Positions 1-43,116 of a DNA stretch of 43,116 nt are shown here, piece by piece (positions within the stretch are counted from its first letter, which is position 1; each line of letters begins with the position of its first letter). Position numbers and translations under genes: made by a program. The stretch is taken from the NCBI GenBank assembly GCA_003214615.1, contig QCLK01000004.1:100301-143416 (forward strand), given 5' to 3'. The notes under the pieces are model-generated. The model did no database searches. It was not told the DNA's origin and saw only the letters and a list, made by a program, of their open reading frames with translations. The DNA is from Pelagibacteraceae bacterium AG-414-E02. GTDB lineage: Bacteria > Pseudomonadota > Alphaproteobacteria > Pelagibacterales > Pelagibacteraceae.

Positions 1-45
1 CGATATAGTTAATGTCTGTTTCTTTTTTACTTTTTTTTCTTCCAT
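1..45 (-). CDS. infB: translation initiation factor IF-2, N-terminal fragment (runs off the left edge)
   Basis: Only the first 15 codons are in the window, reading MEEKKVKKKQTLTIS. A charged start followed by a TLTIS-like segment resembles the N-terminal subdomain of bacterial IF-2, the GTPase that places initiator tRNA on the 30S subunit. Position supports the call: infB directly follows nusA in most bacteria, and this ATG lies 14 bases after the nusA stop on the same strand. No ylxR (DUF448) gene lies between them, although many bacteria have one there. An out-of-frame ATG ten bases upstream does not give IF-2-like residues. The call rests mainly on synteny because so little of the protein is visible. 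Confidence 0.75.
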   Translation of the reverse strand, partial: MEEKKVKKKQTLTIS

Positions 46-59
46 AAAAACTCATATTT

Positions 60-1607
60 TTATTTAAAAACAATACTTCTAGCATTTAAAATTAAGTTGT
101 CAGCTTCATTTCTTGTTAGTGCAAATTCTTCTAAATACCCTTCTACTTTAAATCTTTTCCCTTTTTTTTCATCATAACTACCAACCAGCTCATCTGTAGC
201 AAGCTCAGCAAATTCCTTTAGTGTTTTTATTTTTTTTTCACCTAGAGTAACTAACATACCAGGCGTAAGTCCTTTTAGATTTATTAGAGAATCTTCCAAA
301 CCAAGTTCGTTTAATTTTTTCTCGATACTTTCCTTTTCTTTTTTTAAGAAATCAGCTGCTCTTTCCTTCAATTCTTTAGCAGTATTGTCATCTATAGCTT
401 CAATTTTTAAAATGTCTTCAACAGTAGATTGATGAATTTCATCTATTGAAGAAAAACCTTCTGCTACAAGGAGCTGTCCCAAAGTTTCGTCTACCTCCAA
501 ATTTTTGATAAATATTTCTGTCTTTTCTTTAAATTCTGATTGTTTCTTTTCTGACTCTTCTTTTTCAGTTAATATATCTATTTCATAATCTAATAATTTT
601 GATGCCAATCTAACATTTTGACCTCTTCGCCCAATTGCCTTACTTAAATTTTCTTCAGTTAAAATAACTTCTATTCTTCTATTTTGATCATCAATTATTA
701 CTTTTTGAATTTCTGCTGGTGCCAAAGCGCTAACGATTAAAGCTGCAGTATCTTCTGACCAGTGAACAATATCTATTTTTTCACCATGAAGCTCATTAAC
801 AACTGATTGAACTCTACTTCCTCTCATTCCAACACATGCTCCTACAGGGTCAATTGAAGAATCTTTTGAATAAACACATATTTTTGCTCTACTTCCAGGA
901 TCCCTTGCAGAATGCTTAATTTCAATAATTCCATCATAAATTTCTGGCACCTCTTGAAAAAATAGTTTTTCCATAAATTTTGGATGTGCTCTTGATAAAT
1001 GAATTTGCTGACCTTTATTTTCTCTTACTACATCAGAACAATAAGCCTTGATTCTATCTCCAGTTTTTAAAATCTCTCTTGGTATGAGTTCTTCTTTTTT
1101 AATAATAGCTTCAGCTCTATTTAAATCTACGATTACATTTCCATATTCTAATCTTTTGACAATACCACTTAAAATTTCTCCCTTTTTATCAATAAACTCA
1201 TTATATTGCCTTTCTCGCTCCGCAGCACGAACGCTTTGGGTTATTACTTGTCTAGCAGTCTGAGCTGCAATTCTTCCGAAATCTACTGGTGGCAACTTTT
1301 CAAAAATTTCATCCCCAATATTAAAGCCTTCCTTTTTTTCTTTCTGAATGGCATCTTTTAAAGAAATTTCTGTATTAAAGTTTTCTGGAACTTCTACAAT
1401 TTTTAAAACCTTGTGAAGACTGATATCTCCACTTTCTCTATCAATTATTGCCCGAATATCATTTTCAAAGCCAAATCTTGTTTTGGCAGCTTTTTGTATG
1501 GCAGATTCCATAGAAGTTAAAATAATTTCTTTATCAATAGATTTCTCTACGGCTACAGCCTCTGCTATTCTTAACAGTTCAACTTTATCAGATCTTTGGT
1601 TCAACAT
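60..1607 (-). CDS. nusA: transcription termination/antitermination factor NusA
   Basis: NusA binds RNA polymerase and nascent RNA, promotes hairpin pausing and intrinsic termination, and takes part in antitermination complexes. The 515-residue product has the family layout: an N-terminal polymerase-binding domain (about 1-125), an S1 domain starting near GEILSGIVKRLEYGNVIVDL, two KH domains (the second containing GRRGQNVRLASKLL) and two C-terminal helix-hairpin-helix acidic repeats (about 370-515). The length matches alphaproteobacterial NusA. The start is an ATG with an AGAGGAAAC purine tract about 14 bases upstream. It sits between metK and infB. A promoter and an intrinsic terminator lie in its 103-base upstream spacer, so initiation and attenuation may both be set there. 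rimP, normally just upstream, is absent at this position. Confidence 0.97.
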   Translation of the reverse strand: MLNQRSDKVELLRIAEAVAVEKSIDKEIILTSMESAIQKAAKTRFGFENDIRAIIDRESGDISLHKVLKIVEVPENFNTEISLKDAIQKEKKEGFNIGDEIFEKLPPVDFGRIAAQTARQVITQSVRAAERERQYNEFIDKKGEILSGIVKRLEYGNVIVDLNRAEAIIKKEELIPREILKTGDRIKAYCSDVVRENKGQQIHLSRAHPKFMEKLFFQEVPEIYDGIIEIKHSARDPGSRAKICVYSKDSSIDPVGACVGMRGSRVQSVVNELHGEKIDIVHWSEDTAALIVSALAPAEIQKVIIDDQNRRIEVILTEENLSKAIGRRGQNVRLASKLLDYEIDILTEKEESEKKQSEFKEKTEIFIKNLEVDETLGQLLVAEGFSSIDEIHQSTVEDILKIEAIDDNTAKELKERAADFLKKEKESIEKKLNELGLEDSLINLKGLTPGMLVTLGEKKIKTLKEFAELATDELVGSYDEKKGKRFKVEGYLEEFALTRNEADNLILNARSIVFK

Positions 1608-1627
1608 AGTTTATTTTCGTTTCCTCT

Positions 1628-1652
1628 AAAAAAAAATGGGCAAAAGCCCATT
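1628..1652 (-). terminator. intrinsic terminator/attenuator in the nusA leader
   Basis: On the minus strand AATGGGC-TTTT-GCCCATT forms a perfect 7-bp stem with a four-base loop, followed directly by nine T. It lies 58 bases after the metK stop and 20 bases before the nusA ATG. It could simply end the metK transcript. It also matches the place and general form of the alphaproteobacterial rimP-leader attenuator, a terminator hairpin in the 5' leader of the rimP-nusA-infB operon. The structure is seen; the attenuator role is inferred. Confidence 0.8.
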
Positions 1653-1678
1653 ATGCATCTTCCAGGTAACTTAATCGT

Positions 1679-1707
1679 TATTTAGTTTAATTTTTTACTT
1701 TTTTCAA
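1679..1707 (-). promoter_or_regulatory. sigma70-type promoter for nusA-infB
   Basis: On the minus strand TTGAAA (1702-1707) and TAAATA (1679-1684) are separated by exactly 17 bases, starting just after the metK stop codon. The predicted start, near 1672, would give a leader of about 65 bases that contains the terminator hairpin at 1628-1652. In A+T-rich DNA such matches arise by chance, so the support comes from the position and spacing. Confidence 0.45.
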
Positions 1708-1710
1708 GAC

Positions 1711-2874
1711 CTACTTTTTAAAAACTGCCTTTTTATCCGTTTTTTCCCAAGAAAAAGAGCCATCAGAACCTGGTTTTCTTCCAAAATGACCATAGGCTGC
1801 GGTACACTCATATATTGGTTTGTTTAAAGACAACATTTGTCTAATTCCTCTGGGGCTTAAATCAAAATTATCATTTATTAATTTTTCTACGTGTTTTGAT
1901 TTTTCTTCATCACCATCAAAAAGATCTACATAAATTGATAAAGGTTTAGATACACCAATCGCATACGCTAGTTGAATTAAACATTTATCTGCAATTTTTG
2001 AAGCAACAACATTTTTTGCAACATATCTTGCGGCATAAGCAGCAGATCTATCCACCTTACTTGGATCTTTTCCAGAAAAAGCCCCGCCTCCATGGGGTGC
2101 GGCTCCACCATAAGTGTCAACAATAATTTTTCTTCCAGTTAAACCTGAATCTCCATCAGGCCCTCCAATTATAAACTGACCGGTTGGATTAACATAAAAT
2201 TCCTCATCCTTTAATTCTGCCAATAGATTTTTTGGAATAGATTTTTCTAAATATGGCCTGACAATTTCTTTTACTTGTGCTTGATTTACTTTTGGAGAAT
2301 GTTGAGTAGAAATGACAACTGAAGTAACTTTAACTGGTTTACCATTTTCGTACATCATTGTAACTTGACTTTTTGAATCTGGTTCTAATTTGTCAGCTTT
2401 TCCATTTTTTCTATCTGCCGCCATTAATTCTAAAATTTTATGTGAATAATAAATCGGTGCCGGCATTAAAACTTCTGTTTCGTTGCAGGCATATCCAAAC
2501 ATAATTCCTTGGTCACCTGCTCCTTCGTCTTTATTACCCTTTGAATCAACACCCATAGCAATATCTGTTGATTGAGAATGTAAATGAACATCTATGTTAC
2601 AATTTTTCCAGTGAAATCCTTTTTGCTCATATCCAATATCTTTTATACATCCGCGCACTTTTTGTATTAAATCATCTTTTTTAATTTCAGGTCCTCTTGT
2701 TTCTCCAGCTAACACAACTTTGTTTGTAGTAGTAAGCGTTTCACACGCTACTCTTGATTGAGGTTCCTTAGATAAATATGTATCAACAACCATATCTGAT
2801 ATTCGATCACAAACTTTATCTGGATGCCCTTCTGAAACTGACTCACTAGTAAATAAATAAGATTTTTTGCTCAT
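1711..2874 (-). CDS. metK: S-adenosylmethionine synthetase
   Basis: MetK makes S-adenosylmethionine from methionine and ATP in the cytoplasm, supplying methyl groups for methyltransferases such as RsmG and RsmI encoded in this window. The 387 residues match the family length (E. coli 384). Visible motifs are the N-terminal ATP-binding segment [14 protein letters not shown], the central [15 protein letters not shown], and the phosphate-binding [20 protein letters not shown]. The ATG overlaps the lnt stop (TAATG), so translation is probably coupled to lnt. No SAM riboswitch lies upstream because the coding of lnt runs right up to the start. In many alphaproteobacteria trmB and rimP follow metK; here a terminator and nusA follow. 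Confidence 0.98.
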
Positions 2875-4448
2875 TAGATTTTAAATTTTTTAAAAATTAA
2901 GATTAGAAATATATACAAAAAAATTATTAAAAAATATATTTTATTTCCATATTGTGAATATAAAGTTGATTTTACAAACTGTGGCATTTTATGCTCAACA
3001 TTGCCTGATTCACTCATATCTAGAAATTTAAGTGTTCTACCATTTGGGTCGATAAAACCTGAAATGCCCTTGTTTGCTGATCTTGCAATAAAAACTCCTT
3101 CCTCAACTGATCTATAAATAGCTTTTGTGTAGTGTTGATATGGACCAATTGAGTCTCCAAACCAAGCATCTTCCGAGATGTTAATTACTAAATCAGGAAA
3201 CTGATTTTGTTTTTTTATTTTTCCAGAATAAATTATTTCGTAGCAAATTAATGGAAGGATTGATTTTTCATTAAATCTATTTCCTAAATTTATTATATTT
3301 CTTTTATCACCTGCGGAAAATGAGTTATATCCATAAGTTACTTTTTTTAATCCTAGTTTAGATAAAGTTTTTTCTAAAGGCATAAATTCTCCAAACGGAA
3401 CAAGATTAACTTTATTATATAAAGATAAAATTTCTAATTTATGATTAAAAACAACTAAGCTATTAAAATACTTTTTATTATTTTTATCTTCAGAATTAGT
3501 AAAATTGTTTATACCTAAAATAATTAAATGATTTTCAGAAAATTTTTCTTCGAACAGATTTCGATACTTTTTTACATTTTCCAAATAAGATTGATAAAAT
3601 ATTCCTTCTGGCCAAATAAACAAAGTTTTTTTATCTTTCTCAGGATCGCTAATTTTAATTAATCTTTTTAATTGAAGCTCTTCACTTTGGGTTTGATAAT
3701 CTTTAAGCGAAAAATTTGGAGAAATTATTTTAACACTTAAATTTTCTTCAAAATTATAATTATTATCAATAATTCTAAATTTTCCGTACGAGTAATTAAC
3801 AATAAAAATTACTAAAAAAATTATAATAAAAAATATATTTCTTTTTTCAAATTTTTTTTTAAAAAAAAGAAATGGGGTACAAAAAAAAGTAATTGAAATT
3901 AAACTTAGTGAGTACGTTCCTATAAAAGATAGTATTTGTATCGTCTCAAGTGACCAAGACCAAGTATATGAAATAAGATTCCAAGGAAAACCAGTTAGTA
4001 CATTTCCCCTTAAAAATTCGAATATTGAAAAAATAAGAGAAAAAATAAAAATAAATGAAATACTTTTATCAGCATAAATGCTTGATATTAAAACTGCTAA
4101 ACCAAAAAATAAAGATAAAAACAAAGGAATTAATATGAGTGCAAAAGGAATTAAACCCTTGAGCATTTCGTCATGCGTCAAGGATATTGTAATCCAATAA
4201 TTTCCCAGTAAAAAAAACCCAAATCCAAAAGCACATCCTAAATAAAAAAAATAACGGTGAGATTTTTTCTTTCTATATTTTGATTGTGTTCGTCTGCTGA
4301 TTAATAAAATTAAAAATAGTAAAGTAGAAAACGTAAAAAAATTTATAAATGAAAAATTATATGGTGCAAAACCAAGTATAGTTATAGCTCCAAGAAAAAA
4401 AGGAGCCACAAATACAACAAACAATTTGTTATTTAGTAAAACAGTCAA
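2874..4448 (-). CDS. lnt: apolipoprotein N-acyltransferase
   Basis: Lnt is an inner-membrane enzyme that adds the third acyl chain to the N-terminal cysteine of lipoproteins, the last step before Lol export. The 524-residue product has an N-terminal multi-spanning region (hydrophobic segments through about residue 220) and a periplasmic nitrilase-like domain. The catalytic triad is visible as E281 in WPEG, K346 in [13 protein letters not shown] and C402 in LPLICYEI, followed by a last hydrophobic helix. The start is TTG and overlaps the ybeY stop as TTGA; no in-frame ATG lies near, and the first membrane helix begins at once, so TTG is probably right. Likely substrates in this window are the BON, DUF3576 and LptE lipoproteins. 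corC, often between ybeY and lnt, is absent. Confidence 0.96.
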
Positions 4449-4900
4449 ATTAAATTTAAAATCCTTTTTTCGATTTTAAGCATTTTATAATAATCTACGT
4501 TCCTAATATGATCATAACCAATTAAATGAAGAAGTCCATGAACCCAGGCTTTATCAAATTCCTTAAAGAAATTATTTTTTTTTCCCCTTGATTGAATAAT
4601 TTCATAAGAAACGGCCAGATCCCCGATATAAAATTTTTTTTCTTTCATCAATTTTATACTCTTTGATGAAAATGCTGGAAATGATAATATGTCGGTAGAC
4701 TTATTTTTTTTTCTAAATTTTTTGTTAAGTTTTTTCATATTTGGGGAATTAGTTAATAAGATAGTAAAAGTTATATCTTTATTTTTAAAAAATTTAACAA
4801 TTTTAGAAACTTTTTTTAATTTTTTGCTAAAATATTTTTTCGGTTGTTTAATTTCTTTAAGCCAAGATTTATTATTTATCTCAACATTAACCTTTATCAT
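4445..4900 (-). CDS. ybeY: endoribonuclease YbeY (16S rRNA 3'-end maturation)
   Basis: YbeY is a zinc-dependent single-strand endoribonuclease needed for 16S rRNA 3' processing and 70S ribosome quality control. The signature HGLLHLIGYDH is present, with metal ligands H121, H125 and H131. At 151 residues it is of normal length. It is A+T-rich and lysine-rich even for this genome. Its ATG overlaps the 3' end of phoH by 14 bases and its stop overlaps the lnt start. The phoH-ybeY-lnt arrangement is widely conserved. Confidence is high because the motif is diagnostic. Confidence 0.96.
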   Translation of the reverse strand: MIKVNVEINNKSWLKEIKQPKKYFSKKLKKVSKIVKFFKNKDITFTILLTNSPNMKKLNKKFRKKNKSTDILSFPAFSSKSIKLMKEKKFYIGDLAVSYEIIQSRGKKNNFFKEFDKAWVHGLLHLIGYDHIRNVDYYKMLKIEKRILNLI

Positions 4901-5903
4901 TAGTATTCTTCTGATAGGCTTCTACTATTTTGGTTACCAGAGGATGTCTCATAACATCTTGATGATCAAAATTTATAACTGATATTTCTTTAATATCCTT
5001 TAATATAAATTGTGATTTTATCAATCCAGATTGATTTTTATTGGGTAAGTCAATTTGTGAAGGGTCTCCATTTACGACTAGTTTTGAATTCTCACCTATT
5101 CTAGTTAAAAACATCTTAATTTGAGTTTCAGTTGCATTTTGTGCTTCATCAAGAATGGCAAAAGAATTTTTTAGGGTTCTTCCTCTCATAAAAGCTAAAG
5201 GGGCTATCTCTATTTCTCCAGATTCAATTTTTCTTTGAATTTTTTCATAATCTAATAAATCATATAATGAATCGTACAGTGGTCTCAGATATGGATCTAT
5301 TTTTTCTTTCATATCTCCTGGCAAAAATCCTAGTTTCTCTCCTGCTTCAACTGCTGGTCTAGATAAAATTATTCTTTCAACTTTTTTCTCTAGCAGCATA
5401 GATAAAGCAACAGCAACAGCTAAATAGGTTTTTCCAGTTCCTGCCGGACCCAAAGACATTACTATTTGACTTGTTTTGAGCGATCTAACATATTCTTTTT
5501 GTTTTTTTGATCTAGGAATAACTGATCTTTTTGGAGTTTTTATTACTTCGTCCAAAGGTTGGATCGTTGATTGATTTTTTGTATCTTTTACCATATCCGA
5601 ATTTAGCGCTGCAATTATATCATTTCTATCTATTTTATTATCAGATCTGAAGCGATAAATTAAGTATTCAATTGCATCTTTAACTTTTTCATTAGCATTT
5701 TTATCGCCTTTGATAGCAATCGAATTGCCTCTGAAATAAATTTTGGAACCAGTAATTTTTTCTAATTCTTTAAGATTACTATTAAAAGATCCAACTACCT
5801 CCATTAAAATTTTATTATTAAATATATTAACACTTATTGAATTATTATTTCCGTAAACTACGGAAACATCTTTACCATTTTTATTTTGTTTATTTATTTT
5901 CAT
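4887..5903 (-). CDS. ybeZ: PhoH-like ATPase (YbeZ)
   Basis: This cytoplasmic P-loop NTPase of the PhoH family is a usual genetic and physical partner of YbeY in rRNA and RNA handling. Visible features are an N-terminal KH-like region (about 25-85, with VVGSFNSNLKELEKITGSKI), a Walker A motif GPAGTGKT at residues 152-159, and a Walker B region in FAILDEAQNATETQ, followed by conserved sensor residues near VVNGDPSQIDLP. The length of 338 residues is typical. The gene follows miaB by five bases and overlaps ybeY, so it sits inside one minus-strand operon. The biochemical role of the family is still only partly defined, but membership is clear. Confidence 0.95.
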   Translation of the reverse strand: MKINKQNKNGKDVSVVYGNNNSISVNIFNNKILMEVVGSFNSNLKELEKITGSKIYFRGNSIAIKGDKNANEKVKDAIEYLIYRFRSDNKIDRNDIIAALNSDMVKDTKNQSTIQPLDEVIKTPKRSVIPRSKKQKEYVRSLKTSQIVMSLGPAGTGKTYLAVAVALSMLLEKKVERIILSRPAVEAGEKLGFLPGDMKEKIDPYLRPLYDSLYDLLDYEKIQRKIESGEIEIAPLAFMRGRTLKNSFAILDEAQNATETQIKMFLTRIGENSKLVVNGDPSQIDLPNKNQSGLIKSQFILKDIKEISVINFDHQDVMRHPLVTKIVEAYQKNTNDKG

Positions 5904-5908
5904 AAATA

Positions 5909-7246
5909 TTATGCCGCTTTATACGTATTCGTTTTATGAATACCAAATAAATTTTTTTGGTTAAAAGAAGTTATTTTTACATCTACTATTTCACCTAGAT
6001 TACATTTTTCTGATTCAAATATTACTGGCGTCATGTATCTTGTACGGCCAAAAAATTTTTCTCCACTATTTACTTTATTTTCTATTAAAACTTCACAAAA
6101 TTGATTGAGATATTTTTCATTATTTTTAATTTGAAAGTTCTCTAAAATACGTTGAATTTCTTTTAGTCTTTGTAAATTTTCAGTCGTACCATTTAATTTT
6201 TTGTCACTTGCTGGTGTTCCGGGACGTGGGCTAAAAATAAAAGAGTAAGAATTAATGAAGCCTACTTTTTCAATAAGCTTTACTGTGTCCATAAAATCAT
6301 TTTTAGATTCTCCAGGATACCCTACAATAAAGTCGCTTGAAATTTTAATTTCTCGATTAATTTTTTTTAGTTTTTCGATGACTGAGATATAATATTCTTT
6401 ATCATGTTTTCTGTTCATAGACTTTAAGATGTGATTTGACCCGCTTTGAATAGGCAGATGTAAAAAAGGCATAAGTTTTTTACAATCTTTGTAACAATTT
6501 ATTAAATCTTCTGTCATATCTTTAGGGTGAGAAGTTGTAAATCTTATTCTTTTTAATTTTTTGATATCATTTAATTCTCTAATTATTGAAGAAAGTCTAT
6601 AATTTTTATTTTTTTCATAAAAATTATATGCATTAACATTTTGTCCAAGTAGGATAATTTCCTTAGCTCCATTTTCTACTAGTATATTTGCCTCATCTAT
6701 AATTTGTTTGATAGGTCTCGAATACTCTGGTCCTCTTGTGTAAGGAACTACGCAAAAATGACAAAATTTATCGCAACCTTCTTGAATAGTTAAATATGAA
6801 GAAATTTTACTTTGAGAATTACTAACTTTCTGGAGTTCATCAAATTTTTTTATGACATCAAATTCTGTTTCGTTGAACCTTTCTTTTTTTCTCTGATAAT
6901 TTAAAATTAAATCGTTAATCTTGTGATAAGATTGTGGGCCAATTACCATATCTATATATGGTTCTCGTTTCATCATTTCTTCCGACTCTGCCTGGGCAAC
7001 ACAACCTGAAATAATAACCAAAGGTTTTTTTAAATTTTTAAAATCTTTTTTAACTCTTCCAATTTCATCATACACTTTCTCTGTAGCTTTTTCGCGTATA
7101 TGACAAGTATTTAGGATAAAACAGTTAGCTTCATTTTTTATTTTAGTTTTTGTAAAACCAATTGTTGAAACTAAATCATAAATACGATTTGAATCGTACT
7201 CATTCATTTGACATCCAAAAGTTTTGATAAATATTTTTTTAGACAA
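5909..7246 (-). CDS. miaB: tRNA-2-methylthio-N6-dimethylallyladenosine synthase
   Basis: MiaB is a radical-SAM methylthiotransferase that adds a 2-methylthio group to i6A37 of tRNAs reading UNN codons. The 445-residue product holds both Fe-S clusters: C12 (in TFGCQMNEYDS), C48 and C82 in the N-terminal UPF0004 domain, and the radical-SAM triad C158-x3-C162-x2-C165 (CDKFCHFC). A C-terminal TRAM domain follows (about 375-440). The start codon is TTG; translating from it gives an N-terminus that lines up with E. coli MiaB (MTKKLHIKTWGCQMNEYDS), so TTG is well supported. It follows fur by five bases and precedes ybeZ by five, in the usual alphaproteobacterial order. Confidence 0.97.
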   Translation of the reverse strand: MSKKIFIKTFGCQMNEYDSNRIYDLVSTIGFTKTKIKNEANCFILNTCHIREKATEKVYDEIGRVKKDFKNLKKPLVIISGCVAQAESEEMMKREPYIDMVIGPQSYHKINDLILNYQRKKERFNETEFDVIKKFDELQKVSNSQSKISSYLTIQEGCDKFCHFCVVPYTRGPEYSRPIKQIIDEANILVENGAKEIILLGQNVNAYNFYEKNKNYRLSSIIRELNDIKKLKRIRFTTSHPKDMTEDLINCYKDCKKLMPFLHLPIQSGSNHILKSMNRKHDKEYYISVIEKLKKINREIKISSDFIVGYPGESKNDFMDTVKLIEKVGFINSYSFIFSPRPGTPASDKKLNGTTENLQRLKEIQRILENFQIKNNEKYLNQFCEVLIENKVNSGEKFFGRTRYMTPVIFESEKCNLGEIVDVKITSFNQKNLFGIHKTNTYKAA

Positions 7247-7251
7247 GTTTT

Positions 7252-7662
7252 TTACTTTTTAATTTTTGAACCATATAATTCTAGTCTATGATCAACAAGC
7301 TTATAACCAAGTTTTTCAGCTACTTTTTTTTGAAGCTTTTCAATATCTTCGTTAACAAATTCGGTTATTTCCCCAGTATTAATATCTATTAAATGATCAT
7401 GATGTTCTTGGGTTGCTTGTTCGTATCTAGCCTTATTACCTTTAAAATCATGTTTAGCTATAATACCTGCTTCGTCAAACAACTTTACTGTTCTATAAAC
7501 TGTTGCGATACTAATTTTAGCATCAAGTTTGCTAACTCTTCTATGTAATTCATCAACATCGGGATGATCTTTTGATTCAGACATTACTTTTGCCACCAGC
7601 TTTCTTTGGTCAGTAAGTCTAACGCCTTGTTTGATACATTTGCTCTCTATATCATTATCCAT
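7252..7662 (-). CDS. fur: Fur-family ferric uptake regulator
   Basis: This metal-responsive repressor has 136 residues, the normal Fur length. The N-terminal winged helix includes VRLTDQRKLVAKVM and the recognition segment ISIATVYRTVKLFDEAGII. The C-terminal dimerization and metal-binding half includes the histidine-rich EHHDHLIDINTGEITEF. Its place directly before miaB is the usual one for alphaproteobacterial Fur. In alphaproteobacteria this branch can be specialised for manganese (Mur), and the sequence alone does not settle iron versus manganese. A perfect TATAAT element lies about 15 bases before the ATG, so the gene probably has its own promoter and a very short leader. Confidence 0.93.
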   Translation of the reverse strand: MDNDIESKCIKQGVRLTDQRKLVAKVMSESKDHPDVDELHRRVSKLDAKISIATVYRTVKLFDEAGIIAKHDFKGNKARYEQATQEHHDHLIDINTGEITEFVNEDIEKLQKKVAEKLGYKLVDHRLELYGSKIKK

Positions 7663-7676
7663 ATTTATATTTTCAT

Positions 7677-7705
7677 ATTATAACTAAAAAACATTTTTTC
7701 AAAAA
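7677..7705 (-). promoter_or_regulatory. promoter upstream of fur
   Basis: On the minus strand a perfect TATAAT (7677-7682) lies 17 bases after TTTTTG (7700-7705). The predicted start falls about 7-8 bases before the fur ATG, giving an almost leaderless transcript with no clear Shine-Dalgarno sequence. It sits in the 47-base gap between tsaB and fur, the only gap of that size in this part of the operon. Confidence 0.45.
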
Positions 7706-7709
7706 GACT

Positions 7710-8315
7710 TTAACCTAAATATAATGGTTTAATCAAATCTTCATCTAATAAGCCTTTTAATTGAAGAAATTCAAGCTGATTGTGGTCTAATTCCACTATA
7801 CTTGTATTATCAAGCTCAAATATTTTTTTATCAAAGTTTTTTTTTAAATTTTTCGGAATTACTTTAAATTTATTATTATAATTTTTAATTATTTCTTCTC
7901 TTGTAATTTCTGTAATTTTAGAATTGCTGCATAGATTTTTATCAAATTTTTTTACAAAATATTTTTCTCTAAATTTTATAAGACTAAAAATAGAATCTTT
8001 CTTATTAAAAAATTTTGCACAAGATAAGATAAATGTATTGTACCCAAATAGTTTCAAATTTTTGGATATACTAATACCCTTGGCCAGGGCTAAAGATCCT
8101 CTTAGCCCGGAAAAGTTCCCGGGCCCCTGATTTGCAAAAATCTGGGATATATCATCAAGCTTTAGATTGTTTTCCTCAAAAAAATCCAAAATTTGTTTCA
8201 TTAATAAATCATTATTCGATTTATCACTTTGCAAAATTTTACTAAATGTTTTATTTTTAACTTTTACAAATAATGAACCTAAATCTGTGCTGCAATCTAT
8301 TGACAAAAAATTCAT
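7710..8315 (-). CDS. tsaB: tRNA threonylcarbamoyladenosine biosynthesis protein TsaB
   Basis: TsaB is the non-catalytic ASKHA-fold partner of TsaD in making t6A37 on ANN-decoding tRNAs. The 201-residue product starts with the ASKHA phosphate-1 motif (MNFLSIDCSTDLGSLFV) and contains the diagnostic GPGNFSGLRGSLALAKG segment near residues 67-83. The C-terminal half is shorter and more diverged than in E. coli TsaB (231 residues). In many alphaproteobacteria rimI (ribosomal protein N-acetyltransferase) follows tsaB, but here the next gene is fur. The ATG region overlaps the likely 5' end of the divergent deacetylase gene. Confidence 0.93.
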   Translation of the reverse strand: MNFLSIDCSTDLGSLFVKVKNKTFSKILQSDKSNNDLLMKQILDFFEENNLKLDDISQIFANQGPGNFSGLRGSLALAKGISISKNLKLFGYNTFILSCAKFFNKKDSIFSLIKFREKYFVKKFDKNLCSNSKITEITREEIIKNYNNKFKVIPKNLKKNFDKKIFELDNTSIVELDHNQLEFLQLKGLLDEDLIKPLYLG

Positions 8316-9342
8316 AATATCTGTATTGATACTACTATTGTTATCAATAAGTAAATCCTTTGGTATAAATTTAAATGAATTTAATCCTGATAAAGGTGTA
8401 ATAGCTTTAATGTATCACCGTTTTAATGAAAATAAATATCCATCAACAAATATTAGAAACGAAATTTTTTTAAAACATTTAGACGAAATAAATAATTCAA
8501 AATTTGAATTTATTTCTTTTGATAAGTTCAATGAAATTATAAAAAGTAAAATGAAGAAAAGTCATTTGCTTTTAACAATCGATGATGGTTTTGAATCTTT
8601 TTATTTAAATGCCTGGCCAGTGCTTAAAAAAAAGAAAATTCCTTTTGTCCTGTTTATAAGTACCAGAGAAGTAGGCAAGTATGGCTATATGAGCTGGAAA
8701 CAAATAAAAGAGATTGAGTCTAGTGGTTTAGCTACAATAGGTAATCATAGCCATTCACACGAATATTTAATTGATTGGAAAGAAAAAGAAATAAGAGATG
8801 ATTTAGAAAAATCCATAAAAATTTTTAAAGAAGAACTAGGTTATTCTCCTAAATTATTTTCATATCCTTTTGGAGAATATAGCACTACTTTAAAAAAAAT
8901 TGTAATTGATTTAAATTTTGAATTTGCTTTTGGACAACATTCAGGTGTAATAGACTCAAGTAAAAACTTTTTTGAATTACCAAGATTTCCAATAAATGAA
9001 AAATATGGTGAATTAAAAAGATTTAAATCCATAATTCAAACTTTGCCTTTTCCTTATGAAAAAATAATACCTGAAAACAGATATATTAAAGGAGATGAAA
9101 ACCCTCCAAAAGTCAAAATTAAATTTTTTAAAGACTTAATAGATATTAAAAATATCACATGTTATTCAAATGAAGGTAATATTTGGAGAAAATCCGATAT
9201 TAAATTTGTTAATGAAAATGAATTAGAAGTCTTACTTAAAGAAAAATTTAAAAGTGAAAGAGGAAGAATTAACTGTTCTCTTTGGGCAGAAAAAAATAGA
9301 TGGAGATGGTTGGGTATACAATACGTTATTGCTGAATACTGA
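8287..9342 (+). CDS. secreted polysaccharide deacetylase family protein
   Basis: This carbohydrate esterase family 4 (NodB-fold) protein removes acetyl or similar groups from a polysaccharide outside the cytoplasm. The first metal motif appears as LLTIDDGFESF and the second as GNHSHSHEYL; the SYPFGEYS strand follows. About 100 C-terminal residues beyond the NodB core, rich in lysine and aromatic residues, have no role I recognise. A hydrophobic signal-like segment (KKFIISVLILLLLSISKSFG) precedes the core, but no ATG lies before it except one at 8167, deep inside the divergent tsaB. GTG at 8287 gives a short basic N-terminus and a good signal peptide, so I chose it; it overlaps tsaB by 29 bases. 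The substrate is unknown and the start uncertain. Confidence 0.85.
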   Translation: MLQSIDKKFIISVLILLLLSISKSFGINLNEFNPDKGVIALMYHRFNENKYPSTNIRNEIFLKHLDEINNSKFEFISFDKFNEIIKSKMKKSHLLLTIDDGFESFYLNAWPVLKKKKIPFVLFISTREVGKYGYMSWKQIKEIESSGLATIGNHSHSHEYLIDWKEKEIRDDLEKSIKIFKEELGYSPKLFSYPFGEYSTTLKKIVIDLNFEFAFGQHSGVIDSSKNFFELPRFPINEKYGELKRFKSIIQTLPFPYEKIIPENRYIKGDENPPKVKIKFFKDLIDIKNITCYSNEGNIWRKSDIKFVNENELEVLLKEKFKSERGRINCSLWAEKNRWRWLGIQYVIAEY

Positions 9343-9353
9343 TAAAAAAACTC

Positions 9354-10556
9354 TTATAAGGCAATTCCTTGTTTAAGTTTTGTAGGTAATAAATTTGCTT
9401 TGTCAAAGTCTGTTAGAGAATTTCTCTTAATAATATCTTCAATTATAACAACATATTTTTCTCCGATTGCTGCATAATTTTTAATATATTGAGATAAATC
9501 TAGTCCTGTAATTTGTTTGCTTTCTTGTCTTAGTTTTGCTCTTGCTTCTCTGAATTCTTTATAGGCATTGTGCGTATTTAAATTATTTTTATAAGCTCTT
9601 ACCGAAGCCTTGAGAATTTGAAACTGCAAAACCTTATGACTTGAATTAGAATCTTGATTCTTGGGAGATATTCCTTTCTTGCTCCATGTCCACTGTCCAA
9701 ACAAAGCGTTTCCTTCCAAAGCAAATCTTGATGTCCCCCATCCACTTTCATTTGCAGCTTGGGCCAAGGCAAGAGAAACGGGTATAATATCCATTCTCAT
9801 CTTAAGTTTTGCTAAATCCTGGTCATCAATCTTATATTCTTTAAATCTTCTTTTGAGCCATACTCTTTCACCAACAGTATTAAAATTTTTACCTAATATT
9901 TTGAAAAGTTTTTTTCTATCTTCAGTAATTTTTTCATTTTCATCTAATATTAAAGGTAGAAGAATTTTAATAAATAATTCCCTTTTTTTATGCGTATCTC
10001 CTAAACTTTTAAGATCTTTTGGAAGTTTTGTAAGATATATAGGCTTAACTTTTTGGCCAGCCCTAACTCCTTTAAGATCATAACCAAGATCATCGAATAG
10101 GTTTGCTGTGGTTTCAGCATTTAAACTTACAGTATTTTCATAATTTTGAGTAATTTCAGGTTTTTCTGTTTTTTTAGTTTTTTTCTTTTTTTCAGATAGA
10201 GTAGTTTTTGGTGATTTATATTCCTCAGCTACATAAGTAAATTTAACCTCAGTAACTATATTTTTAATATAAGGTCTCACCCCAATTAAACAACCAATGA
10301 AAAGTATAAATGCAAAAGATAAATAAATGTTCCTTATTGAATTTTCTTTTAACTCCTGTTTTGCGACAGCTTTATCACTTGATCGATTCACAGGTAACTT
10401 AATTCTATTTTTAATTAGCAACAATTCTAATTGAGATATTGTAAGCCGTTTTGCACTTCTAGCGTAACTTCTTACTTCAACAATTCCATAAAGCTTAGCC
10501 AAATGTAATAGTTGATCTCTATACGATTTAAAAAGTTTTTCTATTTTTTTAGACAT
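9354..10556 (-). CDS. Bax-like glucosaminidase-domain protein, membrane anchored
   Basis: The C-terminal half (about 235-385) is a glucosaminidase domain of the Bax/FlgJ-LytG type, with the catalytic-glutamate motif ALAQAANESGWGTSRFA (E270) and NALFGQWTW. Such domains cut the glycan strands of peptidoglycan. One transmembrane helix (about 76-97) follows a basic cytoplasmic N-terminus of about 75 residues, and a lysine-rich linker (about 110-135) follows the helix, so the enzyme domain should face the periplasm. The 400-residue length exceeds that of E. coli Bax (274) because of the N-terminal extension. The gene lies four bases after the nfuA-like gene and converges on the deacetylase with an 11-base gap. 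The domain is clear; the physiological role is inferred. Confidence 0.85.
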   Translation of the reverse strand: MSKKIEKLFKSYRDQLLHLAKLYGIVEVRSYARSAKRLTISQLELLLIKNRIKLPVNRSSDKAVAKQELKENSIRNIYLSFAFILFIGCLIGVRPYIKNIVTEVKFTYVAEEYKSPKTTLSEKKKKTKKTEKPEITQNYENTVSLNAETTANLFDDLGYDLKGVRAGQKVKPIYLTKLPKDLKSLGDTHKKRELFIKILLPLILDENEKITEDRKKLFKILGKNFNTVGERVWLKRRFKEYKIDDQDLAKLKMRMDIIPVSLALAQAANESGWGTSRFALEGNALFGQWTWSKKGISPKNQDSNSSHKVLQFQILKASVRAYKNNLNTHNAYKEFREARAKLRQESKQITGLDLSQYIKNYAAIGEKYVVIIEDIIKRNSLTDFDKANLLPTKLKQGIAL

Positions 10557-10559
10557 AAA

Positions 10560-11144
10560 TTAAACGGCCTCTACACTTTTTACTTCTGGAATATAATGAC
10601 ATAAGAGATTTTGCACACCTTGTTTAAGTGTCATTACTGAACTGGGACATCCTGAACAACTACCTTTAAGTTCTACTGTAACTATTCCATCTTTAAAAGA
10701 CTTAAACGTAATATCTCCTCCATCTCTTGCAACTGCTGGCCTAACTTTTGAATCTAGTACTTCATTAATTTTATTTATTACATTATCTGATTGAGCTGGT
10801 TTAGAATCTTTATTTGAACTATCTAAAATTTTTTCCAACCTTATATCTTTACCAACAACTACATTATTTCCTTTGGAGTAGTAGTCATTAATTTCTGAGA
10901 TGATTCCGTGTTTTAAATCATCCCAATTTAAATCTTTTTCTTTTTTTACAGTAATAAAATCTTCTCCAAAAAATACCATCGATATTCCTTCTAGAGATAA
11001 TATTTTATTAGCTAGCGATACTTTTATATTTTTATCATTTTTTAAAAATTCGATTGGACCTACCTCGGACACAGTTTTTCCAGGCAAAAATTTTAACGTG
11101 TCAGGATTTGGTGTATGTTCTGTCTCTACCATAATAGATGTCAT
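10560..11144 (-). CDS. nfuA: NfuA-type Fe-S cluster carrier
   Basis: This cytoplasmic scaffold or carrier delivers 4Fe-4S clusters to client proteins; Fe-S clients in this window include MiaB and probably Nth. The N-terminal Nfu domain carries the family signature HTPNPDTLKFLPGK (about 10-23). The C-terminal NifU domain carries the cluster-binding CxxC, GSCSGCPSS, with C163 and C166. This is the eukaryotic/alphaproteobacterial Nfu arrangement rather than the A-type-domain fusion of E. coli NfuA. The length of 194 residues is typical. ATG codons at 11144 and 11132 are both possible starts; neither has a strong ribosome binding site, and I kept the longer form. It lies between trpS and the Bax-like gene. 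Confidence 0.93.
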   Translation of the reverse strand: MTSIMVETEHTPNPDTLKFLPGKTVSEVGPIEFLKNDKNIKVSLANKILSLEGISMVFFGEDFITVKKEKDLNWDDLKHGIISEINDYYSKGNNVVVGKDIRLEKILDSSNKDSKPAQSDNVINKINEVLDSKVRPAVARDGGDITFKSFKDGIVTVELKGSCSGCPSSVMTLKQGVQNLLCHYIPEVKSVEAV

Positions 11145-11166
11145 TTAATATACAAAAATTCTCTTA

Positions 11167-12177
11167 TCAAGAAAACTTTGCAAGCCCTATGATATCATAA
11201 ATTTCTTTAATATTGGATTTAGCTATTAAATCGGCTTTTTTTGCACCCTTTTCCAAAACTCCAGTTAAATATCCTTCGTCTTTTAACAGTTTTTTAATTT
11301 CTTCCCCAATTGGACAAATTTTCTCTACAACTGATTCGCTTAATTTGCTCTTAAAAGTTGAAAAATTTTTTCCACCAAATTCTTTAAGAACTTTTTCTAC
11401 ACTTACATTATTAATATTGGAATAGATTGATATAAGATTTGCCGCTTCATCTCTGTTCTTAAGCTCACTTATTTTTGTTGGTATTGGAGTTGAATCTGTT
11501 TTAGCTTTTTTAATTTTCTTATCAATTAAATCCTTATCATCCTTTAAATTGATTCTGCTATAATCAGAATCGTCTGATTTGCTCATTTTTTTTTTACCAT
11601 CTTTTAAACTCATTACTCTAGATATTTCCTCTGAAATTAAAGGTTGTACTATTGGAAAGTAATTTTCACATTTAAAATCATTATTAAATTTTTTTGCAAT
11701 ATCTCTTGTTAACTCCAAATGCTGTTTTTGATCTTCACCAACAGGAACATGAGTAGCTTTATATATAAGTATATCTGCTGCCATTAGATTAGGGTACACA
11801 AGTAGACCCACACTTGCGTTTTCTTTGTTCGCTCCAGCTTTTTCTTTGAATTGAGTCATACGATTCATCCAACCAATTCTTGCTACGCAGTTAAAAACCC
11901 ATGCTAGTTCGCTATGCGCCGATACACTTGCTTGATTAAAAATAATACTTTTTTCAGGATCTAGACCTGAAGCTATAAAGCTCGCTACAGTTTCGAAAAT
12001 ATTGGATTTTAATTGTTTCGGATCTTGACGATTGGTAATAGCATGTAAATCAACAATACAGTAGATACATTCAAATTTATTTTGCAAATCTACAAAATTT
12101 TTTATTGCACCTAAATAATTTCCTAAATGTAAATTTCCTGTTGGTTGAACTCCAGAAAATACTCTTTGTTTTTGCAT
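11167..12177 (-). CDS. trpS: tryptophanyl-tRNA synthetase
   Basis: This class I aminoacyl-tRNA synthetase charges tRNA-Trp. The HIGH-type motif appears as PTGNLHLGNYLGA near residues 12-24 and the KMSKS loop as KMSKS at 197-201. The length of 336 residues is normal for a bacterial TrpS. The ATG start is unambiguous, since the conserved N-terminus (RVFSGVQPTG) begins at residue 5. The gene follows murJ by 11 bases, so they are probably cotranscribed; murJ-trpS-nfuA adjacency is common in alphaproteobacteria. Nothing unusual is visible. Confidence 0.98.
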   Translation of the reverse strand: MQKQRVFSGVQPTGNLHLGNYLGAIKNFVDLQNKFECIYCIVDLHAITNRQDPKQLKSNIFETVASFIASGLDPEKSIIFNQASVSAHSELAWVFNCVARIGWMNRMTQFKEKAGANKENASVGLLVYPNLMAADILIYKATHVPVGEDQKQHLELTRDIAKKFNNDFKCENYFPIVQPLISEEISRVMSLKDGKKKMSKSDDSDYSRINLKDDKDLIDKKIKKAKTDSTPIPTKISELKNRDEAANLISIYSNINNVSVEKVLKEFGGKNFSTFKSKLSESVVEKICPIGEEIKKLLKDEGYLTGVLEKGAKKADLIAKSNIKEIYDIIGLAKFS

Positions 12178-12188
12178 ATATGAAATAA

Positions 12189-13715
12189 TTACCTTAACTT
12201 AATATCTTTAAATTTAAAAGCACCTGAGAAATTTGAAATTATAAAATAACTTAACAAGCTAATAACCACTATAATAAATAAGTAAACAAATTTCCAACTT
12301 TCATTATAGTTAAATTTGTCAGAAAAAAACCCCAACAGTAAATACAAAACTGTTCCCATTACAACCACAGATAATATCATACGAGGAAATTTATAAATAA
12401 ATTTATCATCAAAAATATGTAAATCTCTTTTTTTGATAAAATAGTAATGCATAAAAACATTTACCCAAGAAGAAATTGAAGTTGCTATTGCTATTATTAC
12501 AAAACCAAATTTATTAAACAACGAAACACTAATGAATATATTTAAAGTAACTGACACTATCGATAAAATAAATGGTGTTCTGGTATCGTTTCTTGCAAAA
12601 AAGAAATTGGAAAAAATTTTCAATATAGAGAACGCCGGAACACCGAAGCCAAAAAAAGTAAGCGCAATAGCAGTATTAACAACGCTAGATTCATTAAATG
12701 ATCCATAACCAAACAATGATGTAATTACTTCTTCTGAAGCCAAAACTAAGGCTGTTGCTGCTGGTACAGATAAAAATAAACAAAGTTCTAGAGCTCTATT
12801 TTGTAAATCGCTAATTTTTTTAATACTCTTTTCTTTTACATATTTTGATAAATCTGGGAGCATTACTGTACCAACAGCAATTCCAGCAACAGCAAGATTT
12901 ATTTGATAAACTCTATCTGCATAATAAAGATAAGAAACAGCGCCAGCTTGAAAAGAAGCAATTATTGTTCCAACTAAAATATTAATTTGCGTAACGCCAG
13001 ACGAAAAAATGCTTGGGAGTAGTTTACGAAAAAAAAACTTTATTTTTTTATCTATTTTTATTTTTAAAGTTAAAATAGGTTTAAAATTTTTTCTGACAAA
13101 AAATAATAAAATCAATAGCTGTAAGAAGCCAGCAAATGATACAGCATATGATAAAAGTAAAACATCAGATATGTTTAACCACTGAGAAAAAAATAGTGAC
13201 CCAATTAATACTACATTTAATATAATTGGTGCTGCCGCTGCTACTGCAAATTTATTATATGAATTAAGTATTGCTGCAAAAAAAGAAGCCAAACATATAA
13301 AAAATAAAAATGGAAAAGTAATTCTACTTAATTCTATTGCAAGTTTTAATTTTTCTGGATTTTTATAAAACCCTGGAGCTATTAAATAAATTAACTGTGG
13401 CATAAAAATTTCTGCCACTAGAACAAAAAATAATAAGATAATAAAAAGTAAATTAAATATATTTTTCGCAAAATTGTCAGCTTGTTTTTTATCCTTTGCT
13501 AATTCACCAGCATAACTAGGAATAAAAGCAGCATTAAATGTTCCTTCGGCGAACAGCCGTCTAAAAGTATTGGGCAGCCTGAAAGCTACAAAAAAAGCAT
13601 CTGCAAAAAGACTAGTTCCTAAAAAAATCGCAATTAAAATATCTCTAACATAGCCAAGTATTCGACTTATTAAGGTAAAAAAACTAAATGTAGAGGTTGA
13701 AGCAATTAAGTTCAT
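12189..13715 (-). CDS. murJ: lipid II flippase MurJ
   Basis: MurJ is a MOP-superfamily inner-membrane protein that flips lipid II to the periplasmic face for peptidoglycan synthesis. The 508-residue product is almost wholly hydrophobic, with about 14 predicted helices. The N-terminal family signature is visible in FTLISRILGYVRDILIAIFLG, followed by ADAFFVAFRLPNTFRRLFAEGTFNAAFIP. It starts at an ATG 52 bases from the divergent maeB start and heads the murJ-trpS-nfuA-bax run. With the Bax-like glucosaminidase, the LpoA-like protein and the L,D-transpeptidase, it indicates an active peptidoglycan pathway. Confidence 0.97.
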   Translation of the reverse strand: MNLIASTSTFSFFTLISRILGYVRDILIAIFLGTSLFADAFFVAFRLPNTFRRLFAEGTFNAAFIPSYAGELAKDKKQADNFAKNIFNLLFIILLFFVLVAEIFMPQLIYLIAPGFYKNPEKLKLAIELSRITFPFLFFICLASFFAAILNSYNKFAVAAAAPIILNVVLIGSLFFSQWLNISDVLLLSYAVSFAGFLQLLILLFFVRKNFKPILTLKIKIDKKIKFFFRKLLPSIFSSGVTQINILVGTIIASFQAGAVSYLYYADRVYQINLAVAGIAVGTVMLPDLSKYVKEKSIKKISDLQNRALELCLFLSVPAATALVLASEEVITSLFGYGSFNESSVVNTAIALTFFGFGVPAFSILKIFSNFFFARNDTRTPFILSIVSVTLNIFISVSLFNKFGFVIIAIATSISSWVNVFMHYYFIKKRDLHIFDDKFIYKFPRMILSVVVMGTVLYLLLGFFSDKFNYNESWKFVYLFIIVVISLLSYFIISNFSGAFKFKDIKLR

Positions 13716-13716
13716 C

Positions 13717-13746
13717 TTGACATGTAAGCCTTATTTTTGTGACAAT
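13717..13746 (+). promoter_or_regulatory. possible promoter upstream of maeB
   Basis: A consensus TTGACA (13717-13722) is followed after 18 bases by GACAAT (13741-13746), a four-of-six match to TATAAT. The predicted start is about 15 bases before the maeB ATG at 13768. The -35 match is perfect, but the -10 is weak and the spacer slightly long. Confidence 0.3.
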
Positions 13747-13767
13747 TGTAAGATACTTGCTTTTCAA

Positions 13768-16065
13768 ATGAAGAAAAAGTCCAAAATAGAAAGATACACA
13801 GATCAAGAAGCTCTAGATTATCACAATAGTGGAAAATCTGGGAAGATAGAAATTTTATCCTCAAAGCCCATGACAAGTAAAAGGGATTTGGCTCTGGCTT
13901 ATTCCCCGGGCGTAGCTGCTCCTGTAAAAGTAATAGCGGGAAATCCAGATGCTGCTTATGATTACACAACAAAAGGAAATTTAGTAGCTGTTATCAGTAA
14001 TGGCTCAGCAATACTTGGGTTGGGAAATCTAGGAGCGCTAGCATCAAAACCAGTTATGGAGGGAAAAGCAATATTATTTAAACGTTTTGCCGATATAGAT
14101 TCCATAGATCTTGAAATAGATTCATCAAATGCCAACGAAATCATTAATTGTATAACAGCTCTTTCAAAAAGTTTTGGTGGTATAAATTTAGAAGATATTG
14201 CAGCACCAGATTGTTTTATTATAGAACAAAAATTAAGAGAAAAATTAGACATTCCTATATTTCATGATGATCAGCATGGTACTGCAATTATAACTTTAGC
14301 AGCATTAATTAATGCACTGGATATATCAGGAAAATCCCTAAAAAATATTAAAGTTGTTGTAAATGGTGCAGGAGCATCAGCCATAGCTTGTACAAACTTA
14401 TTTAAAAGTAGTGGAGTACCAAATGAAAATATCATTATGATTGATAGAAAAGGAATTTTATATCGTGGAAGAGATAATCTTGATCAATGGAAATCAGCAC
14501 ACGCTGTTGATACCAAATTAAGAACACTTAAAGAGGCAATAAAAGGTGCAGATGTATTTTTAGGTTTATCTACTAAGGAAGTGCTTACAAAAGACATGGT
14601 AAAAACTATGTCAAAAAATCCTATTATTTTTGCTTGTGCAAATCCTGATCCTGAAATTAATCCTGAGGATGTTCATGAAGTGAGGGAAGACGCAATAGTA
14701 GCAACCGGTAGATCAGATTATCCAAATCAGGTTAATAATCTAATTGGTTTTCCTTATATTTTTAGAGGTGCATTAGATGTTAGAGCTAAAACAATAAATG
14801 AAGAAATGAAAGTAGCGGCTGCACATGCAATAGCTAAGCTTGCTAGAGAATATGTTCCTGATGAAGTAGTAGCTGCAATGGGTGGTGAAAGGCCAATATA
14901 TGGAAAAGAATATATAATACCTTCAACTTTTGATCCGAGACTAATTAGCGTAATACCAGTTGCTGTAGCTAAAGCAGCTATAAAAAGCGGCGTAGCTAGA
15001 AAAAATATAGAAAACTTTGAAACTTATAAAGAACAATTAAAACAAAGACTTGATCCATCAACAACCATCATGCAGGGCGTAAATACTCAAATAAAAAAAT
15101 CTCAGAAAAAAGTAGTTTTCGCTGATGGTGAAGATGAAAACACATTAAAAGCTGCAATAGCTTTCAAAAGTAATGGTCTTGGAATTCCAATATTAATAGC
15201 AAAAAAAGAAATCGTTAAACAAAAACTTAAGGATATTGGCTTAGATGAAAATTATAAAATAGAAATAGTAAACTCCACAGACAAAGAAAAGAGAGAGAAA
15301 TATTCAAAATTTCTTTACCAGAAATTACAACGACAAGAAGGTTTGCTTGAAAGAGACTGTGATAGATTAGTTAGAAATGACAGGGTTATTTGGGGTACTT
15401 GTATGGTTTCATGCGGAGATGCAGATGCATTGGTCACTGGAAATACAAGAAGATACACATCAACTTTAGATAAAGTAAAACGCGTAGTTGATCCGAGATC
15501 AGGGGAAATAATTTTTGGTTTAAATATAATGGTAAATAGAGGTAGAACTGTTTTTGTATCGGACATTACGGTTCATGAAATTCCTACTGCAGAACAACTT
15601 GCTCAAATAGCAATATCTTCTGCTAGAGTTGCTAAATTGTTTGGTTTTGATCCAAAAGTTGCTTTTCTATCTCATTCTACATTTGGTACACCTAAAACTA
15701 AAGCTACAAAAAACATGCGGGATGCTGTTGAGATATTAAAAGAAAAAAGGGTTGGTTTTAAATTTGATGGCGAAATGCAGCCAGATGTTGCTTTAGATGA
15801 AAAGTATAGAGATCTTTATCCATTTTCTGAAATAGTAGGTAACGCAAATGTTTTGGTTATGCCTGGAAGACACAGTGCTGCTATTTCATTTAAATTAATG
15901 AAAAGCTTAAGTGCAGTTAAGGTGGTTGGTCCTTTATTAATTGGATTAGGAGAACCAATTGAAATTGCCCCTCTAAGGTCATCAACCAGTGATATATTAA
16001 ATTTAGCCTCGGTAGCCGCTTACTCTTCTGAAATAATTGATTATAAAAAAGTTAGAAAAAATTAA
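13768..16065 (+). CDS. maeB: NADP-dependent malic enzyme with C-terminal phosphotransacetylase-like domain
   Basis: This cytoplasmic enzyme decarboxylates malate to pyruvate with reduction of NADP+. The 765-residue form starting at the ATG at 13768 has the MaeB layout: a malic N-terminal domain (ALAYSPGVAAPV, then FHDDQHGTAII with metal and substrate residues), a Rossmann-type NAD-binding domain (VVVNGAGASAIACTNL, near 190-210), and from about residue 430 a phosphate acetyltransferase-like domain (VVFADGEDENTLKAA to the end). In MaeB the last domain is usually regulatory rather than catalytic. An upstream in-frame ATG at 13717 would add 17 atypical residues across the promoter region, so I rejected it. 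It converges on the BON-domain gene with a one-base gap. With AceA it ties C4 intermediates to pyruvate. Confidence 0.96.
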   Translation: MKKKSKIERYTDQEALDYHNSGKSGKIEILSSKPMTSKRDLALAYSPGVAAPVKVIAGNPDAAYDYTTKGNLVAVISNGSAILGLGNLGALASKPVMEGKAILFKRFADIDSIDLEIDSSNANEIINCITALSKSFGGINLEDIAAPDCFIIEQKLREKLDIPIFHDDQHGTAIITLAALINALDISGKSLKNIKVVVNGAGASAIACTNLFKSSGVPNENIIMIDRKGILYRGRDNLDQWKSAHAVDTKLRTLKEAIKGADVFLGLSTKEVLTKDMVKTMSKNPIIFACANPDPEINPEDVHEVREDAIVATGRSDYPNQVNNLIGFPYIFRGALDVRAKTINEEMKVAAAHAIAKLAREYVPDEVVAAMGGERPIYGKEYIIPSTFDPRLISVIPVAVAKAAIKSGVARKNIENFETYKEQLKQRLDPSTTIMQGVNTQIKKSQKKVVFADGEDENTLKAAIAFKSNGLGIPILIAKKEIVKQKLKDIGLDENYKIEIVNSTDKEKREKYSKFLYQKLQRQEGLLERDCDRLVRNDRVIWGTCMVSCGDADALVTGNTRRYTSTLDKVKRVVDPRSGEIIFGLNIMVNRGRTVFVSDITVHEIPTAEQLAQIAISSARVAKLFGFDPKVAFLSHSTFGTPKTKATKNMRDAVEILKEKRVGFKFDGEMQPDVALDEKYRDLYPFSEIVGNANVLVMPGRHSAAISFKLMKSLSAVKVVGPLLIGLGEPIEIAPLRSSTSDILNLASVAAYSSEIIDYKKVRKN

Positions 16066-16066
16066 T

Positions 16067-16657
16067 TTATTCTCTTTGCCTACTTAAATCAGAAACCAAT
16101 AAAATACTAGTTACAAGTTCTTTTAGATCAACTATTTGCTTAGCTTCTTGAATAATTTCTTTTTTTTCGTCGTCGGAATACGCTATGCCAAAAATATAAG
16201 TTTTTTGGTTGATAGTATCAATGTTGAAATTAGCTGCTTTTATTTTTTTATTTAAAATAAGTGCAGTTCTTAATTGAGCAGTTACTAAAACATCCAGTGC
16301 TGTATTTTTAAAAGAAAACTTTTGTTTTACTGAAATATTATTTTTTACTGATCTTGCCCCCTTAGTTTCCCAGGCCATTTTTGTAATTTTTAATTTTTCT
16401 TCTGGTTCATCCACTTTTCCCCCTAAAAAAATTCTACCATCAAGAACTTTAATTGAAATTTTGATTAGATATTTTTTCTCTGTTAAAGCTAACCTTGCTA
16501 ATAAATTTTTTTGCATTATTGAGTCGTCTATTTGGGTTCCTAAAGTTCTCGGATCTAAAGCTATACTTACTCCTGATCCAAATACTCCGCTTGTAGAAGA
16601 ACCAACGCAGCCATTTAATAAAGTTAAAATAAACGATATTATTAAAATCTTTTTCAT
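16067..16657 (-). CDS. BON-domain outer-membrane lipoprotein (DolP/YraP-like)
   Basis: A short signal peptide ends in the lipobox LNGC (C17), so the protein is probably lipid-modified and processed through Lnt. The rest contains two BON-like segments: KISIKVLDGRIFLGGKVDEP with ARSVKNNISV, and FNIDTINQKTYIFGIAYSDDE with LVTSILLV. This resembles DolP (YraP), a two-BON lipoprotein that supports outer-membrane integrity. The ATG at 16657 overlaps the rsmI stop as ATGA, so translation is probably coupled; an upstream TTG at 16672 is a less likely start. In E. coli rsmI and dolP are also in one locus, next to lpoA, which matches this neighbourhood. Confidence 0.88.
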   Translation of the reverse strand: MKKILIISFILTLLNGCVGSSTSGVFGSGVSIALDPRTLGTQIDDSIMQKNLLARLALTEKKYLIKISIKVLDGRIFLGGKVDEPEEKLKITKMAWETKGARSVKNNISVKQKFSFKNTALDVLVTAQLRTALILNKKIKAANFNIDTINQKTYIFGIAYSDDEKKEIIQEAKQIVDLKELVTSILLVSDLSRQRE

Positions 16658-17499
16658 TTTATTTTTAAACAAAAATTATATACCAGCTTTTTCGATAAAT
16701 TTTCCTTTTTAGAAATAAATTCTACAACATCTTTATGGCTATATTTTTTTAGCATTTTTTTTATTTCCATTTTAACTGATTCGTTTATGTCATTACTAAT
16801 TTTATTTTCTTTAACCTTTTCTGATATAACAACAGTAAATTCTCCTTTCAAGCCCTCGGAAAAATTATCTATGGACGAAACGCTGCCCCTAATGAATTTT
16901 TCATGAATTTTTGTCATTTCTTTTGCTATTAATATTTTTCTATTGAAAAAATATTTTTTAAATTTTGATATAAAAAAATTTATTTTTGGAGCTGTAACAA
17001 AAAAAACAAAAGAATAGTTAATGATAGATAAATTGTTTAAAATTTTTTCTAATTCTTTTTCTTTTTTTGGTAAAAAACCATAAAATAAATATTGCTGATT
17101 AAATCCTGAAACACTAACTGCAGATGTCACGGCAGAAGGTCCTGGGATGGGATAAACTTTTAAATTTTCATCTATACATTTCTTAACCAGAATCATCCCT
17201 GGATCAGAAATAACCGGGGTACCAGCATCAGAAATAAGTGATATAATTTTATTTTTTTTTAAAGAACTGACTATTTTACCACTTATCTTTTTCTCATTAA
17301 ATTTATGATAGGGAAGAAGTTTGTTATTTATCCCAAAATAATTGAGTAATTTTCCCGATCTTCTAGTGTCTTCACATAAAATAATTTCTGATTTTTTTAA
17401 GACATCTATAGCCCTAAAAGTTATATCCTGCATGTTTCCGATTGGGGTAGATACTAAATAAAGTCCAGGATCAATAGTTTGTTGTTTATTTTCGTCCAT
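16654..17499 (-). CDS. rsmI: 16S rRNA (cytidine-1402-2'-O)-methyltransferase
   Basis: RsmI uses S-adenosylmethionine to 2'-O-methylate C1402 in the ribosomal P site. The 281-residue product has the tetrapyrrole-methylase fold with the family signatures LVSTPIGNMQDITFRAI (near 15), ILCEDTRRSGKLLN (near 40) and LISDAGTPVISDPGM (near 90), plus GPSAVTSAVSVSGF. The C-terminal region is lysine-rich and diverged but of normal length. The gene is divergent from the LpoA-like gene with a 46-base gap and overlaps the BON-domain gene. A perfect TATAAT box lies just upstream. Confidence 0.96.
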   Translation of the reverse strand: MDENKQQTIDPGLYLVSTPIGNMQDITFRAIDVLKKSEIILCEDTRRSGKLLNYFGINNKLLPYHKFNEKKISGKIVSSLKKNKIISLISDAGTPVISDPGMILVKKCIDENLKVYPIPGPSAVTSAVSVSGFNQQYLFYGFLPKKEKELEKILNNLSIINYSFVFFVTAPKINFFISKFKKYFFNRKILIAKEMTKIHEKFIRGSVSSIDNFSEGLKGEFTVVISEKVKENKISNDINESVKMEIKKMLKKYSHKDVVEFISKKENLSKKLVYNFCLKIK

Positions 17500-17510
17500 T
17501 TGATGCCTAA

Positions 17511-17516
17511 ATTATA
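17511..17516 (-). promoter_or_regulatory. -10 element upstream of rsmI
   Basis: On the minus strand a perfect TATAAT lies 11 bases before the rsmI ATG. The transcript would start about 5 bases before the codon, so it would be almost leaderless. No good -35 is visible at normal spacing, and A+T-rich background makes chance matches common. Confidence 0.3.
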
Positions 17517-17545
17517 TTCTATGTTATCCAAATTGATTTAAATTT

Positions 17546-18721
17546 ATGAAAAAGTTACTTACATTTTCGATAATAGCTTATTTATTATTTACAATAAATA
17601 GTAGTGCAGTCGCTCAAGAAACAAACGAAAACAATACAGCAAACGAGAAAGTATTAAAAATTGGTGTCCTACTACCATTATCAGGAGAATTTGCAGATCT
17701 CGGACAATCATTTTTAAAAGCAATTCAACTAGGTCTTTATGATATCTCAAATAAAAACATTAAAATTTACCCAAAAGATAGCAAAGCAAATTCTTTGGAT
17801 GCTTATAAGTCTGCTAAAGAATTTGAAGAACTTGGTATAAAAATTGTAATAGGACCAATTTTTTATGAAAGCTTAGAAAGTCTTGGTGAAATAAATAATA
17901 TTACTTTTGTTTCATTAACAAATAAAACTCAAAATATTCCAAAAAATACTATTGCTTTTGGAATTAATATAAATTCACAAATTGAAGTTCTTAAAAAATA
18001 TTTTGATAAAATTAAAGTATCCAAAACTTTGCTTCTATCTCCAAAAGGTCAATTTATAAATCAAATTGAAATTATCGAGGACAGTAAGTTAAAATTTTAT
18101 AAGGTTTTCTTTTATGACACTAGTCCAAAAAAGATTACAAGTGAAATAGAAAAATTAACAAAATACCAGGAGAGGAAAAAAGATCTCGAAAGACGAATTA
18201 AAATACTAGAAAAATCAGAACTTTATAAGGATAAAAAAGAATTAAAAAAATTAGAACAAAAACATACTTTGGGTAAAATAAATTTTGATTCTGCCGTTGT
18301 TGTAGATTTCGATGAACGTCTAAAAAGTGTTTTAACATCATTTATGTTTTCAGATATTTCAAGCCAAAGGGTAAATTTTTTTACACTTAACCAATGGTTT
18401 GATGAAAGTTTATTCGAAGAAGCTGCTCTTCAAAACTTACATTTCCCAGCAATAAATCTTGATAATTTAATAAAATTTAATAAAAAATATGAAAAATCAT
18501 ATAAAGAAAAACCTAATAAAGTTTCTATACTTGCTTACGATGCACTAGGATTAATTTACTATTGTTGGATTAATAATAATTTTGAATTTAAATCTAGCCA
18601 ACTGTTTAATAAGGACGGATTTAAGGGTTTACATGGAGAATTTATAATAAAAGAAAATATAAGTAGACAAAAACTAAAAATTTATAAAATTTCTAATAAA
18701 AAATTCCTTAAAGTTCATTAG
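17546..18721 (+). CDS. periplasmic LpoA-like penicillin-binding-protein activator (type 1 periplasmic-binding fold)
   Basis: An N-terminal signal peptide (about 1-23, ending SSAVAQ) precedes a type 1 periplasmic-binding-protein domain that starts with LKIGVLLPLSGEFADLGQSFLKAIQLGLYD (split here across residues 39 to 68) and continues with IVIGPIFYESLE. This fold is shared by amino-acid-binding proteins and by LpoA, the activator of penicillin-binding protein 1A. The LpoA reading is favoured by context: in E. coli lpoA lies divergently beside rsmI with dolP nearby, as here. At 391 residues it lacks the N-terminal TPR half of E. coli LpoA (678 residues), and no lipobox is visible. No ABC transporter genes are adjacent. 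It ends in a 4-base interlocked stop overlap with rdgB. Confidence 0.75.
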   Translation: MKKLLTFSIIAYLLFTINSSAVAQETNENNTANEKVLKIGVLLPLSGEFADLGQSFLKAIQLGLYDISNKNIKIYPKDSKANSLDAYKSAKEFEELGIKIVIGPIFYESLESLGEINNITFVSLTNKTQNIPKNTIAFGININSQIEVLKKYFDKIKVSKTLLLSPKGQFINQIEIIEDSKLKFYKVFFYDTSPKKITSEIEKLTKYQERKKDLERRIKILEKSELYKDKKELKKLEQKHTLGKINFDSAVVVDFDERLKSVLTSFMFSDISSQRVNFFTLNQWFDESLFEEAALQNLHFPAINLDNLIKFNKKYEKSYKEKPNKVSILAYDALGLIYYCWINNNFEFKSSQLFNKDGFKGLHGEFIIKENISRQKLKIYKISNKKFLKVH

Positions 18722-19314
18722 CCAAAAAAATTTTTAATTTTCAAATATGCTTTATACCTGTGATCAATAAACATTTTAAGCTTTGGTTCCATTTCACCGA
18801 AAGTCTTATTGTATCCTTTAGGTACAAAAATAGGATCATAACCAAATCCCTTTTTCCCTTTTTTTTTCTTTGATATTTTTCCATTTACTATTCCTTCACT
18901 AAAAAAACTCTTGCCATTTGGCCAAACGAGCGCTAAACAACAAAAAAATTTTGCTCTATTGTCTTTTTTCCAATCTTTTTTTATTTTGTTCATCTCATAG
19001 AAAATCTTATTTATAGCTAAATCAAAATTTTTTTTTTTACCTCCCCATCTAGAAGAATAAATACCCGGGGACCCATTAAGAAGATCTATTTCTAAGCCTG
19101 AATCATCAGACAAACAAATTAAATTGGTTTTTTTTGAGTAATACAATGCTTTGATAAAAGCATTTTCTTTATAATTTTTTCCTGTTTCTTCTGGAGCTGA
19201 AATTTTAAATTCTTTTAAAGAATGCTTAACTATTTCTTTTGGCAACAGTGCAGATATTTCCTTATATTTTCCACTATTATTTGTCCCTATTAATATTTCT
19301 TTAATTTTGTTCAT
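18718..19314 (-). CDS. rdgB: RdgB/HAM1 non-canonical purine NTP pyrophosphatase
   Basis: RdgB hydrolyses dITP, ITP and XTP to monophosphates, keeping deaminated purines out of DNA and RNA. The 198-residue product has the N-terminal nucleotide-binding ILIGTNNSGKYKEI motif, the acidic SDDSGLEIDLLNGSPGIYSS signature with the following RWGGK, and GFGYDPIFVP near the C-terminus, all typical of the family. The ATG start is clear. It is divergent from grpE with a 43-base gap. In many alphaproteobacteria rdgB sits near rph and hrcA-grpE; hrcA is not present here. Confidence 0.96.
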   Translation of the reverse strand: MNKIKEILIGTNNSGKYKEISALLPKEIVKHSLKEFKISAPEETGKNYKENAFIKALYYSKKTNLICLSDDSGLEIDLLNGSPGIYSSRWGGKKKNFDLAINKIFYEMNKIKKDWKKDNRAKFFCCLALVWPNGKSFFSEGIVNGKISKKKKGKKGFGYDPIFVPKGYNKTFGEMEPKLKMFIDHRYKAYLKIKNFFG

Positions 19315-19320
19315 TTTACT

Positions 19321-19350
19321 CTAGTATTTTTTTTTAAAGTGACCATATAT
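19321..19350 (+). promoter_or_regulatory. possible RpoH (heat-shock) promoter of grpE
   Basis: CTAG (19321-19324), 17 bases, then ACCATATAT (19342-19350) precede the grpE ATG by 7 bases. The layout copies the element before dnaK (CTTG, 17 bases, CCCATATA) with one change in the -35 core. The match to the alphaproteobacterial sigma32 form is partial, so the call depends on the similarity between the two sites. Confidence 0.4.
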
Positions 19351-19357
19351 TAAACTG

Positions 19358-19942
19358 ATGACAAAAACAGATAAAAACTTATCAAAAGATAAGGAACAAA
19401 ATCAAACAGCCGAACATAATGAAAAGGAAACTGCCGAAGATAAGCTTAAATCCACCGAAGAAAAATTGCTAAGGGCTTTGGCTGAGACAGAAAATCAAAG
19501 ACGAAGATTTGAAAAAGAAAGACAAGATGCGTTTGAATTTGGAGGTTTTAATTTCGCAAGAGAGTCACTATCACTTTTAGATAATATTGACCGCGCTACC
19601 ACTTCATTTAAAAATGATGAAAAGTTAAAAGATAATAAAGATTTGGATAAAATTATCCAAGGAATTGAAATTGTAAAAAAAGATTTAGTATCTATTTTCA
19701 AAAAAAATGGAATTGAGGAAATAGAATGTATAAACAAAAAATTTGATCCAAATTTTCACCAGGCTATGTTAGAAATTGAAGACTCTACAAAAGGACCCGG
19801 GACCGTTGTCCAAGAAATCCAAAAAGGTTATATGATGAAAGATCGTTTACTAAGACCCTCATTAGTGGGTGTGACTAAAAATAGAGACGCAAAATCAAGA
19901 AAAGATGAGAAAAAAACTGAGGAAAAAGAGGAAAAAGAGTGA
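19358..19942 (+). CDS. grpE: nucleotide exchange factor GrpE
   Basis: GrpE releases ADP from DnaK and so resets the chaperone cycle. The 194-residue product has a charged N-terminal tail, a long helical coiled-coil (about 25-85 with LRALAETENQRRRFEKER), then the compact beta domain with the family signature in IECINKKFDPNFHQAMLEIED and GPGTVVQEIQKGYMMKDRLLRPSLVGV. It starts the plus-strand grpE-dnaK-dnaJ cluster, 60 bases before dnaK. hrcA, the repressor gene that often precedes grpE, is missing; control may instead rest on sigma32-type promoters. Confidence 0.97.
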   Translation: MTKTDKNLSKDKEQNQTAEHNEKETAEDKLKSTEEKLLRALAETENQRRRFEKERQDAFEFGGFNFARESLSLLDNIDRATTSFKNDEKLKDNKDLDKIIQGIEIVKKDLVSIFKKNGIEEIECINKKFDPNFHQAMLEIEDSTKGPGTVVQEIQKGYMMKDRLLRPSLVGVTKNRDAKSRKDEKKTEEKEEKE

Positions 19943-19951
19943 TTTTTTTTC

Positions 19952-19980
19952 CTTGTAGTAATGAAAAAAACACCCATATA
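19952..19980 (+). promoter_or_regulatory. RpoH (sigma32)-type promoter of dnaK
   Basis: CTTG (19952-19955), a 17-base spacer and CCCATATA (19973-19980) fit the alphaproteobacterial heat-shock form (CTTG, 17-18 bases, then a C-rich CATAT-like -10). It lies in the 60-base gap between grpE and dnaK, and a GAAAGGAAAC ribosome binding site follows at 19986-19995. No CIRCE inverted repeat is present in the gap. Confidence 0.6.
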
Positions 19981-20002
19981 GCAACGAAAGGAAACTATTT
20001 TT

Positions 20003-21946
20003 ATGAGTAGAGTAATAGGAATTGATTTAGGAACAACAAATTCTTGCGTAGCCGTAATGGAGGGCACACAAGCTAAAGTTTTAGAGAATGCTGAAGGAGC
20101 TAGAACGACTCCATCAGTTGTTGCGTTTGGTGAAAACAATGAAAAACTAGTTGGTCAGTCAGCAAAAAGACAAGCTGTGACCAATCCTGAAAATACATTA
20201 TTTGCAGTAAAAAGATTAATTGGAAGAAATTTTAATGATGAAACTGTAAAAAAAGATGTTGCAAAAGCACCATATAAAATTATTAAGTCTGATAACAATG
20301 ATGCCTGGTTAGAATCTAGAGGACAGAAATATTCGCCTTCACAAATATCTGCTTTTATTTTGCAAAAAATGAAAGAGACAGCCGAAAAATATTTAGGACA
20401 AGAAGTTAAACAAGCTGTAATTACGGTACCTGCATACTTCAACGATTCTCAAAGACAAGCAACAAAAGATGCTGGAAAAATTGCTGGCTTAGAAGTGCTT
20501 AGAATTATTAATGAACCTACAGCAGCTTCATTAGCTTATGGTTTGGATAAAAAGGGTGGTAAAAAAATAGCAGTTTACGATTTGGGTGGTGGTACGTTTG
20601 ATGTATCAATCCTTGAAATTGGTGATGGTGTATTCGAAGTCAAATCTACAAATGGAGATACTTTTTTAGGCGGTGAAGATTTTGACGATAAGATTGTTGA
20701 TTATTTAGCAAATGAATTTAAAAAAGATAATGGCATAGATTTAAGAACTGACAAACTGGCTCTTCAAAGACTTAAAGAAGCTGCTGAAAAAGCAAAAATT
20801 GAATTGTCATCAGCAACTCAAACTGAAATTAATTTACCTTTTATAACTGCAGATAAAACTGGACCAAAGCATATCAACATAAAATTAACCAGGGCAAAAT
20901 TAGAAGCGCTTGTTGAAGATTTGGTTAAAAGAACGCTTAAACCATGTGAAATAGCTTTGAAGGATTCTGGTTTCAGCGCAGCTGAAATACATGAAGTGGT
21001 TTTGGTGGGTGGAATGACAAGAATGCCAAAAATTGTTGAAACTGTTAAAACTTTTTTTGGCAAAGATCCAAATAAAAGTGTAAATCCAGATGAAGTTGTT
21101 GCAATGGGAGCTGCAATTCAAGCAGGAGTATTACAAGGAGACGTGAAAGATGTTCTTCTTTTAGATGTAACTCCTTTATCCTTAGGAATTGAAACTTTAG
21201 GCGGAGTATCCACAAAACTTATTGAAAAAAATACAACAATTCCTACTAAAAAAAGCCAGGTTTTCTCAACAGCAGAAGATAATCAGCCAGCAGTTTCTAT
21301 TAGAGTAATGCAGGGTGAAAGAGAAATGGCTTCTGATAATAAATTATTAGGTAATTTTGAGTTAGTTGGAATACCAAGCGCTCCTAGAGGAGTTCCTCAG
21401 ATTGAGGTAACTTTTGATATTGATGCAAATGGTATAGTAAGCGTTTCTGCAAAAGATAAAGGAACTGGAAAAGAACAAAAAATACAAATTCAGGCTTCGG
21501 GAGGTCTTAGTGAAGAAGAAATTAAGAATATGGTAAAAGATGCTGAATCTAACAAAGAAGCGGACAAGAAGAAAAGAGAAACTGTTGATTCAAGAAACCA
21601 AGCTGACACGATTATTCATACGACAGAAAAAAACTTAAAAGAACATGGCAGTAAAATTTCTGATGCAGAGAAAAAAACTATTGAAACTGGAATTTCTGAT
21701 TTGAGAAACGCACTAAAAGGCACTGATACAGAAGAAGTGAAGAAAAAAACACAAGCTTTAGTACAGTCCTCAATGAAACTTGGAGAGGCTATATATAAAA
21801 GTCAACAAAAAGATGCAGACAAAAAAAATACACAAAAAACCCAAAGTTCGAAAAATAATGATCAAAAAAAAGAAAATGTAGTTGATGCAGATTTTGAGGA
21901 AGTAAAAGAAGATAAAAACGATAAAGATAAAGAAAAGCGAGCCTAA
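20003..21946 (+). CDS. dnaK: chaperone DnaK (Hsp70)
   Basis: This ATP-driven Hsp70 chaperone works with DnaJ and GrpE in the cytoplasm. The 647-residue product begins with [18 protein letters not shown], the phosphate-1 ATPase motif, and has the phosphate-2 motif [19 protein letters not shown] and the [12 protein letters not shown] adenosine motif. The interdomain linker [19 protein letters not shown] precedes the substrate-binding beta domain, and a lysine- and glutamate-rich lid tail closes the protein with [11 protein letters not shown]. The ribosome binding site GAAAGGAAAC is one of the strongest in the window, in keeping with high expression. dnaJ follows by 30 bases. Confidence 0.99.
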
Positions 21947-21976
21947 AGCTAAAGACACAAAGATGTCTGTAAATTT

Positions 21977-23119
21977 ATGTCAAAAAGAGATTACTATGAA
22001 ATCTTGGGCGTCGTTAAATCAGCTTCTGCTGAAGAAATCAAAAAAGCTTACAGAAAATTAGCTCTAAAATATCACCCGGACAGGAATAAAAACGATAAGA
22101 CTGCGGAATCAAAGTTTAAAGAAGCAAGTGAAGCTTATCACGTTCTCTCTGACAAAGGGCGCAGAAATAATTATGATCAATTTGGTCATGCTGCCTTTGA
22201 AGGAGCGGGTGGAAGAGGAGGATTTTCAAATTTTGATTTTTCTAGTACTTTTTCTGATATCTTCGGTTCAGATATATTTGAAGACTTTTTTGAAGGTTTT
22301 GGAGGTTCAAGAGGAAGAGGAAGAAGAAGATCATCAGATTTTAGAGGGGCAGATTTAAGATATGATTTATCTATTTCTCTTGAAGATGCTTTCAATGGAA
22401 AGAAACAAGAAATAAATTTTTCTTCATCAGATAAATGTTTAACATGCAGTGGATCAGGTGCGGAACCTGGATCTAAACCAATTTCTTGTTCTACGTGTGC
22501 CGGACAAGGACAGGTAAGATCAAGCCAAGGATTTTTTACAATACAACAAACTTGTCCTGAATGTGCTGGCTCTGGTGAACAAATTTCAAATCCATGTAAG
22601 GAATGCAGAGGTATTGGTAAAAAACAAACAAGAAAGAAAATATTTGCCAATATTCCAAAAGGTGTTGATGACGGCACAAGAATTAGGTTATCAGGCAAAG
22701 GAGAAGCAGGTATAAAAGGTGGCGCAAACGGAGATTTATATATTTTTGTATCTATTGGAACTCATAGTATCTTTAAAAGATCTGAGGAAAATCTTTTTTT
22801 TGAATTTCCTATTTCTTTAGCTGATGCAGCACTTGGAGCTACAGTTGAAGTTCCAACAATTGATGGTGGTAAGGCAAAAGTAAAAGTCCCAGCAGGTACA
22901 CAAAATGGGAAACAATTTAGATTAAAAGGAAAAGGCATGCCAATGATGAGGACAAAGAATTACGGTGATTTATATATTCAGGCGGTAACTGAAGTTCCAA
23001 TTTCTTTAACCAAAGAACAAAAAAGTCTGTTAGAACAATTTAAAAAATTAGAGGATTCAAAAACGAATCCTATAATTAAAGATTTCTTTGAAAAAGCAAA
23101 AAGATTTTGGAAAAACTAA
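21977..23119 (+). CDS. dnaJ: co-chaperone DnaJ (Hsp40)
   Basis: DnaJ delivers clients to DnaK and stimulates its ATPase. The 380-residue product is a complete type I Hsp40: a J domain with the HPD motif in KYHPDRNKN, a glycine/phenylalanine linker (about 75-115, including [17 protein letters not shown] and an arginine-rich run), four zinc-finger repeats [24 protein letters not shown] and CKECRGIG, and C-terminal client-binding domains. The ATG is clear. Its stop is directly followed by the dapB ATG, suggesting cotranscription beyond the chaperone genes. Confidence 0.98.
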
Positions 23120-23896
23120 ATGAAAAAAATTAATTTAACAATTACTGGAGCTCTTGGAAGAATGGGACAACAGCTTATTAAATCTTCTAAAAGTGCAAAA
23201 AATTTTAAACTAGTTTCTATTACAGAAAATAGAATAATTAATAAAAAGATATCTGGACTAAAGCCCCAATTAAATTCGGAGACTGCATTTAAAAATGCAA
23301 ATATAATCATAGATTTCACAATTCCAAAATGTACATTGGAGGTTTTAAAAATTGCATCCAAATTAAAAAAAAGAGTGGTTATAGGAACTACAGGATTTTC
23401 TAAAAAAGAAGAAAATTTAATAAAAAAATATGCTAGAAAAATACCTATACTTAAAGCAGGTAATATGAGCTTAGGTATAAACTTATTAATGTATTTAACT
23501 GAAATAGCTTCTAAATCTCTTGGGGAGAACTTTTTAAGTAAAGTTTTTGAAGTTCATCATAAGCATAAAAAAGATCATCCATCAGGTACAGCGCTAATGC
23601 TTGGAAAAGGTATTGCAATAGGAAAAAATAAAGATTTTTATAAATTAACTGGAAAAAAATACTTAAATAAAAAAACTTTTCCCTACGGGAAAAAAGTTAA
23701 TTTTAATTCTATAAGAAGGGGTGAGATCGTTGGAAATCATAAAGTTTTATTTTCAAGTGGAAAAGAAACACTCTCATTAGATCACGAAGCATTTGATAGG
23801 GCTCTTTATTCAGAAGGAGCACTTACTGCAGCTAAATGGTTAATGAATAAAAGGCCAGGCCTTTACTCAATGCGAGATGTTCTGAACTTTAAATGA
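23120..23896 (+). CDS. dapB: 4-hydroxy-tetrahydrodipicolinate reductase
   Basis: DapB performs the second dedicated step to meso-diaminopimelate and lysine. The 258-residue product has the N-terminal Rossmann motif ITGALGRMGQQL, the catalytic/substrate region FEVHHKHKKDHPSGTA, and the SIRRGEIVGNHKVLF segment of the C-terminal domain. Length and motif order are normal. Its ATG directly abuts the dnaJ stop and its own stop overlaps the nth ATG as ATGA, so it is embedded in a compact plus-strand run. Diaminopimelate also feeds peptidoglycan, the substrate of the L,D-transpeptidase encoded nearby. Confidence 0.97.
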   Translation: MKKINLTITGALGRMGQQLIKSSKSAKNFKLVSITENRIINKKISGLKPQLNSETAFKNANIIIDFTIPKCTLEVLKIASKLKKRVVIGTTGFSKKEENLIKKYARKIPILKAGNMSLGINLLMYLTEIASKSLGENFLSKVFEVHHKHKKDHPSGTALMLGKGIAIGKNKDFYKLTGKKYLNKKTFPYGKKVNFNSIRRGEIVGNHKVLFSSGKETLSLDHEAFDRALYSEGALTAAKWLMNKRPGLYSMRDVLNFK

Positions 23897-24546
23897 GTGA
23901 AAATAAAAGATCTAAAAAAGTATTAAAAATCCTAAATCAGATTTATCCAAAGACCCAAATTCCTCTAAAACATACAAACAAATTTACTCTACTAATTTCT
24001 GTGTTGTTATCAGCTCAAACTACTGATGTTAATGTAAATAATGTAACTAAAAATATATATCCTAAATTTAATAAACCAGAACATTTTGTAAAATTAGGTA
24101 GAAAAAAAATTGAAAAATTAATAAAGAGTATTGGTATTTTTAGAGTTAAAGCTAAAAGCGTCTATTTACTTTCAAAACAACTAATTAAAAAACATAAAGG
24201 AAAGGTGCCTAAAACTTTCGAAGAACTTGAAAAACTTCCTGGTGTTGGCCACAAAACCGCAAGTGTAGTTATGGCTCAAGGATTTGGTATCCCTGCTTTT
24301 CCTGTAGATACTCATATTCACCGTTTAGCACAAAGATGGGGATTATCTGGCGGTAAAAATGTTACACAAACTGAAAAAGATTTAAAAAGATTATTTCCTA
24401 AAAAATCATGGAATAAACTTCATCTTCAAATAATTTACTATGGACGAGAATTTTGTACTGCAAAAAATTGTTACGGTTTGACTTGTAAAATTTGTACTAC
24501 TTGTTATCCTAATAGAAAAACACCACTTAAAACAAAAAAAGCATAA
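23893..24546 (+). CDS. nth: endonuclease III-type DNA glycosylase/AP lyase
   Basis: Nth removes oxidised pyrimidines and cuts at the abasic site. The 217-residue product has the helix-hairpin-helix ELEKLPGVGHKTASVVMAQG, which holds the catalytic lysine, and the catalytic aspartate in FPVDTHIHRLAQRWGL. The C-terminal iron-sulfur loop is present but atypical: the cysteines follow C-x4-C-x4-C-x2-C-x2-C (FCTAKNCYGLTCKICTTCYP) rather than the C-x6-C-x2-C-x5-C of E. coli Nth. The protein should still be a glycosylase, but its cluster ligation may differ. It overlaps dapB by four bases and precedes the PfkB kinase by one. Confidence 0.94.
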   Translation: MSENKRSKKVLKILNQIYPKTQIPLKHTNKFTLLISVLLSAQTTDVNVNNVTKNIYPKFNKPEHFVKLGRKKIEKLIKSIGIFRVKAKSVYLLSKQLIKKHKGKVPKTFEELEKLPGVGHKTASVVMAQGFGIPAFPVDTHIHRLAQRWGLSGGKNVTQTEKDLKRLFPKKSWNKLHLQIIYYGREFCTAKNCYGLTCKICTTCYPNRKTPLKTKKA

Positions 24547-24547
24547 T

Positions 24548-25477
24548 ATGAAAATTTTAGGAATAGGAAACGCTATAGTTGATGTAATTTGCAAGGTAGA
24601 AGAAAATTTTTTATCTGAAAATAATCTTACAAAAAGCACAATGAAACTTGTTGATGAAACTGAATTTAAAAAGCTTTTATCAAATCTAAAGATAGAGCAA
24701 ACAATAGCTGGGGGCTCAGTTGCAAATTCTATTGTTGGTTTATCACAACTAGGAAATGCTGTTTCTTATATTGGAAAAGTAAATAATGATGAACTGGGTA
24801 ACAAGTATGAAAAAAGTTTAACAAATGAAAAAGTAAAATATTGTTATAAAAAAAAAAACGAGTCTATTCCTACTGGAACATGCTTGATTTTAATCACACC
24901 AGATTCTGAAAGAACAATGTGCACTTTTTTAGGTATTGCTGGAAAAATTAGTGACAAAGATATAGATGAAAATGCAGTTAAAAATTGTGAATTGATTTTT
25001 TTGGAAGGTTATTTATGGGATGAAGGGAATCCTAAAAAAGCATTTGAAAAAGCTATTAGCATAGCTAAAAAAAAAGCAATGTCATTATCAGATCAGTTTT
25101 GTGTCGATCGCCATAAAAAAAGTTTTTTCGATTTAGTAAATAATAAATTAGATGTTACTTTTGCTAATGAACAAGAAATTTTGTCCTTAATTAAAGCTAA
25201 AAATTTTGATGAAGTCATTTCATTTGGTAAGCAAATTGGCAGACTTCTGGTAATTACACGTGGCGAAAAAGGAAGCGTCGCAATACAAAAAAGTGATGTT
25301 GTTGAATGTCCTGGTAAAAAAAATTTAAAAATAGTTGATTTAACGGGAGCGGGCGATCTTTTTGCCTCAGGATTTCTACATGGATATATTAATAAATTGT
25401 CATTAAAAGAAAGTCTTGAAAAGGGAACTGATATGGCTTCAAAAATTATTCAAAAAATAGGAGCTAGACTAAATTAA
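24548..25477 (+). CDS. PfkB-family sugar/nucleoside kinase (adenosine kinase-like)
   Basis: This 309-residue protein has the ribokinase/PfkB fold. The N-terminal substrate motif is visible as TIAGGSVANSIVGLSQLG, and the C-terminal anion-hole and catalytic-base motif as DLTGAGDLFASGFLHGY. The N-terminus (MKILGIGNAIVDVICKVEE) resembles the group annotated as adenosine kinase in alphaproteobacteria, so phosphorylation of adenosine or a related nucleoside is a reasonable but unproved guess. It ends the grpE-to-kinase run. Its stop interlocks with that of the ArfA-like gene on the other strand (4-base overlap), leaving no room for a terminator. Confidence 0.88.
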   Translation: MKILGIGNAIVDVICKVEENFLSENNLTKSTMKLVDETEFKKLLSNLKIEQTIAGGSVANSIVGLSQLGNAVSYIGKVNNDELGNKYEKSLTNEKVKYCYKKKNESIPTGTCLILITPDSERTMCTFLGIAGKISDKDIDENAVKNCELIFLEGYLWDEGNPKKAFEKAISIAKKKAMSLSDQFCVDRHKKSFFDLVNNKLDVTFANEQEILSLIKAKNFDEVISFGKQIGRLLVITRGEKGSVAIQKSDVVECPGKKNLKIVDLTGAGDLFASGFLHGYINKLSLKESLEKGTDMASKIIQKIGARLN

Positions 25478-25587
25478 CGTTTTTTTCTTTTAAAACTTCC
25501 TTTACCTTTTTTTGGTTTAATAATCCTTTTTCTATATTTAGGTGTAAGAAGATCTCTGGCAATAAAATTTCGTGATTTTTTTTTCAA
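25474..25587 (-). CDS. arfA: ArfA-like alternative ribosome-rescue factor, 37 residues
   Basis: This small basic protein was found by reading the gap after the PfkB gene. Its residues NFIARDLLTPKYRKR and KKGKGSFKRK align without gaps to E. coli ArfA (NAIEALLHDPLFRQR, KKGKGSYMRK). ArfA enters the empty mRNA channel of stalled ribosomes with its lysine/glycine-rich segment and recruits RF2. The gene starts at TTG, overlapping the regulator's stop as TTGA, with AGAGG nine bases before it, so translation is probably coupled. It ends in a normal TAA; the E. coli protein instead has a C-terminal tail that is removed and is made from a non-stop mRNA, neither of which applies here. Lack of a database match is the main uncertainty. 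Confidence 0.75.
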   Translation of the reverse strand: MKKKSRNFIARDLLTPKYRKRIIKPKKGKGSFKRKKR

Positions 25588-26222
25588 ATATAATAACCTC
25601 TATTATTATTTTTAATAAAATTATTATCGTTAAATTTTTCCAAGATTTTTTTTCTAAGACGATGAATGTGAGTTTCAACGGTATGGGTATCGCTTTCAGA
25701 TGAATAATTCCAAACTTTTTTTAAAACAGTATTTCTGCTTATTGGCTCTTTTTCTTCACTAAATAAAATAAGAAAATTGATTTCTTTTTCTGAAAGCTGA
25801 AGCTCTAGATCGTTCTTTTTAAGCTTACGTTCATTCTTATCAATTGTATAACCATTTAAATCAATGAAAGAGTTTTTTTTGAACTCGTTCTTAGCTATAA
25901 GAGACACGATTTTTTTTTCAAAATCCAAAATTTTAAAAGGCATGCTTACTTGCGCTACCAATTCTCCTGATAGGTTTTCTTTGGATACTTTAGGATTACA
26001 GACAACAATCATGGGAACATTATTTTTTATCAACTCCATATATTCTTGGTGATTTGTTTTATCTTTAAAAAAAACAACTAATTGATTGTGTTTTTTGGCT
26101 TGATTTATACACAAATCCAAATTTTCAAAATTGCTAAATTTGAACTTTGACAATATTTTTAATTCATTAATAATTTCTAAAAAGATTTGATTTCTAAAAA
26201 TTGGTATAGTTAAATTGTCCAT
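25584..26222 (-). CDS. OmpR-like winged-helix regulator with degenerate receiver domain
   Basis: The C-terminal part (about 118-212) is an OmpR/PhoB-type DNA-binding domain: LELQLSEKEINFLILFSEE, then the recognition region TVETHIHRLRKKI and the wing ending RGYYI. The N-terminal 115 residues have the size of a receiver domain, but the acidic N-terminal pair, the phospho-acceptor aspartate after the third strand and the conserved lysine (SMPF instead of KPF) are not evident, so it probably works without phosphorylation. No kinase gene is nearby. It is divergent from the L,D-transpeptidase gene with only 14 bases between start codons, which makes that gene a likely target. The ArfA-like gene follows with a coupled start. 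Confidence 0.85.
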   Translation of the reverse strand: MDNLTIPIFRNQIFLEIINELKILSKFKFSNFENLDLCINQAKKHNQLVVFFKDKTNHQEYMELIKNNVPMIVVCNPKVSKENLSGELVAQVSMPFKILDFEKKIVSLIAKNEFKKNSFIDLNGYTIDKNERKLKKNDLELQLSEKEINFLILFSEEKEPISRNTVLKKVWNYSSESDTHTVETHIHRLRKKILEKFNDNNFIKNNNRGYYI

Positions 26223-26236
26223 TAATAATTTTTAAT

Positions 26237-26728
26237 ATGAATATTAAAATAAAAAAACATTTACTTCTATATAAAGATTATAAATTAAAGTGTAGCGTTG
26301 GTAAATCAGGTATTAGAAGCCAAAAAAAAGAGGGAGATTTTGCAACCCCAAAAGGGAAATTTAAACTAGGTTTACTTTATTACAGAAAAGATAGAATCAA
26401 ATTACCAAAGTGTAAAATAATAAAAAAAATAATAAAAAAAAATACTGGTTGGTGTGATGATAGCAAAAGTAGAAAATATAATAGAGAAATCAGTTTTCCA
26501 TTTAAGTATCGTGCCGAGAAGCTTTATAGAAAAGATAAAATTTATGATTTACTAATTGTAATAAAATATAATTACAAGCCGACTATTAAAAAAAAAGGAA
26601 GTGCGATTTTTCTTCATTTAACTAATAAAAAATATAAGCCTACGAAAGGATGTGTTGCGATAGCAAAAAAAGATTTTATGAAAATACTACCTTTTATTAA
26701 CAAGAAAACAAAAATTTCAATTAATTAA
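26237..26728 (+). CDS. L,D-transpeptidase (YkuD) domain protein
   Basis: YkuD-family enzymes form 3-3 crosslinks in peptidoglycan or attach proteins to it through a catalytic cysteine. The 163 residues contain the catalytic motif IFLHLTNKKYKPTKGCVAI, with histidine and the TxGC cysteine, and the upstream substrate segment EGDFATPKGKFKLG. Unlike ErfK/YbiS enzymes there is no evident signal peptide or membrane helix, and the protein is strongly basic. Export is therefore unexplained, as in several short alphaproteobacterial members. It is divergent from the OmpR-like regulator and interlocks its stop with yggS by four bases (TTAA). Confidence 0.88.
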   Translation: MNIKIKKHLLLYKDYKLKCSVGKSGIRSQKKEGDFATPKGKFKLGLLYYRKDRIKLPKCKIIKKIIKKNTGWCDDSKSRKYNREISFPFKYRAEKLYRKDKIYDLLIVIKYNYKPTIKKKGSAIFLHLTNKKYKPTKGCVAIAKKDFMKILPFINKKTKISIN

Positions 26729-27390
26729 ATATTTCGATCCCCAAAAATTGCTGTACCAAGTCTCAAAAAAGTAGATTCATGTAATAAAGCTTGCTCATAA
26801 TCATCACTCATACCCATACTTAAATCATACAAATTAAGTTCTCTTGATTTTTTTTTCAAAATTTCAAAATATTTACTTGAATCTTCATTGATTGGCGGTA
26901 ACGCCATTAAACCAATAATATTTAATGACAATTCTTTAGTGCAAAACTCATAAAAATTATTAAGATTGCTTAATAAGATTCCAGCCTTTTGTTGTTCATT
27001 TGCAATATTGACTTGAATAAATAACTTTGTTTTTTTATTTAATTCTTTCTCATACTGATCTATTTTTGTAGCCAACTTTGCATTATCTAAAGAATGAATA
27101 TAATCAAATAATTGAATCGCTTTTTTTGCCTTATTTGATTGTAATTTACCCACCATGTGAAGTTTTAAATCCTTAAAATCCCTCTTTTTATCGCTCCATT
27201 TTTCTTCAGCTTCTTGAATTTTATTTTCGCCGAAATGCAAATGACCTAGTTCAAGAAGTGGCATAATTTTACTTATAGGAAATGTTTTTGCTACCGCTAT
27301 AATTTGAGGTTTAGTTTTAAGTTGTTTTCTCGCAACAATTTCATTAACTTTATTTTTGATTAAATTTAAATTTTGAACACATTTATGCAT
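26725..27390 (-). CDS. yggS: YggS/PROSC-family PLP homeostasis protein
   Basis: This pyridoxal-5'-phosphate-binding protein has an alanine-racemase-like barrel and maintains PLP and amino-acid balance; it has no known enzyme reaction. The 221-residue product has the cofactor lysine K35 in IIAVAKTFP, the HFGENKIQEAEEKW motif, HMVGKLQSNKAK, and the phosphate-binding SMGMSDDYEQAL. Length and motif order are normal. Its ATG lies in the palindrome ATGCAT shared with the start of the divergent ThiE-like gene, so its promoter must lie inside that gene. Confidence 0.96.
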   Translation of the reverse strand: MHKCVQNLNLIKNKVNEIVARKQLKTKPQIIAVAKTFPISKIMPLLELGHLHFGENKIQEAEEKWSDKKRDFKDLKLHMVGKLQSNKAKKAIQLFDYIHSLDNAKLATKIDQYEKELNKKTKLFIQVNIANEQQKAGILLSNLNNFYEFCTKELSLNIIGLMALPPINEDSSKYFEILKKKSRELNLYDLSMGMSDDYEQALLHESTFLRLGTAIFGDRNI

Positions 27391-27945
27391 AAAAATTTAC
27401 CAAATTTGTTTGTTTTTCTTGATCAATACAATAGCTTTATTTACCAAAATAATAACACAAATATAGGTATTGTTTACAGAAATTACAGTAGTAAAAAAAG
27501 AGAAATTGAATTGCTAAAAATAGCAAAAGCATGTAAGAAAAAAAAAATTAAGTTGTATGTGTCAAACAGCCTTAGATTGGCTCTAAAAGTAAAAGCAGAG
27601 GGTATTTACATACCCGCATTTAATAAAACAAAAAGATTTAATAATTTAGAAAAAAGATCTTTTACAATAATAGGTTCTGCACATAATCAAAAAGAAATTC
27701 GTGAAAAAATTTTACAAAAATGTACTGCAATATTCCTTGCGCCAATCTTTCCAGTAAAAAAGAAAGAAAATTTTCTTGATATTTACAAATTTAATACTTT
27801 GACACGCAACAACAACATAAATTTTTATGCGTTAGGAGGAATTAGAAATAATAATATTTCTAAACTTAAATTATTAAATATTAAAGGTTTTGGAGGTGTT
27901 GAACTATTCAAAAAAAAACCGGCCTGTAAAAGGCCGGTTTTTTGA
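27385..27945 (+). CDS. ThiE/TenI-like thiamine phosphate synthase family protein
   Basis: The family fold is a TIM barrel that in ThiE joins the pyrimidine and thiazole halves of thiamine. Residues kept are FTIIGSAHNQKEI, a CTAIFLAPIFPVKKKEN strand-loop (GPIFPTxTK in the family) and the phosphate-binding YALGGIRNNN with GFGGVELF. The conserved HLGQED segment of ThiE is replaced by IYIPAFNK, so catalysis is doubtful; it could be a regulator like TenI or a diverged enzyme. The 186-residue form begins at the ATG at 27385. The last codons are part of a strong terminator hairpin, encoding a lysine- and proline-containing tail. Confidence 0.72.
   Translation: MHKNLPNLFVFLDQYNSFIYQNNNTNIGIVYRNYSSKKREIELLKIAKACKKKKIKLYVSNSLRLALKVKAEGIYIPAFNKTKRFNNLEKRSFTIIGSAHNQKEIREKILQKCTAIFLAPIFPVKKKENFLDIYKFNTLTRNNNINFYALGGIRNNNISKLKLLNIKGFGGVELFKKKPACKRPVF
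27916..27943. terminator. strong bidirectional intrinsic terminator between the ThiE-like gene and the porins
   Basis: AAACCGGCCT and AGGCCGGTTT pair as a perfect 10-bp stem around a short loop, followed by T residues on the plus strand. The A-run before the stem gives a T-run on the minus strand, so it can end transcripts from both sides. The hairpin lies inside the last codons of the ThiE-like gene and about 35 bases after the stop of the second porin gene. Confidence 0.92.
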
Positions 27946-27974
27946 AAGAATTTCTTCTTTTAAATTTTATATAT

Positions 27975-29102
27975 TTAGAATGCCATTGACATTATAAATA
28001 ATTGTGCGTCAGCTTCAGTATTCTTATTATACCCAGGATTTGTTACCTCAGTATTAGCATACTTCAGTGCAACACCGCCTACAGTGTAAGCAATCTGCCA
28101 AGACTCACCAGTCATTTCAGTTTTTGGTGTTAATGTCATACCTGAAACGTCTTCATCGATTGGTCCACCATAAGCACCCGCAAGTTTAGTTCTTCCGTTA
28201 GAACCTTGGGATGGTTTGCTGTTACCTTTCAAAGATCTCATTTCAGCATAACTGAATGATAGGTCGTCATTAACATTAAACGCTACACCAATACTCGAAT
28301 TACCGTAGTATTCTGTGGTATTTGTCGATCTTGTTGGCATGTATTCACCTGAAATTTGACCACCAATAGAAAGAGGACCAAGATCTAGTGTTAAACCTGC
28401 AACACCTTCTCTGTCTCTGCTTTCGATTGCTTTGTCTGTACCGGGATCATTTCCAAGTGATGTTTCAGAGTAACCAACGAAAAAGTCAGCACCAAATGCA
28501 CCGATAGAAGGATTAACTCTCAATAGAGCGTCAAGTCCTCTTTCTCTGTCAGCATTTGTTATGCCACCTACGCTTTTGTCTGTAGGTTGTGTACCATCAT
28601 TTTCAGGTGCCCAAGCAAGTCTTAGAGTTGTTGCTCCAATTCTTGGTGACTCCCACTGTAAATTAGTAGAAGATCCAACACCTTTTTGAAGGTTAACATT
28701 CGTTGATACACCTGCATCCCAAACTTCCTCAACTGCACGTGGCATGTTATCGTCATAACCTCCGATACCACCTCCACCTTCTGCAGAAGAAAGTTTCCAT
28801 GTACCTAAACTATTTGTGTTTAAGGTAATGTTTGCCGATGACCATGTCGCTTTGTCTGTATGAGCTATAGTAACGCTAAAAGTTTGACCACCATCAAGCT
28901 CGCCGTTTCCGACGAAAGACAAGTTGGTTTTCATACCTAGAGGTTGACCAGTAACTGAATTATTATTGCCCGATTTTCCACCTACTTCAGTCCATGTTAA
29001 ATGAGCATTACCAGTTACACTCATAGAGCCAGCATGCGCAGCTGATACAGCTGCTAGTGAACCACACAATGCAGATAATCCGTATTTAGATATCTTTTTC
29101 AT
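27975..29102 (-). CDS. outer-membrane porin, second of a tandem pair
   Basis: This 375-residue beta-barrel protein has a signal peptide (about 1-24, ending AAHAG) and a C-terminal phenylalanine (LFIMSMAF), which marks substrates of the Bam assembly machinery. The sequence is rich in glycine, serine, threonine and asparagine with alternating hydrophobic strands, as in alphaproteobacterial porins. It shares the segments SALCGSLAAVSA, VTGQPLGM and GELDGGQTF with the porin encoded just upstream. It starts at an ATG three bases after AAAGGAGG (29106-29113), an exceptionally strong ribosome binding site. Its G+C content is visibly higher than that of its neighbours, in keeping with high expression. 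Solute specificity cannot be read from sequence. Confidence 0.88.
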   Translation of the reverse strand: MKKISKYGLSALCGSLAAVSAAHAGSMSVTGNAHLTWTEVGGKSGNNNSVTGQPLGMKTNLSFVGNGELDGGQTFSVTIAHTDKATWSSANITLNTNSLGTWKLSSAEGGGGIGGYDDNMPRAVEEVWDAGVSTNVNLQKGVGSSTNLQWESPRIGATTLRLAWAPENDGTQPTDKSVGGITNADRERGLDALLRVNPSIGAFGADFFVGYSETSLGNDPGTDKAIESRDREGVAGLTLDLGPLSIGGQISGEYMPTRSTNTTEYYGNSSIGVAFNVNDDLSFSYAEMRSLKGNSKPSQGSNGRTKLAGAYGGPIDEDVSGMTLTPKTEMTGESWQIAYTVGGVALKYANTEVTNPGYNKNTEADAQLFIMSMAF

Positions 29103-29111
29103 GTGCCTCCT

Positions 29112-30107
29112 TTAAAATGCTAGCGATAGCGCTATAGTGTTAACGTCATAGTCGTTTGCTGCTGATGTAGAGTAACTTGCGTTCTCTGCAGATGATCTAG
29201 CTACTTTTAACGTAGCTCCACCCATAGAGTAAGCTAATTGAAGCGAACTTGCTTCCAAAGTTACTGCAGCTGCTTCAACACCTTTTTTCTGTTCTGACTC
29301 ATGATAGCCATAACTTAGAGATAAGTCGTCATTTACGTTAAACGCTATCCCGTAAGCTAAGTTTTCATAGTAGTCAACAGAACCACGACCTTGTGAGTCG
29401 TTACTGTATTGAGCACCTAGCGTTACTGATCCAACTGCATACTTAGCACCAATAGCCCATTGCTCTTGGTCGTCGCCGTATTCTGAATTGATCAATGAAT
29501 AACCAGCATAAAGACTTCCGCCATCAATCAATGTAGAATTTTCTACAACGATATCATAACCAGAACCTACGCCATTATCCGTTCCGCCAGTCGCTTTATC
29601 ATTTACTTTTGCACCGTCAGCTTCAACTGCATAAGATATATAAGCAGCCCAGCCATCAGGTAACATTCCTGAATCAACTGCCCACTCAATATCTGTTCCA
29701 CCACCTGCACCTGCAACTGTAACGATATTTGTACCTAAACCACCATCATAGGCTTCTTCCCATGCTGTTGGTGTTTTGTCGTCTAGTCTGTCTAGACCAG
29801 TACCACCACCTTGATCGAATTTGAACGTACCAATACCATCTACAGTAACTGAAATATCTGATGCAGAATATCCATTCTTGTCATCATGATAAATTCCTAC
29901 TGCAAACGTATTTCCGTTATCAAGTTCTCCTGAACCTGTGAACGATAAATTCGAAGCCATACCCAAAGGTTGTCCAGTTACGACTTTATCCTTTGTTGTA
30001 TATGTAGCTGTGGCACCACCTGATACTGCCATTTCACCAGCTTGCGCTGATATAGCAGCAAGAGATCCGCACAATGCAGATACTCCTAGTACCTTTAATT
30101 TATCCAT
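29112..30107 (-). CDS. outer-membrane porin, first of a tandem pair
   Basis: This 331-residue porin is paralogous to the next gene downstream (shared SALCGSLAAIS, VTGQPLGM, NLSFTGSGELDNGNTF, FNVNDDLSLSY). It has a signal peptide ending ISAQAG and a C-terminal phenylalanine (LSLAF). I chose the ATG at 30107 because AAAGGAG (30114-30120) lies six bases before it and the signal peptide starts there; an upstream ATG at 30134 would add nine residues without a ribosome binding site. Nine bases separate its stop from the second porin, whose ribosome binding site overlaps that gap. Codon and base use differ from the A+T-rich surroundings, as expected for an abundant protein. Expression is probably driven from the 30135-30349 region. 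Confidence 0.88.
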   Translation of the reverse strand: MDKLKVLGVSALCGSLAAISAQAGEMAVSGGATATYTTKDKVVTGQPLGMASNLSFTGSGELDNGNTFAVGIYHDDKNGYSASDISVTVDGIGTFKFDQGGGTGLDRLDDKTPTAWEEAYDGGLGTNIVTVAGAGGGTDIEWAVDSGMLPDGWAAYISYAVEADGAKVNDKATGGTDNGVGSGYDIVVENSTLIDGGSLYAGYSLINSEYGDDQEQWAIGAKYAVGSVTLGAQYSNDSQGRGSVDYYENLAYGIAFNVNDDLSLSYGYHESEQKKGVEAAAVTLEASSLQLAYSMGGATLKVARSSAENASYSTSAANDYDVNTIALSLAF

Positions 30108-30134
30108 AGTTAACTCCTTTGTTAATTTATTCAT

Positions 30135-30349
30135 ATGAATGATGTAAAATTAACACTGAGAGTTCGAAAAATACTAAAAAAATGTTGATATACTTAAAAT
30201 TTTAAACCTTTGTTGCATATTTGGCACACTTTTGCTTAATTTCGCAAAAATGCCAGTAAATTCAACAATTTTACTTATTTATAAGCGTTAGTTTATGGGC
30301 AAAATTAATTGGCAATTTATAAGCAAAATTGGTGTATTAATTAACATTC
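30135..30349. promoter_or_regulatory. shared upstream region of the porin pair and the DUF3576 gene, with repeats
   Basis: This is the bulk of the longest non-coding gap in the window. It holds an imperfect inverted repeat at 30222-30255 (TGGCA...TTTTGC / GCAAAA...TGCCA), two copies of ATTTATAAGC (30277-30286, 30315-30324) and two copies of GCAAAATT (30299-30306, 30323-30330), with further GGCA-type words between. These could be regulator sites for the porins. I could not assign a convincing -35/-10 pair on either strand. Confidence 0.4.
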
Positions 30350-30913
30350 ATGATTTTATTGAATAATACCCGAAAGAAAATTTTTTTTTATCTAAGCTGG
30401 CTAACAATCTTTGCTTTTTTAAGTTCTTGTGGAATTTGGGACCCAGCTGATGCCAGAAAAGTTTCTCCTAATGCTGATGAAAGAGTTAAAAAAAATCTAG
30501 AAGAAGGAAAAGGTTTTAGCTTAATGGGACTTGGAGAAAATAAAGGAAGTGGTGCATTTCAGTTTGCTAGTTCAAACCCAATGTGGAGAGCCACTGTCGA
30601 TATTTTAGATTTTTTGCCGCTTTCAAATGTTGATTATTCAGGAGGAATAATTATTACTGATTGGTACAACGAAGGAACTGCAGGCGATGAGTCAATTAAA
30701 ATTACAGTTAGATTTTTAACAAACGAAGTTAGAGCTGACGGAATTAAGGTAATAATACACAAAAAAAAATGTGGAGTATCAGAAACATGCACTATTAAAA
30801 AAATATCTTCTGCTTTGGAAAACGAGTTAAAAGTTGCAATACTTAAAAAAGCTGTAGTTTTTGCTAAAGAAGATACACTTAGAAATAGAAAAAAACGACC
30901 CGATCTAAAATAA
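30350..30913 (+). CDS. DUF3576 family lipoprotein
   Basis: This 187-residue protein has a signal peptide with a lipobox LSSC (C27), so it should be lipid-modified. The rest resembles the DUF3576 family, found in alphaproteobacteria directly upstream of leuS, as here; recognisable parts are the tryptophan-containing SSNPMWRATVDILDFLPLSNVDYSGGIIITDWY and a charged C-terminal half. (The quoted stretch spans about residues 74 to 107 and its key residues are W78, D83, P88 and W106.) Function is unknown. It starts the DUF3576-leuS-lptE-holA run, and its closeness to lptE may hint at an outer-membrane role, but that is only inference. Confidence 0.85.
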   Translation: MILLNNTRKKIFFYLSWLTIFAFLSSCGIWDPADARKVSPNADERVKKNLEEGKGFSLMGLGENKGSGAFQFASSNPMWRATVDILDFLPLSNVDYSGGIIITDWYNEGTAGDESIKITVRFLTNEVRADGIKVIIHKKKCGVSETCTIKKISSALENELKVAILKKAVVFAKEDTLRNRKKRPDLK

Positions 30914-30962
30914 TAAAAAGTTATAGCTTTCAAAAATATGAGAGTTTAATTTCAGTAAATCA

Positions 30963-33503
30963 ATGGAAAGATACAATATCAAAGATGTTGAAAAAAAATG
31001 GCAGAATATTTGGTCTTCAAAAAAAACTGATGCTTCCACTTTAGACAAAAAAAGGAAAAAATTTTACTGCCTTGAAATGTTTCCTTATCCATCAGGAAAA
31101 ATTCATATGGGCCATGTGAGAAATTATACAATTGGTGACGCGCTGGCTCGTTATAAAAGACTTCAAGGTTTTAACGTTTTGCATCCAATGGGTTGGGATT
31201 CTTTTGGCCTGCCTGCAGAAAATGCTGCTCGCGAAAATAACCTTCATCCTAAAGATTGGACCAAAAAAAACATTGAAGCAATGAAAAGACAATTAAAATT
31301 ACTTGGGTTGTCACTTGATTGGGATCGAGAAATATCTACCTGTGATCCAGAGTATTATAAACATCAACAAGAATTTTTTATAGAATTATTTAAAAAAAAA
31401 TTAGTTTATAAAAAAGATACTTATGTAAATTGGGATCCGGCAGAACAAACAGTTTTGGCTAATGAACAAGTGATTGATGGAAAGGGCTGGAGATCAGGTG
31501 TAGCTGTTGAGAGGAAAAAGCTATCTCAATGGTTTTTTAACATTAAAAAATTTTCACAAGATTTACTAAACGCACTAGAAAAATTAAAAAATTGGCCAGA
31601 TAAAGTTAAGCTTATGCAAAAAAATTGGATAGGAAAATCTTTTGGTTGCGAAATAAATTTTCAAATCGATAAAAAAAATAAAAAGGAAAAAATAAAAGTT
31701 TTTACAACACGTCCGGACACCATATTTGGTGCCTCATTTATAGCACTTTCTATTGATCATCCAATTGCAAAAAATTTTGAAAATAATCAAGATTTCATTA
31801 AGTTTAAATTAGAATGCTCAAAATCTGGAACCACGGAAGAAGCTTTAGCTGTTGCTGAAAAAATCGGTTTTAATACTAATTTATTTGCAATACATCCCTT
31901 CAAGGAAAAAATCAAACTTCCAATTTACATTGCTAATTTTGTTTTAATGGATTACGGGACTGGAGCTATTTTTGGATGTCCAGCTCATGATCAGAGAGAT
32001 TTGGATTTTGCAAATAAATATAAACTAAATGTTTTACCTGTTGTAAGACCTAATGAAGTTGATCCTAAAGATTTTAAAATTAATAATGAGGCTTACACAG
32101 AAGATGGAATATTGTTTAATTCTGAATTTTTAAATAATTTAAAAGTTGGTAAAGCTATTGAGAAAGCAATCGATGTTATAGCAAAAAAAAAGTTAGGAGA
32201 AAAAAAAATAACATTTCGGCTTAAAGACTGGGGTGTTTCAAGACAAAGATATTGGGGCTGCCCTATTCCAATAGTATATAATAATAAAGGCGAAGCTTTA
32301 CCTGTTAAAAAAAAAGATCTACCTATTTTACTTCCTGATGATGTAGATCTAAATGTTAAAGGAAACCCCTTAGAAAAACATCCTAAATGGAAATATACTA
32401 AGCTTTCTTCAGGAGAAAAAGTAATTAGAGAAACTGATACACTTGATACCTTTGTAGATTCTTCATGGTATTTTTTAAGATTTTGCTCTCCTAAACATAA
32501 AAAGTATGGTTACGAAATAAAGGACATTAATTATTGGATGCCTGTGGATCAATATATAGGAGGTGTTGAACATGCGATTTTACATTTGCTTTATTCAAGG
32601 TTTTTTATGAGAGCGTTAGCTTTTAAAAATAAAAACTTTGGTTATACCGAACCATTTGAAAGTTTATTTACTCAAGGTATGGTTTGTCACGAAACTTATA
32701 AAAATGAAAAAGGTCAATGGTTATACCCAGATGAAATAGAAAAAAATTCGGAAGGATATTATGTAACCAAAAATGATAAGAAAAAAGTCGCAGTAGGACC
32801 TTCTGAATCAATGTCCAAATCTAAAAAAAATACCATAGATCCTGAAGAAATGATTAATATGTATGGTGCAGATTCAATAAGATGGTTTATGTTATCAGAT
32901 AGCCCTCCAGAAAGAGATGTACAATGGTCACAAGAGGGAGTTTCTGCAGCCTTCAAATTTATTCAAAAAATATGGAAATTAAACAATGAAATTTTAAACA
33001 AAAAAGATACTTCTTCAAATTCCAGTGATGTTGTTTTAAAGAAAGCTGTGAATAAAACTGTTTATAATGTAACTAAAAACCTAGATAATTTTCAATACAA
33101 TGTAGTAATAGCTAATATCCATGAAATATATAATTTATTTCATGATCATGTTGTTAATAATAAAACTTCGAGTAAAACTCTTAAAAATGAATGGGAAAAA
33201 ATAACAATGCTATTGATACCACTTACACCACATTTGGCCCATGAATGTTGCGAAAAAGTAAATAAAAAATTTTACTGGCCCAAATATGATCCAAAAATGT
33301 TAAAAGAAGAAAATTGTACAATTGTAATACAAGTCGATGGTAGAAAAAGAGGTGTTTTAGAAATGCCAGTAAATTCAATAGAAAAGAGCATTGTAATAAA
33401 GTCAAAAGAAATAGAAAATGTGGCAAAACATTTGGAAAATTCATCAATAATAAAAAATGTTTATATAAAGAATAAACTTATAAATTTTATAACTAAAAAA
33501 TGA
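30963..33503 (+). CDS. leuS: leucyl-tRNA synthetase
   Basis: This class Ia synthetase charges tRNA-Leu and edits mischarged products. The 846-residue product has the HIGH-type motif [15 protein letters not shown] near residue 45, an inserted editing domain (with [16 protein letters not shown] and [15 protein letters not shown]), the core [16 protein letters not shown], and the KMSKS loop as [12 protein letters not shown]. The C-terminal anticodon-binding and LeuRS-specific domains are complete. The ATG is clear. The stop overlaps the lptE ATG as ATGA. Confidence 0.98.
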
Positions 33504-33985
33504 AAAAAAATAACTATCTAATATTTCCGATATTTTTTTTAATTCTTATTAGTGCTTGCGTGGGCTACGAACCAATTTTTAAATCTTCAAATGTACAATT
33601 TAAAATTTCAGAATATTCAATAGAAGGTGATAAAATACTAGGTAAAAAGATTTATTTAAAATTAAGTAATCTTTCCAAATCACAAAAAAATGATCCTAAT
33701 TCTAAACCTATTAGTATTATTATTAATACAACAAAAAATAAAAAAGAAGCATCTAAAGACTCTGCGGGAAAAATTTTAGAATATAAAATTACACTAAATA
33801 CTAAAGTTGAGATAAAAGATTACCAAACAAATAGTAAAATACTAAACCAAACATTTACCTCCTCAATAATATACAAAATGCAAGACCAATATTCTGATAG
33901 CGTAAAATTAGAAAATAAATCTGTAAATGATCTTATTGAAAAAACTTATCAGGAAATAATCGTTAGGATTTCGGAAAATATCTAA
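33500..33985 (+). CDS. lptE: LPS-assembly lipoprotein LptE-like
   Basis: LptE plugs LptD in the outer membrane and helps insert lipopolysaccharide. The 161-residue product has a signal peptide and lipobox ISAC (C20), followed by GYEPIF, the start of the LptE (DUF/RlpB-like) domain. The remainder is a lysine- and asparagine-rich alpha/beta protein with low sequence conservation, so the assignment depends strongly on its place between leuS and holA, which is shared across proteobacteria. Translation is coupled to leuS by the ATGA overlap. Confidence 0.85.
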
Positions 33986-33989
33986 TTAA

Positions 33990-35009
33990 ATGATTTTTAA
34001 AAGTTACGAAATACAAAAAAACTTGCCAAGTTTTTTAAAGTATAATTTTTTTTTATTATATGGGGAAAATAATGGATTAAAAAAAGAAATTAAAGAATTA
34101 ATAAAAAAAAAGATAAAACAAGAAGATTCTAAAGTAGATTTTTTGTCATTGTACGAAAATGATATAACTAATAATGAAGAAAACTTTTATAATTCCATTT
34201 TATCGGGATCACTATTTAGTAACCAAAAAATAATTGTGGTTAATAATTGTACTGATAAAATAATTGATAAAATTGAAAATATTTTAGAAAAAAATACTAA
34301 AGATATATTTTTAATAATAATTTCAGACGTATTAGACAAAAAATCAAAATTAAGAAATTTTTTTGAAAAAAATACTAAAACTGTTTGCGTGCCTTGTTAT
34401 TTAGATAATAACAAAGATCTGGAAATCATTGCTACAAAAAATTTGAAAGAAAATAACATTATATTATCTAGAGAATCATTAAATTTATTAATTGAAAAAT
34501 CGAATAACGACCGTGATAATTTATTAAATGAAATTGAAAAAATTAAATCATATACTTTATCTAAAAAAAAATTAGATTCAGATGAAGTAAGATCTCTAAT
34601 CAATTTTTCTGGAGAATATAAATCAGACAATCTTATTAACGAGTGTTTGTGTGGGAATATTTCTCAGTATAAAAAAATTTTGTCAGAAATCTACATGAAT
34701 ACAATTAATCAAATATTTTTTTTACGAATATTAAGTAACAAAATTCAAAAACTTATAAGAATGAAAGAAATAGAAAAAAATTATAACAACCTTGATGCCT
34801 TAATAAATGCATCAAACCCCCCTATTTTTTGGAAAGAAAAACCTCTCATAAAAAAACAGTTATCAATTTGGAATTTTAATGATCTAAAAAATATTATAAA
34901 TGAAGTAAATGATACCGAACTTTTATGTAAAAAAAATCCTAAAATTTCAAAAATGATTTTTTTTAATTTTTTTACAAAACTATGTAAGAAGGCTAATAAT
35001 TTTTCTTAA
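33990..35009 (+). CDS. holA: DNA polymerase III delta subunit
   Basis: HolA is the clamp-loader wrench that opens the beta sliding clamp. The 339-residue product is strongly diverged and A+T-rich, but has the N-terminal FFLLYGENNGLKKEIKELI segment (a degenerate P-loop-like start of delta), a central KSRNF-like FLIIISDVLDKKSKLRNFFEK region, and a C-terminal helical domain. Its position after lptE is the conserved one. It follows lptE by four bases and overlaps the 3' end of parB by 17 bases on the opposite strand. Confidence 0.9.
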   Translation: MIFKSYEIQKNLPSFLKYNFFLLYGENNGLKKEIKELIKKKIKQEDSKVDFLSLYENDITNNEENFYNSILSGSLFSNQKIIVVNNCTDKIIDKIENILEKNTKDIFLIIISDVLDKKSKLRNFFEKNTKTVCVPCYLDNNKDLEIIATKNLKENNIILSRESLNLLIEKSNNDRDNLLNEIEKIKSYTLSKKKLDSDEVRSLINFSGEYKSDNLINECLCGNISQYKKILSEIYMNTINQIFFLRILSNKIQKLIRMKEIEKNYNNLDALINASNPPIFWKEKPLIKKQLSIWNFNDLKNIINEVNDTELLCKKNPKISKMIFFNFFTKLCKKANNFS

Positions 35010-35841
35010 TCGCATCTATTATTTTATCTAACTGATCTAAATTTTTATATTCAAAAGAAATAGTGCCAGAATTATTTTTCTTGTTAACAATAGAGACGAT
35101 TAATCCTGTTTTTTCTTCAAGAACATTTTGTAAGTTCAATATGTTTGGATCTTTCTTATGTATTAACTTAAATTTTTTATCTCGAAACTGTCTCGATAAT
35201 GCTTCGGCTTGTCTTACAGAGAGCTTTTTATCTATAATTTTTTTAGCAATAAACAATGAATTTTGTAATCCTATCAAAGATCTTGCATGGCCAGCAGATA
35301 AACTTCCTTGCTGAACCATTAATAAAACTTCTTCGGGTAGTGATAATAATCTTAAAGAATTAGCTATGTAACTTCGACTTTTTCCTATAAATTTAGATAG
35401 TTTTTCTTGATTATAATTAAATTCGTCAATTAGTCTTTGATATCCTTGGGCTTCTTCTATTGGATTTAAATCCTGTCTTTGAACATTCTCTACAATAGCA
35501 AATTCTAATGACTTAACATCATCTACATCAAGAATGACAACTGGAACTTCATGAAGCCCGGCATTTTGTGATGCCAACCATCTGCGTTCACCAGCAATTA
35601 TTTCATACTTGCCTTCTGCGGACTTGCTATTTCGAACAACTATTGGCTGAATAACACCCTGCTCTTTAATTGAGCTAGCCAACTCTTCTAAATTTTCTTT
35701 ATTAAAATATTTTCTTGGCTGAAGTTTGCTTCTTGTTAAATCTTTTATTGAAATTTTATTAGTTTCAATTTTTTTTGCAGAATCTCCTAACAAAGATGAT
35801 AATCCTCGACCCAAACCTTTTTTTAAACGACTTTCAATCAT
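34993..35841 (-). CDS. parB: chromosome-partitioning protein ParB
   Basis: ParB is a CTP-dependent DNA clamp that loads at parS and works with ParA to segregate the origin region. The product (282 residues from the ATG at 35841) has the N-terminal KKGLGRGLSSLLGD ParA-interacting segment, the CTP-binding motifs GVIQPIVVR and IIAGERRWLASQNAG, ENVQRQDLNPIEEAQGY, a helix-turn-helix in LSKFIGKSRSYIANSLRLLSLP, and a dimerization tail. The ATG overlaps the parA stop as TGATG; a TTG one codon earlier is possible. A parS site lies about 1.4 kb away inside rsmG. Confidence 0.97.
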   Translation of the reverse strand: MIESRLKKGLGRGLSSLLGDSAKKIETNKISIKDLTRSKLQPRKYFNKENLEELASSIKEQGVIQPIVVRNSKSAEGKYEIIAGERRWLASQNAGLHEVPVVILDVDDVKSLEFAIVENVQRQDLNPIEEAQGYQRLIDEFNYNQEKLSKFIGKSRSYIANSLRLLSLPEEVLLMVQQGSLSAGHARSLIGLQNSLFIAKKIIDKKLSVRQAEALSRQFRDKKFKLIHKKDPNILNLQNVLEEKTGLIVSIVNKKNNSGTISFEYKNLDQLDKIIDAIKKNY

Positions 35842-36641
35842 CAAGCTGCGGTTTCCATTATTGTTTCTTGTTTAAAAAATTCCTCTGTAAAACTTAAATA
35901 TGATTTACTCCCCGAACATGCTTTATCATAAATTAAAACTGGTATTCCGTGAGATGGTGCTTCAGAAAGTCTAACATTTCTAGGTATAACTGTTTGATAA
36001 ACCTTGTTTTGGAAAAATTTTCTAGCTTCGCTATCAACTTGCATGGATAGTTTATTTCTCTTGTCAAACATAGTTAAAAGTACACCTCTTATATATAGTT
36101 CAGGATTAAGTTTAATTTTAATTCTGTCTATCGTTTTCATTAATTGACTTACACCTTCAAGAGCAAAAAATTCTGCTTGGAGAGGAACTATTAAAGATTT
36201 GGCCGTTACTAATGCCATAACAGTCAAAAGACTTAGTGAAGGAGGGCAGTCAATTAATATATAAGAAAAATCATTTTTTTGACTTTTTAAAAAATGGTCA
36301 ATTTTATCCTTTAATATAAAGGCTCTTCTATTTTCATTTGCTGTCTCAACTTCAAGTCCTGATAAATCTACGTTTGAGGGCACGATTTTTAGATTATCAA
36401 TTTTAGTATCTTTAATCGTCTCTATAAAATCATATTTGCCATTTAATACATCATAAATAGTTTTTTCGTTGCCAGTGTTAGAAAGTCCAAAGCCAGTTGT
36501 TGCATTCCCCTGCGGATCCAAATCAATTACCAAAACTTTTTTTTTGTGAAAAGAAATCGCTGTTGCTAAGTTAATGACTGTAGTGGTTTTTCCAACACCA
36601 CCCTTTTGATTTATAACTGAAATAATCTGAGTATTTTTCAA
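35841..36641 (-). CDS. parA: chromosome-partitioning ATPase ParA (Soj)
   Basis: ParA is the Walker-type ATPase that forms the nucleoid gradient moving ParB-parS complexes. The 266-residue product has the deviant Walker A box KGGVGKTT (residues 13-20), the A' motif VLVIDLDPQGNATTGFG and the Walker B DYILIDCPPSLSLLT. The start is TTG, one base after the rsmG stop; the conserved ISVINQKGGVGK begins at residue 7, and no closer ATG exists. The order mnmE-mnmG-rsmG-parA-parB is the classic alphaproteobacterial arrangement near the replication origin. Confidence 0.97.
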   Translation of the reverse strand: MKNTQIISVINQKGGVGKTTTVINLATAISFHKKKVLVIDLDPQGNATTGFGLSNTGNEKTIYDVLNGKYDFIETIKDTKIDNLKIVPSNVDLSGLEVETANENRRAFILKDKIDHFLKSQKNDFSYILIDCPPSLSLLTVMALVTAKSLIVPLQAEFFALEGVSQLMKTIDRIKIKLNPELYIRGVLLTMFDKRNKLSMQVDSEARKFFQNKVYQTVIPRNVRLSEAPSHGIPVLIYDKACSGSKSYLSFTEEFFKQETIMETAA

Positions 36642-36642
36642 T

Positions 36643-37278
36643 TTATTTTTTCTTAACTTTATTAATTTCTATTATGCTCGAATCACTACTAGTAACGCTC
36701 ATCCTTTGCTTATACTCAATATCCCAAATTTTTGAAGCTTGAAGTAACTCGTCCATTCCCGTTTTTCCTAGGAAAATAAAAAATTTTTTACAGTTTTCGC
36801 CTTTACTGTGTATAAGTTTAAGAATAATTTTTAGAGGCTTAAAAGCTCGAGCGGTAAAAACATCATCTAATAATTTTTTTGGATCATCCAAAATATTTTG
36901 GTTAATTACTTTGACATCCAAATTAAGTTTGGAACTTAGATAAGTCAAAAATTTTACTTTCTTAGGACTTTTTTCAATTAATTTTATTTTTAAAGGAATT
37001 TTTCTGTCTTTTGCCATTATTGCAATAACTAGGCCTGGAAAACCAGCTCCAGAACCCACATCTGAGAGTGATTTATCTTTTTTATCAATTAAATCAATTA
37101 GTTGAGCGCTATCTAAAAAATGTCTATTCCAAATGTGATTTATAGTGGATTTTCCAATCAAATTTAACTTGGTGTTGGCATTAATTAAGGTATTTTCGTA
37201 TTCTTTTAAACTTATGATTGTTTCACGTGAAACTTGAGTTAATCTATAGAATGTATCTATCTGATTAGATCGATCCAT
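36643..37278 (-). CDS. rsmG: 16S rRNA (guanine-527-N7)-methyltransferase
   Basis: RsmG (GidB) methylates G527 of 16S rRNA with S-adenosylmethionine. The 211-residue product has the SAM-binding motif DVGSGAGFPGLVIAIMA near residue 67, the upstream NLIGKSTINHIWNRHFLDSAQL and the FTARAFKPL segment. The 5' part of the gene carries a parS site that encodes VSRET in frame. It starts one base after the mnmG stop and is followed by parA within two bases, so the whole run is probably one operon. Confidence 0.96.
   Translation of the reverse strand: MDRSNQIDTFYRLTQVSRETIISLKEYENTLINANTKLNLIGKSTINHIWNRHFLDSAQLIDLIDKKDKSLSDVGSGAGFPGLVIAIMAKDRKIPLKIKLIEKSPKKVKFLTYLSSKLNLDVKVINQNILDDPKKLLDDVFTARAFKPLKIILKLIHSKGENCKKFFIFLGKTGMDELLQASKIWDIEYKQRMSVTSSDSSIIEINKVKKK
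37219..37234. promoter_or_regulatory. parS centromere site inside rsmG
   Basis: The 16 bases TGTTTCACGTGAAACT match the bacterial parS consensus TGTTTCACGTGAAACA at 15 of 16 positions, with an uninterrupted palindromic core GTTTCACGTGAAAC. It sits in the coding part of rsmG and reads VSRET on the minus strand. It is 1.4 kb from the start of parB, a common arrangement. No second copy was seen in the window. Confidence 0.9.
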
Positions 37279-39153
37279 TTAGGCCCTTTTGAGCTTTTTT
37301 GACCCCTTTTTCACATAAGATAGTAATATATAAGCAGCTGCAGGTGTCACTCCATCTATTCTAAGGGCTTGGCCCAAGGTTTTTGGTTTTATAAGCTTAA
37401 ATTTGGCCTTAACCTCATTAGATAATCCGCTTAACCTGCTATAATCAATGTTTTCAGGAATAGCCATATTTTCATCTTTTCTAAACGCTATAATATCAGC
37501 TTCCTGTTTTTCCAAGTATCCTGAATAATGAGCACTAATTTCTAATTGTTCTTCCTCTTTTTTCGTAGCCTTTGGTATTCCCTTCCATATTTCTCTTATT
37601 TTCTTAAAGATGACACCATCGCGAGATAATATATCGAAAGCTGATCTTTTAATTCCATCTTTTGCTATTTTAATATCAAATTTTTCAGCTTCATTAGGCG
37701 ATATTTTAAGACTTTTCAGTATATTGCTTAACTTATTGATTTTATTAACCTTTTTAGTAAATATTACTGCCCTAGTCTCTTGAACCAGGCCAACATCAAT
37801 GCCTATCTGAGTTAATCTTATGTCTGCATTGTCAGCTCTCAAGCTTAATCTGTATTCAGCTCTAGAAGTAAACATACGATAAGGTTCAGCTACACCTTTT
37901 GTAATTAAGTCATCTATCATCACACCAATGTAAGCTTGGGCTCTATCTAAAATTAATGGCTCTTGTTCTTTAACAGCAAGCGCAGCATTAACGCCTGCCA
38001 TTAGTCCTTGGGCTGCGGCTTCTTCATAACCAGTTGTGCCATTAATTTGTCCCGCAAGGTAGAGTGAATTAATTTTTTTTGTTTCTAAAGTTGAATTAAG
38101 CTCTCTAGGATCAACATAATCATACTCTATTGCATAACCTGGCCTGATTATACGAACACGCTCTAACCCATTGATTTTACTTAATATTTCGGCTTGAACG
38201 TCTGCTGGTAGAGAGGTCGAGATGCCATTAGGGTAAACAGTTTTATCATTTAACCCTTCCGGTTCTAAGAAAATTTGATGTCTAGTCTTATCAGAAAATT
38301 TTACGATTTTATCTTCGATCGAAGGACAATATCTTGGTCCAACACCCTTAATACTTCCAGAATACATTGCGCTTTTTTTTAAATTTTTATTTATAATCTC
38401 ATGAACTTTTCTATTTGTGTAAGTAACACTGCAGGCAATTTGTTTGTTATAAGTTTTTTTTGTTAAGAAAGAAAAAAATTCAGGCACTACATCTGCATCC
38501 TGCTTTTCCAAATTTTTATAATTAATTGTCGTTCCATCAAGACGTGGAGGTGTTCCAGTTTTTAATCTTCCAAGTTTCATTTCAAATTTTTCTAACTGCT
38601 CACTTAATCCTGTAGATGGTTTTTCGTTATGTCTACCTGCTGGAGTTCTTTTGTCACCAATATGAATTAATCCATTTAAAAAAGTTCCTGTTGTTAAAAT
38701 CATTTTTTTACAATTTATTTTTTTTCCTGACTTTGTATGGAACCCAACAATCCGATTTTTTACAAAAATAAACTCAATTACTGGATCCGAAAAAACCCTT
38801 AAATTACAATAACTTAGGAGCGTTTTTTGCATATATTTCTTGTATAAAGCTCGGTCGGACTGAGTTCTGGGACCTCTCACAGCTGGCCCTCTGCTTCTAT
38901 TTAGCAATCTAAATTGAATTCCCGATTTATCAGCTACTATCCCCATCACCCCGTCTAGAGCATCAATCTCTTTTACAAGATGACCTTTTCCCAAACCTCC
39001 AATAGCTGGGTTACAGGACATCTCTCCTATAGTTTCTACTTTGTGGGTAAACAGGCCAGTGTTAACTCCCATTCGAGCCGAAGCTGCAGCAGCTTCACAT
39101 CCTGCATGGCCACCGCCAATTACCACTACATCAAATGATAAATCATCATTCAT
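37279..39153 (-). CDS. mnmG: tRNA uridine-34 carboxymethylaminomethyl modification enzyme MnmG
   Basis: MnmG (GidA) is the FAD-dependent partner of MnmE that installs cmnm5 groups on wobble uridines. The 624-residue product has the FAD-binding [22 protein letters not shown] at the N-terminus, the family signatures [15 protein letters not shown] and [17 protein letters not shown], and a C-terminal helical domain ending in [18 protein letters not shown]. Length is normal. It follows mnmE by 47 bases and precedes rsmG by one. Confidence 0.98.
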
Positions 39154-39200
39154 AGCATGAATTTATAGATGATATATGGATTTACAAGCTGATTGCTGGT

Positions 39201-40532
39201 TTATTTCCCAATACAAAAATCGTTGAAAATGCTACCTAATAGCTCCTCTACATCTACTTTTCCAACGATCATTCCAAGGTGCCTTGTTGCTAATCTTAAA
39301 TCTTCGGCAGCTTTATCAAAATCTTGAACTGATTTCTTTTTTTGAAATTTTTCCAAATGTTGAGCACAATTAATTAAATTTTGTCTGTGTCTCTCTCTAG
39401 TAATTAAAATATCTTCTGTTGTTGTAAATTTATTTTTTAATTTGCTTTTTATTTTTTTAATTAATTTATTTAAATTTGAATTTTTTTTAATCGATATTAA
39501 AACAGGCTCATATTTTTTTAATTTACTATTTAATTTTCCTTTTACTAAATCAGATTTATTTACGACTAATATTGCATTTTTTGTTAGTAATTTCTTAAAA
39601 ACAATAGCAAAATCAGGCTTTTTTGCAGATATAATCACCAACTTTAAATCTGCATCCTCGGCACTTTTTAGAGCTATTTTAATTCCTTTTTTTTCTATTT
39701 CATTTTTTGAACTTCTAATTCCTGCGGTATCAGAAACTATCACGGGATATCCATCAAGATTTAAATGTGTTTCTATAACATCTCTTGTTGTCCCAGCTAT
39801 TTCGGAAACAATAGCAACATCACGTTTAGAAAGATAATTTAATAAGCTAGATTTACCAGAATTAGGTGGACCTAAGATTGCGATCTTAAAACCTTCTCTG
39901 ATCCTTTCACCAACTTTTTGGTCATTTAATGTTTTTTTAATTTCTTTTAAGATATGATTTGATTTACTTTGAATTTCTTTAATAATATTTTTAGGTAAAT
40001 CTTCATCGGGAAAATCAATTTTAGCTTCAACATGTGATAAAATTTTAAGAAGGTTTTCTCTCCATGAATTAAATCTATCTGAAGATTTTCCGGTCATAAT
40101 TTTTACAGCTTGTTTTCTTTGAATTTCTGTTTCTGATGAAATTAAATCAGCAATACTTTCAGCTTTTAACAAATTTATTCTTCCATTTTGAAAAGCTTTC
40201 TTCGTAAATTCACCAGGCTCTGCTAAACGACAATTTTTTATCTTCGATATAGCTAAATGCATAGCATTCACTACTGCTCTGCTACCATGGACGTGAAATT
40301 CGGCCAAATCCTCTCCTGTGTAACTGTTTGGGGCTGGAAACCACAAAACTACTCCTTCATCAATCAGATTTTTTTTCCCATTTTTATTGAACTTTTTGAG
40401 GGTAGCAACTCTTGGGCGAGGCAAACTTGATCCAGTCAATTTTTTTATTACTTCTTTAGTATTTTTACCAGAAACCCTTATAACGGCTATGCCCGATATT
40501 CCTGATCCAGATGATAATGCATATATAGTCAT
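39201..40532 (-). CDS. mnmE: tRNA modification GTPase MnmE
   Basis: MnmE (TrmE) is the folate- and GTP-dependent partner of MnmG. The 443-residue product has the N-terminal folate-binding domain (MTIYALSSGSGISGIAVIRVSG, SYTGEDLAEFHVHGS), a helical domain, an inserted G domain with G1 GPPNSGKSS, G2 GTTRD, G3 DTAG and G4 NKSD, and the C-terminal catalytic FCIGK. The ATG is clear. It is the first gene of the minus-strand run and is divergent from ogt with a 48-base gap. rho, which follows mnmE in many alphaproteobacteria, is not on this side. Confidence 0.98.
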   Translation of the reverse strand: MTIYALSSGSGISGIAVIRVSGKNTKEVIKKLTGSSLPRPRVATLKKFNKNGKKNLIDEGVVLWFPAPNSYTGEDLAEFHVHGSRAVVNAMHLAISKIKNCRLAEPGEFTKKAFQNGRINLLKAESIADLISSETEIQRKQAVKIMTGKSSDRFNSWRENLLKILSHVEAKIDFPDEDLPKNIIKEIQSKSNHILKEIKKTLNDQKVGERIREGFKIAILGPPNSGKSSLLNYLSKRDVAIVSEIAGTTRDVIETHLNLDGYPVIVSDTAGIRSSKNEIEKKGIKIALKSAEDADLKLVIISAKKPDFAIVFKKLLTKNAILVVNKSDLVKGKLNSKLKKYEPVLISIKKNSNLNKLIKKIKSKLKNKFTTTEDILITRERHRQNLINCAQHLEKFQKKKSVQDFDKAAEDLRLATRHLGMIVGKVDVEELLGSIFNDFCIGK

Positions 40533-40580
40533 GCAACTAATATAGCTTGAATTAAAGACTAAATGAAATAATATTTTTTA

Positions 40581-41018
40581 ATGAATTCATTATCAATAAA
40601 AACTCAGGTTGGTTGGATCACTGCTATCGAAGAAGGCGGTAAGATCAAAAGAGTTAAATTTGATAAAAACAATAAAAATTCGAAAACAAAAAACCTTATT
40701 AAATTTAAAAAAAGCTTAAATAATTATTTTAAAAAAAAAAAATCTATTGTTTTTAATTATAAAATTAAAGGAAACAAAATTCAAAAAAAAGTTTGGGGTG
40801 AACTAAAAAAAATACCATTTGGTAAAACAAAATCGTATGGTGAAATAGCGAGAAAATTTAAAATATCACCTAGACATGTTGGAAAAATATGTGCTCAAAA
40901 TAAAATTCCATTAGCAATACCTTGTCACAGAGTAATAAGATCAGATGGGTCGTTGGGTGGTTTTACAGCTACGGGTGGTATTAAACTAAAAAAAAAACTA
41001 CTTAGTTTTGAAAGCTAA
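40581..41018 (+). CDS. ogt: methylated-DNA--protein-cysteine S-methyltransferase
   Basis: This suicide repair enzyme moves methyl groups from O6-methylguanine (and O4-methylthymine) to its own cysteine. The 145 residues hold the diagnostic IPCHRVI with acceptor C115, the preceding FGKTKSYGEIARKF helix and GGFTATGGIKLKKKLL. The N-terminal domain is short and lysine-rich compared with E. coli Ogt (171), with a stretch of K/N residues near 28-55. It stands alone between mnmE (divergent) and aceA, with 65 bases before aceA. Confidence 0.94.
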   Translation: MNSLSIKTQVGWITAIEEGGKIKRVKFDKNNKNSKTKNLIKFKKSLNNYFKKKKSIVFNYKIKGNKIQKKVWGELKKIPFGKTKSYGEIARKFKISPRHVGKICAQNKIPLAIPCHRVIRSDGSLGGFTATGGIKLKKKLLSFES

Positions 41019-41083
41019 TTACTTGCGTATTTTGATATTCTTCTTTTATTAGTACAAATCTTCTGATAAAGGTTTGAATAATA

Positions 41084-42370
41084 ATGAGTTCAAAAATTAA
41101 ATCAGGAAATGTATCTTTTGATCTAAAAAGATTTGTTGGAATTAAAAGAGATTACACAAAACAAGATGTTGAAAAACTTAAAGGCACATTTAATATTGAA
41201 TATACTCTTTGCAAATCACAATCAGAAAAACTTTGGAATTTATTAAATACTGAATCTTACGTTAATACACTAGGTTCTCTTTCGGGTAATCAAGCTGTTC
41301 AACACGCTAAAGCTGGCTTAAAAGCAATTTATTTAAGTGGCTGGCAAGTAGCGGCTGATGCGAATAGCGCTGGCGAAATGTATCCTGATCAAAGCTTATA
41401 TCCTTATGATAGTGCTCCAAAATTAGTTGAATCAATGAATAATGCTTTGATTAGAGCTGATCAAATTCAACATATGGAAATAACAGAAGGAAAAATTGAA
41501 GCAAAAGATCAAATTGATTACAAAATGCCAATAATAGCTGATGGTGAAGCTGGATTTGGCGGTCCATTAAATGTTTTTGAATTAACAAAAAAATTCATAA
41601 AAGCAGGGGCTGCTGGAGTTCACTTTGAAGATCAATTGGCCTCTGAGAAAAAATGCGGACATATGGGCGGCAAAGTATTAGTGCCAACTCAAACTATGAT
41701 AAAAAATCTTAAGTCTGCTAGATTAGCTGCAGATGTAATGGGAGTCCCTTTAATTATTTTAGCAAGAACGGATGCAAATGCTGCAAAATTAATTACAAAT
41801 AATTTTGATGAAAACGACAAACCATTTCTAACGGGCAAAAGATCTCCTGAAGGCTTTTATTATGTTAAAGATGGTTTAAACCAAGCAATTTCTAGAGGTT
41901 TAGCGTACGCACCTTATAGTGATTTAATTTGGTGTGAAACTGCAAAACCTAATTTAGAGGAAGCAAAAAATTTTGCTTCAGCTATACACGAAAAATATCC
42001 AGGAAAATTATTAGCTTACAACTGCTCACCATCCTTTAATTGGAAAAAAAACTTGTCTGATAAAGAAATTGAAATGTTTCAAAAAGAAATTGGTAAAATG
42101 GGATATAAATTTCAATTTATTACCTTAGCTGGTTTTCATGCTCAAAATTATGCTGTTTTTGATTTAGCTAAAAAATACAAACAATATGGAATGACTGCTT
42201 ACTCAAGATTACAACAACGAGAATTCGATAGTGAAAAAGAAGGTTATACTGCCACAAAGCATCAAAAAGAAGTTGGAACTTCTTACTTTGATGCCATTTC
42301 AAATACTATTTCTTCAGGGAAAAGCTCAACAACTGCAATGGAAGATTCTACGGAAACAGATCAGTTTTAA
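41084..42370 (+). CDS. aceA: isocitrate lyase
   Basis: AceA splits isocitrate into glyoxylate and succinate, the first step of the glyoxylate bypass. The 428-residue product has the catalytic KKCGHM (C191 in the centre), the [10 protein letters not shown] start region, [19 protein letters not shown] with metal ligands, and [13 protein letters not shown]. The length agrees with the bacterial class of about 430 residues. An AAAGG sequence lies about 12 bases before the ATG. Malate synthase is not in the window. The stop directly abuts the stop of the convergent hydroxylase gene. Confidence 0.97.
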
Positions 42371-43116
42371 TTAAAATCTTAAACCTTTATTTGCAATTTC
42401 AAAGAAAACATTTTTAGCAAAATTACTTTTGTTTAAAGTTTTTAGTACTTCGTTTCTTAATTTTGAATTAGAAAAATAATTTTTTAATAAATTAGTACCA
42501 ATTGAAAAAGCAAAATTTCTTGGTTTTACCTCATTAGAAAATTTCGATAAAATATCTGGACTTCCTATATCTAAACCTAAATTTATTTTTTGAGTTAGTA
42601 CTTTCTCCAATGAAGCTAGATCTCTTAGTGTCATATTAAAACCTTGTCCTACAAAGGGATGTATCATATGTAATGCATCTCCAAACAAAAGAGTTCTGTC
42701 TAAATGATATTTACTTCTAATTAGAAAATTTAATTCTTTAAATTCTATATTAGTAACAAATTTTATATTTTTTAAAAAATTCTCTGCGTAAGTTGTTATT
42801 TTCTTTTGTAAAAACAAATTACTTTTTCTTCTCATATCATTTTTTACTGACCAAACTATTGATGTTCTAGTACTTGAAATAGGAAGCAATGCTAATATTT
42901 CATTTTTTAAAAAAATTTGTCTTACAGTATTATTTTTATGAAAGCTGTGATTTAGAATTGTAGTTATAGCTAATTCGTTGTAAGAATTTTCTATCATTTT
43001 TTCATTAAAAATATTTTTAATTAATCCAGATTTATATCCAGCACAAATAATTACTAAATTATATTTAGAAATATTTTTATTAAATTTTACACTTTTTAAT
43101 AATCCAGAATCTAAAA
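42371..43116 (-). CDS. UbiH/UbiF/COQ6-family FAD-dependent hydroxylase, C-terminal part (runs off the right edge)
   Basis: The coding frame continues without a stop to the right edge, so the N-terminus with the first FAD motif is outside. Visible signatures are a YNLVIICAGYKSGL strand (the usual GADG-like region), LALLPISSTRTSIVWS and the second FAD motif RTLLFGDALHMIHPFVGQGFNMTLRDL (quoted here as key residues GDALHMIHPFVGQG). These enzymes hydroxylate the ubiquinone ring. Which position is modified cannot be decided from the part seen. An ATG at 42997 lies inside the frame and is not the start. The gene converges on aceA with no spacer. Confidence 0.9.
   Translation of the reverse strand, partial: LDSGLLKSVKFNKNISKYNLVIICAGYKSGLIKNIFNEKMIENSYNELAITTILNHSFHKNNTVRQIFLKNEILALLPISSTRTSIVWSVKNDMRRKSNLFLQKKITTYAENFLKNIKFVTNIEFKELNFLIRSKYHLDRTLLFGDALHMIHPFVGQGFNMTLRDLASLEKVLTQKINLGLDIGSPDILSKFSNEVKPRNFAFSIGTNLLKNYFSNSKLRNEVLKTLNKSNFAKNVFFEIANKGLRF

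Follow-up and report, generated by a model that had tools for sequence, protein, structure and literature searches.

The metK-nusA gap of Pelagibacteraceae bacterium AG-414-E02 holds a short attenuator-type element, which we read as the rimP-leader, the attenuator that precedes the nusA-infB operon, now placed directly on nusA and most likely controlled by NusA; we give this reading a probability of roughly 65%. The window, that is, the whole stretch of 43,116 nt that was analyzed, carries on its minus strand the gene order lnt, metK, gap, nusA (lnt named by eye), and the gap at 1608-1710 is precisely the interval from metK to nusA. Among named loci, those with the most similar nusA belong to Pelagibacteraceae. 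The promoter-like pair, short leader, terminator hairpin and nine T that the original prediction had described were all present in this gap (table 1).

Table 1. Features of the metK-nusA gap and its flanking genes in the window
Feature	Position	Strand	Basis and remarks
nusA	60..1607	-	NusA_N, S1 and KH by Pfam; first gene past the leader
metK	1711..2874	-	Identity by Pfam; neighbor upstream of the leader
metK stop codon	1713-1711	-	Sequence
-35-like TTGAAA, putative nusA promoter	1702..1707	-	Sequence; TTG...nA pair in 70/70 SAR11 loci
-10-like TAAATA	1679..1684	-	17-nt spacer after the -35-like element; ends 26 nt before the hairpin
Short leader, -10 to hairpin	1653..1678	-	Sequence
Terminator hairpin AATGGGC-TTTT-GCCCATT	1635..1652	-	7 pairs, about -10 kcal/mol (window -10.1); arms AATGGGC 1652-1646 and GCCCATT 1641-1635, loop TTTT
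Nine-T tract of the terminator	1628..1636	-	First two T paired in the stem as drawn
GAGGA, possible ribosome-binding site past the T tract	1622..1626	-	Sequence; putative assignment

The hairpin holds the rimP-leader core GGGC..GCCC and was listed by the terminator scan of the window, and its T tract lies 20 nt from the nusA ATG (1607). The pattern TGGGCN4GCCCAT9 had a single match in the window, even with three mismatches allowed (shuffles, mean 0.08), and GGGCN3-6GCCC..T8 occurred at one place, as two nested matches, among the matches listed for the 1.14-Mb draft assembly. The window's promoter pair is weak (8/12) and is absent from the list of a strict promoter scan; if it is active, transcription would be expected to start near 1672 on the minus strand. 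Within the leader, the segment AAGTTACCTGGA was found in most of the 17 closest loci. Downstream of nusA, in the neighboring stretch (L001), lie infB, rbfA, rpsO and pnp, named by eye from their translations.

We addressed the conservation of this arrangement in 70 SAR11 nusA loci, comprising the window, the best-scoring 30 of 183 NusA_N genomes, and 39 of 41 named SAR11 loci; because the 30 loci were taken by score, this set is rich in the sister family f2, and L066 and L072, with a nusA lacking its 5' end, were left out. The layout of promoter-like pair, leader, hairpin, T9 and ATG was observed in all 70 loci. The T tract was exactly nine in each of them, at a distance of 12-26 nt from the ATG; a tract of ten T was found by pattern search in genome G108, beyond the 70 loci, among the matches listed. 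A TTG-16..18-nA pair preceded the hairpin throughout (70/70), scoring at least 8/12 in 69 of the 70 loci versus a mean of 17.7 and a maximum of 26 of 70 in shuffles, and the -10 element stood 21-29 nt from the hairpin in 68. The hairpin core GGGC/GCCC was exact in 44 loci and closely varied in the other 26, and the loops varied widely. In family f1, all 50 genomes for which a pattern match and a nusA place were both listed have the site at nusA. A DNA-binding palindrome was set aside as an explanation, because a variable loop is combined here with a constant T tract, promoter and orientation.

The SAR11 leader of about 20 nt from the -10 element to the hairpin was conserved within genera and different between genera (for example CATTGTTGAA in one group and AAGTTACCTGGA in another; L044, about 3930-3955, and L034, about 3925-3950), and no structure accounts for this conservation. 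An alignment of 42 of the 70 SAR11 loci (A2) contained a one-column misalignment between families, and no model was built from it.

The gene order around the hairpin bears on which gene it serves. The original prediction had offered, as its simpler reading, that the hairpin only terminates the metK transcript; on this view it would do nothing for nusA. It is true that the window hairpin lies 58 nt past the metK stop and would also halt readthrough from metK, and that metK is directly upstream, with no trmB between it and the leader, in 40 of the 70 SAR11 loci, including the window. However, in the other 30 (27 of family f2 and three of family f1) metK and the leader are separated by trmB, and the hairpin adjoins nusA there as well; it also stands beside nusA in locus L148, where lnt-trmB is upstream, and in other alphaproteobacteria the hairpin motif adjoins rimP. 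Moreover, in all 70 loci the hairpin is downstream of the conserved promoter-like pair, which is the wrong side for insulation. Since the T9 tract ends only 12-26 nt before the ATG, there is no room for an ordinary promoter between the hairpin and nusA, and, judging from this geometry, any RNA for nusA, whether started at the upstream promoter or read through from metK, would have to pass the hairpin first. Thus, the promoter-like pair upstream, the short distance to the ATG and the trmB cases together disfavor the metK-only reading, and we consider it highly improbable.

In rimP-bearing alphaproteobacterial loci, nusA was within the stretch in 30 of 30, trmB in 25 and metK in 23, so that metK-trmB-leader-rimP-nusA is an ancestral-looking order. 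In SAR11, genes have been lost on both sides of the leader, which has nevertheless stayed where it was, in front of the nusA operon. Sequence comparison supports well the view that the SAR11 element is a rimP-leader kept after the loss of rimP and, in part of SAR11, of trmB.

The rimP-leader has been described as part of the 5' UTR of nusA-infB, at a distance of 4-130 nt from the first gene; it consists of a short hairpin with a GGGc..gCCC stem and a run of U, and no larger structure is conserved (PMC2965389). The stem, the directly following U stretch and the position in the 5' UTR of nusA-infB are all common to this general form and the window. The differences are that rimP is the first gene in the general form, whereas the SAR11 leader precedes nusA with rimP missing; that the U tract of the rimP-leader is mostly 5-8 U, one other base and then more U, in contrast to the unbroken nine of SAR11; and that the outer stem pair is A-U in SAR11 family f1 and G-C in the rimP-leader. 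Across 90 alphaproteobacterial regions, covering 90 of 123 rimP-bearing genomes, a leader motif of the TGGGC type precedes rimP in 53; the opposite strand gave 2, and 20 shuffles gave a mean of 1.25 with a maximum of 3.

To compare the leaders as structures, we used a covariance model (R1) built solely from 45 leaders of rimP-bearing alphaproteobacteria (alignment A1). Because these were 45 of 46 leaders selected by the pattern TGGG[CT]..[GA]CCC[AG], the invariance of the core within A1 is circular, but the flanking G-C pair formed no part of that pattern. R1 found the nusA leader in all 42 SAR11 sources at an E value of 1 or better; most scored 20-30 bits, the window was weak at 18.9 bits (E 0.18), and the lowest source had 15.8. 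In a whole-genome search, R1 matched at E 0.1 or better in 183 of the 198 genomes of the order but missed the genome from which the window comes; the 150 R1 matches listed comprise 70 at nusA, 47 at other places and 33 in genomes without a listed nusA place. R1 also found all 19 of the Deltaproteobacteria-type loci tested (of 39), with RimP between the motif and nusA in each. It gave no match on E. coli, although E. coli carries a hairpin of the same type, ctgggctttaggcccttttttt, before rimP. One pair of the stem, 9-32, changes from G-C (37) to A-U (26) with no mismatch, which may be one event common to relatives. Thus, the motif, the position and the R1 matches support the earlier suggestion that the leader is attenuator-type and related to the rimP-leader.

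In L073, L075, L111 and other Deltaproteobacteria-type loci, AGTGGGC-loop-GCCCAC followed by T6-7, a purine and TTT lies upstream of rimP, and this whole motif is near letter-identical across distant proteobacterial groups, beyond what pairing needs.

The match to the Rfam rimP model (RF01770) that had also been proposed did not materialize. On the window, RF01770 reached 18.9 bits against a cut-off of 47, and a scan of the whole window at gathering thresholds returned no matches. The Rfam family occupies the same operon and position, and its E. coli member (102 bits) ends in the same hairpin type, but the model, of 102 nt, is specific to gammaproteobacteria: it stayed below its cut-off on all 11 alphaproteobacterial rimP loci tested, so the low score of the window is hardly informative. 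A permissive Rfam scan of 1500-1900 gave nothing above threshold; its weaker matches included rimP, at the 18.9 bits just named, and a Burkholderia sRNA on the opposite strand (24.7 bits), judged to be chance.

Twelve stretches with R1 or pattern matches away from nusA were inspected, with genes named by eye. Ten adjoin a periplasmic binding-protein gene, and in eight of these ten the hairpin stands between the binding-protein gene and the next TRAP-type transporter gene; the other two follow a rhodopsin-like gene. The stems of these inspected matches are mostly GGGGGC instead of TGGGC and belong to stronger-stemmed terminators. In L216-L220, L222, L225 and L226, a strong GGGGGC..GCCCCC hairpin with a T run lies near the middle, in the gap between binding protein and transporter, and it is possibly a device for making more binding protein than transporter; the match in L226 is on the strand that does not carry the genes. 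In L221 (about 1542) and L227 (about 1321), a GGGGCC..GGCCCC-T8 terminator follows the rhodopsin-like gene in sister family f2.

As originally predicted, rimP is missing between the leader and nusA, and it was not found elsewhere in the genome or in relatives. No RimP N-terminal domain was detected in this genome, an 86.6% complete draft, or in any of 60 genomes consisting of this one and relatives, and the RimP C-terminal domain was found in none of the 198 genomes of the order, of which 149 are at least 90% complete. As a control, the N-terminal domain was detected in 10 of 14 control genomes and in 123 of 143 genomes of the class. The loss of rimP in SAR11 is thus well supported, and therefore RimP is excluded as the effector of the leader there.

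Retention of the leader is a feature of the SAR11 lineage and not a rule. Among 18 rimP-less alphaproteobacterial genomes outside the order, the 14 with nusA were inspected by eye, and a clear leader was kept in only two (L148 and L150, both 24.8 bits by R1, the only two run through the model); therefore, the leader is not indispensable. L147 and L155 carry, by eye, a different hairpin and T run just upstream of nusA, perhaps as independent replacements of the leader, and in the other ten no leader hairpin was seen by eye, including L149 and L152, which have the order metK-trmB-nusA. Loss of rimP is often accompanied by loss or replacement of the leader.

NusA stimulates termination at hairpins, and we consider NusA negative feedback the likeliest mechanism in SAR11, by analogy with better-known leaders of the same operon. 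The promoter just past metK would start an RNA with a leader of about 20 nt, which would fold the weak GGGC..GCCC hairpin followed by nine U; RNA polymerase would then either stop at the hairpin, giving a transcript of about 45 nt, or continue into nusA-infB-rbfA-rpsO-pnp. When NusA is plentiful, more polymerases would most likely stop, and the operon would set its own level; readthrough from metK, if any, would be gated by the same hairpin. Naville and Gautheret (2010, PMC2965389) presented the rimP-leader as more widespread than any other transcription attenuator; of the two candidate effectors, RimP and NusA, they considered NusA probably the best, and they proposed NusA feedback. In B. subtilis, whose nusA operon begins with rimP (ylxS) (PMC2965389), NusA is autoregulated, according to a 2025 review, via NusA-stimulated termination in its own leader (PMC12288461). 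In E. coli, NusA is described as a regulator of the operon that encodes it (PMC6511841). The B. subtilis ylxS(rimP)-nusA leader, whose function was tested, resembles that of SAR11, described here from sequence, in that an intrinsic terminator precedes the first gene of the nusA operon and, probably, in negative feedback by NusA.

The T tract and the stem speak differently on how strictly the SAR11 terminator would depend on NusA. The T tract is interrupted (5-8 T, one base, more T) in 35 of 45 alphaproteobacterial rimP leaders and in 15 of 19 deltaproteobacterial ones, the other four being unparsed by the script. In SAR11, the T9 tract was unbroken in 70 of 70 loci, and a further T group followed right past one other base in two. 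NusA-dependent terminators of B. subtilis are reported to have a distally interrupted U tract (PMC8060035), so an uninterrupted run of nine U argues to some degree against a strict dependence on NusA. The weakness of the stem argues in favor of it: the nusA hairpin averages -10.5 kcal/mol, whereas eight other terminators of the order lie between -13.6 and -17.0; these eight were picked from R1 or pattern matches, a choice that favors strong ones.

Two further alternatives leave the hairpin at nusA and differ in what it responds to. It could be a fixed, unregulated partial terminator that does no more than determine how much nusA operon mRNA is made per firing of the promoter. The five leader folds had no second conserved structure or antiterminator in common, and the T tract length is constant, as if it were a tuned constant. 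However, the core and flanking G-C pair are alike in sequence across proteobacterial classes; this likeness goes beyond pairing and suggests recognition, and in B. subtilis the leader of this operon is reported to mediate feedback (PMC12288461), so we regard a fixed terminator as unlikely. Alternatively, the leader could answer to a factor other than NusA, such as NusG, an r-protein, cold or translation. The operon is described as cold-induced in E. coli (PMC6511841), and in B. subtilis intrinsic termination is reported to be a task that NusG shares with NusA (PMC8060035); against this, inspection of the nusA leader by eye revealed no boxA-like GCTCTTT such as the rRNA leader has, and RimP at least drops out in SAR11. 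We consider control by another factor distinctly unlikely, and NusA feedback remains the preferred reading.

What was known is a rimP-leader before rimP; what is new is the SAR11 form directly before nusA with an unbroken nine-U tract, and in the open-licence PMC literature we found no printed report of a SAR11 nusA leader. SAR11 are highly abundant ocean bacteria with genomes among the most compact of free-living organisms. We proposed, at even odds, that SAR11 could serve as a natural deletion experiment, in which the leader outlived rimP and partly trmB, so that the target and probably also the sensor would be nusA, and in which it would have been retuned under strong selection into a minimal NusA self-attenuator of about 45 nt with an unbroken nine-U tract and a weaker stem. 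A clade that lacks rimP but keeps the leader at nusA takes RimP off the list of effectors there, and the SAR11 leader-nusA unit is a very simple arrangement for testing NusA feedback. In these abundant marine bacteria, moreover, a regulatory leader has come through the streamlining of the genome.
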